Shown here: positions 1 through 64,000 of the stretch, piece after piece
How the letters are laid out: every line of letters begins with the position of its first letter
Position numbering within the stretch: the stretch's first letter is position 1
Source: Sulfurovum sp. TSL6
Lineage (GTDB): Bacteria > Campylobacterota > Campylobacteria > Campylobacterales > Sulfurovaceae
DNA length: 64,000 bases
Reading direction: 5' to 3'
NCBI RefSeq assembly: GCF_019972115.1
Contig: NZ_BPFJ01000002.1
Coordinates: 620,001-684,000, forward strand
The notes under the pieces: generated by a model
The model's input: the letters and a program-made list of their open reading frames with translations, nothing else
Databases searched by the model: none
Told to the model about the DNA's origin: nothing
Program-made: the position numbers and the translations under genes

Positions 1-105
1 CTGGTTTTTAAAAACAAAAACAGTCAGTGTTCCCATCGCATTGTTTTTTCCCCACGCTACTGAAACTACTGAAAATAGTAGACAAAGCCTAAATAATTGT
101 TTCAT
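1..105 (-). CDS. Start of an exported protein (partial), last visible gene of the TonB operon
   Basis: The ATG at 105 opens a frame that runs off the left edge, leaving 35 visible residues. They consist of a short basic start, a hydrophobic stretch (LCLLFSVVSVAWG) that reads as a signal peptide, and then a beta-type segment (GTLTVFVFKNQ). It starts 2 bases after the stop of the TPR gene, so it is almost certainly co-transcribed with the TonB system. The position and the start of a beta-sandwich suggest, by inference only, a TonB-dependent receptor or a periplasmic partner with an N-terminal carboxypeptidase-regulatory-like domain. The function cannot be settled from this fragment. Confidence 0.75.
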   Translation of the reverse strand, partial: MKQLFRLCLLFSVVSVAWGKNNAMGTLTVFVFKNQ

Positions 106-107
106 TG

Positions 108-1385
108 TTATATACACTCCATACTGTTGTCTTGACATTTTTCTATATTTTTTCTAATGATAGTTGCTTTAGAAAACAACTCATTATCTGTTATCTTTTT
201 GAGTTGTGCTTCTGCTTCTTCATAATCTTTAGACATATAATAGGCATAGGCTACTGCATATCTGATAGTATCATCATCAAGCATCTTATATCTTTTTAGC
301 GCATCTATTAGCCCGATTATCTTTTCATACTCTTTACGATCTACATAAATGGCTATTTTCTGTTTCAACTTCTCTTGTTTGTTCGTGACTTGAGAATTTA
401 GATACAAAGCATGCGGAATCATCCTTGCTCTTCTATACAATTCTGCTGCTTCCTTTGTATATTTATGCTCGTAGTATGAACCTTGTTCGAAAAGGTTAGC
501 AGTAGTGAATTGCATACCTTTTTTTAAGTACAGGTGTCCAAGCAGCATATCTACCTTAGCCTCTTTGGGGAAAAGCATTTTTGTCTCTTCTAGTACCTTG
601 ATCGCTTCCTCTCTTTGCCCCGAAGAAAGTAGCATTTGTGCCAATCCCATATACTCTTTTGCATTGGGTTTAGCACGTTTCATATACTCTTTTGCACTTA
701 TTACCGCTTCTTGATACAGACCAAGTTCAGTAAAATAATAAAACTTCTGCTTCAATAATGACTGGTCTTCTGGAAATGCTTTGGCACCTCTTGTCAGCAT
801 TTCTATGGCACTATCTTCATTGTTCATTTTCCAATAACAGTCAGCCCTGAGCATATACTCAGCAGCCTGATCTCGTCCTGATGGACCTTGTAGATCAAGA
901 TAAGTAATCGTTTCGCGATAATTTTTAACTTTGTACGACTCTTGACTTAGATAACTGTAAAGTTTTTGTAGTTGCTCTTTTCTGATCTTTTCCCCATCAA
1001 AAATAGGAGTAGTCACTTTTTTTACAGGTTTAGGATTACTTCCAACAGAAAAGAGATGCTTTCGTTTCTCTTTGATAGGCGCAGGCGCTTTATAGACTTT
1101 TTCTTTAGTCGCCTGAACTGCTTTTTTAAGAAGCCCTATCGCTTGAGTATGTTTCTCCTGGCGCATTGCTATAACACCTTGAATCGTGTAATACTTTGAC
1201 ATATCAAGGTTTTTATCATATTTTTTTGCCTCTGAAAGTTCAGCATTTGCTTTATCAAACTTTCCATCGAACACCATCATAGTTGCCAATGACAAATGAT
1301 CAACCTCAGGGATATCATCACCTTTTGCCTCTACGAACGTAAAGAACATTAGTGTTACTATTGTTATTTTTAAAATCTTATGCAT
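108..1385 (-). CDS. Exported TPR-repeat protein of the TtpC-type TonB operon
   Basis: This 425-residue protein starts with a signal peptide (hydrophobic IVTLMFFTFVEA, cleavage near residue 20). The rest is mostly helical, with several 34-residue TPR-like units (for example around 175-290, with the SAIEMLTRGAKAFP and EEAIKVLEETKMLFP pattern). A TPR protein encoded directly after tonB is a constant part of the DUF3450-TtpC-ExbB-ExbD-TonB operons of Vibrio and Shewanella, where it is thought to act in the periplasm as an accessory of the TonB complex. It lies 9 bases after tonB. The exact role is unknown. No cysteine pattern or enzyme motif is visible. Confidence 0.85.
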   Translation of the reverse strand: MHKILKITIVTLMFFTFVEAKGDDIPEVDHLSLATMMVFDGKFDKANAELSEAKKYDKNLDMSKYYTIQGVIAMRQEKHTQAIGLLKKAVQATKEKVYKAPAPIKEKRKHLFSVGSNPKPVKKVTTPIFDGEKIRKEQLQKLYSYLSQESYKVKNYRETITYLDLQGPSGRDQAAEYMLRADCYWKMNNEDSAIEMLTRGAKAFPEDQSLLKQKFYYFTELGLYQEAVISAKEYMKRAKPNAKEYMGLAQMLLSSGQREEAIKVLEETKMLFPKEAKVDMLLGHLYLKKGMQFTTANLFEQGSYYEHKYTKEAAELYRRARMIPHALYLNSQVTNKQEKLKQKIAIYVDRKEYEKIIGLIDALKRYKMLDDDTIRYAVAYAYYMSKDYEEAEAQLKKITDNELFSKATIIRKNIEKCQDNSMECI

Positions 1386-1394
1386 CTCTTCTCT

Positions 1395-2033
1395 TTAATT
1401 AAAATCAAATCTGACTTTTTGTTTTGCCCATACTTTTACAGGTCTTCCTTTGTACTTACCTGGTGAAAACCTCCAAGACCTGATCCCGCTTATTGCTGCA
1501 GTATCAAATACACCTGGGGGAGAGGACTGTAATACTTTTGCAGCCTCAATACTTCCATCTGTATCGATGAGAAGATTTACAATAACATACCCATTTATAC
1601 GCTTTTTCATAGCGATTGCCGGGTACTCCATAGGAGATCTTGACACCACTCTTGGTTTTGTATCTACTGTACCTTCACTCATTGCTGCATCTTTGGCTAT
1701 TTCCCCCAAAAGATCATTCGGATTACCTGCTATGTTTCCCAGTTCAAACTCAGGGATATCCATCTCGATACCACCCAACATAGAACCAAGGTCTGGCAGG
1801 GGTGCTTTTGGTGTTGATTTTTTCTTTGGTTTTGGTTTGGGCTTAGGCTTTTTGAGCTCTTGCTGTACCTTTTTAACTTTCATATACCTCAAAGGCTCTT
1901 TTTTGACTTTTTCTTTTTTCTCTACATCTTTGCTAAAAGATACCACCAGAACTACCATAAGGATAGCACCAAAAAGCATCGAAAGGAGTGCTGCAAGCTC
2001 TCTTTTTTGCTTCATGCGTTTATCTGCAAACAT
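1395..2033 (-). CDS. tonB: TonB energy-transducing protein
   Basis: The protein has 212 residues. A short cytoplasmic start is followed by one membrane anchor (ALLSMLFGAILMVVLVVSF, about 14-32), a rigid periplasmic spacer rich in K-P (KKPKPKPKPKKK, about 60-72), and a C-terminal TonB domain (about 130-212) with the YP...G.V.V...ID..G pattern and a closing RSWRFSPG...KV. It carries the proton-motive force from ExbB/ExbD/TtpC to an outer-membrane receptor. It starts 5 bases after exbD. A second ATG six codons in (2015) is an alternative start. The family assignment is secure; the receptor it serves is not visible here. Confidence 0.93.
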   Translation of the reverse strand: MFADKRMKQKRELAALLSMLFGAILMVVLVVSFSKDVEKKEKVKKEPLRYMKVKKVQQELKKPKPKPKPKKKSTPKAPLPDLGSMLGGIEMDIPEFELGNIAGNPNDLLGEIAKDAAMSEGTVDTKPRVVSRSPMEYPAIAMKKRINGYVIVNLLIDTDGSIEAAKVLQSSPPGVFDTAAISGIRSWRFSPGKYKGRPVKVWAKQKVRFDFN

Positions 2034-2038
2034 ATATC

Positions 2039-2443
2039 TTAACCCATCTCTTTAGTTGTAGATACGGCAACATCTTGTGCACCACTCATTCGACACTCAT
2101 CAACCACATCTATCAACCTCTCGACCGGTATAGAAGTATCCGATATCACCAGTACAGCTTTCTCGCTGTTGACCCTTAGAAGATCCCTAAGTTTACTCTG
2201 TACTACCCAAAGTTTTACAGGTTGGTTGTCGATATAAATCTCATTTGTATTGTCTATATAGACACGTATTACTTTAGATGAGGCTTTACTCGCGGAAGCT
2301 GCAGAAGGACGATTAAGATCAAGCTTCATATCTTTTACAAATGTTGTTGTAACCATAAAAAATATTAACAATATAAATACCATATCAATTAATGGTGATA
2401 CATCAATATTGTCAATACTCTGCTTTCTTGGTCTAAATCTCAT
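2039..2443 (-). CDS. exbD: ExbD/TolR biopolymer transport protein
   Basis: This is a 134-residue ExbD. It has an N-terminal basic segment, the single membrane helix carrying the essential Asp (SPLIDMVFILLIFFMV), and a C-terminal periplasmic domain. An ATG six bases further upstream (2449) touches the AAAGGA ribosome-binding site with no spacer, so the ATG at 2443, which yields the family-typical MRFRPRK start, is the more likely one. The gene overlaps the end of exbB by 11 bases, consistent with translational coupling. Together with ExbB and TtpC it forms the proton-driven motor that energises TonB. Confidence 0.93.
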   Translation of the reverse strand: MRFRPRKQSIDNIDVSPLIDMVFILLIFFMVTTTFVKDMKLDLNRPSAASASKASSKVIRVYIDNTNEIYIDNQPVKLWVVQSKLRDLLRVNSEKAVLVISDTSIPVERLIDVVDECRMSGAQDVAVSTTKEMG

Positions 2444-3044
2444 ACTCATCCTTTGTACATATTACATCTGCGATCTGTTCAAACTCTAACTCATATCGCT
2501 CTTCTTGTTTATCAAATATTCTTCCTATGATAAGTCCGGGTACTGCTACAACCAGTCCTAATTCCGTAGTAAAAAGTGCTTTTGATATACCACCTGAAAT
2601 ACTGTTCCCTTGTGCAAACATACTGCTTGACTGCAGCGCATCAAAAGTCTCAATCATTCCTATGACGGTTCCAAGCAACCCAACCAACGGTGCCAGTACA
2701 ACTATTGTTTTAACCAATGTTGAATAGGTGCCCACCACTATCATATAGGGGGACAAGGCATCCATAACAAAATTTCTACAGTTTTGGCCTATGTTATTCG
2801 CTTCTTCCGCTGCGGCAAGTGCGTCTGCTGCCGCATAATCAAGCAATCCTCTCATCGCCTGCGCCTCACCCCTCTTTTCATGTTTGGCCACTAGTCTTCT
2901 CACGTTACCCTCTGTTCCACGACGAAGTGTCAAATACCTGAAACCCAGTCCATACCAAAGCGCAAGATTGAGTACAAAAAGTACCCACATTACTACACCT
3001 CCAGCATTCATCAAGGAGACAAAATCCCCAATAGCCCCATACAT
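2433..3044 (-). CDS. exbB: ExbB/TolQ/MotA-family proton channel protein
   Basis: The 203-residue protein has three membrane segments: near the N-terminus (VMWVLFVLNLALWYGLGF, about 19-36), about 108-130 and about 150-178. The conserved ExbB region contains LAPLVGLLGTVIGMIETF and the TTELGLVVAVPGLI helix. It is the small ExbB of this two-ExbB-type operon and is preceded by the larger TtpC, which has the same channel domain. TtpC-dependent TonB systems of Vibrio need both proteins. The gene is 2 bases from ttpC and overlaps exbD. Confidence 0.92.
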   Translation of the reverse strand: MYGAIGDFVSLMNAGGVVMWVLFVLNLALWYGLGFRYLTLRRGTEGNVRRLVAKHEKRGEAQAMRGLLDYAAADALAAAEEANNIGQNCRNFVMDALSPYMIVVGTYSTLVKTIVVLAPLVGLLGTVIGMIETFDALQSSSMFAQGNSISGGISKALFTTELGLVVAVPGLIIGRIFDKQEERYELEFEQIADVICTKDEYEI

Positions 3045-3046
3045 CT

Positions 3047-4369
3047 CTATCTCACTATATTGTTTTTCTCAAACACATTGATTATATGAAGTGCACTCTG
3101 TTCCATTGAATCCTTGATCTTCTGCGCCCAACCGGACAATAGGTTTCCAAGCAGAAGAAGGGGTATCGCTACTATAAGACCCAGCATCGTTGTTACTAAT
3201 GCTTCAGAGATACCCCCTGAGAGTAATTTAGGATCCCCTGTACCATGCTCTGTAATGATGTCAAATGTCGATATCATACCTGTCACTGTTCCAAGAAGTC
3301 CAAGGAGTGGTGCCACTGCCGCGATCACCAGTACAAAAGATCCGAATTTATCGATCGCTGTACTTTCATTAAGAATATTTTCTGTCACAATGTCTTCTAT
3401 GTGCTCTCTGTCTCTAGTGATATTTCTAAGTGTTGCTCTCAATACTCTGGCTGTTGAACCTTTATATCCTTTGATCGCTTCTTGTGCCTCAGCAACACCG
3501 CTTGTATTTAACTTTTCTACTACCGCATTGGTCAGATTCTCTACATTCGACCCTGATTTTGACAACAGTTTCACTCTTAAAGCGATAAGCAACAAGCCAA
3601 ATAGACCTAGCGCAAGAATAATATAGCCTATCACACCACCTGCTTTCACCGTATCAGCAACCGTTTTCTCTTTTTTGAACTCTATCTCTTTATCTAAGTT
3701 TTCATAAACAAAGATATCTAAGGTATCCAGTTTCTCCCCCGAAAAAAGTGCTTTTGCATCATCAGAAGAATCAGTAGAGTTCCAAAGTTTATACTTTCCG
3801 TCTCCAGCTGGTGCCAACGCGCCTGCAGCTTCTTTGGCGATACCAAATGCCGCTATATTGCCCACTTTAACAATATCTGCTTCTACGGGTTTCCCATTAG
3901 GCAAATAAAATCTACCTTTTTCGTTTCGTAGAGAAGATAATGTCCCATATAATTTTGATGCCTGTGAAAATGCATCAGTTAGCTTTTGAAGATTGGTTGT
4001 TTTGTTACTCTCATCCACCTCTATACCATACTCATTAAGTACTGAGATCGCCTGCAGTATTACCACAGATGTTGTATCACTATTCTCTGTTACTTCACTG
4101 GCTTTTCTGTTTAACTTTTCAAGTTTTTCTTGTGATATTTTTAATTCATCTGAAACTTTTACAAGCTGGGCTTGAAGTCCGTTGAGTTTTTCACCTGCTG
4201 CACGAATATTCTCTTTTTGCTCTTGTTGTTCTTTAATAAATCTGCTTTGCAATTCACTTTTTTGCGCTTTTAGAAAAGTATACTCTTTTTTATATGCTTC
4301 ACTTAATTCACTTGCATTGAGTGTTACAGCAAGCAATACAGCTGTTATCATAATTATTAATTGTTTCAT
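3047..4369 (-). CDS. ttpC: TtpC-like large ExbB-family protein (MotA/TolQ/ExbB domain with periplasmic coiled coil)
   Basis: The protein has 440 residues, more than double an ordinary ExbB. It starts with a signal peptide (IIMITAVLLAVTLNAS), then a long charged helical region (about 25-115, heptad-like, rich in K/E/Q), a mixed periplasmic domain, one membrane helix near 247-265, and the ExbB channel signature (LGLLGTVTGMISTFD and TTMLGLIVAIPLLLLGN) near 350-410. This is the TtpC layout of the Vibrio TonB2 system, where TtpC is required besides ExbB2/ExbD2. It is immediately adjacent to the DUF3450 gene and to exbB, in the same order as in Vibrio. The symbol follows that synteny. Confidence 0.88.
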   Translation of the reverse strand: MKQLIIMITAVLLAVTLNASELSEAYKKEYTFLKAQKSELQSRFIKEQQEQKENIRAAGEKLNGLQAQLVKVSDELKISQEKLEKLNRKASEVTENSDTTSVVILQAISVLNEYGIEVDESNKTTNLQKLTDAFSQASKLYGTLSSLRNEKGRFYLPNGKPVEADIVKVGNIAAFGIAKEAAGALAPAGDGKYKLWNSTDSSDDAKALFSGEKLDTLDIFVYENLDKEIEFKKEKTVADTVKAGGVIGYIILALGLFGLLLIALRVKLLSKSGSNVENLTNAVVEKLNTSGVAEAQEAIKGYKGSTARVLRATLRNITRDREHIEDIVTENILNESTAIDKFGSFVLVIAAVAPLLGLLGTVTGMISTFDIITEHGTGDPKLLSGGISEALVTTMLGLIVAIPLLLLGNLLSGWAQKIKDSMEQSALHIINVFEKNNIVR

Positions 4370-5137
4370 CTATTTTACTCCTGCGATCATCAGTGCATTA
4401 GGCAGGTTAAAGTAACCTGTTCTGATCTGTTTTTGAAGGGCATCAAAGAGTGTATGTATCTGCTCTTTATGTCTACTCTCTTCTACCACAATATATTCGT
4501 AAGTGCCGTTGTTGTTTTTAACATAGCCCGTTTGATCATCTGGGGTAAGGAAAAACATCATCGCTGTACCAATCTTCACTACTTTTGCCAATTTTTGGAT
4601 ATCATCGATCTGTACATGCTGTTTGAACAGTCCTATCTCTTTAGTAAGTCTGATTGCATCATCATAAGAGGCCCATAGTAAAGAAAGCGCTTTTTCCTGA
4701 GTAATATTTCCACTCTTCAAATCAGACTTTATTTTTGCAAGATCAGCAACTCTCTCTTCTACTTTAAACGGGATGCCTGTTGAGATGATTTTTTCTAAAT
4801 TATCTATCGCTGTCTCAAGCATCGGAGTGAGATCATTTGCCGTGGCACCTTTTTTGGCTATCTGCTCTTGAAGTTTTACTATTTCCGCATTCGAAACTTT
4901 AATCGCAGTCGTTTTTCTGTTAATCTGAACTTCATTGTCCGCTATTTGCATAGCATAAGATTTCATGTGTGATTTATAGCTGTCTTTGTTCTCATCTATC
5001 TGCGTATAGAGACCTTCTACATCGGCTCTAAGTTTCATGATTGACTTGACCATCTCTGTATTGTCTGCAGCATATACTGCTGTACTAGAGATGGCTATAA
5101 CTGTTGATACAAAGATCAACTTTGTAAATTTGCCCAT
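4370..5137 (-). CDS. DUF3450 exported coiled-coil protein, first gene of the TonB/TtpC operon
   Basis: The protein has 255 residues, the usual DUF3450 size. The chosen ATG at 5137 has AAGGAAG seven bases upstream and gives a clean signal peptide (LIFVSTVIAISSTAVYA). A longer frame back to 5206 has no such support. The mature part begins with a coiled coil (about 30-110) followed by a helical domain. DUF3450 proteins head TtpC-type TonB operons in Vibrio and Shewanella; their role is undefined but presumably periplasmic scaffolding. The stop lies directly before the ttpC start. A pho-box-like promoter sits about 50-80 bases upstream. Confidence 0.88.
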   Translation of the reverse strand: MGKFTKLIFVSTVIAISSTAVYAADNTEMVKSIMKLRADVEGLYTQIDENKDSYKSHMKSYAMQIADNEVQINRKTTAIKVSNAEIVKLQEQIAKKGATANDLTPMLETAIDNLEKIISTGIPFKVEERVADLAKIKSDLKSGNITQEKALSLLWASYDDAIRLTKEIGLFKQHVQIDDIQKLAKVVKIGTAMMFFLTPDDQTGYVKNNNGTYEYIVVEESRHKEQIHTLFDALQKQIRTGYFNLPNALMIAGVK

Positions 5138-5185
5138 TTTTCTTCCTTGTTTATTATTAAAAAATCTGTATGGATTTTGAGATGT

Positions 5186-5220
5186 GAAATAGTGCCTACA
5201 ATTCATAACAAAATGGAAAC
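5186..5220 (-). promoter_or_regulatory. Pho-box-like promoter of the DUF3450-ttpC-exbBD-tonB operon
   Basis: Read on the minus strand there is GTTTC (5220-5216), six bases, a degenerate second half GTTAT (5209-5205), then exactly 13 bases and a -10-like TATTTC (5191-5186). The layout, including the CACTATT run before the -10, copies the promoter of the upstream beta-helix lipoprotein gene. The box pattern matches what I recall of the PhosR box of Campylobacter jejuni (GTTTCNAAAANGTTTC). Regulation by phosphate is inferred. Confidence 0.5.
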
Positions 5221-5254
5221 ATCAATGTGTATAATGAATAATATGACAGATACA

Positions 5255-5280
5255 ATGAGCCCGGGGAGATCCCGTCTCAT
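5255..5280 (-). terminator. Imperfect hairpin between the lipoprotein gene and the TonB operon
   Basis: ATGAG and CTCAT pair around an inner CGGG/CCCG, directly after the stop of the lipoprotein gene and upstream of the DUF3450 promoter. There is no clear U-run, so this could be a weak terminator or an mRNA-stabilising stem. It would lower read-through into the TonB operon and would explain why that operon has its own promoter. Confidence 0.4.
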
Positions 5281-5287
5281 GTATACT

Positions 5288-7489
5288 CTACTTGATAGTA
5301 ACGCTATTCCCTGTTCCCAAAGTAAATTCTGTTTCAAGGTCTGCAGCCGAGTCCCCCGTAAAGTCTAGATCTACACCTGTCGTGATAGCCACATTTTCAA
5401 ACGATACATTGGCTATATCTACTAAACCGTCCGCTGCAGGTGAAGAGTGGATAGCACCATCAGGAGTAATTTGCCCCCCGTTATGGATGATCGTACCATT
5501 TTTGAAGTGTCCTCCAATACCGCCTTTCTTGAAGAAGACACCTCCCTCTTTTTTCTGAGTCACACCTGTAGTGATCGTGAATCCGTCAAATGTTGCTGCT
5601 GTAGTACCTGACATTTCGATTCCTGCATTACCTGTTGTTGTGTTGATATCAAGGTTTTTCACTGTTCCAGAGTAACCATCATCGATGTCGAAGTAATCAT
5701 CTGTACAGTTTGAGATCGTTATATTCGTAAGATTCACTGTACCACCCCAGATCTCTATACCGTCATCATCAGAGTAATCCACAGTGATATCTTCAATCGT
5801 TGTTCCTGATCCAACCCCTATAAGACTAAGACCATTGATCTCTTTCTGGTCCGCCATAGTAATACCTGAATTAAGTATCTTTACATATTTTAAAATACCT
5901 GAATTGTCAGCCATGTCTGTAGCATCTGCTGTATAAGCAGTATTTACTTCGTATGGAGTTACCTGAGAATTACCTGCATGTCCTATGAGAGTCAGTCCTC
6001 CCCAAAGTCCAACCTCTTGAGCTGCTGTGTTTTGCGAAGTAAATATAATAGGCTTGGTTGCTGTTCCAATTGCAGATATTTTAGCGCCTTTATCCACGAT
6101 CATATAGGAAGTTGCATCTCCGGTACCTGGAAGACCTACGATAGTTGTCCCCTCTTGTATGTTAAGTTTTGATCCTGATGTAACTACGACAAGACCATCC
6201 AATTCCCATATTTTATCTGCTGTCAAAATCTTACATCCTGTCAAATTCCCTGCAAGCGTAGCTGATGTTGGGATAGAACATATTTCATTGCCAGTACCGG
6301 CATTAAATTTAGCTTCAAGATCTGCTGCTGAATCACCTGTAAAAAGAAGTTCCGCGGGAGCAGTCATAGCCACATTTTCAAATGATACATTGGCTATATC
6401 TACTAAACCGTCCGCTGCAGGTGAAGAGTGGATAGCACCATCAGGAGTAATTTGCCCCCCGTTATGGATGATCGTACCATTTTTGAAGTGTCCTCCAATA
6501 CCACCCTTCTTGAAGAAGATCGCACCCTCTTTTTTCTGAGTCACACCTGTAGTGATCGTGAATCCGTCAAATGTTGCTGCTGTAGTACCTGACATTTCGA
6601 TTCCTGCATTACCTGTTGTTGTGTTGATCACAAGGTTTTTCACTGTTCCAGAGTAACCATCATCGATGTCAAAGTAATCATCTGTACAGTTTGAGATCGT
6701 TATATTCGTAAGATTCACTGTACCACCCCAGATCTCTATACCGTCATCATCAGAGTAATCCACAGTGATATCTTCAATCGTTGTTCCTGATCCAACCCCT
6801 ATAAGACTAAGACCATTGATCTCTTTCTGGTCCGCCATAGTAATACCTGAATTAAGAATATATACATTTCTCAAGGTACCTGAACTGTCAGCCATATCTG
6901 TAGCATCTGCTGTATAAGCAGTATTTACTTCGTATGGAGTCACCTGAGAATTACCTGCATGTCCTATGAGAGTCAGTCCTCCCCATTGACCTACTGCAAG
7001 ATTTGTTGGATCTTCAACACGTTGCATAGAAGTAAAGATAATTGGTTTGTCCTTTGTACCATCTGCAAGTATGTCAGCACCCTTATCAACAATCATGTAG
7101 GAGGTTGCATCTCCTGTTCCTTCTAAACCTGCAATCACTGTTCCTGGCTCTATAGTAAGAATCACACCTGACTTTACCACTGCCAAGCCATCAATAACCC
7201 AAAGTTTATCATTGGTTAATGTCATAGATGTACTAATGTTGCCTGCAAGTGTCTCTTGAGGTAAAAATTTTGCTCCGGCTAAAATAGTATCAAAGCTAGT
7301 TGGAGTAATGGTAACAGTCCCAGTAGATCCTGTTGTTCCAGTTGTAGTTGAGATAGTATCCCCAATGATTGTTACATTTGAGGGCTCCTGGTAAATCGTT
7401 GTATCTCCACAGCCAGTTATTGCTGCTATTGCTACTGCTGAAAGTGCAATATTTTTCAAATTCATCATCTTAATTTCCTTAAACATCAT
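5288..7489 (-). CDS. Parallel beta-helix lipoprotein with an internal duplication
   Basis: The protein has 733 residues. The signal peptide ends in a lipobox (AITGC, Cys at 27), so it should be anchored in a membrane facing the periplasm or the outside. A Gly/Thr/Ser-rich linker (about 28-60) leads into two homologous halves of 327 residues each, rich in short beta strands with Asn/Asp/Gly turns (GTVNLTNITISN, DGIEIWG), typical of right-handed parallel beta-helix folds. The DNA of the core of the two halves is nearly identical. Two ATG pairs can serve as start (7489 or 7468), each with an AAGGA-type site. It sits behind a triple GTTTC promoter and ahead of the TonB operon, so a role in binding the imported substrate is a reasonable inference. 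The family function is unknown. Confidence 0.8.
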   Translation of the reverse strand: MMFKEIKMMNLKNIALSAVAIAAITGCGDTTIYQEPSNVTIIGDTISTTTGTTGSTGTVTITPTSFDTILAGAKFLPQETLAGNISTSMTLTNDKLWVIDGLAVVKSGVILTIEPGTVIAGLEGTGDATSYMIVDKGADILADGTKDKPIIFTSMQRVEDPTNLAVGQWGGLTLIGHAGNSQVTPYEVNTAYTADATDMADSSGTLRNVYILNSGITMADQKEINGLSLIGVGSGTTIEDITVDYSDDDGIEIWGGTVNLTNITISNCTDDYFDIDDGYSGTVKNLVINTTTGNAGIEMSGTTAATFDGFTITTGVTQKKEGAIFFKKGGIGGHFKNGTIIHNGGQITPDGAIHSSPAADGLVDIANVSFENVAMTAPAELLFTGDSAADLEAKFNAGTGNEICSIPTSATLAGNLTGCKILTADKIWELDGLVVVTSGSKLNIQEGTTIVGLPGTGDATSYMIVDKGAKISAIGTATKPIIFTSQNTAAQEVGLWGGLTLIGHAGNSQVTPYEVNTAYTADATDMADNSGILKYVKILNSGITMADQKEINGLSLIGVGSGTTIEDITVDYSDDDGIEIWGGTVNLTNITISNCTDDYFDIDDGYSGTVKNLDINTTTGNAGIEMSGTTAATFDGFTITTGVTQKKEGGVFFKKGGIGGHFKNGTIIHNGGQITPDGAIHSSPAADGLVDIANVSFENVAITTGVDLDFTGDSAADLETEFTLGTGNSVTIK
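5389..6004 (-). repeat. Intragenic direct repeat, C-terminal copy
   Basis: About 616 bases are almost identical to 6370-6985, offset by 981 bases (327 codons, in frame). It encodes residues of about 496-701 of the beta-helix lipoprotein. Only scattered substitutions separate the copies, and the flanks are clearly more diverged, which suggests recent gene conversion of an older duplication. Confidence 0.92.
6370..6985 (-). repeat. Intragenic direct repeat, N-terminal copy
   Basis: Partner of 5389-6004; it encodes residues of about 169-374 of the lipoprotein. Identity is very high across the whole stretch, including third codon positions, ending abruptly near the codons for the conserved WGGLTLIGHAG segment. 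Confidence 0.92.
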
Positions 7490-7514
7490 TTAAACTATCC
7501 TTGATTTTGTTTGC

Positions 7515-7560
7515 AGAATAGTGACAAAAAATGGAAACATAGTGGAAACATAATGGAAAC
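7515..7560 (-). promoter_or_regulatory. Triple pho-box-like operator and promoter of the beta-helix lipoprotein gene
   Basis: On the minus strand GTTTC occurs three times at 7560-7556, 7549-7545 and 7538-7534, each repeat exactly 11 bases (one helical turn) from the next. Thirteen bases further is a -10-like TATTCT (7520-7515), and the ATG follows about 26 bases later. Tandem 11-bp direct repeats taking the place of the -35 are the hallmark of PhoB/OmpR-family activators. The repeat sequence agrees with the recalled C. jejuni PhosR box. Confidence 0.6.
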
Positions 7561-7845
7561 ATTTATGTTATCAAATGTTTATGTCATGTTTGAAAAGAGA
7601 GGTTTCATTATATGAAGGATAAGCATCCATCTGTTAAAAGAAGTGAGAAAAAGAGCGGAAGGGTATCTATGTAAATATATGGGGAATTGATTGAACTGTA
7701 ATGTATGATGCCTGGATAAATATGAAACTTAGCGTCTTTTTCAGTAAGAAACGCAAGCATTTTCCTTGAGTTACCATTTTGTTATAACTATTATATAGTA
7801 TTACCTTATCTCGTAAGAGAAAATACACATTGAAAGGGAAAAAAG
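7561..7845. other. Intergenic stretch without a recognisable gene
   Basis: This AT-rich segment separates the lipoprotein promoter (minus) from a small plus-strand ORF. I see no coding pattern longer than about 20 codons. Near 7783-7799 there are overlapping TATAAC/TATAGT boxes that could be the -10 of the small ORF at 7846. No strong inverted repeat is seen. Confidence 0.5.
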
Positions 7846-7971
7846 ATGAAAATAAGTGAAACACTTCAAAGAGTAGTCAAAGAAGAGGGAAAACACTCGC
7901 TCACATCTAAGACTATTGTAAAACTCAAGAATTCAAAAGAATTCAGCTATCTTGTCGACCAAAACCGCTAA
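7846..7971 (+). CDS. Possible 41-residue basic protein
   Basis: An ATG at 7846, preceded by a GAAAGGGA ribosome-binding site eight bases upstream, opens a 41-codon frame ending at TAA 7971. The product is rich in Lys/Ser/Thr with an amphipathic N-terminal helix (ISETLQRVVKEEGK). It ends 6 bases before the convergent ybaB stop. The good ribosome-binding site and the fit between neighbours support a real gene. I do not recognise the family. Confidence 0.5.
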   Translation: MKISETLQRVVKEEGKHSLTSKTIVKLKNSKEFSYLVDQNR

Positions 7972-7977
7972 GTAAAC

Positions 7978-8289
7978 TTAAGAACCGAACGGGTTCATAC
8001 CGCCCATCATACCCATTGCCTGAGACTTTTTATTGTCTTCGACCATTTTATTAATATCATTCATGGCTGAAATAAGCAATATCTGCAACGATTCTTTATC
8101 TTCAAGCAGTGAGTCATCTATACTTAGATCTATCACTTCGCCTGCACCGTTTGCTGTAAGTTCTACAAGACCACCACCGGCTTTAGCTGTCAATTGTACA
8201 TTTTTGGCCTGTTCCTGTATCTCTTTGGCTTTTTCTTGCATCTGCTCCATCATTTTGCCCATGTTGCCCAAGTCCATGCCTTCAAACAT
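7978..8289 (-). CDS. YbaB/EbfC-family nucleoid-associated protein
   Basis: The protein has 103 residues. An N-terminal Gly/Met/Gln-rich helix (MGKMMEQMQEKAKEIQEQ) is followed by the conserved core VELTANGAGEVIDLSID and a C-terminal helix with NDINKMVEDN and a Met/Gly-rich tail. YbaB/EbfC proteins are small dimeric DNA-binding proteins. The start codon overlaps the panD stop by one base, so translation is coupled. In C. jejuni the ybaB homologue also lies near murE and nfu. Confidence 0.93.
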   Translation of the reverse strand: MFEGMDLGNMGKMMEQMQEKAKEIQEQAKNVQLTAKAGGGLVELTANGAGEVIDLSIDDSLLEDKESLQILLISAMNDINKMVEDNKKSQAMGMMGGMNPFGS

Positions 8290-8657
8290 TATTCTAAGCC
8301 CTCAAACTCTTCGGCGATGCTGTTGTCATCATCAAGTATGACAATTTTTGGTAGATGCGCATCAGCTTCCTGTTCATTCATCGTCGCATAGGCAATAATG
8401 ATGATCTTATCACCTTTATGTACTTTTCTAGCCGCTGCACCATTCAGACATATATCTCTTTTCCCTGCTTCACCAGGAATGATATAGGTAGAGAAACGCT
8501 CGCCATTGTTTACATTCACGATATCGATCTTTTGTCCGACACGCATACTGGCAGCATCTAAAAGTTCTTGATCAATAGTGATAGAGCCTACATAATTCAA
8601 GTTTGCATCTGTTACGGTAGCTCTATGTATTTTAGAATAAAGCATTGTAATGTTCAT
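8289..8657 (-). CDS. panD: Aspartate 1-decarboxylase (pyruvoyl enzyme)
   Basis: This 122-residue proenzyme makes beta-alanine from L-aspartate for pantothenate and coenzyme A. The self-cleavage site is visible at Gly24-Ser25 (YVGSITID), where Ser25 becomes the pyruvoyl group. The N-terminal [11 protein letters not shown], the NNGERF segment, a Tyr (STYIIPG) and NGAAARKV are all family-typical. A TATAAT box lies about 35 bases upstream. It is co-transcribed with ybaB. Confidence 0.96.
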
Positions 8658-8691
8658 AATTATTCCTATTTATTTCATTAAAATTGTTGGG

Positions 8692-8697
8692 ATTATA
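8692..8697 (-). promoter_or_regulatory. -10 box of the panD-ybaB operon
   Basis: The minus strand reads GGTATAATCCC, a perfect -10 about 35 bases before the panD ATG. The GGTATAAT form recurs at other housekeeping promoters in the window (14822, 25641 and 44224). No good -35 hexamer is seen, as is common in this phylum. Confidence 0.65.
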
Positions 8698-8760
8698 CCA
8701 AAATCCTCTATTAAATTCTATTATACTAAAAAAATGTGAGTAAATTGGGGAAATTAGAAA

Positions 8761-8783
8761 GTCGCACTATGAAGTCGTGCGAC
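8761..8783 (-). terminator. Hairpin downstream of the [2Fe-2S] ferredoxin gene
   Basis: GTCGCAC and GTGCGAC form a perfect 7-bp stem with a 9-base loop, 26 bases after the stop at 8809. The minus strand then reads TTTCTAATTT, a broken U-run. It is a probable factor-independent terminator, and it sits just upstream of the panD promoter region. Confidence 0.5.
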
Positions 8784-8808
8784 CTTAAGGATTAAGAGTA
8801 TATAAAAT

Positions 8809-9189
8809 TTAACGAGCCAGACTTGCAGGAGAAAGAGGTTCTCCCCACATTTCAGCTGGGATCACATACTCTTCTACTACATTCCCGCCAATGATATGCT
8901 CATCGATAATTCTGTCTATCTTATCTTTTGTCAAACCTACATACATTGTATGCCCTGGCTCTACAAGCATTACCGGTCCTTGTTGACAACGGTTAAGACA
9001 ACCTGTCTGAATAGGCGTTACTGCTGGCATGATCCCTTTTTGCATCAATTTCTGCGCAAGGTGCTGAAAAAGTTCTTGTGACTCTTGATCATCTGCTTTA
9101 ACACATGATGGTTTTGGCATCCCCGGAGGTGCCGACTGCTGACATTTGAAGATATAAAACGCTGGTTGTGGTATAGTACCTGGTACCAT
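8809..9189 (-). CDS. Thioredoxin-like [2Fe-2S] ferredoxin
   Basis: The protein has 126 residues. Four cysteines at 16, 29, 64 and 68 (C-x12-C...C-x3-C, with QTGCLNRCQQGP) match the thioredoxin-fold [2Fe-2S] ferredoxins related to the NuoE domain. AAAGGA six bases before the ATG supports the start. It has its own transcription unit with a following hairpin. It probably carries electrons in the cytoplasm; the partner is not evident from the context. Confidence 0.88.
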   Translation of the reverse strand: MVPGTIPQPAFYIFKCQQSAPPGMPKPSCVKADDQESQELFQHLAQKLMQKGIMPAVTPIQTGCLNRCQQGPVMLVEPGHTMYVGLTKDKIDRIIDEHIIGGNVVEEYVIPAEMWGEPLSPASLAR

Positions 9190-9401
9190 GATAATCCTTT
9201 TGAGTTTAATTAGGAGTATTTTACTCTGATTTACTTAATTGAAGTTTAAATGTACATGATCAAGGGCATCAAGCCTTAAATTGTGTACTTACGTACAGTA
9301 GTGCATTTTACATACTCAATGAAAAATTTTAAGTGTAGTAAAAAGATTACAGCAGACTAAGTTCGAAAAGCGCTTTGTTGAAAAAAAGCATAAGGAGAGA
9401 A

Positions 9402-10697
9402 TTAAACTCTCTCTTTGAGAAGTTCTCGTACCACTTCTCTGTCGTCAAAAGGATGTTTTACCCCTTTGATCTCCTGATAATCTTCATCCCCTTTGCCAAG
9501 TATCAGCAATACTTCATTATCTTCGAGTGCATCCAGCGCCATCTTGATGGCAAGCCTTCTGTCCGGCGTTGCAGTGACATGATCTTTACCATGCAACCCC
9601 AATAAGATGTCTTCGAGTATCATTTCCGGTACTTCATCACGAGGGTTATCACTGGTCACATAGATCTTGTTTGCATACCTACCTACCACAGCACCCATAC
9701 GAGGACGTTTCTCTTTATCTCTGTTCCCGCCTGCACCAAAGACCACTGAAATGTCTCTGTCTTTCATAGACTCTAACACTGCATGCATGCCATCATCGGT
9801 ATGTGCAAAATCTACAATGACCAGCGGGTCTCGACTTACCACTTCCATACGCCCTGAGACACCGGCAAAGTACTCTACCACTTCACATATCTCTTCTATG
9901 TTTCTTCCTGTCAGCATCTGTACAGCACCTATCGCTGCCATAAGGTTAAAGAGGTTGAAAAGTCCTACCATAGGAGAGTGGAATGTAGCTTCTGTCTGCA
10001 AATGTTTGATACCCGCGGTAATACCATGTAACAAAGAAAACGCCTGCACTTTGAATGTAGCAGGTTCATCCACACCATAACTCTGCGCACCTATGGGGTT
10101 ATACGTAATGTTTTTAAGATCATCTTTATTGAGCAGCTTGGGTGATTCATCTGCAAAAAAGAGACTCTTCACTCGTCTGTACTCTTCAACCGTTCCATGG
10201 TAATCCAAATGGTCAGAGGTAACATTGGTGTGGACCTTAAGGGCAAAGGTTAAACCCTCTATACGTTTTTGATCTATCGCATGGGAACTGACTTCCATGA
10301 TGAAGTAATTACAACCCATATCCATGGACTGTTTCATATTGTGCAGTGTTTCCAGTATGGAAGGCGTAGTCATACTTTTCTCTTCTATACGCTTTTCCTG
10401 CGCAAATAATCCACGGGTACCTTGCAGTGCCGGCTTCTCATCCAGATCAAGTAAAAAAGAGTAAATTGCTGCGGTTACGGTCGTTTTACCGTTCGTTCCG
10501 GTAACCCCTACCACTTTCATCTTTTCAAGTTCCCAAAAAGAGATCAGCTCATCAACGGTGAGTGCTTCCGGTTTCGACGCTAATTTTTCATAATAGCCGC
10601 TGTTCTGTGCTGTTTTTAAAAAGATCGTGTCTTTATCGAGTTTGTTTGTATCATCAGTAAGAAAAAGATAACCATCTTTTTGGAAATCCAGTTTCAC
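9402..10697 (-). CDS. murE: UDP-MurNAc-L-Ala-D-Glu:meso-diaminopimelate ligase
   Basis: The protein has 431 residues, somewhat short for MurE but usual in this phylum. The ATP-binding GTNGKTT is at 67-73, the Mur ligase core (EVSSHAIDQKR) is in the middle, and DNPR at about 350-353 is the motif that selects meso-diaminopimelate over lysine, followed by the C-terminal LGKGDEDYQ. It adds the third residue of the peptidoglycan stem peptide. The start overlaps the stop of the upstream TPR-like gene by one base. Confidence 0.95.
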   Translation of the reverse strand: MKLDFQKDGYLFLTDDTNKLDKDTIFLKTAQNSGYYEKLASKPEALTVDELISFWELEKMKVVGVTGTNGKTTVTAAIYSFLLDLDEKPALQGTRGLFAQEKRIEEKSMTTPSILETLHNMKQSMDMGCNYFIMEVSSHAIDQKRIEGLTFALKVHTNVTSDHLDYHGTVEEYRRVKSLFFADESPKLLNKDDLKNITYNPIGAQSYGVDEPATFKVQAFSLLHGITAGIKHLQTEATFHSPMVGLFNLFNLMAAIGAVQMLTGRNIEEICEVVEYFAGVSGRMEVVSRDPLVIVDFAHTDDGMHAVLESMKDRDISVVFGAGGNRDKEKRPRMGAVVGRYANKIYVTSDNPRDEVPEMILEDILLGLHGKDHVTATPDRRLAIKMALDALEDNEVLLILGKGDEDYQEIKGVKHPFDDREVVRELLKERV

Positions 10698-11275
10698 TAT
10701 TTTTGCCCTCTAACCACATGGTAAAGTGCAAGTATATCCTGATCATTTCCAAATAAATTTGCTGAGGCATCCAAATATCCCAATGCCATCTCATCAAAAC
10801 CTTCGTTTGCAAGCTGTGTCACAAAATCTATAAACTCATCTTTATTAGTGATGACCACTTTCGTTGAGAACATTATGTCCTCAAATGTTTCTTTAAAGCT
10901 GCCTCTGTTCTTTACAAGTTCTTGAAAATCACTGTAACGTATACCATCACCATACTCTATCTGTTCTTCTAAAGGTTCAACCAACAGTTCTTGTAACTTA
11001 TGTTTTGAACTGTCTAAATTCTCAATAAGCCCATCGATGATATCCACCGCATTTTCTTTCTCACTCTTGATCATCTGATAGTAGTCAAACAGAGCTTGTG
11101 CTTCTTCTTCACTCTCTATTCCCAGATCACTCAAATAGACACCTATTTTTGCTTCATCTAACGTAGGATAGTCTTTTAAGATCAACCCGTAACTTCTAAG
11201 TGCCTTGGCATAGTCTCCCTGCAGAAACTCATGTTCGGCTCTTTTAAGTAGTAAATCTTGACTTATTTTACTCAT
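10697..11275 (-). CDS. TPR-like protein of unknown function in the nfu-murE cluster
   Basis: The protein has 192 residues, is acidic and mainly helical. One TPR-like unit is visible near the N-terminus (AEHEFLQGDYAKALRSYGLIL, split by prediction into two helices). No signal peptide or catalytic motif is seen. A gene of this kind lies at the same place between nfu and murE in C. jejuni (Cj1640 by recollection), so the position is conserved across the phylum. The role is unknown. Confidence 0.8.
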   Translation of the reverse strand: MSKISQDLLLKRAEHEFLQGDYAKALRSYGLILKDYPTLDEAKIGVYLSDLGIESEEEAQALFDYYQMIKSEKENAVDIIDGLIENLDSSKHKLQELLVEPLEEQIEYGDGIRYSDFQELVKNRGSFKETFEDIMFSTKVVITNKDEFIDFVTQLANEGFDEMALGYLDASANLFGNDQDILALYHVVRGQK

Positions 11276-11281
11276 AGTTAA

Positions 11282-11557
11282 TTATAATTGATCCAATTTG
11301 TCTTCAAAACCCGCAGGTACGTTTTTTACACTGATCTCAGGGTGAATAAGTGTTTGCATCTGTCTCTCTACACCGAACTTGATCGTTGTACCTGAACTAC
11401 CGCAACCTACACATGCACCTTGAAGCTGTACAAAGACTGTTCCATCTTTAATGGCAATTAATGTTATATCCCCTCCATCAAGTTTAATAGAAGGTCTTAC
11501 CTTTTCTATTACGTTCATTACGGCAGGTTCTAGTTCTTCATCTGAAAATGGTATCAA
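11282..11557 (-). CDS. NifU C-terminal domain (Nfu) iron-sulfur carrier
   Basis: The protein has 91 residues if translation starts at the TTG at 11557, which follows AAAAGGAGAACA at ideal distance and gives the family-typical start MIPFSDEEL. An ATG at 11599 would add 14 residues unlike the family and has no good ribosome-binding site. The Nfu domain contains KLDGGD and the cluster-binding pair C49-x2-C52 (GACVGCGSSGTT). It transfers Fe-S clusters to client proteins. It lies directly before the TPR-like gene and murE, as in C. jejuni. Confidence 0.92.
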   Translation of the reverse strand: MIPFSDEELEPAVMNVIEKVRPSIKLDGGDITLIAIKDGTVFVQLQGACVGCGSSGTTIKFGVERQMQTLIHPEISVKNVPAGFEDKLDQL

Positions 11558-11724
11558 TTGTTCTCCTTTTCTTGCATCTCTTTTATAGAGGCATATCATA
11601 AAATTATTATAACGAAATCATAGTAAAATCTTTGTTACTATGTTCTTTAAGAGTGTTATACACTAAAAGTGTTACTTTGTCAATGTGTATTTGAATTGTT
11701 TAATGATTTAAGTTGTAGAAGATA

Positions 11725-11750
11725 GTATTCAAGGCAAAGCCTTGAAATAC
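11725..11750 (-). terminator. Probable terminator of the alpha operon after rplQ
   Basis: TCAAGGC and GCCTTGA pair around a TTT loop, extended by GTAT/ATAC with one bulged base, giving about 11 base pairs. It lies 18-43 bases after the rplQ stop on the minus strand, the expected place for the end of the long ribosomal transcript. The following U-run is weak. Confidence 0.55.
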
Positions 11751-11767
11751 TGAAGTTTCAGAGGTAA

Positions 11768-12118
11768 TTATACGAGTTCGATAATTGCCATAGGTGCTGA
11801 ATCACCTTTTCTCATACGTGTTTTAATAATTCTTGTATATCCACCATTTCTGTCTGCATACTTTGGTGCGATCTCGTTTACAATCTTATTTGTACACTCT
11901 TTGTGTTGTAACATTGCAAAAATTGCTCTGTGTGCATTAAAATCACCAGAAGAAGCTTTACTAATAAGCTTTTCAAAATAACTTCTAAGCTCTTTAGCTT
12001 TTGGCAATGTCGTCTCAATTCTACCCTCTTTTGTCAAAGCAATAGATAGGTTTTTAAGAAGTGCTGCTCTATGCGCAGACGTTCTATTTAATTTACGGTA
12101 ACCATGCTTATGTCTCAT
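11768..12118 (-). CDS. rplQ: 50S ribosomal protein L17
   Basis: The protein has 116 residues with the conserved start [17 protein letters not shown] and [23 protein letters not shown]. It is a large-subunit protein near the peptide exit region. It is the last gene of the alpha operon, 21 bases after rpoA, followed by a hairpin. Confidence 0.98.
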
Positions 12119-12139
12119 AATATTCCTTTACTGTAACAA

Positions 12140-13141
12140 CTATGCTTTAAGTTGTTCTATTTTCTTTACAAGATTGACTCTTGTAACGTCTGCAAGTTCA
12201 AAATCTGGACCAAATCCGTGCTCTACGAGACACTCAGAGATTTCATCTAAAGATTTTTTACCAAGATTTTTAATATTTTTAATCTCATTTTCACTCATCA
12301 ACACCAATTCACCAAGGAACTTTAATCCAGCTCTGTCAAGTGAATTGAATGATCTTGCACTAAGGCCAAGACTGTCTACCGTTTGCATGAAAGGTTTGAG
12401 TTCGCTATCGTCACTGTTTCTTTTTACCGGTGCTACAGAGATATCTAAATCAAGTACCGTATTAAAAACAGAAAGTTGCTTATTCATTACTTCCAGTGCA
12501 TTTGTAAATGCTTCAACCGGACCAATCTGACCATCTGTTTCGATGTCGAATGTAATCTTTTCAAAGTTAGGATTGTCCTCTACAAGTACAGGCTCAATCT
12601 TATAGTTCGCTTTTCTTACCGGAGTAAAGAAAGCATCAAGTGCAATACTGTCACTTTCAACATCATCTCTAAGGTCTTCACTTGGTACATAACCAATACC
12701 TTTTGAGATAACCACTGTAAAGTTAAGTTCTGCATCTTCATTCAGTGTTGCAAGTGGCAAATCACCATTCACAACTTCAATTTGATCATTGTTCAGATCT
12801 TGTGCTGAAACTTCTTTGTGCCCAGAGAAACTGTATTTTAACTCCACTCTGTCACTTTCGTCTTTAATTTTAAAACGAATGTTCTTAAGATTGATAATAA
12901 ATACAGCAACATCTTCATGCATACCCCTGATATTATCAAACTCATGTGCAGCTCCTTCGATCTTGATCGAAATAGGTGCATACCCGATAGAAGAACCTAA
13001 AATAAGTCTTCTTAGTGGGTGTGCGAGTGTAACGGCATAGCCGCTCTCAAAAGGATAAGCAACGATCTCAGCACGGTTCGCACTCACTTCGTTTACTTCT
13101 ACTTCTGTTGGCATAAATGGTGCAACTTTAATTTTTCTCAT
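12140..13141 (-). CDS. rpoA: RNA polymerase alpha subunit
   Basis: The protein has 333 residues. The N-terminal assembly domain (about 1-230, with LAHPLRRLILGSSIGYAP and GPVEAFTNALEVM) and the C-terminal domain (about 255-330, with SLGLSARSFNSLDRAG and LGKKSLDEI) are both complete. The C-terminal domain contacts upstream promoter DNA and activators. It is placed between rpsD and rplQ, the standard alpha operon order. Confidence 0.98.
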   Translation of the reverse strand: MRKIKVAPFMPTEVEVNEVSANRAEIVAYPFESGYAVTLAHPLRRLILGSSIGYAPISIKIEGAAHEFDNIRGMHEDVAVFIINLKNIRFKIKDESDRVELKYSFSGHKEVSAQDLNNDQIEVVNGDLPLATLNEDAELNFTVVISKGIGYVPSEDLRDDVESDSIALDAFFTPVRKANYKIEPVLVEDNPNFEKITFDIETDGQIGPVEAFTNALEVMNKQLSVFNTVLDLDISVAPVKRNSDDSELKPFMQTVDSLGLSARSFNSLDRAGLKFLGELVLMSENEIKNIKNLGKKSLDEISECLVEHGFGPDFELADVTRVNLVKKIEQLKA

Positions 13142-13166
13142 TAATAGCCTTTACTTATGTTGTGTA

Positions 13167-13793
13167 TTATTTAGAGTATAGCTCAACGATTAGACGCTCT
13201 TCAACTGGGATTGCGATCTCTTCTCTCTCTGGGATTCTTGTGAATAGACCAAAAAGTTTTTCTTTGTCCATATCAACCCAGTCAACCATACCAGTTTGGT
13301 TAGTCAATTCAACTGATCTAAGGATCTGAGGATTTGTTTTACTTTTCTCTCTAATCTCGATTTTTTGACCTGCTTTTACTCTATATGAAGGGATATCTAC
13401 TCTTTTCCCATCTACCATTACGTGTCCGTGGTTTACGAATTGTCTTGCTGACGCTCTAGTCGTAGCAAATCCCATTCTATAAACAACATTATCAAGTCTT
13501 TGCTCAAGAAGTTGGATAAGGATAGCACCTGTATTTCCCTCTTTTGAGTTTGCTTCTTTATAAAGTGCTCTAAATTGTTTTTCACTTACACCATACATAA
13601 ATTTAGCTTTTTGCTTCTCTTGAAGTTGAAGACCATATTCACTGATCTTTGTTCTTCTTTGCCCATGTTGCCCTGGTGCATATGGTCTTTTCTCCAATGC
13701 ACTTTTACCAGCGAGTCTTCTCTCACCTTTTAACCCAAGATCAACACCAAGTCTTCTTTCTAGTCTTTCAACTGGACCTCTATATCTTGCCAT
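13167..13793 (-). CDS. rpsD: 30S ribosomal protein S4
   Basis: The protein has 208 residues with the family start [29 protein letters not shown] and the S4 RNA-binding domain ([23 protein letters not shown]). It is a primary 16S rRNA binder. Zinc-ligand cysteines are absent, so this is the C-minus form. In other bacteria S4 represses its own operon. It lies between rpsK and rpoA. Confidence 0.98.
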
Positions 13794-13795
13794 GC

Positions 13796-14170
13796 TTATA
13801 CCCTTCTCTTCTTAGGTGGTCTACAACCATTGTGTGGAAGTGGTGTAATATCTTTTAAGAATGTTACACGAATACCTTCTGTTGCACCAATTGCTTTAAC
13901 AGCAGTGTCTCTACCAGAACCAGGACCTTGTACTTTGATCCCTACTTCTTTAATACCATTTTCCATTGCTTTTGCCATTGCATCAGCTACAGCTTCAGTC
14001 GCTGCAAAAGGAGTTGATTTCTTACTACCTTTGAAACCTAGTGCACCAGCACTGCTCCAAGAGATAACATTTCCCATTTCGTCAGTCACTGTAATTACAG
14101 TGTTATTGAAAGTTGCAGCAACATATACTACACCTTTAGCAATACTTTTTTTTGCTTTTTTCTTAGCCAT
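13796..14170 (-). CDS. rpsK: 30S ribosomal protein S11
   Basis: The protein has 124 residues with the typical [16 protein letters not shown] and [13 protein letters not shown] segments and the basic end [11 protein letters not shown]. It is part of the 30S platform contacting the Shine-Dalgarno helix. It is 2 bases from rpsD. Confidence 0.98.
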
Positions 14171-14182
14171 CTAATGTACTCC

Positions 14183-14545
14183 TTATGCCGCGCCGACAGT
14201 TTTACGCTTACCTTTACGAGTACGCGCATTTGTCTTTGTCTTTTGTCCACGACAAGGTAAACCTCTTCTGTGTCTAAGACCTCTATACGAACCTAGATCC
14301 ATAAGTGCTTTGATATCCAAACTCACTTTTTTTCTAAGATCACCTTCAACCATAACATTTTCTTGAATATCATTACGAATCGTTGCTGCTTCAGCATCTG
14401 TAAGTTCATGTACTCTTTTGTTATAGTCAACACCTGTTCTATCAAGAATTTTTCTTGATGTTGTCAAGCCAATACCAAAAATGTAAGTAAGTGCATACTC
14501 CATTCTTTTCTTTTGTGGTAAATCAACACCTGCAATACGTGCCAT
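14183..14545 (-). CDS. rpsM: 30S ribosomal protein S13
   Basis: The protein has 120 residues starting [14 protein letters not shown], with YIFGIG and the C-terminal [16 protein letters not shown] followed by a basic tail. It is a 30S head protein contacting the 50S subunit and P-site tRNA. It starts 2 bases after rpmJ. Confidence 0.98.
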
Positions 14546-14547
14546 GT

Positions 14548-14661
14548 TTATCCTTGTCTTTGTTTATGTTTTGGATTTTTACAAATCACGCGTACGATAC
14601 CCTTGCGTTTAATAACTTTACAGTCATCACACATTTTTTTCACTGATGGTCTAACCTTCAT
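14548..14661 (-). CDS. rpmJ: 50S ribosomal protein L36
   Basis: The 37-codon frame opens at the ATG at 14661 and ends at TAA 14548. The product starts [20 protein letters not shown] and keeps the zinc ligands C11, C14, C27 and H32, so it is the zinc-binding form. It is at the head of the rpmJ-rpsM-rpsK-rpsD-rpoA-rplQ transcript. A TATAAT promoter lies about 160 bases upstream. Confidence 0.97.
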
Positions 14662-14827
14662 TGGTTACTCCTACGATATATTTGCACCTAGAATGTTTAA
14701 CAAACATCCCTGTTTTGCGTGGATTATTGATGTATCATAATCCAACCCTTGAGTAATCGGTGCAACTTAATCAAAGATTCTTCGCGCAGTTTCCTAAAGC
14801 CTAATAGTTTTAGGGATGGGGATTATA
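14662..14827 (-). promoter_or_regulatory. Promoter and leader of the rpmJ-rpsM-rpoA transcript
   Basis: A GGTATAAT -10 (TATAAT at 14827-14822) starts a leader of about 150 bases before rpmJ. The leader holds an inverted repeat GGATTAT/ATAATCC (14721-14743) and a second C/T-rich stem (CCTAAA...TTTAGG class, around 14793-14814). Long structured leaders before rpsM carry ribosomal-protein autoregulation (S4) in other bacteria. Whether this one does is inference. Confidence 0.5.
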
Positions 14828-14939
14828 CCGAAATATTTATTAAGTTTATCTTATATTAAAATGTGAGGAGGATTAAAAATAGAAGGGGATGCATTTACAA
14901 CAAAAGTGTAAATGCAGGTTGAACGGAAAAGTTCCCGTC

Positions 14940-15158
14940 CTATTTGTATCTAAATGTGATACGACCTTTATCAAGACTGTATGGAGTAAGTTCTACTTTT
15001 ACAGTATCGCCTGGAAGAATTTTAATGTAGTGCATTCTCATCTTACCAGCAATATGACAAAGGACAATGTGTCCATTATCCAATTCTACTCTGAATGTCG
15101 CATTTGGTAATGCTTCAACTACTTTACCGTCAATTTCAATTACATCATCTTTAGCCAT
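14940..15158 (-). CDS. infA: Translation initiation factor IF-1
   Basis: The protein has 72 residues, the canonical IF-1 length, a single S1-like OB fold with [37 protein letters not shown] and RITFRYK at the end. It binds the 30S A site during initiation. It lies after map, as in other Campylobacterota. Confidence 0.98.
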
Positions 15159-15216
15159 TGTATTCCTTTATGAATTTTCTACTTTAGTTTCTTAAGTTCT
15201 GTCAAAATCATGAAGC

Positions 15217-15972
15217 TTAAGCTTCAGTCAATATGATAGCTTTACCGTCTACTACAGCAACCTGGTGCTCATAGTGTGCTGATCTCAGTCTATCTTCACT
15301 AAGAACTGACCATTTGTCATCAAGCAATACAGGTGTACCGCTTTTTTGACATACCATTGGTTCCAAACAAAAGACCATTCCATTTTTAATTTTGGGTCCC
15401 TGATTTGTTTTTCCCTCAAGATAGTTAGGTATATTTGGTTCATCATGTGCTTTCGTGCCGATACCATGACCACAATAATCACGCAATGGGATATATCCTG
15501 CCGAAACGATATAATCTTCAAGAATCTTTGACAATTCTTTAAAACGCATACCCTCTCTGATAGAATCTATCGCATGATAAAGAGCACCTTTTGCACACTC
15601 GATAAGTGCTTCATCTTCAGCAGAGATTTTACCCACTGCCATTGTGATCGCAGCATCACCAAAATAACCATCCAGTTTTGTCCCGATATCTAAACCGAGT
15701 ACATCACCTTCTTCTATAACTCTATCTGTAGGGACACCATGAATACATACTTCATTAAGTGAAGTACATACAGAACCGGTAAAACCATACAGCCCTTTAA
15801 ACGATGGTATAGCACCATGCTCACGGATATAGGCTTCACCTAAAGCATCAATTTCTTTCAGTGTCATACCTGGTTTAACGATGTTTTGAAGATATTGAAG
15901 TGTTTTTCCAACGATTTCGCCAGCTCTTTTGAGCTTAGCGATCTCATCAGGTTTTCTGATAGCAATAGCCAT
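15217..15972 (-). CDS. map: Methionine aminopeptidase type I
   Basis: The protein has 251 residues and removes the initiator methionine. Metal ligands are visible in LDIGTKLDGYFGDAA (two Asp), GHGIGTKAH (His), CLEPMV (Glu) and YEHQVAV (Glu). There is no N-terminal extension. The start overlaps the last base of the secY stop. The secY-map-infA linkage places protein export and N-terminal processing in one operon. Confidence 0.97.
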   Translation of the reverse strand: MAIAIRKPDEIAKLKRAGEIVGKTLQYLQNIVKPGMTLKEIDALGEAYIREHGAIPSFKGLYGFTGSVCTSLNEVCIHGVPTDRVIEEGDVLGLDIGTKLDGYFGDAAITMAVGKISAEDEALIECAKGALYHAIDSIREGMRFKELSKILEDYIVSAGYIPLRDYCGHGIGTKAHDEPNIPNYLEGKTNQGPKIKNGMVFCLEPMVCQKSGTPVLLDDKWSVLSEDRLRSAHYEHQVAVVDGKAIILTEA

Positions 15973-17234
15973 TATAAACCTACATTACCCAATGTATCAT
16001 ATTGATTCATTGTTCTTTGTGCTTCGATCTTTCTCATCGTATCAAGCGCTACTTGAACAATGATCAGTACTGCAACCCCACCAAAGTAGAAAGATGCACC
16101 CATTCCAGAGATAATCATAAATGGTACTGTAGAAATGATCGCAAGGTATACTGCACCTGAACCCGTCAGTCTACTTGCCACTTCATTCAAAAATTCTTTC
16201 GTGTGTTCACCTGGTCTCACACCAGGGATAAATCCACCTTGTCTTTTCAAATTGTCTGCAATGTCTTTAGCATTAAATGCGATTGACGCATAGAAAAATG
16301 CAAAGAACATAACAAGCAGGAAAGTAACCACATTGAATGTGATCCCGCCTGGTGCCAATGAGTCAGCAATCGCTACTAAAAATGGTGTAGTGCTTGACTG
16401 AAGCATTGTCAATGGGAACATCAATACAGCTGAAGCAAAGATAGGAGGAATCACACCTGAAAGGTTTACTTTTACAGGAATGTAGTTCATCACTCTCTTT
16501 GTCTGATTCTGCATGATTGTCTTTCTTGAATAAGAGATAGGAACCCTTCTCTCACCAAGTTCAACATAGATAATAGCCAAGATAGTAATCAGCATAATTG
16601 CCAAAATACCAAGTACAACCAAGAAGTTCATCTCACCTGCATTGACTGCTCTAACAGTATTACCGATCGCAGAAGGCAAGCCAGATACAATACCAGCAAA
16701 GATAATCAATGAAATACCATTACCGATACCTTTTTGTGTGATCTGTTCACCTATCCACATCAATAACATCGTACCTGCCAACATAGAGAAGGTCGTAATG
16801 ACTGTAAACATCATAGGATCGATCATCACTGCACTCTGTCCTGCTCTACCTGTCATACTTTGAAGTCCCATAGATACACCAATAGCTTGTACTACAGTAA
16901 TAAATATAGTGAAATAACGAATGATCTGCATATATTTTTGCATACCGTCACGTTCTTTTTTCATTTGACCGAGTGCGGGGAAAGTTGCTGCGAGAAGTTC
17001 CATAACGATGGAAGCAGTAATATAAGGCATGATACCTAAAGAGATGATACTTAAACGTTCAACGGCATTACCAGAGAACATATTCATTAGCCCAAGGGCA
17101 TTGTTTGTATTGCTATCAAAGAACTCTTTGATAACATTCAAATCAACACCTGGAGTTGGGATATAGGCTAAAACTCTGTACGCAAAAAGGAATCCTAATG
17201 TGATAAGGATTTTTTGAGTTAAAGCATTGCCCAT
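15972..17234 (-). CDS. secY: Preprotein translocase subunit SecY
   Basis: The protein has 420 residues with ten hydrophobic membrane segments. The signatures are GIMPYITASIVMELL, the cytoplasmic loop YSRKTIMQNQ and the final QYDTLGNVGL. It forms the protein-conducting channel of the inner membrane with SecE and SecG. It is placed after rplO in the spc operon, as usual, 2 bases from it. Confidence 0.97.
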   Translation of the reverse strand: MGNALTQKILITLGFLFAYRVLAYIPTPGVDLNVIKEFFDSNTNNALGLMNMFSGNAVERLSIISLGIMPYITASIVMELLAATFPALGQMKKERDGMQKYMQIIRYFTIFITVVQAIGVSMGLQSMTGRAGQSAVMIDPMMFTVITTFSMLAGTMLLMWIGEQITQKGIGNGISLIIFAGIVSGLPSAIGNTVRAVNAGEMNFLVVLGILAIMLITILAIIYVELGERRVPISYSRKTIMQNQTKRVMNYIPVKVNLSGVIPPIFASAVLMFPLTMLQSSTTPFLVAIADSLAPGGITFNVVTFLLVMFFAFFYASIAFNAKDIADNLKRQGGFIPGVRPGEHTKEFLNEVASRLTGSGAVYLAIISTVPFMIISGMGASFYFGGVAVLIIVQVALDTMRKIEAQRTMNQYDTLGNVGL

Positions 17235-17236
17235 AA

Positions 17237-17635
17237 TTATTTTCCGCTTGTTGTAACAGCGTCGTCTTTGATTTTAGCTGCAAGATCTTTTGCAGATGCA
17301 CCAATCAACTTCACTTTCGTTACATTTTTTTGTAATTTATGCACTGACTTGATCGTCTCAAGCGTAATCTCAGAAAGTTCAGCGATTGCTTTGATCTTTT
17401 CTACGTTGATCACATATGGTTTCTCAACTGAAGAAGTGAAACCGATTTTAGGCAATCTTTTGTAGAGTGGCATTTGACCACCTTCAAATCCTCTTTTTCT
17501 TTTGTAACCAGATCTAGACTTTTGACCTTTTTGACCACGTCCAGCTGTTTTACCTGTTCCTGAACCTTGACCACGACCAACTCTTTTTCTGTTTTTCGTT
17601 GATCCTGGAGCAGGTTGTAAATTATGTAAACCCAT
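17237..17635 (-). CDS. rplO: 50S ribosomal protein L15
   Basis: The protein has 132 residues with the basic Gly-rich N-terminus ([21 protein letters not shown]) typical of L15, then [17 protein letters not shown] and a compact C-terminal domain. It reaches deep into 23S rRNA. It lies between rpsE and secY. Confidence 0.98.
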
Positions 17636-17645
17636 ACTTTACCCC

Positions 17646-18089
17646 TTACGCTTTAATTCTAGTAAGTGCTTGGATTGTCGCTCTTACTAGGTTATTTGGG
17701 TTGTTAGAGCCGATTGATTTTGAAAGGACATCTTTTACCCCTGCAAGCTCAAGTACTGGTCTAGCAGCACCACCGGCGATAACACCTGTACCTTCACTCG
17801 CTGGTCTAAGCACGATTCTACTTGCGTTGAATTTGTGCTCAATATCATGAGCGATAGTTGTACCTTTGATGTTTACTTTCACAAGGTTTTTGTGAGCATC
17901 ATCAACCGCTTTTTTAATCGCATCAGGAACTTCTTTGGCTTTACCAAATCCGTATCCAACTGTACCGTTTCTGTCACCAATCACTACAAGTGCAGTAAAT
18001 CTAAATCTTCTACCACCCTTAACAACTTTAGTAACACGACCGATATTAACGATTACTTCTTCAAATTCTTTTTCTATTTCTTCCATCAT
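17646..18089 (-). CDS. rpsE: 30S ribosomal protein S5
   Basis: The protein has 147 residues, with the N-terminal dsRNA-binding-like domain ([32 protein letters not shown]) and the C-terminal domain ([22 protein letters not shown]). It takes part in mRNA entry and decoding accuracy. It is the usual spc operon member. Confidence 0.98.
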
Positions 18090-18095
18090 GATTCC

Positions 18096-18452
18096 TTAAA
18101 ACTTGATTCCGGCTTCTCTAAGTGCATCAGCAAATGACGCAACAACACCGTGGTAAAGGTAACCATTTCTGTCGAAAGCAACAGTTTCAATGTTTTTAGA
18201 AGCAAGGTTTTTAGCCATCTCTGCAGCTACTTTTTTTACATCTTCCTGGTTCACTTTAAGACCAAGTTTTCTACCATCAGCAGAAGCAAGTGTAACCCCA
18301 GTAGTGTCATCAATAGCCTGAGCATAAAAGTGCTTGTTTGACTTAAATATAGACAATCTTGGGTTTGTATCTGTACCGAAGACTTTACCTCTTACTCTAG
18401 CTTTTCTTTGAGCGCGAAGTTTATTTTTTCTTTTTTGAATACTTTTTAACAT
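18096..18452 (-). CDS. rplR: 50S ribosomal protein L18
   Basis: The protein has 118 residues with a basic N-terminus ([17 protein letters not shown]), [16 protein letters not shown] and [25 protein letters not shown]. It binds 5S rRNA together with L5. It lies between rplF and rpsE. Confidence 0.98.
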
Positions 18453-18462
18453 CTACCGCTCC

Positions 18463-18999
18463 TTACTTACCAGCTGCTTTACCAGCTTTTCTGATGATCA
18501 CTTCATCAGTATACTTCACACCTTTACCTTTATACGGCTCTGGTGGTCTGAAATCTCTAATCTCAGCAGCGGCTTGACCTACTGCTTGTTTGTCTGTACC
18601 GCTGATCGTAATGATGTTTTTCTCAACTTTAACGTCAAGTCCCTCTGGGATATCAAAATTAATATCATGTGAGTGACCCAATTGAAGGTTAAGTACTTTA
18701 CCTTGAACAGCTGCTCTATAACCAACACCATTGATCTCTAAAGATTTAGTATATCCTTGATCTAAACCAATGATAATGTTGTTGAAGAGTGCTCTGTATG
18801 TTCCCCAGAACGCTGCATCTTGTTTTTCATCACCTTTTCTTTCAAAAGTCACTTCTGAACCATCGATACTGATCCCAACTCTACCATGAGTTTCAAGTCT
18901 TTTTTCAAGATTGCCTTTTTTAGCCACGAGAGTCGTACCGTCTAGTGATACTTCAATACCACTTGCCACAGTTACTGGTCTTTTTCCTATTCTTGACAT
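18463..18999 (-). CDS. rplF: 50S ribosomal protein L6
   Basis: The protein has 178 residues with two repeated domains and the C-terminal signature [22 protein letters not shown]. It is located near the GTPase-associated centre. It is placed between rpsH and rplR as in the standard spc operon. Confidence 0.98.
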
Positions 19000-19008
19000 C
19001 TTTATTCC

Positions 19009-19404
19009 TTACCAAATACTACAGATTACTTCGCCACCGATTCCACGTTTAAACGCTTCATCATTAGCAAGAACACCCTGGCTTGTCGAAACAACCAAAG
19101 TACCGTAACCGTTTTTAAATGTTCTAATATCATCTCTACCTTGGTGAACACGTCTACCAGGCTTAGAGATTTTTTTGATCTCATTGATCACGCTTTTTTC
19201 ATTCTCATCATATTTAAGAACTACTTTTATAGTTTTTTTGTTTCCATCTTCTTTTACTTTGTAGCTTTCAAGGTAACCTTTATCTACAAAAATAGATACG
19301 GTTGCTTCAATCGCATTTGAGTGAAGAAGTGTTGTAACGTCTAGTCTTCTTTGCGCAGCATTTCTTATACGAGTAAGAGAGTCTGCAATTATGTCTGTCA
19401 TCAT
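19009..19404 (-). CDS. rpsH: 30S ribosomal protein S8
   Basis: The protein has 131 residues with [14 protein letters not shown] at the start and the C-terminal [20 protein letters not shown]. It is a primary binder of the central 16S rRNA domain and a known repressor of the spc operon in E. coli. Two adjacent ATG codons (19404 and 19401) both fit the GGAGAA site. Confidence 0.98.
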
Positions 19405-19417
19405 CTTTTAATTCTCC

Positions 19418-19603
19418 TTACCAGCTTGCTTTGCGCATGCCAGGGATAAGACCTTCATTGGCCATTTTTCTTAAACACACACGACAAATACCGAAGTCTC
19501 TGTATACTGAGTGAGGTCTACCACAAATGTTACATCTTGTATATGCTTGCGTAGAGAACTTTGCTTTTCTCTTTTGCTTAGCTATCATTGATTTCTTAGC
19601 CAT
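19418..19603 (-). CDS. rpsZ: 30S ribosomal protein S14, zinc-binding type Z
   Basis: The protein has 61 residues with four zinc cysteines in CNICGRPH and CRVCLRKMA. This is the short C-plus form of S14 rather than the roughly 100-residue zinc-free form. It sits between rplE and rpsH, and its start overlaps the rplE stop. Confidence 0.97.
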
Positions 19604-20148
19604 TAGTTTCTCCCTTTAGCGAAAGGCATACCAAGCTTTTCTAAAAGCATGAACCCTTCTTTATCATCTTCAGTACTCGTTACTATTGTAATATTCATAC
19701 CGTGTGTTTTAATTACTTTGTCAAATTCAACTTCTGGGAACATCAATTGCTCTTGAAGACCGAAGTTATAGTTACCACGTCCGTCAAAACCTTTTCTTGG
19801 TGTACCTCTAAAGTCTTTTACTCTTGGAAGAGCAATAGATACGAGTTTGTCAAAGAAGTTATACATATTTTCACCTCTAAGTGTTACTCTAATACCTGTT
19901 GGAGCACCTTCTCTAGCTTTAAAACCTGCAACAGATTTTCTAGCTGATACGATCACTGCTTTTTGACCAGCGATAAGTGAGATAGTGTCTGCCATGTTTT
20001 GGATAAGTTTGTTATCTTTACCCTCTTCACCGGCACCAACAGAGATAACTATCTTTTCAAGCTTAGGAGTCTGCATCGGGTTTTTAGTACCACACTCTTC
20101 TCTGAGTGCAGGAACGATGTCATTGTACTTTTGCTTCATTCTACTCAT
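19603..20148 (-). CDS. rplE: 50S ribosomal protein L5
   Basis: The protein has 181 residues with [38 protein letters not shown] and FPEVEFDK. It binds 5S rRNA and contacts P-site tRNA. It is 4 bases from rplX and overlaps rpsZ by one base. Confidence 0.98.
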
Positions 20149-20152
20149 AGGA

Positions 20153-20386
20153 TTATCCCTCTACTTTTTTTACATTTGAGATATGGATCGGCATTTCTTT
20201 GTTTGCAAATCCACCCTCTTTGTTTTCTTCGCTTGGTTTTACAGCTTTTTTAGCTGTTTTACAACCCGCAACGATCACTGCATCTTTTTTTGTAAGTACC
20301 TGAAGAACTTCTCCAACTGTACCTTTATCATCACCAGCGATAACCATTACCTGGTCACCCTTTTTGATTTTGAATGTTTTAGCCAT
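20153..20386 (-). CDS. rplX: 50S ribosomal protein L24
   Basis: The protein has 77 residues with a KOW motif ([20 protein letters not shown]). The ATG at 20386 is preferred. It follows GGAGGT by six bases and overlaps the rplN stop in a TAATG junction, while the ATG two codons upstream touches the ribosome-binding site. L24 starts assembly of the 50S subunit. Confidence 0.96.
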
Positions 20387-20754
20387 TACCATACCTCCGG
20401 TGCAAGTGATACAATTTTCATAAAACCTGCATATCTTGTTTCACGACTTACAGGACCAAAGATACGTGTACCTATCGGCTCTCTTTTGTCATCGATAATT
20501 ACTGCCGCATTGTCGTCAAATCTGATAAGTGAACCATTTTCTCTCTGGATCTCTTTCTTCGTTCTAACCACTACTGCTTTAACAACTTTACCTTTTTTCA
20601 CTTTTCCAGTTGGAAGTGCTTTTTTCACAGAAGCAACGATAACGTCACCTACTGATGCATATCTTCTTTTAGATCCACCAAGAACCTTGATACACATGAT
20701 TTCTTTAGCACCAGAGTTATCTGCTACATTTAATCTTGTAAAACCTTGGATCAT
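20386..20754 (-). CDS. rplN: 50S ribosomal protein L14
   Basis: The protein has 122 residues with [33 protein letters not shown] and a C-terminal IVSLAPEVW. It is at the subunit interface. The start overlaps the last base of the rpsQ stop. Confidence 0.98.
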
Positions 20755-21002
20755 TACACTTCTCCTCTCTTCACGATTTCAAGAAGTCTGAAACTTTTTG
20801 TTTTTGAAAGTGGTCTACATTCGATAGCACTCACTGTATCTCCAACATTGATGTCGTTCTTCTCATCGTGAATAAGATATTTTTTAAATCTTTTTACAGT
20901 CTTGTGATATCTTGGGTGAAGTACTCTTCTTTCAACTAAAACAGTTGCAGTTTTTTCTCCAGCCTTTTTGATCACAGTACCTTGTATTTGTCTTTTTGGC
21001 AT
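20754..21002 (-). CDS. rpsQ: 30S ribosomal protein S17
   Basis: The protein has 82 residues, an OB fold with [20 protein letters not shown] and [16 protein letters not shown] and a C-terminal SFRLLEIV. It binds 16S rRNA in the 5' domain. It lies between rpmC and rplN. Confidence 0.98.
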
Positions 21003-21012
21003 GTCTGACCCT

Positions 21013-21204
21013 TTACTTCGATCTAGCAGCAGTTAATGCTGTTTGAATTCTAGCGATGTCTTTTTTCGCTACTCTTAACTCAGAAGTGTTTGTAAGCTGC
21101 ATAGTCTTTTGCTTTGCATTCAGTGTAAACAATTCAAGTTTTTTCTCTTTAAGCATCTCTGTGAGTTCTGCTTCATTTTTGTCTTTTAAATCAATATAGT
21201 TCAT
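21013..21204 (-). CDS. rpmC: 50S ribosomal protein L29
   Basis: The protein has 63 residues, an all-helical hairpin with the family pattern [19 protein letters not shown] and [11 protein letters not shown]. It sits near the exit tunnel. It overlaps the end of rplP by 14 bases. Confidence 0.97.
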
Positions 21205-21616
21205 TACTATCCTTTAAAGTGATAATTTTACACTTAAATGGCATTTTATGAATAGCAAGTGTTAACGCTTCTCTTGCAAGTGTTTCTTCAACGCCTGCCA
21301 TTTCAAAAATGATTCTACCTGGCTTAATGTTCATTACCCATCTATCAACTCCACCTTTACCTTTACCCATTCTTGTTTCAAGTGGTTTAGCAGTAAGTGG
21401 CTTATCTGGGAAAACTCTGATCCAAGTTTTACCTGTTCTTGCAATTTTTCTGGTCATCGTAATACGCGCAGCTTCGATCTGTCTAGAATCGATTCTACCA
21501 GCTTCAGTTGCTTTGATCGCGATATCACCAAACTCGATTTTGTTACCTCTGAAAGATTTACCGCGGTTACGGCCTTTCATCTGCTTTCTCCATTTAGTTC
21601 TTTTAGGCATTAGCAT
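21191..21616 (-). CDS. rplP: 50S ribosomal protein L16
   Basis: The protein has 141 residues with [19 protein letters not shown] at the start, [18 protein letters not shown] and [11 protein letters not shown]. It organises the A-site region of the 50S subunit. AGAGGTG at the end of rpsC serves as ribosome-binding site. The start may also be two codons later (21610). Confidence 0.98.
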
Positions 21617-21618
21617 GA

Positions 21619-22317
21619 TTATTCACCTCTTTTTCTAGATGGCTTTCTACCACCTTTTTTCTCTTCTTGTGGCTCTGCTTGGATACCTTTAGCAAGAACT
21701 TCACCTTTGAAGATCCAAACTTTAATACCAATGATTCCATAAGTAGTATGTGCTTCTGCAAAACCGTAATCGATTTTCGCTCTAAGTGTATGAAGAGGAA
21801 CTCTACCCTCTAGGTACCACTCAGTTCTTGCCATTTCAGCACCACCAAGACGACCAGATACAGAAATTTTAATTCCTTTTGCACCTGATTTAAGTGCACC
21901 TTGAATTACTTTTTTCATTGCACGTCTAAATGCCGTTCTTCTTTCAAGTTGCGTTGCAACATTTTCAGCAGCAAGTTGACCTGAAGCTTGAGGACGTTTC
22001 TCTTCTTTAATGTTGATCGCTACATCTTTACCAAGCATTTTGATAAGTGTTGCTTTCAATTTTTCAATATCTGCACCTTTTTTCCCGATAATGATACCAG
22101 GTCTAGCAGTCACGATATTTACTCTTAATTTTTTAACTGTTCTTTCGATGATGATGTTAGAAACACCTGCATAGAAAAGTTCTTTTTTAAGGTATTTTCT
22201 GATTTTGTAATCTTCAGCGATAAAATCTGCTGTTCTACCTTTTGCAGGAAACCATCTTGATTCCCAGTTTCTATTAATTCCAAGTCTAAGACCTATAGGA
22301 TTTACTTTTTGACCCAT
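21619..22317 (-). CDS. rpsC: 30S ribosomal protein S3
   Basis: The protein has 232 residues with [16 protein letters not shown], a KH domain ([18 protein letters not shown]) and the C-terminal [21 protein letters not shown] split over the S3 fold, ending in a basic tail. It lines the mRNA entry channel. It is 1 base from rplV. Confidence 0.98.
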
Positions 22318-22318
22318 A

Positions 22319-22657
22319 TTATGCGTCCTCCCCAGTTTTTTCAGCTACGCCAACTTCAACTAAAATGTGTGCTGTTGGTTTAATGATTCTAGAAGCTGTA
22401 CCTCTAGCTCTTGGTCTCCATCTTTTCATTACCGCTGCTTTATCCACTCTACAAGAAGTAATCGTTACTTCTTCTGGTTCAAAGTCACCGTTAGCAACTG
22501 CAGATGCAATTACTTTAGAAATGATACCCGCTGCTTTGTTAGGCATAAACTCTAGTGATGCAAGCGCAAGCTCTGCATTCATACCTTGAACTTCTCTAGC
22601 AATAAGTCTAGCTTTAGTAGGTGAAACTCTTACGAATTTTAATAATGCTCTACTCAT
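22319..22657 (-). CDS. rplV: 50S ribosomal protein L22
   Basis: The protein has 112 residues with [19 protein letters not shown] and the tunnel-lining hairpin around [16 protein letters not shown]. It is a constriction-site protein of the exit tunnel and the contact of several macrolides. It is 1 base from rpsS. Confidence 0.98.
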
Positions 22658-22658
22658 A

Positions 22659-22937
22659 TTACCCTACCTTCTTCTGCACTGAACCTTTATGGCCCTTAAA
22701 TGTTCTTGTTGGTGCAAATTCACCTAATTTGTAACCTACGTGATTTTCAGTTACAAATACTGGTACAAATTGTCTACCATTGTGAACGTTGATCGTTAAA
22801 CCAATGAACTCAGGGAAGATCACTGATCTTCTTGACCAAGTTTTAATAGGTTTATTTGAACCTTCTTCTTTTGCTTTAAGCACTTTTTTCATTAGGTGAC
22901 CATCGATGAATGGACCTTTTTTTGTCGATCTTGCCAT
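22659..22937 (-). CDS. rpsS: 30S ribosomal protein S19
   Basis: The protein has 92 residues with [35 protein letters not shown] and [18 protein letters not shown]. It is a 30S head protein. It lies between rplB and rplV. Confidence 0.98.
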
Positions 22938-22948
22938 ATCTTAGCCCC

Positions 22949-23776
22949 TTACTTTTTACGCTTAGAGATAATTAACTTATCACTAGCTTTTTTCTTACGA
23001 GTTTTAAACCCTTTAGCCGGAGTACCCCATGGAGATACTGGATGACGTCCTGAGTTTGTTTTACCTTCACCACCACCGTGTGGGTGATCGATAGGGTTCA
23101 TCGCAGAACCACGTGTTTGTGGTCTGATACCAAGGTGTCTGCTTCTACCAGCTTTACCGATAACGATATTTGAGAAATCTTCGTTACCCACAGTACCGAT
23201 CGTAGCAAGGCATGTACCTAGTACATATCTCATTTCACCAGATGGAAGTCTAAGTGAAACGTATTTACCGTCTCTACCCATGATCTGTGCATAACCACCC
23301 GCTGAACGTGCGATCTGACCACCATGACCTGGATTTAATTCAATGTTATGAACCAAAGTACCCACTGGGATATTCTTCAATGTCATTGCATTACCAGTCT
23401 TGATATCAAGTCCTGACTCAGCTGACATGATTTTATCGCCTACTTTAAGTCCTTTTGGTTGAAGTACATATCTTCTGTCACCATCAACATATTTGATAAG
23501 ACAAATTCTACAGTTTCTGTACGGATCGTACTCAACAGTTGCTACTGTACCTTCGATGTTAAATTTATTTCTTTTAAAATCGATGATTCTATATAGTTTT
23601 TTAGCACCTGCTTCTCTGTGACGAGAAGTGATTCTACCGTTACTGTTTCTACCTGCAGATCTTGGAAGATTCTTAAGTAGAGCTCTAACGCTTGCTTTGG
23701 CAGTGATATCACCACTGTCAAGGTTAGTCATATAACGACGTGAAGGTGTGGTTGGTTTATATGTTTTAATTGCCAT
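22949..23776 (-). CDS. rplB: 50S ribosomal protein L2
   Basis: The protein has 275 residues with [15 protein letters not shown], the RNA-binding fold in the middle and the peptidyl-transferase-proximal [14 protein letters not shown] with its conserved His. It is needed for subunit association and peptidyl transfer. It is a standard S10 operon member. Confidence 0.98.
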
Positions 23777-23785
23777 CTTCTATCC

Positions 23786-24067
23786 TTATACCGCTAAGCT
23801 TTCGATTTTTGCATCTTCTGGAAGTTTGACATAGAACTTTTTCAAGTCTGGTCTCTTTCCTTCAATACCTTTAAATCTTTTCACTTTACCGTTTACTCTC
23901 ATTGAGTTTACTTTAAGTGGATTGATCCCGAAGAACTCTTTAAACACTTCTTTAAGACCATTTTTAGTCATTCTTGGAGTTGTTTGAACTACGATGACAC
24001 CATCTTCTTGAAGAGCCAAACTCTTCTCTGTATACATAATTGATTTAATATCTGTAATATCTGCCAT
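23786..24067 (-). CDS. rplW: 50S ribosomal protein L23
   Basis: The protein has 93 residues with [14 protein letters not shown] and [19 protein letters not shown]. It is at the exit tunnel mouth, the docking site of trigger factor and SRP. It lies 1 base after rplD. Confidence 0.97.
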
Positions 24068-24068
24068 C

Positions 24069-24659
24069 TTAAGCCTCTTTAGTCAATTTATCAAATAGTG
24101 CTTTTTCAATCACAATTGAGTGATATGCCGCAGCAAGATAAGCATTAAGCTCATTTGATTCAATGAGGTATGCGTTCTGAAGATTTCTGAATGCTAAGAA
24201 AGTCTTATCATCGATCATCTCTTTTACTACAAGTACATCTCTTTGCTCAAGTCCATTTACAAATGCCAATGCATCTTTTGTTTTACCTGATGCAATTTCA
24301 ATGTTGTCAACAACAAAAAGTCTTTCGTTCGCTGCCATCTCTGCAAGTGCATGGTAAAGCGCAAGTTTCTTTTGCTTTTTGTTGACTTTTTGGTCATAGT
24401 TCTTGTTTGTACTTGGACCAAATGCAACACCACCGCCAACAAATAGAGGTGATCTCAATGAACCTGCTCTTGCACGTCCGCCACCTTTTTGTGCCCATGG
24501 TTTCTTACCACCACCACGTACAGCAGATCTATTTTTAGTCTGTGCAGTGTTAGCTCTAAGACCAGCAGCATACGCTTTACAATAGAGGTAAAGGTTATGC
24601 GGGTGAACTTCCAAAAATGATTGTGGAAGGTCTGTTGTTTTAATTACTGTTGTTTTCAT
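24069..24659 (-). CDS. rplD: 50S ribosomal protein L4
   Basis: The protein has 196 residues. The long tunnel-reaching loop is visible in [20 protein letters not shown] with [11 protein letters not shown] behind it. L4 represses the S10 operon in E. coli. The start overlaps the rplC stop in a TAATG junction. Confidence 0.98.
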
Positions 24660-25240
24660 TATTTAACTATCCTTACCAATCCTCTAGCCCCATTGTGACC
24701 AGGAATTGAACCTTTTAATACTAAGATACCGTTTTCAGCATCAAATGACATTACATCATTTTTAACAGTTACTTGTGAATTACCGTAATGTCCAGGCATT
24801 TTTTTACCAGGCATTACACGTCCAGGCCATTCGGCATTACCGATTGAACCGATACGTCTACCAAATCTATGTCCGTGTGAACCAGGTCCACCACCAAAGT
24901 TGTGACGCTTCATACCACCAGCAAAACCTCTACCCTTAGTGTTAAGAGAAGTTTTTACTACTGCAGTCTCAGCCAATACAGCTGTGTTTAAATCACCAGC
25001 TTCAGTACCTTCAGCAACTTCGATAGTCATAAATTTGTTAAACTCTTTAGATACACCATACTTAGTCTGTTGACCTTCGATGCTCTTATTAAGTTTTTTA
25101 CTAGAGTTATACGCAACAAGTGCTTTCCCGTCTTCTCTCACTTCACAAACTTTCGTTTCAATAACTTTAAGAAGTGTAACTGGAACACTTGGTACATCAA
25201 CAGTTCTGCTCATACCAATTTTTTCTACAATAAATTCCAT
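24659..25240 (-). CDS. rplC: 50S ribosomal protein L3
   Basis: The protein has 193 residues, a little shorter than E. coli L3, with [20 protein letters not shown], a conserved [14 protein letters not shown] and [14 protein letters not shown]. It lies near the peptidyl transferase centre. It is 9 bases from rpsJ. Confidence 0.98.
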
Positions 25241-25249
25241 TTCCTACTC

Positions 25250-25561
25250 CTACTTGTCCATTGATCTTATTTCAACTTCGATTTCAGGTGCTAGATCCAA
25301 CTTCATAAGTGAATCAATAGTATCTGAAGTAGCCGAAACGATGTCGATCATTCTTCCGTGAATTCTGATCTCAAATTGCTCACGTGCGTCTTTGTTGACG
25401 TGTGGTGATTTAAGAACCGTATAACGCTTAAGTTTAGTTGGCATTGGAATTGGCCCTCTAATCTCTGCACCTGTACGTTTAACTGCATCTATAATAGCAG
25501 CAACTGATCTGTCTAATACTCTGTGATCGTAAGCTTTAAGCTTTAATCTAATTTTTTCCAT
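25250..25561 (-). CDS. rpsJ: 30S ribosomal protein S10
   Basis: The protein has 103 residues with [38 protein letters not shown] and [19 protein letters not shown]. It is a 30S head protein and also the NusE antitermination factor. It is the first gene of the long minus-strand ribosomal cluster. Confidence 0.98.
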
Positions 25562-25640
25562 ATTTTACCTTTAAAAGAACTCGTTAGTACGTGCCTAAAA
25601 CACAGGGGTTTAACCCTCTAACATAAATTTAGGAACGCGA

Positions 25641-25669
25641 ATTATACCCAAAGTTTTTGAAAGGTGCAA
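25641..25669 (-). promoter_or_regulatory. Promoter of the S10 ribosomal operon
   Basis: On the minus strand TTGCAC (25669-25664), 17 bases, then TATAAT (25646-25641). This is the best -35/-10 pair in the ribosomal region. The leader of about 75 bases before rpsJ contains complementary CCTAAA/TTTTAGG and GAGGGTT/AACCCCT stretches that could fold. Confidence 0.75.
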
Positions 25670-25745
25670 TGCTTTTTAGTCTAAAAATGCTACAATCTTG
25701 AAAAATATTTCCTTTTTAAAAGGAAAGTATAGGCTAGGTGGAATC

Positions 25746-26822
25746 ATGGAATTACTCGAATATTATCAAAATCAACGTTATGTCACTATCAATTATGTAC
25801 CAAGAAAATGCCAATTGCCTCACAAAGGTGATATTAACCTCTACGGTGCACGTGGTTCAGGGAAAACGACCATTATTCTAGACCTGATGCATGATAAGGA
25901 TGAAGAGACGACACTCTATATAGATCTAGAAGATCCCAATTTAATATTCAACACACTCTCTACCCTCTCTCTTCAGCAATACATAGACCGTGAAGGCATT
26001 ACCCTGCTCATACTTGATCATTACACAGAAGGCTATCTTCCTTCTTTCCCCAATGTGGAAAGACTCATTGTTCTTTCACGTATACCTCTGCAGCATAAAG
26101 ACTTGATCCCTGTCGAGCTTTTTCCTTTAGACTATGAAGAGTTTCTTGCCTTTGAGACCAGTGTCTCTCAGAGCAGTGGTTTTAACCACTTCTTACGCTC
26201 TGGTACCCTGCCTATGATCGCAAGGTCACAAAAAACCAATGCACAAGTGATGAAAAACTTTTTGAAAAGTTCTTTCGATGTCAATGAACAGAAGCTTCTT
26301 CTTGTGCTTGCACAACACCATACCAAACACCTTACTATACATCAGGTCTATACCTTTGCAAAGGAAAAGTTTAAAGTCTCAAAAGACTGGCTTTACAAAA
26401 CGATGAAGCTCTTTACGGAGGAAAAACTTGTTTTATTCATCGAAGACAGATATCAAAAATCCGGAAAAAAGATGCTGCTTTTTGACTTTGCTTTTGCCAA
26501 GTATCTTACCATAGGACAACCCTTTATCTTACAGTTTGATACTATGATAGCCTTAGCCCTTGTGAAGCACGGTATTGAGGTGCAAACACTGGGGATACAT
26601 GGATATGTGACGAAAAACAATGAACTGATCATTCCTGCTCCTTTTGAGAGTGAAGAGAGTCTCTGGGTAAAGTCCCAAGGCAAATTTTCTATCTACAAAA
26701 AGTATGGGATAAAAAAAGTGACCATTGTCACAGTAGCCAATACCTACGACTATCAGATAGAAAAACTCTACTTTGAAGCGATCCCTTTTAATGAATGGAG
26801 TGTCATCAATGCTGAAGAGTAA
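25746..26822 (+). CDS. P-loop ATPase (AAA/DUF4143-like), divergent from the S10 operon
   Basis: The protein has 358 residues from the ATG at 25746, which follows AGGTGG at a normal distance; a TTG at 25698 is less likely. The Walker A motif is YGARGSGKTTI near residue 35-45, and the hydrophobic strand ITLLILDHY around 95 is a Walker B candidate. A winged-helix-like region (about 180-260, TIHQVYTFAKEKFKVSKDWL) follows, and then a C-terminal region reminiscent of PD-(D/E)XK nuclease-like folds of archaeal-type ATPases. The role is unknown. The neighbours give no clue beyond sharing the intergenic region with rpsJ. Confidence 0.75.
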   Translation: MELLEYYQNQRYVTINYVPRKCQLPHKGDINLYGARGSGKTTIILDLMHDKDEETTLYIDLEDPNLIFNTLSTLSLQQYIDREGITLLILDHYTEGYLPSFPNVERLIVLSRIPLQHKDLIPVELFPLDYEEFLAFETSVSQSSGFNHFLRSGTLPMIARSQKTNAQVMKNFLKSSFDVNEQKLLLVLAQHHTKHLTIHQVYTFAKEKFKVSKDWLYKTMKLFTEEKLVLFIEDRYQKSGKKMLLFDFAFAKYLTIGQPFILQFDTMIALALVKHGIEVQTLGIHGYVTKNNELIIPAPFESEESLWVKSQGKFSIYKKYGIKKVTIVTVANTYDYQIEKLYFEAIPFNEWSVINAEE

Positions 26823-26863
26823 TATAAGCTAGCTTTAGCTAAAATTCGCATGCCTCTTTTCAG

Positions 26864-26960
26864 ACCTGTGCAATGGTTCTGAGAGACAACGGGTCAGGAC
26901 GGGAACGTAGCAGCCCACCTTTCTTTACTGTGTGCCGCAGTAATCTGGGAAGGGGTATTT
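26864..26960 (+). ncRNA. ffs: Signal recognition particle RNA (small bacterial type)
   Basis: The universally conserved apical part is present: GGTCAGGACGGGAACGTAGC, then AGCCC, matching the Ffh-binding asymmetric and symmetric loops, with a GTGTGCCGC...CTGGGA 3' strand as in E. coli 4.5S RNA. The ends are approximate. The RNA pairs with Ffh to target inner-membrane proteins to FtsY and SecYEG. Confidence 0.88.
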
Positions 26961-27048
26961 ACTTCTTTTACATACATAATCCCAATGAACATTAAACTAA
27001 AACACCCACTTTAGTAAAATGGGACATATTTGCATGTAAAATAATGAT

Positions 27049-27136
27049 AGAGAGGTGGCCGAGTGGTCGAAGGCGCACGACTGGAACTCGTGTATGGGGC
27101 AACTCATCGAGGGTTCGAATCCCTTCCTCTCTGCCA
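27049..27136 (+). tRNA. tRNA-Ser (GGA)
   Basis: An 88-base class II tRNA. The acceptor stem AGAGAGG pairs with CCTCTCT, the anticodon loop reads CTGGAAC (anticodon GGA), there is a long variable arm around TATGGGGCAACTCATCGA, the T loop is TTCGAAT and CCA is encoded. The minus-strand frame through it (with GFEPS) is an artefact. Confidence 0.95.
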
Positions 27137-27294
27137 TAAAATTCATATACTTTTCTTTTTTGTTACCAGAATATAAATCATACAAAAAAGAGCATATAAC
27201 CATTTTTAACAAACCAGAAAATATTCCTGCACCTGCTGCTTTAACTGCTTGCATAGTTTGCTTCATTTGCGCATCTTTGCTTTTTAACATACAC

Positions 27295-27361
27295 TGTATT
27301 ATAATATATTACAGTATTGGCAATACAGGAAGTGTCCAATATATTAATACTATGGGACACT
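27295..27361 (+). promoter_or_regulatory. Palindromic operator-like region upstream of the FIST-GGDEF-EAL gene
   Basis: The region contains ACTGTA...TACAGT around TATAATATAT (about 27293-27315), a TATTG-G-CAATA palindrome (27315-27325) and a perfect 7-bp inverted repeat AGTGTCC (27331-27337)/GGACACT (27355-27361) with a 17-base spacer. The gene starts at 27386. The density of dyads suggests repressor or activator binding. The regulator is unknown. Confidence 0.4.
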
Positions 27362-27385
27362 TAACATGCATGAAAGTAAAACATT

Positions 27386-30300
27386 ATGAAAAGTTTTAAT
27401 ACCTATTACATCAATAAACGACAATTAGAATCGTTTATCCACGATAAAAAGATTTACAACTCTTCTTCTCTTTTAATCCAGGTATATTCTGCCATTGTCG
27501 ATAAAACATTTATATCTACGCTATTATCAGAACTCATAATGCTCTTGCCTAATGCAGTCATTATAGGGAGTACGACTGATGGAGAGATCATGGATGGAAA
27601 AGTCTCTTCAGGAAAAGTCGTTCTTAATTTTAGTCAGTTTGAAAACACTACACTTAGAGCAGCCTCTGCAGAACATAAGGTCAACGGCTATTATAGTGGA
27701 CAATATTTGGCAAAAGAGTTGATCACAGATGATACGAAGCTGCTCATTGCTTTTACAGATGGCTTGCATACCAATGGAGAAGAGTTTCTCCATGGTATCG
27801 CTTCTATAGATGATAACGTGATCGTTGCGGGAGGTCATGCTGGAGACAATAGTCACTTTGCAAAGACCTATGTCTTCAGCAAAGAACATATCTTTTCAAA
27901 AGGTGCTGTGGGGGCTACGCTGAACAGCAAACACTTACATGTACATACAGACTATAGTTTTAACTGGCATCCTATCGGTAATGAACTGACGATTACGAAA
28001 GCGGAAGGTAATCGCGTATATACCATCGATGGAAAAAGCGCTGTAGATACCTATGCCTATTATCTAGGAGAAGATATCGCCAAAGGTCTTCCTAGCATCG
28101 GGGTTGAATTTCCTTTGATCGTCAATCGTAACGGTTCAACGATGTCACGAGCATGTATAGCGAAAGAGGATGACGGGTCATTGATCGTTGGAGGTAACTT
28201 ATATACAGGAGAAAAAGTACGGATAGGCTATGGAAACGCCAAAGAGATCTTACGCAAGTCGCAAACCATTTTTAACACTACTTCTCGAAAACCTTCTGAA
28301 GCCATTTTTATCTACTCCTGTATGACACGTAGACACTTTATGGGTGACGAGGTCGAGTCTGAAGTTTTACCGCTTCAACAGATCTCTCCCGTATCTGGTT
28401 TTTTTACCTATGGAGAGTTTTTTAGCACCAATCAAAAAAACCTATTGAATCAGACCATGACCTTGGTTTCGTTAAGCGAGAGTGATCAAATAAACAAACC
28501 CACTCTGGATAGTCACCCACAACAGGCTGATATCAATACGACTTCCATAGAGGCATTGATCCATCTGATCAATATCACCAGTGAAGAAGCACAAGAGCAG
28601 AACAAAGCACTCCAGGAGAGCAATAAAATAAATCAAGAACTTAAAGAGCGTATGGAGTTGGCTCTCATGGGAAGCAATGATGGTATCTGGGATTGGAATA
28701 TTCTTGAGAATACTGTCTATTTTTCCCCTCGTTGGAAAGAGATCATTGGCTATACCGACAAAGAACTTCCCAATAAAGTGTCAAGCTGGAGTGACCGTAT
28801 TCACCCTGATGATTTTGATAAAACCTGGGCAGATGTCTATAAAAATGTCAATGGTGAAACAGAATATTATGAAAATATTCATAGACTGAAACATAAAGAT
28901 GGACATTGGGTATGGATCCATGACAGAGGGAAAGTTCAGTTTGATGCGCAAGGTAAAGCTGTTCGTATGATAGGTACCCATACAGACATTACAGAACAAA
29001 AAGAAAATGAACTGCAATTATTGCATCAGGCACAGATGATCCAACAAACACATGAAGCTGTCAACACAACAGACCTACAGGGCTATATAAGCGGATGGAA
29101 CAAAGGATCAGAACTGCTCTTTGGGTACAAAGCAGAGGAAGTGATAGGCAAACATATATCTTTATTGTTCCCCCATGAGACCTATGAAACATTTGTCAAA
29201 AATATGCCTGAACTGATGCAAAAGGAAGAGTACCGTACTACTTTAACGCTTATTAAAAAATTTAACGTGAAAGTTCTCATAGACCTCTCACTTTCCCTTC
29301 TTAAGGATAAAAACGGTTCCAATATGGGTATTGTAGGATACCTGCGAGATATCACCGAGCGTAAAAGAACCGAAGAAGCATTACAGTATCAAGCACATCA
29401 TGATGCCCTGACAGGTCTTCCAAATCGAGCACTTTTTATGGAGCGTCTCAAGCAAGGGATCCAAAAAGCACAACGCCACAAAACAGGATTGGCAGTCTTT
29501 TTTATTGATCTTGACAAATTTAAACATATTAATGATTCACTGGGACATGGAGTAGGAGACAAAGTTTTAAGAATCATTGCAAAACGTCTTCAAGATATCA
29601 TTCGAAGAGAAGATACTTTGGCTCGTTTAAGTGGTGATGAATTTACCATTATTATGGAGGATTTAAACCATCCCGAAGATGCATCCATATTGGGAGAGAA
29701 AATTCTCAGAACATTGGCAAAGGCTATTGTGATGAATGAGCAGGAACTGTATGTTTCGGGAAGTATCGGTATCAGTTTTTATCCGCAAGATGCCAAAGAT
29801 GCCCAATCTCTTCTGAAGTATGCCGATACTGCCATGTATAGAGCAAAAGAAGAAGGTCGCAACAATTACCAGTTCTATGCACCGGAGATGACCGAAATCG
29901 CCTTAAAACGCATACTGATGCAAACGAGTCTGCGGCAGGCCATCGATAATGAAGAGTTTATTATTTATTATCAACCTCAAATGAAGACATCCACGAATAC
30001 ATTGATAGGGATGGAAGTCCTCATACGATGGGAACATCCGATTATAGGGTTGATCATGCCTGATGAGTTTATACCTCTGGCTGAAGAGAACGGTATGATA
30101 ATTGAAATCGATCAGTGGGTCATGAAAACTGCCATGATGCAGATCTCTCAATGGTACAAAGAGGGATTAAATCCGGGGGTACTTGGCCTAAATATTTCTA
30201 TCAAGCAGTTAGATAAAATAAATTTTCTCCAGCAGATTGAAGCGTCCCTTCGAGACAATGATTTTGATCCAACATGGTTAGAATTGGAGATCACTGAAAG

Positions 30301-30679
30301 CCAGATGATGAAAAGACCTGAAGAGGTCATTACAAAACTCCATCAAATCAATGCTTTGGGTATAGGGATTTCTATTGATGATTTTGGCACAGGATACTCC
30401 TCTTTGTCTCTATTGAAACGTTTACCGATCAACAGGCTCAAAATTGACCGTTCCTTTGTCAAAGATATCCCTGAAGATGAAGAAGATGTCGCTATTGTTG
30501 AAGCCATTATTGCACTTTCAAAAAGTCTTAAACTTGATCTTATCGCTGAAGGGGTAGAAACTTCTGAGCAGAGAGACTTCCTTGTTGATCATGGTTGTAT
30601 CAATATCCAAGGCCACTACTGCAGTCATCCTTTACCAAAAGAAGAGATGCATGAAATACTTGTAAATCATAAAGCATGA
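27386..30679 (+). CDS. FIST-PAS-PAS-GGDEF-EAL signalling protein
   Basis: The protein has 1097 residues. The domains in order are a FIST N-plus-C sensory module (about 20-375, with GSTTDGEIMDG and AGGHAGDN), a helical linker (about 385-425), a PAS/PAC of the PAS_3 type (about 425-540, ending GTHTDITEQK), a second PAS (about 545-660, ending GYLRDITERK), a GGDEF domain with SGDEF at 749-753, and an EAL domain whose signature reads EVL (877-879) with later DDFGTGYSSL and EGVET intact. There are no membrane helices, so it is cytosolic. FIST domains are thought to bind small ligands such as amino acids. It should make or degrade cyclic di-GMP in response to two or more cues; which activity dominates is not decidable here. 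Confidence 0.92.
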   Translation: MKSFNTYYINKRQLESFIHDKKIYNSSSLLIQVYSAIVDKTFISTLLSELIMLLPNAVIIGSTTDGEIMDGKVSSGKVVLNFSQFENTTLRAASAEHKVNGYYSGQYLAKELITDDTKLLIAFTDGLHTNGEEFLHGIASIDDNVIVAGGHAGDNSHFAKTYVFSKEHIFSKGAVGATLNSKHLHVHTDYSFNWHPIGNELTITKAEGNRVYTIDGKSAVDTYAYYLGEDIAKGLPSIGVEFPLIVNRNGSTMSRACIAKEDDGSLIVGGNLYTGEKVRIGYGNAKEILRKSQTIFNTTSRKPSEAIFIYSCMTRRHFMGDEVESEVLPLQQISPVSGFFTYGEFFSTNQKNLLNQTMTLVSLSESDQINKPTLDSHPQQADINTTSIEALIHLINITSEEAQEQNKALQESNKINQELKERMELALMGSNDGIWDWNILENTVYFSPRWKEIIGYTDKELPNKVSSWSDRIHPDDFDKTWADVYKNVNGETEYYENIHRLKHKDGHWVWIHDRGKVQFDAQGKAVRMIGTHTDITEQKENELQLLHQAQMIQQTHEAVNTTDLQGYISGWNKGSELLFGYKAEEVIGKHISLLFPHETYETFVKNMPELMQKEEYRTTLTLIKKFNVKVLIDLSLSLLKDKNGSNMGIVGYLRDITERKRTEEALQYQAHHDALTGLPNRALFMERLKQGIQKAQRHKTGLAVFFIDLDKFKHINDSLGHGVGDKVLRIIAKRLQDIIRREDTLARLSGDEFTIIMEDLNHPEDASILGEKILRTLAKAIVMNEQELYVSGSIGISFYPQDAKDAQSLLKYADTAMYRAKEEGRNNYQFYAPEMTEIALKRILMQTSLRQAIDNEEFIIYYQPQMKTSTNTLIGMEVLIRWEHPIIGLIMPDEFIPLAEENGMIIEIDQWVMKTAMMQISQWYKEGLNPGVLGLNISIKQLDKINFLQQIEASLRDNDFDPTWLELEITESQMMKRPEEVITKLHQINALGIGISIDDFGTGYSSLSLLKRLPINRLKIDRSFVKDIPEDEEDVAIVEAIIALSKSLKLDLIAEGVETSEQRDFLVDHGCINIQGHYCSHPLPKEEMHEILVNHKA

Positions 30680-30791
30680 TTTCCTTCTCTTCAGAGGATC
30701 TCTTTCTCATAAAGAATACTCTCTGGTTAAAAAGCAAAAAAAGGCAATTTATAGTATACTCATAGCACTATATTATATATCAAGGGTTTCC

Positions 30792-31241
30792 ATGAAAAAA
30801 CTATCTCTATTTCTTACTATCTTTGCACTTATTTTCTTAAATGCCTGTCAGGGACCTAGTCTTTCAGGGAAAAAAGTACAAAAAGAATACTATACGGGTG
30901 GACAGATACGCTCTGAATTTATTATGGATGATAACACGGGCCAAAATGGTACTCGTAAAGAGTATGGATATGATGGACATGTACTTGCCGTTACACCTAT
31001 ACGGAATGGTGTACCCCATGGTGTTGCCATAGGGTATGATACAAGAGGTCGTGTACTTTCAAAAGTAAATTATATCAATGGGAAAAAAGATGGTTTATAT
31101 GAAGCATACTATCCAAACGGTGATGTGATGGTATCTTATACATATAAGAACGGTGTAAAAGAGGGGCCGGCACAAACATACAATAAAGATGGGTCTATTC
31201 ATAGAAGAGTGATATACAGTCAAGATAGAATTGTTAACTAA
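30792..31241 (+). CDS. MORN-repeat (YwqK-like) lipoprotein
   Basis: The protein has 149 residues with a lipoprotein signal peptide (lipobox LNAC, Cys about 19). The mature part carries YwqK/MORN_2-type repeats of about 23 residues (YYTGGQIRSEF, GVPHGVAIGYDTRGRV, GKKDGLYEAYYPNGDVMVSY). Such proteins are often labelled antitoxins in databases without evidence. No toxin partner is adjacent, so an envelope role is more likely. A TATACT -10 lies about 30 bases upstream. Confidence 0.8.
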   Translation: MKKLSLFLTIFALIFLNACQGPSLSGKKVQKEYYTGGQIRSEFIMDDNTGQNGTRKEYGYDGHVLAVTPIRNGVPHGVAIGYDTRGRVLSKVNYINGKKDGLYEAYYPNGDVMVSYTYKNGVKEGPAQTYNKDGSIHRRVIYSQDRIVN

Positions 31242-31250
31242 TCCTACGAT

Positions 31251-31922
31251 ATGAGTCTTTTACCACAATATACACATATCATTAACCCTAAACTCAAACA
31301 TATTTATCTTAGCTTTGATGACGAGGGGAACCTCGTCATCAAATCTCCTAAAGTCACACAACAAAAAATAGAAAAGCTCTTACTCAAAAAGTCTTCCTGG
31401 ATCAACAATGCCAGAGAAAAGATACAACAAAAGAAAGGGAAATCTTTAGACTTTTCCAAGGACTTGGAGTTGTATTTCATGGGGAGGGTCTATCCTCTGA
31501 CATTGGTACAGCATAGTAAAAAAAGAACACATCTTGAGTTTGATGGGGAAGCATTTATCCTCTTCTACCATACCTATGATGAAAGACTTTTTCAAACACA
31601 CTTCGATAGATTCTATAAAACAGAATCACAGAAGCATATTCCTTCTCAGGTAGCATTCTGGGCAGAGAAAATGGGTCTTTCCCCCACAAACGTACGATTT
31701 CGAAAAACCAAACGGCAATGGGGAAGCTGCAGCGGGAAAAACGTTTTAAGTTTTAACACAATGATGATGAAACTTCCACAAGATGTGATAGAATATATCA
31801 TCATTCATGAACTGGCACATATCAGGCACAAACATCATCAAAAAGATTTTTGGCAACTGGTTGAACACTATTTACCTGACTACAGAAAACAGGTCGCCGA
31901 ACTCAAAAATTATACGACGTAA
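31251..31922 (+). CDS. YgjP/SprT-like zinc metallopeptidase (DUF45, M48-related)
   Basis: The protein has 223 residues. The zinc motif HELAH (in IIHELAHIRHKHH, about 184-196) is followed by HxxxFW and a downstream HYLPDYR helix. The preceding RKTKRQWGSCSGKNVLSFN is typical of the YgjP family. No signal peptide is seen, so it is cytosolic. The substrate is unknown. The stop codon is part of the ribosome-binding site of the next small gene. Confidence 0.88.
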   Translation: MSLLPQYTHIINPKLKHIYLSFDDEGNLVIKSPKVTQQKIEKLLLKKSSWINNAREKIQQKKGKSLDFSKDLELYFMGRVYPLTLVQHSKKRTHLEFDGEAFILFYHTYDERLFQTHFDRFYKTESQKHIPSQVAFWAEKMGLSPTNVRFRKTKRQWGSCSGKNVLSFNTMMMKLPQDVIEYIIIHELAHIRHKHHQKDFWQLVEHYLPDYRKQVAELKNYTT

Positions 31923-31959
31923 GGAGTCTATTATCGATTCATTTTACCTTCTCGCTTTT

Positions 31960-32208
31960 ATGCTTATCATCCTTTTGGGATCCGTATTTGTGTATATCTT
32001 CTATCTTAAAGAAAAAAAAGAACAGCTCGATGCCATCAAACGGGGTTTTTGTCCTCAATGTCATCAAAAAAGCATTGAGCTTACAGACCAAAGATCAGGT
32101 GGGTGTTCTGGGCCAAAACTACTCTCCTTTGAGTGTTTGGAGTGTGGATATACCAACAGCTTCGCCGTAGAGAACAGTGATAGTTGCGGGACGGGTGGCT
32201 GTCGTTGA
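31960..32208 (+). CDS. Small membrane-anchored zinc-ribbon-like protein
   Basis: From the ATG at 31960 the product has 82 residues: a membrane helix (MLIILLGSVFVYIFY), then CPQCH, CSG, CLECG and a Cys-ended tail (SCGTGGCR). The ATG has no ribosome-binding site. The only good one is AAGGAG at 31921-31926, whose normal partner would be a non-standard ATT (31930) or ATC (31933) codon in the same frame; that would complete the membrane helix (FYLLAFMLIILLG). Seven cysteines suggest metal binding. The function is unknown. Confidence 0.65.
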   Translation: MLIILLGSVFVYIFYLKEKKEQLDAIKRGFCPQCHQKSIELTDQRSGGCSGPKLLSFECLECGYTNSFAVENSDSCGTGGCR

Positions 32209-32219
32209 TCTTCACGTAC

Positions 32220-32248
32220 TTGACACCTAAGTCTTTTCATGTTATAAC
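32220..32248 (+). promoter_or_regulatory. Promoter of the truncated haemoglobin gene
   Basis: TTGACA (32220-32225), a 17-base spacer and TATAAC (32243-32248) precede the ATG at 32291 by about 42 bases. A perfect -35 is unusual in this window. Confidence 0.65.
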
Positions 32249-32290
32249 ACCCTACAAAAACAGTCATTTGACATATCACAAAGGCATTTT

Positions 32291-32758
32291 ATGAATTTTA
32301 GCAACTCCTCTTTAGATTTCTCTATACTCCCCTACCAGGAAGGTGTGAATCCTCCCGTCACCAAACCTAATCCAGAATTCTTAACAGATATAGGTGAAGA
32401 AGGTATGCGAGACTTACTCGATAGATTTTATATGGGGCTCTTTGAAAGTCCGATCAAAGAGATCTTTCCAAAAGACAGAGAAGAGATGAAAAAAGCCGCA
32501 CAACACTCGGCAGACTTTTTCATACAGATCTGTGGAGGCCCTACTTACTTCAACCAAAACCGTGGTGCACCACAGATGAGAGGAAGACATGCTCCTTTTC
32601 CTATCTCGCCTAATGCGAGACTGCATTGGCTAGTCACTTTTGAAGCAGCGCTTCAACCTATCATAGAACAAAAATTAAGTTCAGAAGAAAATATACAAAG
32701 TTTTTGGAACTACATTAATGTCTTTTCACTATGGATGATCAATAAACAAGACTCATGA
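32291..32758 (+). CDS. Truncated haemoglobin-like globin
   Basis: The protein has 155 residues. A helical globin core starts at about 28 (GEEGMRDLLDRFYMGLFESP), followed by AAQHSADFFIQICGGP and the conserved proximal-helix segment MRGRHAPFPISPNARLHW, whose His is the likely haem ligand. This is the group II/III-like truncated haemoglobin pattern. It probably binds oxygen or nitric oxide in the cytoplasm. It has its own strong promoter. Confidence 0.87.
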   Translation: MNFSNSSLDFSILPYQEGVNPPVTKPNPEFLTDIGEEGMRDLLDRFYMGLFESPIKEIFPKDREEMKKAAQHSADFFIQICGGPTYFNQNRGAPQMRGRHAPFPISPNARLHWLVTFEAALQPIIEQKLSSEENIQSFWNYINVFSLWMINKQDS

Positions 32759-32803
32759 TATGCCTCTTCTCTATCAGGGATATTCATTAGCCTAGCAAGT
32801 CGA

Positions 32804-33733
32804 TTAAAATCTTTTTACACGTCTGTGACAGTAAGGTTTTGTTCCTTTACGCGCATAGTAATCCTGATGATATACCTCAGCACTGTAAAAAGGTGCTTTA
32901 GGTAGTACCTTTGTGGCTATCTTTAGCCCTTTCTTTTCCAAAATATCGATCAATCTCTCGATCGTTTTACGTTCTTCTGTGTTACTGACAAAGATAGCAG
33001 AAAGATATTGACTTCCTATATCCGGTCCCTGTCCATCTGCCTGTGTAGGATCATGGATCTCAAAAAAAGTTTTTGCCAGTGTTTCATAAGAGACTTTAGA
33101 GGGGTCATATACCACTTCAACTGTTTCTAAATGTCCGGTATCTTTACGTACAACATCGTAGTAGCCCGGATTTTTCACATGACCACCCATGAAACCGGAG
33201 GTCACTTCTTTTACCCCTTCGATCATTTCAAGATAATACTCTACACCCCAAAAACATCCGCCTGCAAAATAGGCTTTTTTTAATGCAGAAGTCTGTGCTT
33301 TATTTTTTTGAAAATTGAGAGAAATGGAGTTGATACAATGACGTACATTTTTTTCAGTCAACCCCTCGCCTTTAAATACATGTCCCATATGTGCCCCACA
33401 GTTGGCACACACGATCTCTGTACGTCTACCGTCTGCATCGGGAACTTCTTTGATGGCTCCAGGAATAGCATCATCAAAACTTGGCCATCCGCAGTGGGAA
33501 TCAAATTTATCACTAGAGCTATAGAGTGGCGCACCACATACTTTGCAGATATAGGTCCCGTCCTCTTTGGTATCTACATATTGACCTGAAAAAGCACGTT
33601 CAGTCCCCTTATCGATAAGTACATGCTTTTCAAATGGGGTGAGCTTGTCTATTTTGCTTTTCCAAGGCTTGAAATCTTGTGCTACCGCAAAAGTAATACC
33701 CATTGTCAGTAAGACTAAGATCATGTTTTTCAT
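32804..33733 (-). CDS. msrBA: Periplasmic MsrB-MsrA methionine sulfoxide reductase fusion
   Basis: The protein has 309 residues with a signal peptide (MILVLLTMGITFAVAQ). The MsrB domain comes first (about 20-145), with zinc pairs CKVC and CANC and active Cys in RHCINSISLNF. MsrA follows (about 155-305), with catalytic GCFWG, GYYDVVRKDTGHLETVEV and a C-terminal YHQDYYARKG. It reduces both sulfoxide epimers in exported proteins. The B-then-A order is the reverse of the more common A-then-B (PilB) fusion. Confidence 0.95.
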   Translation of the reverse strand: MKNMILVLLTMGITFAVAQDFKPWKSKIDKLTPFEKHVLIDKGTERAFSGQYVDTKEDGTYICKVCGAPLYSSSDKFDSHCGWPSFDDAIPGAIKEVPDADGRRTEIVCANCGAHMGHVFKGEGLTEKNVRHCINSISLNFQKNKAQTSALKKAYFAGGCFWGVEYYLEMIEGVKEVTSGFMGGHVKNPGYYDVVRKDTGHLETVEVVYDPSKVSYETLAKTFFEIHDPTQADGQGPDIGSQYLSAIFVSNTEERKTIERLIDILEKKGLKIATKVLPKAPFYSAEVYHQDYYARKGTKPYCHRRVKRF

Positions 33734-33791
33734 TGTGCTACCTTTGATAGTTTTCAGAAACTATACTTGGCCAATGTGTAATTTTAATGTA

Positions 33792-34175
33792 CTAATCTCT
33801 TTCAATAGCATATTTTCCAGACCCCAAAAGGACAATAGCCAAAGCACTGAATAGATAAAACATCGGTAGTTCCACAGCCCAGGTACCTTGTGACCCTAAA
33901 CTCAGTAATGATCCAAGCTTCGTTAAGTAGATCGCGACTGCCATATTGAAAACGATCACACCTGCCCACACTCTACTTTTCCAGCCAATGATCAAAAAGA
34001 TCGGGGCAAGTATTTCTCCCACATAGACTCCATAAGCCAACACTTCAGGTACGCCTTGAGAGTGTAGTAGCCCCTTAATAGATGTGATGCCATGCAACGC
34101 TTTATCGATGCCGTGAAAAAGCATCATACCTCCGACCATTAAACGTAATACTAATTTTCCGATATTCTCTGACAT
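33792..34175 (-). CDS. DoxX-family membrane protein
   Basis: The protein has 127 residues and four membrane helices (about 8-28, 45-66, 72-92 and 100-120). The DoxX pattern includes LRLMVGGMMLFHGIDK and YGVYVGEILAPIFLIIGW. DoxX proteins are small quinone-linked or redox-linked membrane proteins with poorly defined roles. It is not the same gene as the DoxX at 41155, which is longer and sits in a peptide cluster. Confidence 0.85.
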   Translation of the reverse strand: MSENIGKLVLRLMVGGMMLFHGIDKALHGITSIKGLLHSQGVPEVLAYGVYVGEILAPIFLIIGWKSRVWAGVIVFNMAVAIYLTKLGSLLSLGSQGTWAVELPMFYLFSALAIVLLGSGKYAIERD

Positions 34176-34355
34176 ATGAAGATCCTTGTGTATAAAAAGT
34201 ATATGATTATAGCAAGTATTTTGAAAAATTATTGATTTTAATAGAGTGAATAATGGTAATCAGTGAGTAAATATGATAAGAATTTACTATATAAAAAAAG
34301 GAATATTCCTCAAAATACTTTGTACTGATATTGAGTAGTGATTATAAAAAATGGA

Positions 34356-34443
34356 TGGCCGGGAGAGGGGGATTCGAACCCCCGGAGGTGTGACCCTCAC
34401 CGGTTTTCAAGACCGGCACATTCGACCACTCTGACATCTCCCG
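34356..34443 (-). tRNA. tRNA-Ser (TGA)
   Basis: Class II, 88 bases. The acceptor CGGGAGA pairs with TCTCCCG, the anticodon loop is CTTGAAA (anticodon TGA), a long variable arm is present, the T loop is TTCGAAT and CCA is encoded. It is last in an array of four on the minus strand. Confidence 0.95.
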
Positions 34444-34497
34444 ACAATTTGAAGAATAGAATATTATCCAAAGATAAATAAATTCTAGTTGATATGA

Positions 34498-34571
34498 TGG
34501 AGGAGCCACCCGGATTTGAACCGGGGATAGCAGCTTTGCAGGCTGCGGCCTTACCGCTTGGCGATGGCTCC
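34498..34571 (-). tRNA. tRNA-Cys (GCA)
   Basis: 74 bases. The acceptor GGAGCCA pairs with TGGCTCC, the anticodon stem GCAGC/GCTGC encloses CTGCAAA (anticodon GCA), the T loop is TTCAAAT and CCA is encoded. It is the third in the array. Confidence 0.95.
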
Positions 34572-34588
34572 ACACTAATATATATAAG

Positions 34589-34675
34589 TGGTACCCGGAG
34601 CCGGACTTGAACCGGCACGGTCACAATGACCGGGGGATTTTAAGTCCCCTGTGTCTACCATTCCACCACCCGGGC
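34589..34675 (-). tRNA. tRNA-Leu (TAA)
   Basis: Class II, 87 bases. The acceptor GCCCGGG pairs with TCCGGGT, the anticodon stem GGGGA/TCCCC encloses CTTAAAA (anticodon TAA), a long variable arm with GGTCATTGTGACC is present and CCA is encoded. It is the second in the array. Confidence 0.95.
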
Positions 34676-34714
34676 ATTATTGGTACCATTCATATATTGA
34701 AATATTCATTTTTA

Positions 34715-34789
34715 TGGAGCGGGCGAACGGGTTCGAACCGTCGACCCCAACCTTGGCAAGGTTATGCTCTACCGCTGAGCTACGCCCGC
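34715..34789 (-). tRNA. tRNA-Gly (GCC)
   Basis: 75 bases. The acceptor GCGGGCG pairs with CGCCCGC, the anticodon stem AACCT/AGGTT encloses TGCCA with anticodon GCC, the T loop is TTCGAAC and CCA is encoded. It is first in the array, directly behind the promoter. Confidence 0.95.
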
Positions 34790-34832
34790 AAATCCATACC
34801 ACTTCTAAGCATTAACTTAAAATTGGAGTGCG

Positions 34833-34861
34833 ATTATAGCCAAAAAAGTTTTTAATGTAAA
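34833..34861 (-). promoter_or_regulatory. Promoter of the Gly-Leu-Cys-Ser tRNA array
   Basis: On the minus strand TTTACA (34861-34856), 17 bases, TATAAT (34838-34833). The -10 lies about 44 bases before the first tRNA. Confidence 0.75.
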
Positions 34862-34924
34862 GAGAAAAACATTACATATACGATAAAAAGTCTATTTGCC
34901 CTCTTTTTTTTGAGAATCATCTGC

Positions 34925-34930
34925 TATAAT
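34925..34930 (+). promoter_or_regulatory. -10 box of ilvD
   Basis: The hexamer TATAAT in CTGCTATAATCC lies 30 bases before the ilvD ATG. No good -35 is seen. It is back to back with the tRNA promoter on the other strand. Confidence 0.6.
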
Positions 34931-34959
34931 CCATTAAAATACATATAAAAGGCTTTCTC

Positions 34960-36648
34960 ATGAGAAGTGATGAAATAAAAGAGGGGTTTAGTAGAGCTCC
35001 ACATAGAAGTCTACTGCGTGCAACCGGTGTAAAAGATGAAGATTTTGAAAAACCGTTCATCGGTGTAGCGAATTCATTTATAGAGATCATCCCTGGGCAC
35101 TTTTTCCTTAATAAAGTAGCAGAAGTGATCAAAGAAGAGATACGTGCCAATGGTTGTGTACCTTTTGAGTTTAATACAATCGGTGTAGATGACGGTATAG
35201 CTATGGGACATGATGGTATGCTTTACTCTCTCCCGAGCCGTGAGATCATCGCCAACTCTGTAGAGACCGTTATGAATGCACATAAACTTGATGCGATGAT
35301 CGCTATACCTAACTGTGACAAGATCGTTCCAGGGATGATCATGGGTGCTTTACGTGTTGATGTGCCTACAGTATTTGTTTCTGGCGGTCCTATGGAAAAA
35401 GGATACACGAAAGATGGTACGCCTATTGACCTTGCAACGGCATTTGAAGCAGTGGGAAAACATGAAACAGGCGAGATCACAGATGAAGAGCTTCATGATA
35501 TCGAGTGTAATGCTTGTCCAAGTGGCGGGTCTTGTTCAGGAATGTTTACTGCAAACTCTATGAATACGCTGATGGAAGCCATGGGTATCGCGCTTCCAGG
35601 TAACGGAACCATACTTGCGCTTACACCTGAGAGAACAGAGCTTTACAGAAAAGCAGCAAGACGTATCTGTGAGATAGCAAAATTGGAACAAAGCGAACGT
35701 GAAAAATATCGTATGAAAAATATTTTAAATGAAAATGCCGTACGTAATGCTTTTGCTGTAGATATGGCTATGGGTGGAAGTTCAAATACAGTACTCCATA
35801 TGCTGGCTATCGCAAAAGAAGCTGAGATAGATTTCAACCTTGAAGATATCAATGCTATCTCTAAGCGTGTTTCTCACATTGCGAAGATCTCTCCATCACT
35901 CTCGACGGTACACATGGAAGACATTAACAAAGCAGGTGGGGTCAATGCCGTCATGCATGAAATGATGAAACGTGGTGATAATATCCTCATAGACAATCTA
36001 TCCATTACCGGAGAAACACTGTATGAAAAAGTGAAAGATGCAGAGATATTGGATACAAATATTATCCACACGATTGACAATCCATATTCTGAAGTGGGTG
36101 GACTTGCTATCCTTTACGGTAACCTTGCAGAACAGGGTGCTGTGATCAAAACAGCCGGTATCACCGGAGACAGAGTCTTTACTGGTACGGCAGTGTGCTT
36201 CAACTCGCAGGATGAAGCCATTGAAGGTATTCTCGGTGGTAAAGTAGAAGCCGGTAATGTTGTGGTTATTAGATATGAAGGTCCTCGTGGTGGACCTGGT
36301 ATGCAAGAGATGCTTAGTCCTACAAGCCTTATCATGGGTATGGGTCTAGGAGACAAGGTTGCATTGATCACGGATGGAAGATTTTCTGGTGCAACTAGAG
36401 GAGCGAGTATCGGACATGTTAGTCCTGAGGCTGCAGAAGGCGGGCTAATAGGCTTGCTTGAAGATGGAGATGAGATCTTTATTGATGTAGATAATTATAT
36501 CTTGGAAGCAAAGCTTACATTCGAAGAAATAGCGGAGAGAAGAGACAACTTCAAACCTTTAGTCAAGCCATTGAAAAGTAAATGGCTAAGACAATATAGA
36601 GCCTTGGTAACCAATGCCAGTTCCGGAGCTGTGTTAGAAGCTGAATAA
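34960..36648 (+). CDS. ilvD: Dihydroxy-acid dehydratase
   Basis: The protein has 562 residues and catalyses the third common step of valine, leucine and isoleucine synthesis, dehydration of 2,3-dihydroxy acids to 2-keto acids. The Fe-S ligands and signature are visible in [12 protein letters not shown] and [14 protein letters not shown], with [11 protein letters not shown] and [10 protein letters not shown] near the C-terminus. It is a single-gene unit with its own -10 and a following hairpin. Confidence 0.96.
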
Positions 36649-36667
36649 TACATCTATAAAGTTATAT

Positions 36668-36692
36668 CCTCTCAAAGCGTTGCCTTGAGAGG
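36668..36692 (+). terminator. Hairpin after ilvD
   Basis: CCTCTCAA and TTGAGAGG form an 8-bp perfect stem with a 9-base loop, 20 bases after the ilvD stop. There is no U-run. It could also act for the convergent small gene ending at 36733. Confidence 0.45.
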
Positions 36693-36732
36693 TCTCCTCG
36701 CTCCATAAACGCGAAGCATCCTATAAAATGAT

Positions 36733-36960
36733 TTAATTGATCAAGTGAAGTCTTGATATGAGTTTTCCCATCAGTGTCGCCTTTAAAGGCAATGATACAA
36801 TGTCTTCTAGACTATTATTCTCTTTTAGAGGGTTCACGCAAGTTATTGTATCGTTTTCCATAACACCTTCCCTTTCATGCACTTCACCACAGCTTGCGCA
36901 TTGTTTCCATACACCATTCCAAGATACATTGGTATTGTTACATTTTCTACAGGCATTCAT
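36733..36960 (-). CDS. Small zinc-ribbon protein
   Basis: The protein has 75 residues. Two CxxC knuckles, C4-C7 and C21-C24, form a zinc ribbon, followed by an acidic region and a helical end. A GGAGG site four bases before the ATG supports the start. I do not recognise the family. A regulatory or accessory role is possible, but nothing in the context shows it. Confidence 0.7.
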   Translation of the reverse strand: MNACRKCNNTNVSWNGVWKQCASCGEVHEREGVMENDTITCVNPLKENNSLEDIVSLPLKATLMGKLISRLHLIN

Positions 36961-37100
36961 AATGCCTCCGTTACACTTTTTATTAAGACAAAATTACCTC
37001 GCTGAAGCATTTCATACTGATTCGAAAAGTCATATATGGATTTCATTCACTAGAAGGGTTATGAGGAAGCTATATCCCTCATCAAGAAGAGAACTTCCTA

Positions 37101-38063
37101 TTAAGAAGGACGTCTCGCTCCTTTATATCTGTTGCTATAAAAGTTCTTATTTAGACTTGTAATCACAACCTTTTTCTTTGCAGATGAAGCATGAATGAAT
37201 TTATTATCCCCAAGATAAATCCCTACATGGTTCACATACCCTTTACGTTTTTTAGAAGTATCAAAGAAGATAAGGTCTCCCTTTTTCAACTCACTTCTTT
37301 TCACAAATTTCCCAAATTTTGATTGTCTGATTGAAGTACGTGGGATATCGATACCTATATTTTTGTAGACAAATTTTGTAAAACTAGAACAGTCATAACA
37401 ATTTTTATTACCACTTGCTCCCCATACGTATTTTTTTCCTAATTTTGTTTTTGCCAATGAAGTAATTCTCTGACATTTATCAACGTCTTTATCTTCTTTC
37501 TTGCTCTTACTCTTAAAAAGATCCATGAAAGAAAACGTTTTAGGTTCTTCTTTCTTCTCTTTCTCTAAACTCATTGTATCCAGGTCAGAAAGCGATGCAA
37601 CTAACTTTTTGTTTGAAGCTGGTTTCTTTGCTTTCGCAAGCGTATTCGTCTTTTTATTTTGAGGGAGATATAATACTTTCCCAATTTTAAGTATTTGACT
37701 TTTCCTCAATGCATTGGCTTTTCTTATTTTTGTCACAGAGGTATGATGTTTATGTGCGATAGCAGAAAGAGTATCCCCTTTTTTTGTCACATATTTCATC
37801 GGTTTTTCGTACGTTTTAGTATAAGGCACATATGCATTTGTTGGTACCTTCAATACCTTCCCTACCCTCAGGATATCTCCTTTTTTAAGTCCATTGGTCT
37901 TTCTTACTTTTGAAATGGTTGTATGATGTTTATGTGCGATAGCAGAAAGAGTATCCCCTTTTTTAACGGTATGTTTGATCATTTGTTTGGCTGTGTGTGT
38001 CGATGCTGCAGCTGTCATCGTACTGAGAGATAAGGCAAGTAATAACGCATAAAGTTTCTTCAA
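37101..38063 (-). CDS. Exported LysM-NlpC/P60 peptidoglycan hydrolase
   Basis: The protein has 320 residues with a signal peptide (YALLLALSLSTMTAAAS). Two LysM domains follow, at about 30-72 and 89-132, sharing KKGDTLSAIAHKHHT. After a Lys-rich linker comes the NlpC/P60 domain (about 195-320), with the catalytic Cys in CYDCSSFT and the His in NHVGIYLG. It should cleave the peptidoglycan stem peptide in the periplasm. The two LysM copies are nearly identical at the DNA level over about 50 bases. Confidence 0.92.
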   Translation of the reverse strand: MKKLYALLLALSLSTMTAAASTHTAKQMIKHTVKKGDTLSAIAHKHHTTISKVRKTNGLKKGDILRVGKVLKVPTNAYVPYTKTYEKPMKYVTKKGDTLSAIAHKHHTSVTKIRKANALRKSQILKIGKVLYLPQNKKTNTLAKAKKPASNKKLVASLSDLDTMSLEKEKKEEPKTFSFMDLFKSKSKKEDKDVDKCQRITSLAKTKLGKKYVWGASGNKNCYDCSSFTKFVYKNIGIDIPRTSIRQSKFGKFVKRSELKKGDLIFFDTSKKRKGYVNHVGIYLGDNKFIHASSAKKKVVITSLNKNFYSNRYKGARRPS

Positions 38064-38224
38064 TGAATTCTCCTACATAATTAAACTATAAGTACAAATG
38101 ATAAAAATCCATACTTATGAAATATTTGATAGATTGTAACTATATATGATTAATCAAAAATAAACATGCTTTTAAATCAAGCTTAACCTATACTCTACCC
38201 TATACCCTATATGTTTACCTCATA

Positions 38225-39907
38225 TTATACACTTTTTTTCAATGCTTCTACAATGTAATCAGCTACCCTAAATGCATTGGCATAAATAGTCCAAGTATAC
38301 GCTACAGAACCCCCGGTAGGCATAAAACTGGCATCAGCGACAAAAAGATTCTTGACATCATGAGATCGACAATATTTGTTAAGTACGGATGTTTTAGGGT
38401 CATTTCCAAAACGACATCCTCCGGCAACCAGGTTCTGAGGGGGTGCAGAAGAGATAGCAGAATAAATGTTTTTTGCTCCCATCTCTTCAAGTACCTTCTC
38501 ACACTTCTTTGCAATATAATTTCCTACTTTTATATCTTGAGGATGCCCTTCCACACGCAGTTTGCCTACGGGCATACCAAACTTGTCTTTGTGCACAGGA
38601 TCCAACGAAACAAAACAGTTATCATTAGGGAGCCAGTCATTAAAGACTTCAAAACGTATACTTTTCTGTTCTGTAAAACGAGAAACCAAACGTTCACCCA
38701 GATCTTTACCCCATACCAGTTTTCCATCTTTGTAACCATTTTTACGTGCACGACTGATAATGTTTTGATGTTCGAACATGAACTCTACAGAACCGCCTTT
38801 AAATTTTCCGTCCCACCAATGGTCTATAAAATACCAGTCCAGAATAGAACGATTGACAAAAAGCCCTGTTGTCATCAGCTCTTCAAATTTGATATGTTTC
38901 AAAGCATCCTTATGCAGTTCCCCTTGCCCGGAACCTCCAGCGGAAAAAATGAGGTTCTTACCAAGTTCTCCACTGCTGTTACCCAACCCTTCAGGATGAT
39001 GTGCATTGGCAGAGTTGAGTAAAAGCCTTGCACTCTCATGCGCTTGTGCAGCCACAACAAAGATCTTTCCTTTGATCTTTTTCTCTTTACCTGTCACAGT
39101 GTCAACCACTACGGCATGATCGACCTCATCTTTTTTGTCTGTATGTAAATACTTCACATACGTGTTACTCAGCAACGTCAGGTTACCCGTAGCTAAAGCA
39201 GGTTTCAAAAGCGCCTCTCTCGAACTTCCCTTTGCCCCTGAACTGCAGCCATAGCTTCCGCATCGGTTTGAATAATAACAGGCATCACGTCCGGGCTTGT
39301 CTTTGGAGAGGACAGCTCTTGGTGTGACAAGAGGGATAATGTCAAGTGCTTGACAACTCTTGTCAAAAAGTTTCACCACGGCATTTTCTTTGGTCGGAGG
39401 CTGTGTAAAATCTACCGTACTTCGGGGTGGTTCAAAGGGATGTTTCTCGACTTTGCCGGAAATGCCTACCAACTCTTCTGTAAGCGTATAATAGGGTTCC
39501 AACTCCTCATAGGATATGGGCCAATCTACCACATTGGCTCCTTCTATCTCTCCATATTTACTCTTGAGTCTAAAATCATCAGGGTGCAACCGATGCAACA
39601 TACCCGACATCAAGTTGGAAGATCCCCCTACGATGTTCCCGTTCCAAAAACTCCAACCTGATTCATACGTAGGCGTGGCTATCCATTCTCCATCTATTTT
39701 TTCTTCTATCGTATGATATTCGTCAAACAGATTGGGTGTGACCAGATCTCTCCTGCAGTAAGCCAACTCATCTTTAGAGAACTCTTCACGTTTGATGAGT
39801 CGACCTTTTTCTAAAACGGCTACTTTATATCCTGCTTGGCATAAAGTATAAGCTACAGCTCCGCCACTTGCTCCCGAGCCGACTATAACCACATCATACA
39901 TACTCAT
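38225..39907 (-). CDS. GMC-family oxidoreductase (gluconate 2-dehydrogenase large-subunit type)
   Basis: The protein has 560 residues from the ATG at 39907, which overlaps the stop of the upstream small-subunit gene by four bases (ATGA). The FAD-binding Rossmann start is YDVVIVGSGASGGAVAY. The GMC C-terminal region contains the SSAPPQNLVAGGCRFGN and AYTWTIYANAFRVADYI segments. The same pair is known in C. jejuni as gluconate dehydrogenase (Cj0414/Cj0415). A periplasmic location is implied by the Tat-type partner. No cytochrome c subunit gene follows. The substrate here is unproved. Confidence 0.88.
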   Translation of the reverse strand: MSMYDVVIVGSGASGGAVAYTLCQAGYKVAVLEKGRLIKREEFSKDELAYCRRDLVTPNLFDEYHTIEEKIDGEWIATPTYESGWSFWNGNIVGGSSNLMSGMLHRLHPDDFRLKSKYGEIEGANVVDWPISYEELEPYYTLTEELVGISGKVEKHPFEPPRSTVDFTQPPTKENAVVKLFDKSCQALDIIPLVTPRAVLSKDKPGRDACYYSNRCGSYGCSSGAKGSSREALLKPALATGNLTLLSNTYVKYLHTDKKDEVDHAVVVDTVTGKEKKIKGKIFVVAAQAHESARLLLNSANAHHPEGLGNSSGELGKNLIFSAGGSGQGELHKDALKHIKFEELMTTGLFVNRSILDWYFIDHWWDGKFKGGSVEFMFEHQNIISRARKNGYKDGKLVWGKDLGERLVSRFTEQKSIRFEVFNDWLPNDNCFVSLDPVHKDKFGMPVGKLRVEGHPQDIKVGNYIAKKCEKVLEEMGAKNIYSAISSAPPQNLVAGGCRFGNDPKTSVLNKYCRSHDVKNLFVADASFMPTGGSVAYTWTIYANAFRVADYIVEALKKSV

Positions 39908-40404
39908 AACTCCATATATCTTGTTGTAGGTCTCGGAAAGCCGCCATACGAGGATATCGCCTGCCACCCTGCTTCTTGAATATTTGAACCATAGATCGGA
40001 TCGCTAAAGAGTCCCTCCATTGTCAGTGTCATGATACGGGACAACCAATTACGACCATAATGTGTCTCTTCATAGGCCCGTAAAGCTTTTTCTTTCTCCT
40101 GATCTGTCATCGATATGAATCTGCCTTTTTCACGCTTCTCCAGTTCTTGTGCCCCTTCAAGGACAAACGCTTTGACGTCTTTATCAAAACTCTTGTGCAT
40201 CATAGTGTCAAACAGGAATTGTGTTACATTCATAGATTTCGCAGAAGGTATTTTGCTTCCTTCAGGAAATAAATGCTCCTGCACTGCAGAGAGTGTTGGT
40301 GCTACCTTCTTAAACCTTTTCTCAAAATTACTGACCTCTTTTGCCTGCATGTAGGGAGAGAGTCCCAAAACCGAACCTAATATGAGAAATCTTCTTCTTT
40401 TCAT
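39904..40404 (-). CDS. Gluconate 2-dehydrogenase subunit 3-like protein with twin-arginine signal
   Basis: The protein has 166 residues from the ATG at 40404; the frame continues upstream without support. The N-terminus KRRRFLILGSVLGLSP is a twin-arginine signal (RRRFL followed by a hydrophobic stretch). The rest fits the small gamma-like subunit of gluconate dehydrogenases (LSAVQEHLFPEG and the closing GWQAISSYGGFPRP). It probably hitchhikes the GMC subunit through the Tat pathway. Translation is coupled to that gene by the ATGA overlap. Confidence 0.85.
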   Translation of the reverse strand: MKRRRFLILGSVLGLSPYMQAKEVSNFEKRFKKVAPTLSAVQEHLFPEGSKIPSAKSMNVTQFLFDTMMHKSFDKDVKAFVLEGAQELEKREKGRFISMTDQEKEKALRAYEETHYGRNWLSRIMTLTMEGLFSDPIYGSNIQEAGWQAISSYGGFPRPTTRYMEL

Positions 40405-40465
40405 TGCTTCTCTGTCTTTATATTGATTTTTCCTCATTATAAGTATCATGTGTGCACTTTGGGTG

Positions 40466-40506
40466 CAATACACTACACAGACACTACACAAGTTGTATAT
40501 TATACT
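40466..40506 (+). promoter_or_regulatory. Direct-repeat operator and promoter of the first cysteine-rich lipoprotein
   Basis: TACACA occurs at 40474-40479 and 40485-40490 (11-base period, as CACTACACA twice), then 10 bases and a -10 TATACT (40501-40506). The ATG is at 40538. The same pattern with the same spacing precedes the DoxX gene at 41155. Confidence 0.6.
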
Positions 40507-40537
40507 GTATGTGTCAAAAAAATAGTAGGAGACAAAT

Positions 40538-40729
40538 ATGAAAAAGTTAATTGTTAGTGCGTTCATAAGTTTGGCAATGCTTGCTTTTACCGGATGTACA
40601 AAAAACAGTACTGCAGAAGCAGATACTAAATGCTCAGCAAGCAGTAAATGTTCTGGAGCAACAAAATGTTCTGGAGACACAGTAAAAGCTGCTGCGACAA
40701 AATGTGATGCTAGTAAGAAATGTGGTTAA
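40538..40729 (+). CDS. Small cysteine-rich lipoprotein A
   Basis: The protein has 63 residues with a lipoprotein signal (lipobox FTGC, Cys 20). The mature part of about 44 residues has six more cysteines, mostly as KCS/KCD spaced by 5-10 residues (TKCSASSKCSGATKCSG), with much Ser/Thr/Lys/Ala. AGGAGA precedes the ATG. It has no enzyme-like fold; it looks like a periplasmic metal- or redox-buffering peptide. Related in style to the peptides at 40838 and 41608. Confidence 0.8.
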   Translation: MKKLIVSAFISLAMLAFTGCTKNSTAEADTKCSASSKCSGATKCSGDTVKAAATKCDASKKCG

Positions 40730-40794
40730 TAAATATAACTACTCTTTATCTTTAGCTTGAGTATATCAAGTAGATAGAGGTTTTATTTATCGCA

Positions 40795-40816
40795 TACACT
40801 TATATTACACTACACC
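40795..40816 (+). promoter_or_regulatory. TACAC direct repeats before the second cysteine-rich lipoprotein
   Basis: TACACT at 40795-40800 and again at 40806-40811, an 11-base period, 22 bases before the ATG at 40838. A -10 is less clear than at the two related sites. Confidence 0.45.
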
Positions 40817-40837
40817 ATTATTTTAAAGGATATTATC

Positions 40838-41026
40838 ATGCTAAAACTACTCTTTTGTGCACTACTGAGTTTGTCACTGTTCTCACTTACCGGATGTGAA
40901 GAGAAAGAAAACACAAACACTGGGCCTATGACAAAATGTGAAGCTGGAAAATGTGACAGTGCGATGGAAAAATCGGAAGTACCTGCTCAAAAGTGTAATG
41001 CAGATGCTAAAGATAGTGATAAATAG
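40838..41026 (+). CDS. Small cysteine-rich lipoprotein B
   Basis: The protein has 62 residues with lipobox LTGC (Cys 20), then an acidic segment and three further cysteines (TKCEAGKCDSA and QKCNADAKD). The ATG follows AAGGATATTATC. It is similar in design to the peptide at 40538, with a Glu/Asp-rich rather than Ser-rich body. The function is unknown; metal binding is a reasonable guess. Confidence 0.78.
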   Translation: MLKLLFCALLSLSLFSLTGCEEKENTNTGPMTKCEAGKCDSAMEKSEVPAQKCNADAKDSDK

Positions 41027-41078
41027 GCTCTTCGTTCTGTTCTCTTTTAAAGAGAACAGGCTTCTTTTTTTTACTCAA

Positions 41079-41111
41079 TACACACAGCGTACACATCATT
41101 CATACTATACT
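41079..41111 (+). promoter_or_regulatory. Direct-repeat operator and promoter of the DoxX/cysteine-rich peptide operon
   Basis: TACACA at 41079-41084 and 41090-41095 (11-base period), then 10 bases and TATACT (41106-41111). The spacing equals that at 40474-40506. The gene starts at 41155. Confidence 0.6.
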
Positions 41112-41154
41112 TGCACTGTAACAACAACAGATATTGTATATAAAGGAGTTACAT

Positions 41155-41592
41155 ATGCTAAAAGATATCTATCCTACCACTAGAAATATATTAAGCAAGG
41201 GTGAAGACATTGCCTTACTTTTAGCCAGACTTACTATCGCCTATGGATTTTACGGACCCGCGATGGGAAAGTGGTCAGATATATCTAGTGTTGCCACCTG
41301 GTTCGGTACCTTAGGCATCCCTTTCCCTACCTTGAATGCCTATCTGGCAGCCAGTACGGAACTGTTGGGTGTCGTGTTGTTGACATTAGGTCTATTTACA
41401 AGACTAATTTCCCTGCCGCTTATTGTGGTGATGGTTGTTGCCATTACGACTGTACATTTATCCCATGGCTTTTCGGCAGGAGACAATGGGTTTGAGATTC
41501 CTTTATACTACATGCTGTTTTTAGCAATATTTGCTTCATTTGGAGCCGGAAAATTTAGCTTGGACCACCTTCTTTTTGGTGAAGAGCAATAA
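41155..41592 (+). CDS. DoxX-family membrane protein of the cysteine-rich peptide cluster
   Basis: The protein has 145 residues from the ATG at 41155, preceded by AAGGAG at ideal distance (a TTG at 41134 is only frame extension). Four membrane helices are visible, with the DoxX pattern LLLARLTIAYGFYGPAMGKW, STELLGVVLLTLGLFTRL and PLYYMLFLAIFASFGAG. It is encoded 15 bases before the 86-residue cysteine-rich peptide, so the two should be co-expressed. In bufferin gene clusters DoxX proteins accompany small cysteine-containing metallophore peptides, which makes the pairing meaningful. Confidence 0.85.
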   Translation: MLKDIYPTTRNILSKGEDIALLLARLTIAYGFYGPAMGKWSDISSVATWFGTLGIPFPTLNAYLAASTELLGVVLLTLGLFTRLISLPLIVVMVVAITTVHLSHGFSAGDNGFEIPLYYMLFLAIFASFGAGKFSLDHLLFGEEQ

Positions 41593-41607
41593 CACAAAGG
41601 AAAAACG

Positions 41608-41868
41608 ATGAAAAAATTACTGATATTACTTGGAGCAATAGTGCTCACATTTACACTGGCAACAGCAGAGGGAAAATGTGGTAAATGTGACAGCAGTAAA
41701 AAAACTGAAACCAAATGTGACAGTGGAAAATGTGATAATGGAAAAAAAGCTGAAAAAAAATGTGACAATGGAAAATGTGACAATGGGAAAAAAACTGAAG
41801 ACAAATGTGATAGCGGTAAAAAAGCTCCAGCCAAAGGTAAATGTGGTAAAGGTAAATGTGGAGAATAA
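41608..41868 (+). CDS. Exported cysteine-rich repeat peptide
   Basis: The protein has 86 residues with a signal peptide (LLILLGAIVLTFTLATA) and no lipobox, so it is released into the periplasm. The mature part consists of about 3.5 copies of a 13-15-residue repeat of the type KCDSGKCDNGKKAEK and ends in GKCGKGKCG. Ten cysteines in about 66 residues alternate with Lys, Asp and Gly. No known family is recognised. Cys-x2/x3-Cys arrays with Asp suggest soft-metal binding (Cu, Zn, Cd); this is inference. Confidence 0.82.
   Translation: MKKLLILLGAIVLTFTLATAEGKCGKCDSSKKTETKCDSGKCDNGKKAEKKCDNGKCDNGKKTEDKCDSGKKAPAKGKCGKGKCGE
41713..41802 (+). repeat. 45-bp tandem repeat inside the cysteine-rich peptide gene
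   Basis: Two adjacent 45-base units (41713-41757 and 41758-41802) encode KCD(S/N)GKCDNGKK plus three residues each. A third partial unit follows. In-frame unit gain or loss could change metal-binding capacity. Confidence 0.8.
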
Positions 41869-41978
41869 TCTACACATAACACTTCTTTTTCAAGTCTCCT
41901 CTATCTCATGCGAGAGGGGATTTATCTTTCTTTTATAAATCATTGTATAATGTATCCATTAAGCCCAAAAGGATACCT

Positions 41979-42473
41979 ATGCGACACTTACTGATCATGC
42001 TCACACTATTATTATCTTTTGCAGGATGTGAAGACAAGGAACAGGCTGCACATGATGCCCAAATAGCACAACATGCTAGAGCAGAACTGCTTGCTGAACT
42101 TGAGGCCGAAAAGGCACTGAAACAAAAAGAGTCGCAAGAAAAAAATGAAACAAAGCTAAGCAAGATGGGAGTCCATATGGACGATGGTATTATCACGATT
42201 GATACGAATAAAACAAAAGACTTTTTTAGAGACTTAAATCAAAAGATGGCTGTACACATAAAAAAAATCTCTGATGACCTGGAAAAAGGAATCATTGAAA
42301 CCAAAGAGGCTGGAGTAGAGATGAATGAACAACATATTCATATCGACCTCAACAAAACCCAAAATCTACTTCAAGATTGGGGAAAGAAAATGCAGATTTT
42401 TGTACAAGAATTTGAAGAAGTGGCACAAACACTAGAAACGAATGAATCAAATACTACAACTAAAGGAATGTAA
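41979..42473 (+). CDS. Coiled-coil lipoprotein of unknown function
   Basis: The protein has 164 residues from the ATG at 41979 (AGGA seven bases upstream). The lipobox is FAGC (Cys 17). The mature part is highly charged and helical, with Ala/Glu/Lys-rich stretches and two similar segments (MGVHMDDGIITIDTNKTKDF and MNEQHIHIDLNKTQNL), each a short beta turn with Asn-Lys-Thr followed by an amphipathic helix. The stop overlaps the next start (TAATG), so it is coupled to the FTR-rhodanese fusion. I do not recognise the family. Confidence 0.75.
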   Translation: MRHLLIMLTLLLSFAGCEDKEQAAHDAQIAQHARAELLAELEAEKALKQKESQEKNETKLSKMGVHMDDGIITIDTNKTKDFFRDLNQKMAVHIKKISDDLEKGIIETKEAGVEMNEQHIHIDLNKTQNLLQDWGKKMQIFVQEFEEVAQTLETNESNTTTKGM

Positions 42474-43213
42474 TGCAACCCATCGATATGAACTCTGATG
42501 AATTTCAAGCTGAATTAGAAAAGACATGGACCTTTGTAGACAAAGTCAATAACCAGTTTGGTTTTGTGCTCAACCCCAATGAAGAGGTCAACGAAGGTGT
42601 GGCTATGGGACTCGCACGGAATAAACTGATCTATGGAAAGAGATTTTGTCCATGTTTCATGGTGATAGGAGAGACAAAAGAAGAACAAAAAGCCGCAGAC
42701 AACCGTGTCTGCCCATGTACCCCTGCTCTGGAAAAAGAGATCCCTGAAGATGGTACCTGCCACTGTGGGATCTTCTGTACCCCAGAGTACGCCCAGGCAC
42801 AAATGCAACATGATGCCATAGAAGAAGTCGTACATCAGCACTCTGGCGGTTTGACAAAAGAGCAAGCAGAGACTCTTCTGAAAGAAGAACAACTTGACGG
42901 AGATGAACTTGAAGCACTCATAGAAGCAAAAAACCTGGGGATGATCGATTTTACCCTGGTAGATACAAGAGAGTACATGGAGTACCAAATGGAGCATATC
43001 GTAGGGACAGACAAACTTGTACCTACTTCACAGTTCTATGCAAAAGTAGAAGAAGAACTCACAGGACTCAAAAAAGAACCTATCATCGTTTACTGTCACT
43101 CAGGAAGCAGAAGCTACCAGGTACAGCATGCAATGAAAGGCTTAGGGTTTGAGCACGTATGCAACCTAAGACCAGGGATTATCGGCTTTTCAGGTGAAAC
43201 CCAAAGAGGATAA
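42473..43213 (+). CDS. Ferredoxin:thioredoxin reductase catalytic-domain/rhodanese fusion
   Basis: The protein has 246 residues. The N-terminal half has the FTR catalytic-subunit pattern: CPC at 59-61, CPC at 80-82, CHC at 96-98 and Cys102, that is, the four [4Fe-4S] ligands plus the redox-active pair, with larger spacings than in plant FTR. The C-terminal half (about 150-246) is a rhodanese domain with active Cys208 in YCHSGSRSY. No signal peptide is seen, so it is cytosolic. The FTR part could reduce disulfides or persulfides using ferredoxin, and the rhodanese part could carry sulfane sulfur. This is plausible in a sulfur-metabolising organism. Confidence 0.87.
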   Translation: MQPIDMNSDEFQAELEKTWTFVDKVNNQFGFVLNPNEEVNEGVAMGLARNKLIYGKRFCPCFMVIGETKEEQKAADNRVCPCTPALEKEIPEDGTCHCGIFCTPEYAQAQMQHDAIEEVVHQHSGGLTKEQAETLLKEEQLDGDELEALIEAKNLGMIDFTLVDTREYMEYQMEHIVGTDKLVPTSQFYAKVEEELTGLKKEPIIVYCHSGSRSYQVQHAMKGLGFEHVCNLRPGIIGFSGETQRG

Positions 43214-43227
43214 CCTCTATTCCTATT

Positions 43228-43247
43228 AGGAGGAAACTTTTCCTCCT
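43228..43247 (+). terminator. Hairpin after the FTR-rhodanese gene
   Basis: AGGAGGAA and TTCCTCCT form an 8-bp stem with an ACTT loop, 15 bases after the stop. There is no U-run. It is a probable transcript end for the lipoprotein/FTR operon. Confidence 0.4.
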
Positions 43248-43351
43248 CTCCCAAAATGCGGAAGCCCTTACCCCTCAAACAAATCACAACGATAATACTA
43301 TCAATTAGCCCACGACAGTCCTTTGCATTTTGTTTTTTTGGGTTCGTTTTC

Positions 43352-43374
43352 TTATTTGTTGCATCAACAAATAA
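43352..43374. repeat. Perfect 10-bp inverted repeat in the intergenic region
   Basis: TTATTTGTTG, a CAT loop, then CAACAAATAA, flanked by T-rich and A-rich runs that extend the stem with one mismatch. It is about 120 bases downstream of rplT on the minus strand. It may be a terminator for both directions or a dispersed palindrome. Confidence 0.5.
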
Positions 43375-43494
43375 AAAAAGAAATGAATACAATACAATCC
43401 AAAGACAAAATTATAAATTTTAAAAAAGTTGGGGAAATAATTAAAGGGGATGAGGAGCCGAAGCCCCTCAAGAAATAGTTAACTAAAAAGTTAA

Positions 43495-43851
43495 TTATTT
43501 AGCAAGTGCTGCTTTAGAAGCCTCAGCTACTTTTGCAAAACTTTCAGGAGCATTCATTGCCATATCAGCAAGAATTTTTCTGTCAAGTTCGATATTTGCA
43601 AGTTTAAGACCATGCATGAATGTTGAATAGTTCATTCCATTTAATCTTGTAGCTGCATTGATACGAACGATCCAGAGTCTTCTGAAATCTCTCTTTTTTT
43701 GTCTTCTATCTCTGTAAGCATATACTAATGAACGCTCAAGTTGCTCTTTCGCTTTTCTGAAGTGTTTTCTTCTACCGCTATAGAACCCTCTAGCTTGTTT
43801 TAATAATCTTTTGTGTCTTCTACTTCTTACGACACCAGTTTTTACTCTCAT
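43495..43851 (-). CDS. rplT: 50S ribosomal protein L20
   Basis: The protein has 118 residues with the basic N-terminal extension ([20 protein letters not shown]) and [20 protein letters not shown]. It is an early 23S assembly protein. It is separated from rpmI by 120 bases, which contain two short stems (CCCC/GGGG and TCAAAC/GTTTGA). Confidence 0.98.
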
Positions 43852-43971
43852 GGTTTTCCTTTACCTTAGACTTGTACTGTAACTTTTTAAAAGTCAGTTT
43901 TAGTAGGTGTCAAACATTCTCTCTGTTTGAACTTGCCCCTAATCGGGGGAATATTATCTATCAAAAAATGA

Positions 43972-44163
43972 TTAGTTGATCATCTCTTTAATGTTTTTTG
44001 CATCAACAGGGTCAACGTGCTTAGGACTTCTCATACTTCTATGATGTTTACCATCAACTTTAGAAAGGATGTGACTTCTGTACGCCGTACCTCTTTTGAT
44101 TTTGCCGCTTTTTTTCACTTTAAAACGCTTTACAGCGCCTTTAACACTTTTCATTTTTGGCAT
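43972..44163 (-). CDS. rpmI: 50S ribosomal protein L35
   Basis: The protein has 63 residues with MPKMKSVKGAVKRFKVKKSG, RGTAYRSHIL and KHHRSMRSPKHVDP. It is upstream of rplT on the same strand. A TATAAT lies 60 bases before the ATG. Confidence 0.97.
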   Translation of the reverse strand: MPKMKSVKGAVKRFKVKKSGKIKRGTAYRSHILSKVDGKHHRSMRSPKHVDPVDAKNIKEMIN

Positions 44164-44223
44164 ATGCTTACTCCCTTATGGATTTTTTCCACTAAATATA
44201 GTTTTAGTAGAAAATGGGACGGT

Positions 44224-44229
44224 ATTATA
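44224..44229 (-). promoter_or_regulatory. -10 box of rpmI-rplT
   Basis: The minus strand reads GGGTATAATACC, the same GGTATAAT core as the other ribosomal promoters of the window. The rpmI ATG is about 60 bases downstream. Confidence 0.65.
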
Positions 44230-44261
44230 CCCAAAATATCTAAAAGATTTATAAAATCTCG

Positions 44262-44344
44262 CCAGCCTCGTGCTTGATACGGATATCCATGAATTCATAA
44301 TGAATGTAAAAGTTTTAAATTCCCGGGTCAAGTCCGAGAATGAC
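44262..44344. repeat. Probable dispersed palindromic repeat between rpmI and the MutS-HNH gene
   Basis: Two half-elements are visible: TCGTGCTTGATACGGATATCC (given as 44273-44290 plus flanks) and CCGGGTCAAGTCCGAGAATG (44323-44342). Together they resemble the widespread proteobacterial intergenic repeats of the type GTCATTC-CGG-CTTGA-CCGG-AATC. GC content is higher than in the surroundings. Copy number cannot be seen from one window. Confidence 0.45.
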
Positions 44345-44388
44345 GTGAAAGCTCTAACCCTATTTGTGTTAAAATCTATCTATTAAAA

Positions 44389-47334
44389 ATGAGGGCGGGA
44401 TTAGTGGACAAAGTAACCGAAATACTTTCTCAAAAAAAGAAACTTCTAACAGAGGTTTATTTTGATTTACAAGTACATTTTGAAGAAAAGTATGGGAAAG
44501 ATGCCCTTGTCTTGATGGAAATCGGTACTTTTTTTGAAGTCTATGAAGTGAACAATGATGAGATGAAAGTAGGTAAAGCCAAAGAGATCGCCGAACTGCT
44601 TAATATCCAACTCACACGCAAAAGTAAAGCCGTGTTAGAAAACTCAGTTTCCAACCCTCTTCTTGCAGGTGTCCCTGCTGTCTCTTTAGACCGTTATCTC
44701 TCCCGCCTCATCTCTACCAAAAAATATACCATTATCGTGGTCAAACAAAAAGGAGAGATGCCAAATATCAAACGCTATGTGTCTAACATCATCTCTCCGG
44801 GTACAAACTTTGAATACCTCAGTGAACCCTCTGAAAACAACATTGTCTCTCTACTCATAGATGAAAATGCAGGTATCTTCTCTGTAGGGTATGCTGCTAT
44901 AGATGTGAGTACGGGTAAAACCATCTGTAATGAGATACACTCCACCCGCGATGACAAAACGTATGCCCTGGATGAAGCTTTTAATCTTTTACAGACCTAC
45001 ACAACTTCAGAAGTGATCATCACACTTGACAGCAAAGAGATAGACAAAGAGTGGATCGTGCACTATTTGGAACTTGAGTCTCTGCACTACTCTCTCAATA
45101 CAAAACGCTTTAAAATACAATTTCAAAATGAACTCTTTACCCGTGTCTTCAACATCAACTCTTTTCTTTCCAGCATTGAGTTCTTGGACCTTGAGAGGCA
45201 TCCGTATACGACAGAGTCTTTGGCGGTGCTGATCGACTTTATTATCGAACATGATGAGAGTATTATAGAGAAGATGAACAAGCCACAGTTCTTGGGAAAT
45301 AACCGTTATATGTACATCGGGAACAATGCGATGGAACAGCTTTCAGTGATCTCCCGTGACGCTGCAGACATCACGCTGCTTGACCTGATAGATAAAACCT
45401 CTACCGCTTTTGGGAAGCGTCTCCTTAAAGAGAGATTGCTCAACCCTATCTGCGATAAAGCATTACTGGAACAGCGCTATACTCTGACAGAACTGCTGCT
45501 GCCTAGCATCAATCGTTTTGAGACACACCTGAAACAGATCTATGACCTTGAACGTATCACAAGGCGTATCAAACTGCGAAAACTGCACCCTGTAGAACTC
45601 ACCTATATCACGATGTCCCTGGAGGCGATCCTCAAGCTTCTTGAGGATGCCCAAAGCAATGGTCTTGAGATGGATGACAATCTCTATGCTGAGACACAAG
45701 AGATGCTCAAAGTCTTACAGGACACTTTTGAACTGGATGTCTGTGCAAGATTTCGCATAGAACAGATCAATGACAACCTTTTTAAAGATGGTGTCTACCC
45801 TGCGATTGACACCATTGTCAAGCATCAGCAAAAAGAAGTCAATAAGATGGACCAAGTTGCCACCCATGTGGAATCACTCTTTGATCAGGACAAGCTGTTC
45901 TCAGGTACTGCCAAATATGCGACGGTAAATTATCTAGAAAGCGAAGGTTACTTTCTGAATCTCACGAAAAACCGATTTACGCTTATAGAAAAAGCGCTCA
46001 AAGACTCTTTTGTCACCATTGACAACCAACATCACTTCTTTAAAGACTTTCATTACAAATATTTAAAAAATGCTGTCAAGGTACAAGCACCGCTTTTTGA
46101 AGAGATCACACGAAACTATGAAGCGTCTCAAGTCAAACTTGTTTCCCTTGTCAAACAACGCTATATAGAGAGCCTTGATCTTCTTGAAAACAGGTTCTCT
46201 TTACTGCTTGATAAACTGATCGTCTTCATCGCCGACATCGATGTGGCGATCTCTAATGCCAAATGCAGCAAAAGCATGAACCTATCCCGCCCTATCATAG
46301 AAGAAGGGAATTTTTATGAGGCGACGGCATTGCGCCATCCTATCATAGAATCCAATGATGAACGCGGTATCTATGTGCCTAATGATGTTTTTTTAGGCCA
46401 GAACAATGGTACGACACACAATCATATCACCCTCAATGCCAGTGATGGTGAAGATGTTCTAGGCACGCTTCTGTATGGTATCAACTCTTCAGGAAAATCC
46501 TCGTTGATGAAAAGTATAGGGATTTCAGTAGTCCTGGCACAGGCTGGTTTTTTTGTACCTGCGGTGGAACTGCGCTTTGGGCTCTATGACAAACTCTTTA
46601 CACGTATCGTATCACAAGACAATCTTTACAAAGGATTGTCAACATTCGCAGTGGAGATGATGGAGCTCAAAAACATCTTTAACCGTGCAAATGAGCGCTC
46701 TTTGGTCTTAGGTGACGAGATAAGCCAAGGTACAGAAACAGAATCTGCTCTTGCCATCGTTTCAAGTGCTATACTAAAGCTTATCTCATTGAGATCGACC
46801 TTTATCTTTGCTACGCACTTACATCAGCTAGGAAGCATCCCTCAGCTTCAAAGCATGAAACATCTTATCTTCTTGCATTTGGGTATCAAGTATGATGAAA
46901 GCAATGATACTCTCATCTATAACCGTGTACTGCAGTTAGGTATGGGAGACAGTCTTTACGGACTTGAATTTGCAAAATCACTACATATGGACAGTGAATT
47001 TCTTCAAATGGCACAAACCATACGAGAAAACCTGAACCATGGGGGAAGTGATATTAAAAAGCTACGTAGACAGAAAAGCAGCAAATACAATAAAGACCTT
47101 TACCTCAGTAAATGTGCCTTATGTGAGAAGAGTGTAGAAGATGTCCATCATATCGCTGAGCAGAGGCATGCGAATGAAGAGGGACAGATAGACCACTTCC
47201 ACAAAAACCATAAATACAACCTCATCCCTCTATGCAAAAAGCATCATAACCTGGTGCATGAAGGAAAGATCAATATCTCTGGATTTGTGATGACAAGTGA
47301 AGGATTAAAATTGCATTATGACCTCAAAGAGTAG
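44389..47334 (+). CDS. MutS-family mismatch repair protein with C-terminal HNH nuclease (MutS7-like)
   Basis: The protein has 981 residues. The N-terminal mismatch-binding domain is present with the Phe-x-Glu motif (F48-F49-E50 in GTFFEVYEV), followed by connector, lever and clamp regions (about 130-620). The ATPase has Walker [10 protein letters not shown] near 698-706 and Walker [12 protein letters not shown] near 780. After about 890 comes an HNH domain: [14 protein letters not shown], and [14 protein letters not shown] with paired zinc cysteines. This layout is that of MutS7 proteins of octocoral mitochondria, some giant viruses and epsilonproteobacteria, and it could recognise a mismatch and cut without MutL. 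A GTG at 44404 is an alternative start. Confidence 0.9.
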
Positions 47335-47350
47335 TAGCTATACTCTTTGA
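47324..47350. terminator. Bidirectional terminator between the MutS-HNH gene and infC
   Basis: TCAAAGAGTA (47324-47333) pairs perfectly with TACTCTTTGA (47341-47350), a 10-bp stem with a 7-base loop, between two convergent genes. The stem overlaps the last codons of the MutS-HNH gene. Downstream on the plus strand are A-rich and T-rich stretches. Confidence 0.65.
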
Positions 47351-47359
47351 TTGAAAAAA

Positions 47360-47908
47360 TTATTTCTTTTGAGGTGTGACGTACATATTGATGTAACGCC
47401 CTTCTTGTTGTGGTTTACTTTCTAGAGTTCCTATATCTTCGAGCATGGGCCAGACACGGTTAAGCACATCTACTCCCCATTCAGGGTTTGCCATCTCACG
47501 TCCTCTAAGGAACACACGAAGTTTTACATGCTTTCCTTTCTCCAAGAACTCTCTGGCATGTTTTACTTTATAGGCGATATCATTCTCAGCGATCTTACAA
47601 GAGAACTTTACCTCTTTCACTTCTATTTTCTTTTGCTTCTTTTTGGCTTCTTTTTTCTTTTTTTCAAGTTCGTACTTGTGCTTTCCGTAGTCCATTACTT
47701 TAGCTACAGGAGGCTTTGCATCAGGTGACATAAGAACAAGATCTAAACCTTTCTCTTCGGCTATTTGCATGGCTTCAGATCTAGAAATGATACCAAACTG
47801 TTCGCCATCATCACCGAGTACTCTAAGCTCATTCGCTCTGATAGCGTCATTCATAATGACATCATCACCTTTTTTTCTGCCTCTGTTTCTATCGTGTTGT
47901 TTACTCAA
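47360..47908 (-). CDS. infC: Translation initiation factor IF-3
   Basis: The protein has 182 residues with [21 protein letters not shown], the linker [22 protein letters not shown] and the C-terminal 30S-binding domain ([19 protein letters not shown]). The start codon is a TTG (47908) overlapping the thrS stop (TTGA), with GAAGGT seven bases upstream. Unusual start codons are the rule for infC, where they serve autoregulation. Confidence 0.96.
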
Positions 47909-49740
47909 ATTTTACCTTCTTGAAGTTGTTGTGTTAATTTTACCATAAATTCTTCTTCAGTAAGATTATACTGTTCTTTGGCTCTTCTGTCACGGATTGC
48001 GACTGTTTTATTTGCCACTTCCTCATCTCCGATGATCACTACATACGGCACACGCTGCTTTTCAGCATTACGGACACGCTTGTTTAGAGAATCATTTTTA
48101 TCATAGACTTCAGCATCCATACCCTCTTGAACCAATCTTTTCTTAAGTTCAAATGCGTAATCTGCATGCGTATCAGCAATAGGGACAAATATGACCTGTA
48201 CAGGCGCTAAAAAGAACGGGAACTCTCCGGCATAGTGTTCAGTGAGGATACCAATAAAACGTTCAAATGATCCCAGGATCGCTCTATGTATCATCACCGG
48301 TTTTTTACGTGTATTGTCATCTCCAACATACTCTACATCAAAACGTTCAGGAAGGTTAAAATCTACCTGTATCGTACCACACTGCCATTTACGTCCAATA
48401 GCATCAGTGATCTTAATATCTATCTTAGGACCATAAAATGCACCCCCGCCTTCATCGATGGTAAATGGTAGGTTGTTGCCATTTAGGGCATCTTTGAGAC
48501 CCTGTGTTGCCAATTCCCATACGTCATCATCACCGATCGCTTTTTCCGGCTTGGTTGCTACTTCCATCGTATACTCAAAGCCAAACAGTTTCATCACTGA
48601 ATCCACAAACTCTACGACATCAAGGACCTCAGCAGCGATCTGTTCTGGTTCACAGAAGATATGTGCATCATCCTGAGTAAATTCACGCACACGCAGAAGT
48701 CCGTGCAGTACACCTGACTTTTCATGGCGATGTACCACACCATACTCATAATAACGTAACGGAAGATCACGATAACTTTTTGGTGTCTGTTTAAAGACTT
48801 GGATATGTCCTAAACAGTTCATCGGCTTGATACCGTACTCTTGTTCATCGATCGTAGTAAGATACATATTTTCACCATAACAAGCATAGTGTCCGGAAAT
48901 TCTCCACATATCTGCTTTAAGGATCTCTGGTCCACGTACTGGTTCGTAGCCGCGGGTAAGGTGTGCTTTGTGCAAGATACTTTCTAGCTTATAACGGAGT
49001 TTTGCACCTTTTGGCATCCAGAATGGAAGCCCTGGACCTGCCGCTTCATTGAACATAAAGAGTTCCATCTCGTGACCTATCTTTCTGTGGTCACGCTTTT
49101 TAGCCTCTTCAAGCATCGTCATATGCGCTTTAAGTGCTTCTTTATCTGCAAAAGCCACACCGTAGATACGTGTAAGCATTTCCGCTTTTTCATCCCCGCC
49201 AAGGTAGGCTCCTGCCACACGTGTCAGTTTGAAGTTATGCAGAAAACGGAGTGCCGGTACATGCGGTCCGCGACACAAGTCTTCAAAGTCACCCTGCTTA
49301 TAGATAGACAGCGTATTATCTTCGATACGAGACATGACTTTTTGTTTCAAGTCATCATCTGCAAACTTTTCCAATGCTTCGGCTTTACTCATTTCGTACT
49401 TTTCGATCTTGTACTTTTTCTTAATGAGCTCTTTCATCTTTTTTTCGATCGTTTTAAGATCATTCTCACCTATTTGCTCATCTACTCTGAAGTCATAGTA
49501 GAAACCTTCATCTACCACGGGACCGACAAAGAACTGTGAATTAGGATAAAGTTCTGTGATAGCCTGAGCCATAAGGTGCGCTGTAGAGTGACGTACTATC
49601 TCCAAAGAAGCTTCAGAATTATCATACTCTATAGGTGTTGCCGTACAGTTCTCCCCTGCACTCTGCGTATCAATAATATTGCCTTGGTCATCTATATAAC
49701 CGATAAGATTTTCACTCAAATTAACCCTTTGTGTTATCAC
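47905..49740 (-). CDS. thrS: Threonyl-tRNA synthetase without the TGS domain
   Basis: The protein has 611 residues starting at a GTG. The N-terminal TGS (N1) domain of E. coli ThrS is missing. The editing domain ([19 protein letters not shown]) comes first, followed by the class II core ([23 protein letters not shown] with the zinc Cys, [13 protein letters not shown]) and the C-terminal anticodon-binding domain (about 510-611). Campylobacter ThrS is also of this short form. It is coupled to infC by the TTGA overlap. Confidence 0.96.
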
Positions 49741-49769
49741 CGCCTACTATGCAGCGTTAAAATGCGGCT

Positions 49770-49775
49770 ATTATA
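49770..49775 (-). promoter_or_regulatory. -10 box of thrS-infC
   Basis: GCTATAATAGCC on the minus strand contains TATAAT 30 bases before the GTG start, so the leader is very short, about 25 bases. There is no room for a T-box or an E. coli-type ThrS operator. Confidence 0.65.
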
Positions 49776-49839
49776 GCTAAAAGTTGGATAGAAAGAAATT
49801 AATGGCATAAAGACATGGACTTTTCTCACAGGCACTTAC

Positions 49840-50268
49840 TTAATCATTCAATATTTTTATGAGCCCCATTGGAGCATAGGCAGCCATTGGACCCCCTGCT
49901 ACCCATTTTCTCATTGCAAGTTTTCCCCTTAACGCAAAATTACTGCCGTCGTCTGTTTCTCTTATTTCATCACAGTATTTTAATAATTCTTGGGCATGTT
50001 CCATGTCGTTATCTGTAAAATTTTTTAATAGATACTGTGTACGTATTTTGAGTGTATCTTTTTCACTGAGTTGATAGGCTTGTGTGATATAATCCATCAC
50101 TCCCATAAAATAGCCAAAGATCATTGAATGTTTGCTCTTATCATCAAGCAGGAAGGGGTTATTCATTTTAGGCATAGCCAGAGAAGCCTCTGTAAAGGCA
50201 CTTAATTCTTCATATATTTTTTCATAGGGTACTGTATCTTTGGTTTTTAGAAAGTCAAATAGTCCCAA
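49840..50268 (-). CDS. Conserved-looking cytosolic protein of unknown function
   Basis: The protein has 142 residues, helical, without signal peptide or membrane segment. It begins MGLFDFLKTKDTVPYEK, a start seen in several unrelated small proteins. The C-terminal half contains RGKLAMRKWVAGGPMAAYAP. I do not recognise a family. It stands alone between thrS and the degenerate tRNA. Confidence 0.65.
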   Translation of the reverse strand: MGLFDFLKTKDTVPYEKIYEELSAFTEASLAMPKMNNPFLLDDKSKHSMIFGYFMGVMDYITQAYQLSEKDTLKIRTQYLLKNFTDNDMEHAQELLKYCDEIRETDDGSNFALRGKLAMRKWVAGGPMAAYAPMGLIKILND

Positions 50269-50393
50269 AACAACCCCTATAAATTAATTCTATATCGAAA
50301 CTATATCATAAAAATATCAAATAATGCAAAATACATGTCAATATGGGGAGTTAAAAAAAGTTTTGGAAACGATAAATGTTATCAAAAAAGTGA

Positions 50394-50444
50394 GTGGTGA
50401 TCACGATTGGACTTGAACCAACGACTTCTTCTATGTCAAAGAAG
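50394..50444. repeat. tRNA-derived direct repeat, left copy
   Basis: The 51 bases are identical to 51191-51241 except at 50432 and 50440, offset 797 bases. The repeat starts one base outside the tRNA 3' end and stops in the anticodon arm, the usual extent of a tRNA-type attachment core. Confidence 0.85.
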
Positions 50445-50471
50445 TTGCATTCCCCTACAGTTACCCTTATC
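50395..50471 (-). pseudogene. Degenerate tRNA-Val copy
   Basis: The 3' part (T arm, variable region, anticodon arm with GAC, encoded CCA) matches the intact tRNA-Val at 51192-51267 over 51 bases with two differences, and these two lie opposite each other in the anticodon stem so that pairing is kept. The 5' part has no workable D stem, and the acceptor pairs at only 5 of 7 positions. It reads as a decayed duplicate or the far end of an integration event. Confidence 0.75.
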
Positions 50472-50607
50472 CAAGGATTTACATAAGATTTAAAAATAAA
50501 CTTTCACAGCAGATGTGGGTAAATATTTGAAAGTCTCACAAAACAAGAACTTACAATTAAATTGATTAACTACATAAATATATTATATAAATATTACATT
50601 TATTTGT

Positions 50608-50613
50608 TATAAT
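50608..50613 (+). promoter_or_regulatory. -10 box of the orphan lipoprotein
   Basis: TATAAT in TTTGTTATAATG, 37 bases before the ATG at 50650. The surroundings are strongly AT-rich. Confidence 0.5.
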
Positions 50614-50649
50614 GAATTGTTATGAATTTAAAATTAAAAGGAGGATGTC

Positions 50650-51111
50650 ATGAAGAAGTTAAATGCTTTACTAGCAATTATCGCTATGAGTTTTATGGTT
50701 GGTTGTGGAGGAGGAAGTGGTGCCGGTATAGTATCAGCTTCAGGAATAGCAGTTGACCCGATGACAGAAAGAGACCTTATTGAAATATTTTACCATACAC
50801 CAACAGGGATGTGTGAAGACCCTGATTTTCAACAGTATCTAAAGGATGAATTAGCATCACAGGGTTTCTTTATCGATTACTATCTATTCCGCGAGGAGAC
50901 AAATACTGTTGACTGTACTACCTATGATAGAACAAATGACATAAATGATGGGTGTTTAATATTTGATTTGGCGATACTGCTTGATGACCCAAATTATTTA
51001 AACTATGATACAAGTTGTGTTATAGGTGTTGACTTTGATCCTAATGCTCAACCAGTAGCCAAAGATACAAATATTGATGCATCGATTTCTTCTGCTATAA
51101 AGGTATGGTAA
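50650..51111 (+). CDS. Orphan lipoprotein between the tRNA-Val copies
   Basis: The protein has 153 residues with a lipoprotein signal (lipobox MVGC, Cys 19), a Gly/Ser spacer (GGGSGAG), and then an acidic domain with four cysteines (MCEDPDF, VDCTTYD, DGCLIFD, TSCVIGVDFDP) that could form two disulfides. Asp/Asn-rich strands suggest a secreted domain that may bind calcium. AAGGAGG precedes the ATG. It is flanked on both sides by tRNA-Val sequence, so it may be acquired. No family is recognised. Confidence 0.75.
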   Translation: MKKLNALLAIIAMSFMVGCGGGSGAGIVSASGIAVDPMTERDLIEIFYHTPTGMCEDPDFQQYLKDELASQGFFIDYYLFREETNTVDCTTYDRTNDINDGCLIFDLAILLDDPNYLNYDTSCVIGVDFDPNAQPVAKDTNIDASISSAIKVW

Positions 51112-51190
51112 TAGCCATCAAATTATAGTAGAAAACAAGTAACAGGTTTTGTTATGAAGTAACAGTGTACTGGGAGTGTTAAGATTTGAA

Positions 51191-51241
51191 GTGGTGATCA
51201 CGATTGGACTTGAACCAACGACTTCTTCCATGTCAAGGAAG
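51191..51241. repeat. tRNA-derived direct repeat, right copy
   Basis: Partner of 50394-50444; it forms the 3' part of the intact tRNA-Val gene. Confidence 0.85.
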
Positions 51242-51267
51242 TACTCTACCAACTGAGTTACGCGATC
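51192..51267 (-). tRNA. tRNA-Val (GAC)
   Basis: 76 bases. The acceptor GATCGCG pairs with CGTGATC (one G-U), the D stem is ACTC/GAGT, the anticodon stem CTTCC/GGAAG encloses TTGACAT (anticodon GAC), the T loop is TTCAAGT and CCA is encoded. This is the intact copy next to the 797-base segment. Confidence 0.94.
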
Positions 51268-51317
51268 ATTTTTAAGAGATGAGATTATATCCAACAGATA
51301 CTTAAAAGTGAGGCGAC

Positions 51318-51953
51318 TTAGTCTTGGCAGACCCAGGCACTCTCTGAACAGAGTCTGTCGAGATATTCACTCGCTTCGCTTTTACCTGAAATTAATGCTT
51401 TTTTAAAGTTGTCATAGGCTTTCATTTTGTCATGAGTGATCCCTTCTCCCCATGCATACAATACGGCTACATTGACCTGTGCAGTACTGTCACCCATACT
51501 TGCTGCTTTTTGAAAAAATTCAAATGCCTTTTGCTGGTCCTGCTTCACTCCTTTGCCTTCTATATATAACGCAGCAAGATTGTTATATGCTTGCATTATG
51601 CCTGCTTCTACGGCTTTTTCATACCAATACCGTGCTTTTTCATACCCATGGGCATCTGTTTCTCCAGCAGCATGATAGAGTTGTGCTAGGTTATACTGTG
51701 CAGGTCCATTGCCCTGTTTTGCCGCTTTTTCATACCACTTCCTTGCTTTGTCAAGGTCTTTCTGGACACCTTTGCCATTTGCATAAATAAGCCCAACATT
51801 GTACTGTGCTTTTGCATCATCTTTTTTAGCCAGGGAATAAAAGGTGTTCAGTGCTTTGATGTAACCGCCGTTGTTATAGTCTTCTACAGCCTGATTAAAA
51901 TCATTGGCGAAGAGCGTGACTGTAGCGATGATAAAAATAGATAAAACTTTCAT
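51318..51953 (-). CDS. Exported Sel1-repeat protein
   Basis: The protein has 211 residues with a signal peptide (IFIIATVTLFAND). Four Sel1-like repeats of about 36 residues follow (AQYNVGLIYANGKGVQKDLDK, AQYNLAQLYHAAGE, AYNNLAALYIEGKGVKQD, AQVNVAVLYAWGEGITHDK, each cut here to the core). Two C-terminal cysteines (LCSESAWVC) may pair. Similar to the HcpA-type cysteine/Sel1 proteins of Helicobacter in design but with few cysteines. A periplasmic protein-interaction role is likely. Confidence 0.87.
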   Translation of the reverse strand: MKVLSIFIIATVTLFANDFNQAVEDYNNGGYIKALNTFYSLAKKDDAKAQYNVGLIYANGKGVQKDLDKARKWYEKAAKQGNGPAQYNLAQLYHAAGETDAHGYEKARYWYEKAVEAGIMQAYNNLAALYIEGKGVKQDQQKAFEFFQKAASMGDSTAQVNVAVLYAWGEGITHDKMKAYDNFKKALISGKSEASEYLDRLCSESAWVCQD

Positions 51954-51980
51954 AGCTTCCTCTTTAAAATAACTGATACA

Positions 51981-52727
51981 TTATATCAAGGTCTCAGCAA
52001 CAAACGTCTTAGTTACCTTTCCACCAAACCTGTAAACACCCTCTTCATAACTGACATAAAGTTCTTCTCCACTTGTAGGATGTACTTTCATCTTATCAGA
52101 AACTTTACCTTCTTTATGACAACGTATAAAACATGCGACCATACCTGTTCCGCAAGCCAAGGTTTCATCTTCCACACCACGCTCGTAGGTACGAACATAC
52201 AGAGTATCATCTTTCACGGTACAAATATCCACATTTGCATCATATTTATGGCGTAAAACGCGTGCTTCTTCTATGTTGAACTCCTCTATGTTATCTCTCA
52301 CAGCTACAAGATGCGGTACACCGGAATTGATCAGCCACCACTTTTCTCCATACTCTTCTATCTCATCACTGATAATATCAGGGGGAACCATATCGCTCAC
52401 CACGTAGAGACCATTGATAGTTGCACGTATCACACCTGCTCCGGTTAAAAACTCTGCTTTATTGTCTTTGGCAATGCCTTTTTCCAGCGCAAAGTGGGCT
52501 ACAGCACGGCTTGCATTACCGCACATATCTGCCACACTTCCGTCCGCATTATAAAATTCCCATTCAAAATCATATTCAGGGTGGGGCAACACTACAACCA
52601 TACCATCGGCTCCCACACCATTTTGCCTATGGCACAGTTTTTTGGCAAGTGCTGATCTATCTGCTTTTTCTTGTGCCACGAACATCACAAAATCATTACC
52701 GCTGGCTGAATATTTAGTCACTGTCAT
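51981..52727 (-). CDS. dapF: Diaminopimelate epimerase
   Basis: The protein has 248 residues and converts LL- to meso-diaminopimelate, the residue that MurE (9402-10697) adds to peptidoglycan, and the lysine precursor. The two catalytic cysteines are in ADMCGNASRAV and LACGTGMVAC. KYSASGNDFVMF is the N-terminal signature. It overlaps coaE by 14 bases. Confidence 0.95.
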   Translation of the reverse strand: MTVTKYSASGNDFVMFVAQEKADRSALAKKLCHRQNGVGADGMVVVLPHPEYDFEWEFYNADGSVADMCGNASRAVAHFALEKGIAKDNKAEFLTGAGVIRATINGLYVVSDMVPPDIISDEIEEYGEKWWLINSGVPHLVAVRDNIEEFNIEEARVLRHKYDANVDICTVKDDTLYVRTYERGVEDETLACGTGMVACFIRCHKEGKVSDKMKVHPTSGEELYVSYEEGVYRFGGKVTKTFVAETLI

Positions 52728-53313
52728 TAAGTATCTCCTCTTTTACACGTTCACATTCTTTTTCTAATTGCGTAAGTGTACCACTATTATCTATAACATA
52801 GGTAGCCAGCTTACGTTTTTCTTCTACAGGTATCTGTGCCTCTATACGATTCAGTGCTTCTTCTTTGGTGTACCCTTCTCTTTCCATAAGACGTTTAAGT
52901 TGTTGTTCTTTTGTCGTATAGACCACTAAAGATTTTTCTATAGGATACCGTTTGTTTTCAAAAAACAGGGGAATATCAATAAAATAGGGCTTCCCCAATC
53001 TGTCCTGTTCGATGGACAGACGTTCGATCTCATCATAAATAAGCGGATGGAGCAGTGCTTCAAGTTCTTTAAGTTTAGTATGATCCGAAAAGACAATGGC
53101 CCCCAAAGCCTTTCTGTCTACCTTGCCCTCATATACCAATGTCTCGCCAAACTTCTCGGCTATCGCCTGATGCTGTTCGTCGAGTATCTTATGGGCTATC
53201 TTATCGGCATCTATGATATGAAATCCTGAAGCTTCAAGAAGTTTTACTGTCGAACTTTTCCCCGTAGCGATACTTCCTGTAAGAGCTATAGCATACTTAA
53301 AAGCCATTACCAT
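52714..53313 (-). CDS. coaE: Dephospho-CoA kinase
   Basis: The protein has 199 residues and catalyses the last step of coenzyme A synthesis. The P-loop GSIATGKSS is near residues 13-21, followed by DADKIAH, YFIDIPLFFENKRYP and the lid region EEALNRIEAQIPVEEK. Two ATG codons (53313 or 53307) are possible; the second overlaps the upstream stop as TAATG. PanD at 8289 feeds the same pathway. Confidence 0.94.
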   Translation of the reverse strand: MVMAFKYAIALTGSIATGKSSTVKLLEASGFHIIDADKIAHKILDEQHQAIAEKFGETLVYEGKVDRKALGAIVFSDHTKLKELEALLHPLIYDEIERLSIEQDRLGKPYFIDIPLFFENKRYPIEKSLVVYTTKEQQLKRLMEREGYTKEEALNRIEAQIPVEEKRKLATYVIDNSGTLTQLEKECERVKEEILNDSD

Positions 53314-54980
53314 TTTCTATAAGACTGAAGTTGCATTTTGTCATATCCGTATATATCATTTCTAAACTGCAGTACACCATCATAATCTACATAGGCAGTC
53401 AAATAAACTACATCTACAGGGACCTTTTCTGTTAAAGGCAAAAACTCTTTTTTCTTTCCCTCGAGCCTCTTCTGTGCTTTCCCAAAATCTACATTGTCAT
53501 TAAAAGTAGAAAATGTCTCCAACAGTTCCATGGGTTTAGAAAGACGGATACAGCCGTGACTAAAGGCCCTGATATTTCTGCTAAAAAGGTTTTTACCCGG
53601 TGTGTCATGCATGTACACATGAAATTGATTAGGGAAAAGAAATTTCACTTTTCCCAGAGCATTATGATATCCAGGTGTCTGTGCAAAACGATACGGTACT
53701 GTTTTACTGTAACGGTACTTTCCCCAGTCTACAGAACCTGCATGTACTTTTTTGGCATTTGGCCCCCAGCCATTATATATCTCTATTTTCTCTTTTGCCA
53801 TGGCATGAGGATCTTTAAATATCTTAGGGATCATCTCTTTTTGGATTATACTCTTAGGGACATTCCAATGTGGATTCAGTACAATGGTCTGTACAGTATT
53901 GGAAAAGACCGGTGTAGGGTTTTTTCTTGTTCCCGTAATCACTTTCATCTGTAGACGCAGTGCTCTATCTTCTTCAAAAAAGAGTGTAAATGCGGGGATA
54001 TTAATGATGATGTGCCGTTTTGCATTGCGCTCATGAAGCCATTTAATACGGTCAAGATTTAAACGTATCTGTTCAATACGTTTTTCAATCGGTACATTAA
54101 GCGCTGCCATGGTCTTTGTCCCGATAATGCCTTCATCTTCCAGTCCATGACGCTTTTGAAAATGCACTACAGCATCTTTTAAACAGTTGTCATACGTATT
54201 GTCTTCTTTACTGTAACAGCTGCCATAATCTCCTGTGATACGAAGTCTTTCTCTTAGGAAGGGGACAACATCATGCGATTCACCCGGTTTTAAAACACCT
54301 TCAAATGATACTGTCGGCCATCCGCCATTTTTTTGCATCTCCAGGTACTGGATGAGTGATGCTTGAAGTTCTTTATAGTGATACTCTTTGGGTACTGCCT
54401 GAGCGAACAACTCAGATAAACTACCGCTTAATGCAGCCGTTTCAATAAGGGACAGGGGACCGAATTTAGGTCTGTACGTCATCCATCCTGCATATATACC
54501 CTGTGCCTTTAGATTATAAAGTCTATCTTGATATGCACCCCAGTTGATGCTGCCATACAACGTATAGTCTGCATACCTTTTATACAGTTGTGAAATTTTA
54601 AATTCGAGGTCTACTTTTTGAGACAATGTACCGTTTGAGCCGTAAATATCTCGGGCTTCTCTCTCCAAACGGTGCGCATCCTGATAGAGTTTAGACGTTT
54701 TGTCAAGGGTTTTATCTTGGTTTATTTGCCCAAAGAGTTCTTTGGTGAATGAAGAGACAGAATTCTCATCTATCCAGACAGGTACAAAGAAAAGCTGTCT
54801 GTATAGTTTTTTTAAAAAACTATTTGAGGGTTTCGTCTGCAGTGAATTGATCATCACTGTTGATGCGACCTCATGAAATTGTAAAGGGACATTTGCCTTC
54901 GCACCTTGTGTAAATATGAAAGCAACAATAAGTCCAAGGCTTAGAGATAGATCTCTTATAATGTGTTTAATTCTTTTCAT
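53307..54980 (-). CDS. YcbB-type L,D-transpeptidase
   Basis: The protein has 557 residues with an N-terminal signal/anchor (LSLSLGLIVAFIFTQGAKA), a large N-terminal region (about 30-240), a peptidoglycan-binding helix bundle (about 245-310, HFQKRHGLEDEGIIGTKTM), and a YkuD catalytic domain (about 330-500) whose signature is HDTPGKNLFSRNIRAFSHGC with the catalytic Cys in SHGCIRLS. It makes 3-3 peptidoglycan cross-links in the periplasm. It is placed before coaE and dapF with overlapping ends. Confidence 0.93.
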   Translation of the reverse strand: MKRIKHIIRDLSLSLGLIVAFIFTQGAKANVPLQFHEVASTVMINSLQTKPSNSFLKKLYRQLFFVPVWIDENSVSSFTKELFGQINQDKTLDKTSKLYQDAHRLEREARDIYGSNGTLSQKVDLEFKISQLYKRYADYTLYGSINWGAYQDRLYNLKAQGIYAGWMTYRPKFGPLSLIETAALSGSLSELFAQAVPKEYHYKELQASLIQYLEMQKNGGWPTVSFEGVLKPGESHDVVPFLRERLRITGDYGSCYSKEDNTYDNCLKDAVVHFQKRHGLEDEGIIGTKTMAALNVPIEKRIEQIRLNLDRIKWLHERNAKRHIIINIPAFTLFFEEDRALRLQMKVITGTRKNPTPVFSNTVQTIVLNPHWNVPKSIIQKEMIPKIFKDPHAMAKEKIEIYNGWGPNAKKVHAGSVDWGKYRYSKTVPYRFAQTPGYHNALGKVKFLFPNQFHVYMHDTPGKNLFSRNIRAFSHGCIRLSKPMELLETFSTFNDNVDFGKAQKRLEGKKKEFLPLTEKVPVDVVYLTAYVDYDGVLQFRNDIYGYDKMQLQSYRKW

Positions 54981-55062
54981 TGACCTTCCATTTTATCTTG
55001 ATGATATAAGAGTATATCAAAAAATTATATCAAAATAATTTTCATGAAAAAAAATGTGTGGT

Positions 55063-55324
55063 CTAAAAACAGTAATTTGCAAAGACCTTAAGGTTCTTAT
55101 AGACCAGGTCTCCATTTTCGACATCAGAATAGATGGCTAAAAAGTTGACTGCATCACTATACTCATATTGCAAACTCCGTGTTTGTGTTATTTTCTACTT
55201 CATGGCTTTGATACCCCAGTCTCACAATGCTATCAGACTGGGCATGGGATAAAGCATGACCCAAAGTGTCTGCATAGAGATGCATACTCATTATACATAA
55301 TGAGCCAAGTATTCTCTTCTTCAC
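55063..55324 (-). pseudogene. Remnant of an outer-membrane porin gene
   Basis: On the minus strand a GTG at 55324 opens KKRILGSLCIMSMHLYADTL, a signal peptide, followed by about 33 residues of a first porin strand region, ending in TGA at 55166-55164. Shifting frame by one base continues as LQYEYSDAVNFLAIYSDVEN... and ends NYCF-stop at 55063, the closing aromatic pattern of an outer-membrane beta-barrel. So the first and last parts of an OprD-like epsilonproteobacterial porin are joined with about 300 residues missing and a frame break. There is no ribosome-binding site. Confidence 0.65.
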
Positions 55325-55331
55325 TTAAATT

Positions 55332-55562
55332 TTAATGTTCTATTTGCCTGATTTCTATTTTGCTTGCTTCATCTGCACGCAATGCAATGAGCGTTGAACC
55401 TACTTCGATCTCCATCGTCTGCTTGGCGATAGAACAACCTTTGATATACAGCGTTTCACCGCGCATGATACCGAAAGAGGTCAATCTGTCTTTTAAAGCT
55501 TTTTCTGCATGGATCTTAATGATCTCTGCTTTGTCGCCTTTATGTAATTCACTCAATACCAT
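55332..55562 (-). CDS. feoA: FeoA ferrous iron transport accessory protein
   Basis: The protein has 76 residues, an SH3-like domain with LHKGDKAEIIKIHAEKALKDRL, SFGIMRGETLYIKG and IALRADEASKIEI. It sits 1 base after feoB and uses the GGAGTG at the end of feoB as ribosome-binding site. FeoA is encoded before feoB in most bacteria; here it follows. Confidence 0.94.
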   Translation of the reverse strand: MVLSELHKGDKAEIIKIHAEKALKDRLTSFGIMRGETLYIKGCSIAKQTMEIEVGSTLIALRADEASKIEIRQIEH

Positions 55563-55563
55563 T

Positions 55564-57687
55564 TTACACTCCTGTCATCATCAGCGTCACTCGGTACGCT
55601 ATAAAACTCAATATCCAAGCCGTTGCAGTGGTCATAAAGAAAAGATACACCAGATATTTCCATCCACCTGCCTCTCTGGCAAAGACCATAGAAGCCGCCA
55701 AACATGGCAAGTATATCATCACAAACACGACAAATGCTATCGCTGCGGCAAACGGGATGTTCGCTTTTATCTGTTTTATCAGTCCTTCATTGCCTTCATC
55801 TACTTCCTCACCCAGTGCATAAAGTACACCCAGTGTAGAAACAACGACCTCTTTTGCCGCCAGTCCCGTTTCAAGTGCTACTGCCATTCGCCAGTCAAAC
55901 CCTAGCGGTGCAAAAAATGGTTCAGAAGCATGTCCTATCTTACCCAGATAGCTCTCTTCAAGTAATTGCGCAGAGAGTTCATTGTGTAATTGTGTTTTCA
56001 CCTCATCACTGCTTGCTTGTGCTATTCTGGTTTCATACTGTGCTTCAAGTGCACTGTTCTTAGGGTAGTTCCCTGCAAACCAGATGAAGATGGCCGCAGC
56101 CAAAATAAAAGTTCCTGCTTTTTTAAGATAGGACTTCGCCTGACCATACACAGTGTGCCAGATGAGCTTTAGTGACGGCATACGATATTTTGGCATCTCC
56201 ATCACAAAAGGTTCATCTTCACCTTTAAAGACGAACACTTTAAGCACCTTCGCAGCAAGCAAGCCTAAAATAGCCCCCGAAATATAGATAAGAAACAAGA
56301 TATTTCCTGCTTTTTCTTCTGCAAAGAATGCCCCTGCGAAAAGCACATAAATAGGCAGTCTGGCACCACAAGACATAAAGCCTATGATAAAAAGCGTGAT
56401 CAACCTGTCTTTTTCATTTTTAAGAGTACGTGCTGCCATATATGCGGGCACAGAACATCCAAATCCTGTGACCAGAGGAATAAAGCTTTTTCCATGCAGA
56501 CCGAATTTATGGAAAAAACCATCCAGTAAAAAAGCAACACGACTCATATATCCTGTCGTTTCCAGCAAGGCAATACCTATGAAAAGTATCAGAATATTAG
56601 GTAAGAACATTATGACTGCCCCTACCCCGGCTATCATCCCATCTGCTATTAATGAACTTAACTCGCCCTCTCCCAATACTGATTTAGCCTGATCTCCAAG
56701 CCAACCAAAAGCTGTATCGATATAATCCATAGGTACAGACCCCAACTCAAAAGTAAGCTGAAATAATCCCCACATAAAGAATAAAAAGAGGGGTATCCCT
56801 AAAATTTTATTAATGAGAAGATTGTCTATCTTCTGGGTAAAGTTTTTAGCCTTCATCCCTCCCACAGACATCACTTCCATCTTTGCTCCTTTGGCAAAAG
56901 CAAAATGTTCATCCGCAAAGATCTCATCCAAGTCTTTGGTGTTATTGTGTAGATAAAGATGGTTCAAGCCCTCTCTAATGATAGGCAGCATCTCTATCCA
57001 GATAGGTTCATCATGCATTCTTTTATAGACATCTGCATCTTCCTGCAGTAATCTCACAGCCAAATGACGGTAGGGAAGTGTACTTTTATAATTTTTCTCT
57101 TTTAAAAAGGTCACAATGGCTTCTATCTCTTCTTCTATAGGATCACTATAGATGACCTTTGCCCCTGTCTCCTCTTTTTCATACACTTCAATAATGGCTG
57201 CTTTCAGCGCTTCGATACCTATTTTTTGTGCAGCAGAGGTTTTGATACATGGCACCCCGAGTATGGCAGATAGTTGTTTTTCATCTATCATGATGCCTTC
57301 TTTTTGTGCCTCATCATCCATATTGAGTGCGACAACGACTTTTTTACCTGTTTCAAGCAGTTGTGTCGTAAACAACAGGTTTCTCTGAAGATTTGTGGAA
57401 TCTACCACATTAACGATGATATCGTACTCATCGCTTTGTAAAAAGCTTTTTGTGACTTTCTCTTCTATCGTGTATTCCGTTAGAGAGTATGCGCCGGGGA
57501 GGTCAATGATATGTATCTCATAGTCTTTACAGGACACTTCATCACAGAACTTAAATTCTACTTCTGTTTTATCTACGGTTACCCCTGAAAAGTTACCTAC
57601 TTTCAGTTTTGCATTGGATATCGCATTGATGAGTGAGCTTTTCCCTACGTTTGGCTGTCCTGCCAATGCTATGGTTATTTTTTCCAC
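55564..57687 (-). CDS. feoB: FeoB ferrous iron transporter
   Basis: The protein has 707 residues starting at GTG (AAGGA upstream). The G domain has G1 GQPNVGKSS, G2 region FSGVTVDKT, G3 DLPGAYSL and G4 NMDD. A helical regulatory domain and about eight membrane helices with the Gate motifs (VTGFGCSVPAYMAARTL, GLAAKEVVVSTLGVLY) follow. It imports Fe(II) across the inner membrane. Fur-like boxes lie upstream. Confidence 0.96.
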   Translation of the reverse strand: MEKITIALAGQPNVGKSSLINAISNAKLKVGNFSGVTVDKTEVEFKFCDEVSCKDYEIHIIDLPGAYSLTEYTIEEKVTKSFLQSDEYDIIVNVVDSTNLQRNLLFTTQLLETGKKVVVALNMDDEAQKEGIMIDEKQLSAILGVPCIKTSAAQKIGIEALKAAIIEVYEKEETGAKVIYSDPIEEEIEAIVTFLKEKNYKSTLPYRHLAVRLLQEDADVYKRMHDEPIWIEMLPIIREGLNHLYLHNNTKDLDEIFADEHFAFAKGAKMEVMSVGGMKAKNFTQKIDNLLINKILGIPLFLFFMWGLFQLTFELGSVPMDYIDTAFGWLGDQAKSVLGEGELSSLIADGMIAGVGAVIMFLPNILILFIGIALLETTGYMSRVAFLLDGFFHKFGLHGKSFIPLVTGFGCSVPAYMAARTLKNEKDRLITLFIIGFMSCGARLPIYVLFAGAFFAEEKAGNILFLIYISGAILGLLAAKVLKVFVFKGEDEPFVMEMPKYRMPSLKLIWHTVYGQAKSYLKKAGTFILAAAIFIWFAGNYPKNSALEAQYETRIAQASSDEVKTQLHNELSAQLLEESYLGKIGHASEPFFAPLGFDWRMAVALETGLAAKEVVVSTLGVLYALGEEVDEGNEGLIKQIKANIPFAAAIAFVVFVMIYLPCLAASMVFAREAGGWKYLVYLFFMTTATAWILSFIAYRVTLMMTGV

Positions 57688-57722
57688 CTATTTTCCTTAT
57701 GGAGTATTATAACCTATATAAA

Positions 57723-57737
57723 TGATAACTATTATCA
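57723..57737 (-). promoter_or_regulatory. Fur box upstream of feoB
   Basis: TGATAACTATTATCA is a near-perfect 7-1-7 palindrome (TGATAA/TTATCA), 36 bases before the feoB GTG. It matches the Fur consensus. Iron repression of feoBA is inferred. Confidence 0.8.
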
Positions 57738-57788
57738 CTTATCTAAATTTTGATGAAGTATAGTCTACCTTCTCTTAAAAAAGTATTA

Positions 57789-57807
57789 AATTGAGAGTAA
57801 TTATCAA
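57789..57807 (-). promoter_or_regulatory. Second, weaker Fur-like box
   Basis: AATTGAGAGTAATTATCAATT-type sequence (57789-57807, core ATTGAGAGTAATTATCAAT) with several Fur consensus positions. It lies between feoB and the AsmA-like gene end. Confidence 0.45.
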
Positions 57808-57825
57808 TTTAAGTGCCTTGCCACA

Positions 57826-60324
57826 TTAAAATGGCAAACTTTTCAAGAATTCTGCAGCCTTCCCGCCCAATGCCTTATCAAGTTTTTCCTGTACCTTTTC
57901 ATCTATTTTATCTTTAATCAGTGCAGAGGTATCAATGGTGATTTTTGGGTTATTGACCGACCCTTTGATCTTTCCTCTTACCGTGTGTTCTTCATACACG
58001 AAGCTGAACCTGGCTGTGTTGGTATTATTGGTCGAATTAAGTCTTCCCTGAGTAATATCAATACTGCTTCTTGCCCCTGTCGCATGCAATGTATAATCAA
58101 TGATATTTTTGTTTATATCTGCATGAAACTTGGTGGACGAGAAGATCACACGTGCAGGATCCTTGCCTATCGCTACGCTTATCATATTGGTTAAATCACT
58201 TGGTTTGATCTGAAAAGAAGCAATGTCAAGGTCGACGACACCTGATTTCTTTTTAAGGTTATACTTTGCCTTTCCTGAAGCTGATCCCAGGAAATTTTTC
58301 TTCTGTCCGAGTGTTCCTAAAATATTTTCTAAAGGCACAGAGTTTATCGAACTGGTTAGATTATCCCCTTTAAGGGTATAATTGATCTTGCCTCCTAAAG
58401 AGGTCGTTGCACCCGTTACCTGTAATATTTTGTCTTTAGACAACTCTCCTTGCAAGAGAAGCGGTCCGTAGAGTTTCTGACCAATAAGCGGTTGCACTTC
58501 CTTTAGACTTGGAATGTCAAGGGTATAAGTACTTTTCAAAGTTTGGTTTTGCGCATCATAGACCATATTGTCAAGCGTTATATCTCCCACGGAACTTTCC
58601 ACTTTTGTATTGATAGTCCCTTTTCCCTCTTTGAATGTCCCTGAAGACTCTACGACCGCATTCATAGTGAATGCTTCACCTGTCAATTTTTTCATTGCAC
58701 CCGGCTGCGTTACCAGTTTGCTACTTTTGAGAGAGAAAGTTCCCTCTTCGGGGTCAAGATTCGTAAAGTCTATATGACTGTCTATGGTTCCTTTCACATA
58801 CACAGGCAATCCACCCAAGGCAAGTACCTTCTCTAGAGAAAGCTCGGATATATCTACTTTGGCTGTTTTGCTGTCATACGCAAACGCGACCTTTTTACCC
58901 AGTCCTTCCGTCACACCGGAGATACTCAGCGTATCCGTGAGATTGAGTGTCCCCTTGACATTGACCGGTGTAGCTTTCCCATTTTTTGCCTTGGGGATCA
59001 GTGCATTGATATCATGGACGAGGATATCATACTCTGAGATCAGACTTTTTTGTTTTAGATCATATTCGAATGAAGGAAGTGTGATATCGGTCAGTGTTGA
59101 CACTACCATCGCATTTCCGCTAAGCAGTGCATTTTCTATCTCTCCTTTAGATTCGAAGGTAAATCTATTCTCTTCGGGGATCTTGTATCCTGCCATTTTT
59201 TCTACGGCTTTAGGTTTTAATACCCCTTTGTCGATCTGTAGCCTATAGGTCCCGGACATTTCTTCCAACTCCTCCAACGCCAAGGTTCCACTGAGTTCAC
59301 CTTTTGCATAGTCAGGCTGTTTAAGAAAAGAAAGAAGCTTCTCTAAAGAGAGTTTCTCTAACGTGACCTCAGCTGTTTCTCCTAGCGAAAAATCAAGCAC
59401 ACCTCCCAAAGAGCGGCTTGCACCGGTCACAAGTGTGGTTTCCTCTTTCTTTTCTATATTCCCTTCTACTTTGAAAGGGCCTGCCAGCTTATTCTTTGTC
59501 AAGATACGCATATCTTTCACATCCAGACGGTAGGCTGCTTTTGCTTCATCAGAAGCCATATTCATCACTGCATCTTTGATCTGTAATGCAAAGAGATTAC
59601 TTTGTATATCACCCACCAATTGGGCATTTTTACCCTCAAGTGTGGCATCTACTGTTCCCTTTACGTAACTTTTTTCAGGAAGGGTATAGTGATAGAGTTT
59701 TTTCACCAATGCACGATTGAAAGTGGCTTTGTTCAGGACAATATGTCCATACCCGCTTGCCGCCTCTTCACCGATTTTAGGCATATCGATCTCAACATCT
59801 ATCTTTCCTTCTGCCAAGGCAGGATACCCTACGAGCTGCAATACTTCTGAAAGGTGCGCACCTTTCACATTGGCTATGATCTTCTGTGCACCCTCATCAA
59901 TGAGATTGAAGCGGTAGTCCAATGCTGCGCCAAGGGCTTTTCCTTTCCCCTCTACATAGATATCTTCGGAATCCCCTTTAAAGTTTCCTTTGATATCTGC
60001 GTCTTTTATCTTGATCTCTTCATAAGCAAATCTGTCCGTTTTGATCTGATAGGTACCTTCAAACGACTGGCTCCATAGATCATGCTGTGTTGTTACATGT
60101 ACAAAAGCCTGCTTGTTGATGACTATATCCAAACTTGATGTCCCCGATTCGAGTTTGAATAGAGTGATCTCAACAGGCATGCCTATACTTTCTTCTAATT
60201 GCCCTTTGACATAGGGCTTAAGCATATCATTACCTGTTTGGCTAAATATAAAAAAAGAAAGGCCCATGATAGTGAGCAGCAGAAACAGTACCGTCGAAAG
60301 TGTGATTGTAAGTAATTTTTTCAT
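57826..60324 (-). CDS. AsmA-like inner-membrane protein with four ~170-residue repeats
   Basis: The protein has 832 residues. One N-terminal membrane helix (LSTVLFLLLTIMGLSFFIFS) anchors a long periplasmic part rich in beta strands. The SLGG-type strand motif recurs near residues 130, 302, 472 and 639 (GKALGAALDY, SRSLGGVLDF, TEGLGKKVAF, TTSLGGKINY), each about 170 residues apart and followed by an LEKLLSFL-like helix. This fits the repeated beta-groove of AsmA/YhdP/TamB-like lipid-transfer proteins. It diverges from the Bat operon with only 44 bases between the starts. Confidence 0.82.
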   Translation of the reverse strand: MKKLLTITLSTVLFLLLTIMGLSFFIFSQTGNDMLKPYVKGQLEESIGMPVEITLFKLESGTSSLDIVINKQAFVHVTTQHDLWSQSFEGTYQIKTDRFAYEEIKIKDADIKGNFKGDSEDIYVEGKGKALGAALDYRFNLIDEGAQKIIANVKGAHLSEVLQLVGYPALAEGKIDVEIDMPKIGEEAASGYGHIVLNKATFNRALVKKLYHYTLPEKSYVKGTVDATLEGKNAQLVGDIQSNLFALQIKDAVMNMASDEAKAAYRLDVKDMRILTKNKLAGPFKVEGNIEKKEETTLVTGASRSLGGVLDFSLGETAEVTLEKLSLEKLLSFLKQPDYAKGELSGTLALEELEEMSGTYRLQIDKGVLKPKAVEKMAGYKIPEENRFTFESKGEIENALLSGNAMVVSTLTDITLPSFEYDLKQKSLISEYDILVHDINALIPKAKNGKATPVNVKGTLNLTDTLSISGVTEGLGKKVAFAYDSKTAKVDISELSLEKVLALGGLPVYVKGTIDSHIDFTNLDPEEGTFSLKSSKLVTQPGAMKKLTGEAFTMNAVVESSGTFKEGKGTINTKVESSVGDITLDNMVYDAQNQTLKSTYTLDIPSLKEVQPLIGQKLYGPLLLQGELSKDKILQVTGATTSLGGKINYTLKGDNLTSSINSVPLENILGTLGQKKNFLGSASGKAKYNLKKKSGVVDLDIASFQIKPSDLTNMISVAIGKDPARVIFSSTKFHADINKNIIDYTLHATGARSSIDITQGRLNSTNNTNTARFSFVYEEHTVRGKIKGSVNNPKITIDTSALIKDKIDEKVQEKLDKALGGKAAEFLKSLPF

Positions 60325-60368
60325 GGGTTATTATACTAAAATAAACATAGAAGTGCTAGAATACCTCC

Positions 60369-61277
60369 ATGCATTTTACATTTGGTTCACCCTATCTATT
60401 GGCACTACTGTTACTTTTGCCCTGTTTTCTTTGGTGCAAACAGTACAGTAAACCCTACTACTTTCCTAAGTTGGCATGGGTGACAAGACAGAGTCCCCTT
60501 TTGAGTTGGGAACCCTGGCTGAAAATGGCTCTGTTTACACTGATGGTCTTTGCCCTTGCAAAACCTTTTGTCTATGATGCGAGCGCCGATCAGCACAAAA
60601 AAGGACGGGATCTCATTCTGGCTATCGATGCAAGCGGTTCAATGGCGCAGAGCGGATTTCATGTCAAAGACCGATTGAAAACCAAATATGAAATCACCAC
60701 TGAACTTTCCAAAGATTTCATTGCAAAACGTTTTGATGACAACATGGGAGTTGTCGTCTTTGGTACTTTTGCCTACACAGCTTCCCCTCTGACCTATGAC
60801 CTTGAATCACTCTCTTATCTGCTTGAGATGACCAATGTCGGACTTGCAGGAGAGAGTACTGCTCTGGGTGATGCTATCAGGCAGTCGATCCGCACCCTCT
60901 CTTATGGTGAGGCAAAAAACAAAGTGATCATCCTACTCACAGACGGATACCATAATGCAGGACAAACCTCTCCTAAAGAAGCCGTCAAGGAAGCCAAAGA
61001 GCTAGGCATCAAGGTCTATACGATAGGGATAGGAAAGAGATCTGATTATGATGCAGCCCTGCTTGAAACCATTGCTAAGCAGAGTGGTGCTAAAAGTTAT
61101 GCTGCCGCTTCTGCAAAAGCCCTTTCCAAGGTATACGACGAGATCAATGCCCTGGAGCCCAGTGCAATAAGAAGCGAGAATTATCTCAACCAGAGACTGC
61201 TCATACTTTACCCTTTGGCACTGGTGTTTCTCTTGCTTTTACTCTGGGTACTCGGGACCAAAAGGAGTGAAAAATGA
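60369..61277 (+). CDS. batA: BatA-like membrane protein with von Willebrand factor A domain
   Basis: The protein has 302 residues. Membrane helices lie at the N-terminus (YLLALLLLLPCFLWC, and about 55-70), followed by a VWA domain with an intact MIDAS (DASGSMAQS, about 84-92; TDGYHNAGQ further on), and a last membrane helix near 280-297. Bat (Bacteroides aerotolerance) operons encode VWA proteins and a MoxR ATPase acting at the envelope under stress. The stop overlaps the next start (ATGA). Confidence 0.88.
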   Translation: MHFTFGSPYLLALLLLLPCFLWCKQYSKPYYFPKLAWVTRQSPLLSWEPWLKMALFTLMVFALAKPFVYDASADQHKKGRDLILAIDASGSMAQSGFHVKDRLKTKYEITTELSKDFIAKRFDDNMGVVVFGTFAYTASPLTYDLESLSYLLEMTNVGLAGESTALGDAIRQSIRTLSYGEAKNKVIILLTDGYHNAGQTSPKEAVKEAKELGIKVYTIGIGKRSDYDAALLETIAKQSGAKSYAAASAKALSKVYDEINALEPSAIRSENYLNQRLLILYPLALVFLLLLLWVLGTKRSEK

Positions 61278-62806
61278 CACTGCTTTACCCAAGCTTTTTA
61301 TGGTTTCTGATCCCTTTGGCCCTACTTTTATGGAGCAGTTCACGTAAACTGATACACCTTGTACATCTTATCATCCTGATGCTGCTTGTCCTCTCACTTG
61401 CACGTCCTGTCCAAGAAGAAGCGTTGCAGGAGGCAAGCATAGAAGCCAAAGACATGATCATTGCTTTGGATGTCTCATACTCTATGAAAGCCACTGACAT
61501 AAGTCCAACACGTTACGACTTTGCCAAAGAGACCATTACTGCCCTGCTGCAGGCAAATCCAGGTGACAATATCATGCTCATCGCCTTTACAACCAACCCT
61601 TTACTGCTCTCTCCTCCGACTACGGACCATACCCTGATAAACATTGCCCTTGAAAATCTCAATCCGGAGTTCATCCTTACCAAAGGCACCTCTCTTGAAA
61701 AACTCTTTAAGAGACTCTCTTTAATGAAAACAGGGCATAAAAACCTCATACTGATGACAGATGGAGGAGAAGAAGAGAACCTTGACAAGCTGACAACCCT
61801 TGTCCAAAATGCCGATATCTCTTTAACCATCTTAGGGCTGGGAACCACACGGGGAACCACCATTGAAAACAAAGACGGAAGCCTGCTTAAAGACAAAGAT
61901 GACAACCTTGTTATTTCCCGTGTCAACCCTCTTTTAGAAACATTGGCTTCCTCTGTTTCAGGCACTTACTTGACTGCCTCAAATACGGTTCAAGCAACAG
62001 CGGATGAGATCAGTGATACATTGCAAAAGAATGAGAATGAAGCACAACATGTACAAAAAATGCAACGTCATTACCTGGAGCTTTATCAGTTACCTTTGGG
62101 ATTGGCTCTTTTATTGTTCTTTATGGTACATACACGTGCTGTCAAATACTTGCTCATCCTCTTTACATTTTTAGGGGTACAGGCAGAAGCTTCCATGCTT
62201 GACAACTACCATCTGAACCTTGCCTACAAAAGTTACAAAGCCTCTGATCTGAATGAGACAAAAAAACAGATCCAGCAGATAAAGGTCCGTTCTTTGCAAA
62301 GCCAAATGGTACTGGCAAATACGTACTACAAACAGCGTGCCTTTAAAAAAGCGATCCAAACCTACAAATCTATACGATCTACTTCTCCAAAGATCAAACA
62401 GCAACTCTATTACAATATTGCCAATGCCTATGCCATGCTTGAATCGTATGATAAAGCCAAAATTTACTATACTAAAGCCTTACAATTAGGTGAAGATCCG
62501 GATGCTAAACATAATCTACATCTGATTGCCCTCCTGAGTGACCAAAAGAGTGCAGATCTTGGTATCGCACACCCAAAATCACAAGACTCTTCTTCAAGTA
62601 AAAGTGAATCACAAGAAGAGACCAAAGAGTCAAAAAGTGAAGATGAACCCAGCTCGGGAAGTGGTGGAGGCGGCGAAAGCCAAACACAAAAAGAACAGGA
62701 AAAAAGTAAACTCTTAGATGCAGGAAACCAAGAGCAGCACCCTCTAGGTTCTAAAGTCTATGAACTTATCAATAAAGGATATATACGTGAAAAACAACCT
62801 TGGTAA
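61274..62806 (+). CDS. BatB-BatC fusion (VWA domain plus TPR region)
   Basis: The protein has 510 residues. Two N-terminal membrane helices are followed by a VWA domain with MIDAS DVSYSMKATD (about 67-76) and MTDGGEEEN, a membrane helix near 272-290, then a TPR region (about 305-425, AFKKAIQTYKSIRS, YNIANAYAMLESYDKAKIYY) and a low-complexity Ser/Glu/Gln tail. In Bacteroides BatB and BatC are separate genes; here one chain combines both. It overlaps batA by four bases and batD by 20 bases. Confidence 0.87.
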   Translation: MTLLYPSFLWFLIPLALLLWSSSRKLIHLVHLIILMLLVLSLARPVQEEALQEASIEAKDMIIALDVSYSMKATDISPTRYDFAKETITALLQANPGDNIMLIAFTTNPLLLSPPTTDHTLINIALENLNPEFILTKGTSLEKLFKRLSLMKTGHKNLILMTDGGEEENLDKLTTLVQNADISLTILGLGTTRGTTIENKDGSLLKDKDDNLVISRVNPLLETLASSVSGTYLTASNTVQATADEISDTLQKNENEAQHVQKMQRHYLELYQLPLGLALLLFFMVHTRAVKYLLILFTFLGVQAEASMLDNYHLNLAYKSYKASDLNETKKQIQQIKVRSLQSQMVLANTYYKQRAFKKAIQTYKSIRSTSPKIKQQLYYNIANAYAMLESYDKAKIYYTKALQLGEDPDAKHNLHLIALLSDQKSADLGIAHPKSQDSSSSKSESQEETKESKSEDEPSSGSGGGGESQTQKEQEKSKLLDAGNQEQHPLGSKVYELINKGYIREKQPW

Positions 62807-63932
62807 AAGATCTTTACATCTGTTCTTTTTTCTTCTAAGTTTTCTTACACTGCAGGCAGAAGATTTTACCTATACGTTTAAGGTGGATAAACCAACGCCT
62901 TATGTCAAAGAACCCATTCTACTTACCCTTGACCTCAACCAAACCAATCATGATATCGTTCTGCTCTTTAACTTTAACATTCATCAAAGTGAAGATTATA
63001 CTTTTCAAAGACTTGATATCCAGAAAACCGAGAACTATCATGATGCCAAAATTCATTATGTCTACCTCATCTACCCTTTAAGGTCTGGAGATATTAACAT
63101 TACCTTCGATCTCATTAAAAAAGTAACGACGGATGAGAGTCTGGCGTATAGTTTCTCCGGGGACAGAGACAATGTAAAGAAATTGGTTACTACGGATACA
63201 CAGATCAATCTCCCTCCTTTGCAACTCCGGGTCAAGCCACTCCCTGAGGGAACCGTCCTTGTAGGAGACTTTGCGTTAACCTATGACATTAAAAAGCATC
63301 AAGCCAATGCCTATGAACCCTTGCCTTTCCAAGTAAGCATCAAAGGAAAGGGTTACCCTCCTCTCGTAGAGACATTACTTCCAAAAGAGGGTAACTTTAC
63401 GCGTTTTACAGAAAAGCCTATTGTCAACTCTGTAGCAACCAGAGGAGGAACACAAAACACGGTGACCTACCCCATGGCACTTTCACATAGTCAAAGCTTT
63501 ACACTCTCACCTATCGTGCTCAAAGCCTTTGACCCTAAAACAGCTAAAAGTTACACACTTGAGATCCCTTCACAGCATTTTGACATTGAGAAAGTGGATA
63601 CCCAACGTTTGGTTGACACGGTAGATGCACCCGATACTGTAAAGGAAGACTGGTCCTGGCTAAATACACTTTTGGGTTACGTTATAGCATTTTTTGCTGG
63701 GTATATCACCGCCCTTAGTTGGAAATGGAGTAAGAAAAAGCGCCAGAAAGAAGACCATCCTTTGATCCAAAAGATACGAGACTGTAAAGATGAAAAAGCG
63801 TTACTTCAAGTACTTATCGCAGCAGACCATACTGGTTTTACCTCTAGTATAGAGAAACTCGAAGCTTCTTTATACGGAAATGGTAAAATTAATTTGAACA
63901 AAGTAAAACAAGAGGCAGAAGAAAACATATGA
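62787..63932 (+). CDS. batD: BatD-like membrane protein
   Basis: The protein has 381 residues from the GTG at 62787, which has AAAGGA seven bases upstream; an ATG at 62760 lacks support. There is a signal peptide (LHLFFFLLSFLTLQAE), a large extracytoplasmic beta region (about 25-290) and one C-terminal membrane helix (LLGYVIAFFAGYITAL, about 300-315), then a short cytosolic tail. It is the usual third component of Bat operons. The stop overlaps the moxR start (ATGA). Confidence 0.87.
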   Translation: MKNNLGKRSLHLFFFLLSFLTLQAEDFTYTFKVDKPTPYVKEPILLTLDLNQTNHDIVLLFNFNIHQSEDYTFQRLDIQKTENYHDAKIHYVYLIYPLRSGDINITFDLIKKVTTDESLAYSFSGDRDNVKKLVTTDTQINLPPLQLRVKPLPEGTVLVGDFALTYDIKKHQANAYEPLPFQVSIKGKGYPPLVETLLPKEGNFTRFTEKPIVNSVATRGGTQNTVTYPMALSHSQSFTLSPIVLKAFDPKTAKSYTLEIPSQHFDIEKVDTQRLVDTVDAPDTVKEDWSWLNTLLGYVIAFFAGYITALSWKWSKKKRQKEDHPLIQKIRDCKDEKALLQVLIAADHTGFTSSIEKLEASLYGNGKINLNKVKQEAEENI

Positions 63933-64000
63933 ATGAACAGATAAACATACTTAAAAAAGAAATAAGCAAAGCCGTTATAGGACAGGAAGCTATGGTCGAA
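63929..64000 (+). CDS. Start of a MoxR-family AAA ATPase (partial)
   Basis: The ATG at 63929 overlaps the batD stop and runs off the right edge. The 24 visible residues, MNEQINILKKEISKAVIGQE then AMVE, are the typical MoxR start with the VIGQ motif. Its place at the end of a Bat operon supports the call; MoxR usually comes first. Confidence 0.8.
   Translation, partial: MNEQINILKKEISKAVIGQEAMVE

Follow-up and report, generated by a model that had tools for sequence, protein, structure and literature searches.

In the Hvf (oxazolin) system of Haemophilus influenzae, which comprises HvfA, the iron-dependent MNIO HvfB, HvfC and HvfX, the HvfA peptides are normally modified by HvfB with HvfC to give copper-binding 5-thiooxazoles (PMC13419390, PMC13097082). 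HvfX was still uncharacterised in a preprint of July 2026 (PMC13419390), though its NCBIfam model, NF050144, carries the name 'RiPP maturation protein'. The captophorins and bufferins (fontiphorin, Buf_EGKCG, Buf1, Buf2) are likewise exported Cys peptides encoded with DoxX proteins and built around an MNIO-PME1 core. Buf_EGKCG is listed without an MNIO in only 67 of 2583 genomes, and Leprevost et al. suggest that bufferin precursors unlinked to MNIO genes are either modified from another locus or left unmodified (PMC12452194). What, then, accompanies such peptides in a lineage that has no MNIO at all?

The locus described here lies in a 64,000-nucleotide stretch of DNA, the window, that corresponds to G000:C2:620001-684000 of the 2.25 Mb genome of the campylobacterotal bacterium Sulfurovum sp. 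TSL6. Counted from the start of the window, its features are:

38225..39904, minus strand: GMC-family flavoprotein (PF05199/PF00732), overlapping the stop codon of Gluconate_2-dh3 by a single base
39904..40404, minus strand: Gluconate_2-dh3 protein ('hitchhiker'; PF13618, 50 bits) with the twin-arginine signal MKRRRFLILG
40474..40506, plus strand: operator TACACA-N5-TACACA-N10-TATACT (-10) before lipopeptide 1, a sequence pattern
40538..40729, plus strand: Cys-rich lipoprotein peptide 1, 63 aa, lipobox, 5 Cys after the lipobox Cys
40795..40811, plus strand: degenerate operator TACACT-N5-TACACT with no TATACT -10, a sequence pattern
40838..41026, plus strand: Cys-containing lipoprotein peptide 2, 62 aa, lipobox, 3 Cys after the lipobox Cys
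41079..41111, plus strand: operator TACACA-N5-TACACA-N10-TATACT (-10) before HvfX, a sequence pattern
41155..41592, plus strand: HvfX, a DoxX-family membrane protein of 145 aa (NF050144, PF07681)
41608..41868, plus strand: secreted KC-repeat peptide, HvfA-like, 86 aa, Sec signal, 9 Cys, C-terminus KGKCGKGKCGE
41979..42473, plus strand: lipoprotein, syntenic in the genus, its link to the peptide system uncertain
42473..43213, plus strand: fusion of a ferredoxin-thioredoxin reductase (FTR) beta (catalytic) chain with a rhodanese (PF02943 + PF00581), syntenic in the genus, its link uncertain

The original prediction was of three small exported peptides and a DoxX protein within 1.4 kb, and these are present as it described them, save that the 6, 3 and 10 mature cysteines it gave are 5, 3 and 9 by our count. 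The likeness it drew to bufferin-type metallophores is borne out by curated models. The DoxX protein is HvfX (NF050144, 121.4 bits against a cut-off of 80), and the peptides of relatives pass an HvfA-domain cut-off. The 86-residue peptide itself falls below the HvfA cut-offs (NF050137, 15.1 against 19.5 bits; NF050188, 15.0 against 95), but its counterpart in the relative L040 passes NF050137 with 21.4 bits, and other GMC-linked peptides exceed the same cut-off of 19.5 with 43 (L207), 37 (L309), 29 (L318, of the Bacteroidetes) and 26 bits (L285). The peptide/DoxX pairing that the prediction expected in relatives is found there: HvfX homologues, paralogues counted, occur in 60 of 78 genomes of the genus, and positions homologous to lipoprotein peptide 1 are present in the loci of the genus. 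Where we part from the prediction is over its picture of a free-standing new system of peptides and DoxX; the locus is instead a variant of the Hvf/captophorin systems that carries a Gluconate_2-dh3/GMC pair.

With the Hvf system of H. influenzae the TSL6 locus has in common HvfX, a secreted KC(G)-repeat peptide and an operon-like grouping, and with the captophorins and bufferins the exported Cys peptides, the DoxX protein and a copper context that is read from the regulon. The differences are equally plain. The TSL6 locus has neither an MNIO (HvfB) nor a PME1 (HvfC), so that the MNIO-PME1 core of the captophorins and bufferins is missing, and it has the GMC/Gluconate_2-dh3 pair, extra lipopeptides and a TACACA operator that the H. 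influenzae system does not. It is a locus that works like an Hvf system, yet the MNIO by which membership is judged is not there. A search with PF05114 found no MNIO in the TSL6 genome or in any of the 78 genomes of the genus; the absence of a DUF692 gene that had been pointed out thus extends well beyond the locus, and on this search we rejected the idea of an MNIO concealed at some other site in the genome or in the genus. PME1 (HvfC; DUF2063/PF09836) gave no match near HvfX in the loci of the genus. Since HvfX is kept with the peptides in a genus without MNIO, its role is not tied to that enzyme.

TSL6 has a second HvfX-like gene, at G000:C1:742420-742812 (L033:5903-6343), 52% identical and over the NF050144 cut-off when its frame neighbours are included. 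Beside it lies a gene for a glutamate-synthase-domain FMN protein; an OmpR-type regulator and a kinase are encoded nearby, Cys peptides are not, and the arrangement is conserved in the genus. We considered this paralogue as a member of the system and rejected it, as KC peptides, called by a strict rule, occur in none of 12 such loci and the glutamate-synthase-like protein lies beside it.

How do the two kinds of enzyme share the phylum between them? One even set of 200 Campylobacterota genomes contains 24 with HvfX over the cut-off, 9 with an MNIO over the cut-off and 23 with the GMC type found here (a GMC being called when it scored over 770 bits or, in G163, was split in two frames). Among the 24 HvfX genomes, 7 have an MNIO, 16 the GMC (the split one included), one neither and none both. 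The exclusivity of MNIO and GMC given HvfX has P=2.3e-5, and the association of HvfX with GMC over the 200 genomes P=8e-13, values that ignore relatedness and overstate independence because the genomes are related. In five of the HvfX genomes (G147, G153, G194, G222, G230) the GMC pair is encoded away from the HvfX locus. In the tree of HvfX the proteins from MNIO and GMC loci interleave; a single ancient clade of MNIO loci is rejected (p-AU 0.0013), and within genus g4 one MNIO genome and one GMC genome form a supported pair. When only well-supported branches are used, two independent pairs are left, both of which lie in the expected direction in nearly all random pairings.

The gene orders differ as well. 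MNIO loci read peptide-MNIO-PME1-HvfX, with one locus HvfX-peptide-MNIO-PME1. In the genus of TSL6 the GMC and Gluconate_2-dh3 genes are divergent from a lipopeptide(s)-HvfX-peptide unit, and elsewhere the orders peptide-HvfX-Gluconate_2-dh3-GMC and peptide-HvfX-glutamate-synthase-like protein-Gluconate_2-dh3-GMC are found. Three loci (L205, L206, L207) read peptide-Gluconate_2-dh3-GMC with no HvfX nearby, and in a Bacteroidetes record (L318) Gluconate_2-dh3-GMC is convergent with an EGKCG lipoprotein. We note that in L205 (3928-4596) and L206 (4421-4837) the peptide directly upstream of the enzyme pair is a Met-rich KCG peptide, copper-ligand-like, in genomes where no HvfX passes the cut-off. 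Among the matches listed, 80 records (genome_contigs) had a GMC alignment, and the GMC gene was readable in 79; of these 79 loci, 78 have Gluconate_2-dh3 and none an MNIO. By the strict rule, KC peptides were called on 37 of 72 campylobacterotal GMC contigs, many of which end short, and in all 13 GMC loci chosen from other families; none was called in 61 control loci or in 6 gammaproteobacterial GMC loci. These six (L305, L310, L311, L314, L316, L319) have the same non-canonical GMC with Gluconate_2-dh3 and neither a KC peptide nor HvfX in the neighbourhood; the pair of L305 is preceded by a thioredoxin-fold-like gene. The counts therefore tie this GMC group to KC peptides in the Campylobacterota, and not everywhere. 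The Gluconate_2-dh3/GMC pair of TSL6 (38225-40404), which lay outside the coordinates first drawn around the peptides and HvfX, is best read as part of the peptide system.

What sort of enzyme is the flavoprotein? Its best match in the PDB is the FAD glucose dehydrogenase 6a2u (E=5e-40, full length), and fructose dehydrogenase is also homologous; with these dehydrogenase complexes of a GMC alpha and a Tat hitchhiker gamma subunit it further shares a Tat-type small partner and the 3Fe-4S cysteines. The three Cys of that site are kept and align to Cys212, Cys218 and Cys222 of BcGDH (PMC6719666). An RRx[FLMIV] motif stands near the start of 41 of 44 Gluconate_2-dh3 homologues. Unlike the known complexes, the TSL6 enzyme is linked to Cys peptides, no multihaem cytochrome subunit was recognised beside its gene, and the active site is altered. 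In 23 of 23 GMC sequences the catalytic His (NNHITG) has become Leu (NL[VIQ]AGG[CA]RFG) and the catalytic Asn (GTVNVT) Ala or Pro. Nine further copies have the same altered signature, so that both residues are lost in all 32 examined, and the FAD-linking His is also missing. With the catalytic residues and the FAD-linking His gone, it is unlikely that this GMC is an ordinary sugar or alcohol dehydrogenase.

Canonical Campylobacter-type GMCs (L202-L204) retain both catalytic residues. The canonical campylobacterotal GMC/Gluconate_2-dh3 pairs (family f10, genus g24, and family f13) were considered as the same thing and rejected, as the catalytic residues are present and there are no peptides. 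The Cys of GGCRFG was likewise tried as a new catalytic residue and dropped; it is Ala in genus g25, and its position matches one at which many GMC enzymes carry a Cys. Thiol oxidation does occur in the GMC fold. The 5-hydroxymethylfurfural oxidase HMFO oxidises thiols to thiocarbonyls (PMC7414962 and its reference 7), but HMFO is an oxidase and not an Fe-S dehydrogenase, and its catalytic His467 is Leu in the TSL6 protein. Because the His used by thiol-oxidising enzymes such as HMFO is missing, the chemistry of the TSL6 GMC cannot be read from its sequence; a thiolate substrate, we infer, would need no catalytic base.

The regulatory sequences point toward copper. The original prediction placed TACACA-N5-TACACA-N10-TATACT at the first and third of three sites, and there it is, letter for letter; repeats occur at all three, but the middle one lacks the TATACT element. 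The looser pattern TACACW-N4..6-TACACW-N9..11-TATAMT has two matches in the 2.25 Mb genome, both at the cluster, and none in a reversed control, while TACACA-N5-TACACR-N9..11-TATAMT has 98 matches in the 78 genomes of the genus, 49 of them (a count of positions) at the peptide cluster, against one in the control. Chance occurrence, the outcome that had been named as damaging, is rejected for the full pattern. The half-motif TACAC-N6-TACAC alone, with 13 genome matches against 5 in the reversed control, is only weakly enriched and close to background. Operators before the lipopeptide and before HvfX are kept in many members of the genus. In another family the TACACA-N5-TACACA pair precedes peptides (L108, L111, L118, L049) with varying -10 elements, and in L108 and L111 the operator precedes the unit that contains Gluconate_2-dh3 and GMC. 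An MNIO-type locus (L106) also has the TACACA pair ahead of its peptide gene, with a different -10 spacing. Between operator and Gluconate_2-dh3, L108 (+2251..+2442 from the HvfX start) and L111 (+2272..+2457) have a conserved ORF of 61-63 aa (MCIPxG...KPKKHIKK...KGDPDFVDE).

Which other genes stand behind this operator? In relatives within the genus they include a copper P-type ATPase (G015, L217; TIGR01511, 408 bits, cut-off 397), a gene similar to one (G254, L193), the copper-resistance multicopper oxidase CopA (G272, L236; TIGR01480, 804 bits, cut-off 479), a multicopper-oxidase-like gene (G247, L189) and an HMA-domain protein (L230). In the TSL6 genome itself the pattern search did not find the operator before Cu-ATPase or CopA-type genes. 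A small secreted c-type cytochrome (CxxCH) lies behind the operator in three genomes, and behind a weaker form in TSL6; the protein, with C[TS][SP]CHGTPFYMAKQ, is encoded at L160 (G000:C1:133114), L182, L191 and L232. A recurrent small membrane peptide (..NIIFVSIFIGTMLLFMLGTVIYVTSQVxNCSS..) is also found behind the operator in the genus (L174, L176, L190, L196, L198). In the related families f19 and f10, an OmpR/PhoB-type response regulator and a kinase directly follow HvfX, and the best TSL6 match to that regulator, with 49% identity, is encoded at C3:312662. The suggestion of an OmpR/PhoB-type operator is well supported, because the operator is shared with copper genes and such regulators adjoin HvfX in relatives. 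To judge from the regulon in those relatives, copper is probably the inducing signal.

On these grounds we lean, if only somewhat, toward reading the locus as an MNIO-less Hvf (oxazolin/captophorin) copper-peptide system, copper-induced and periplasmic, in which a Tat-exported flavoprotein replaces the MNIO. The computed basis for this is HvfX membership, the absence of MNIO, the way in which the two enzyme pairs exclude each other and interleave, the peptide-GMC linkage, the conserved operator with its copper genes in relatives, and the altered active site. A possible course of events is that the two TACACA promoters are switched on by a regulator of the OmpR/PhoB type, most likely one that responds to copper, and that the two lipoprotein peptides and the secreted KC-repeat peptide reach the periplasm by Sec, where their Lys-Cys repeats would ligate Cu(I), or else some other thiophilic metal. 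From its place in the inner membrane, HvfX would serve the peptides as it does in MNIO systems. HvfB and HvfC (MNIO/PME1) would be replaced by the Tat-exported Gluconate_2-dh3 hitchhiker and the GMC flavoprotein, with its FAD and 3Fe-4S site. The flavoprotein might then oxidise peptide cysteines or Cu-thiolates in the periplasm, electrons passing from it via the Fe-S site to a c-type cytochrome, for which the small operator-linked cytochrome is a candidate.

A possible, if doubtful, alternative is that the peptides buffer copper in the manner of metallothioneins, unmodified and kept with HvfX after loss of the MNIO, and that the GMC/Gluconate_2-dh3 pair is a co-regulated neighbouring dehydrogenase with some other substrate. 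In the MNIO loci 96% of cysteines precede Gly or Ala, whereas in the peptides of the genus only 50% do, so that these may be unmodified. For the MNIO FonBC, substitutions at the residue after Cys are all blocking except Ala (PMC13097082), a restriction with which the relaxed peptides of the genus contrast. This lost preference is the strongest objection to the flavoprotein reading, as it would fit unmodified metallothionein-like peptides equally well. Further points against that reading are the sub-cut-off HvfA scores of the TSL6 peptides, the divergent orientation of the GMC genes in the genus, the five HvfX genomes whose GMC pair is located apart, and the 37 of 72 campylobacterotal contigs on which alone the strict rule called a peptide. 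The peptide-less GMC loci of the Gammaproteobacteria and the nearness of the GMC to sugar dehydrogenases are on the same side. Yet Gly still follows Cys at 89% of positions in GMC loci of other families, and the catalytic residues of a sugar dehydrogenase are the very ones lost. Also against this alternative are the ties of the GMC pair to the peptides under varied gene orders, among them HvfX-less operons and the Bacteroidetes EGKCG arrangement, and its mutual exclusivity with MNIO among HvfX genomes.

Sulfurovum is a genus of sulfur oxidisers, and the close relatives of the GMC gene among the matches listed are mostly records of that name. Could the locus be a sulfur or thiol redox module, in which HvfX and the Cys peptides, together with the FTR-rhodanese fusion, deal with sulfane sulfur or with oxidative stress and not with copper? 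Across the genus the fusion and the adjacent lipoprotein are syntenic with it, and a DoxX homologue elsewhere guards against oxidative or sulfur stress (Leprevost et al., PMC12452194). We think this improbable: the fusion does not accompany HvfX in other families, the TACACA pattern was not found before the lipoprotein gene at 41979, copper genes stand behind the operator in relatives, and Met-rich KCG peptides accompany the GMC in another family (L205, L206). A last alternative is that the peptides are modified by an MNIO which is too divergent for PF05114 to recognise or which the assemblies lack. The genomes of some relatives are drafts, and four first-look candidates were scored in the TSL6 genome, but all four failed to reach E=0.001, no MNIO was found in any of the 40 genomes of the genus with completeness of 90% or more and contamination of 5% or less, and elsewhere in the phylum the MNIOs that pass the cut-off do so with at least 273 bits, so that this already disfavoured explanation is very improbable.

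To return to the MNIO-less Hvf system with a flavoprotein, a bolder extension is that the Tat-exported GMC and its hitchhiker represent a new class of RiPP maturase, one that oxidises the cysteines of Hvf-type peptides after export in a His-less site adapted to thiolates, and passes the electrons to the respiratory chain with no direct use of O2. In this full form we hold the proposal to be speculative and rather unlikely. In the literature library searched, no paper was found that ties GMC oxidoreductases to Hvf/captophorin-type peptides. A maturase role, if true, would give a function to a GMC group with at least 570 relatives, whose family names suggest sugar or alcohol dehydrogenases even though the catalytic residues are missing. 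That flavoprotein pairs have repeatedly taken the place of the iron oxygenase (MNIO) pair next to these peptides leads us to expect one of two things: another chemistry by which copper-binding peptides can be made, or a part for both enzymes in holding the peptide thiols in a given state.
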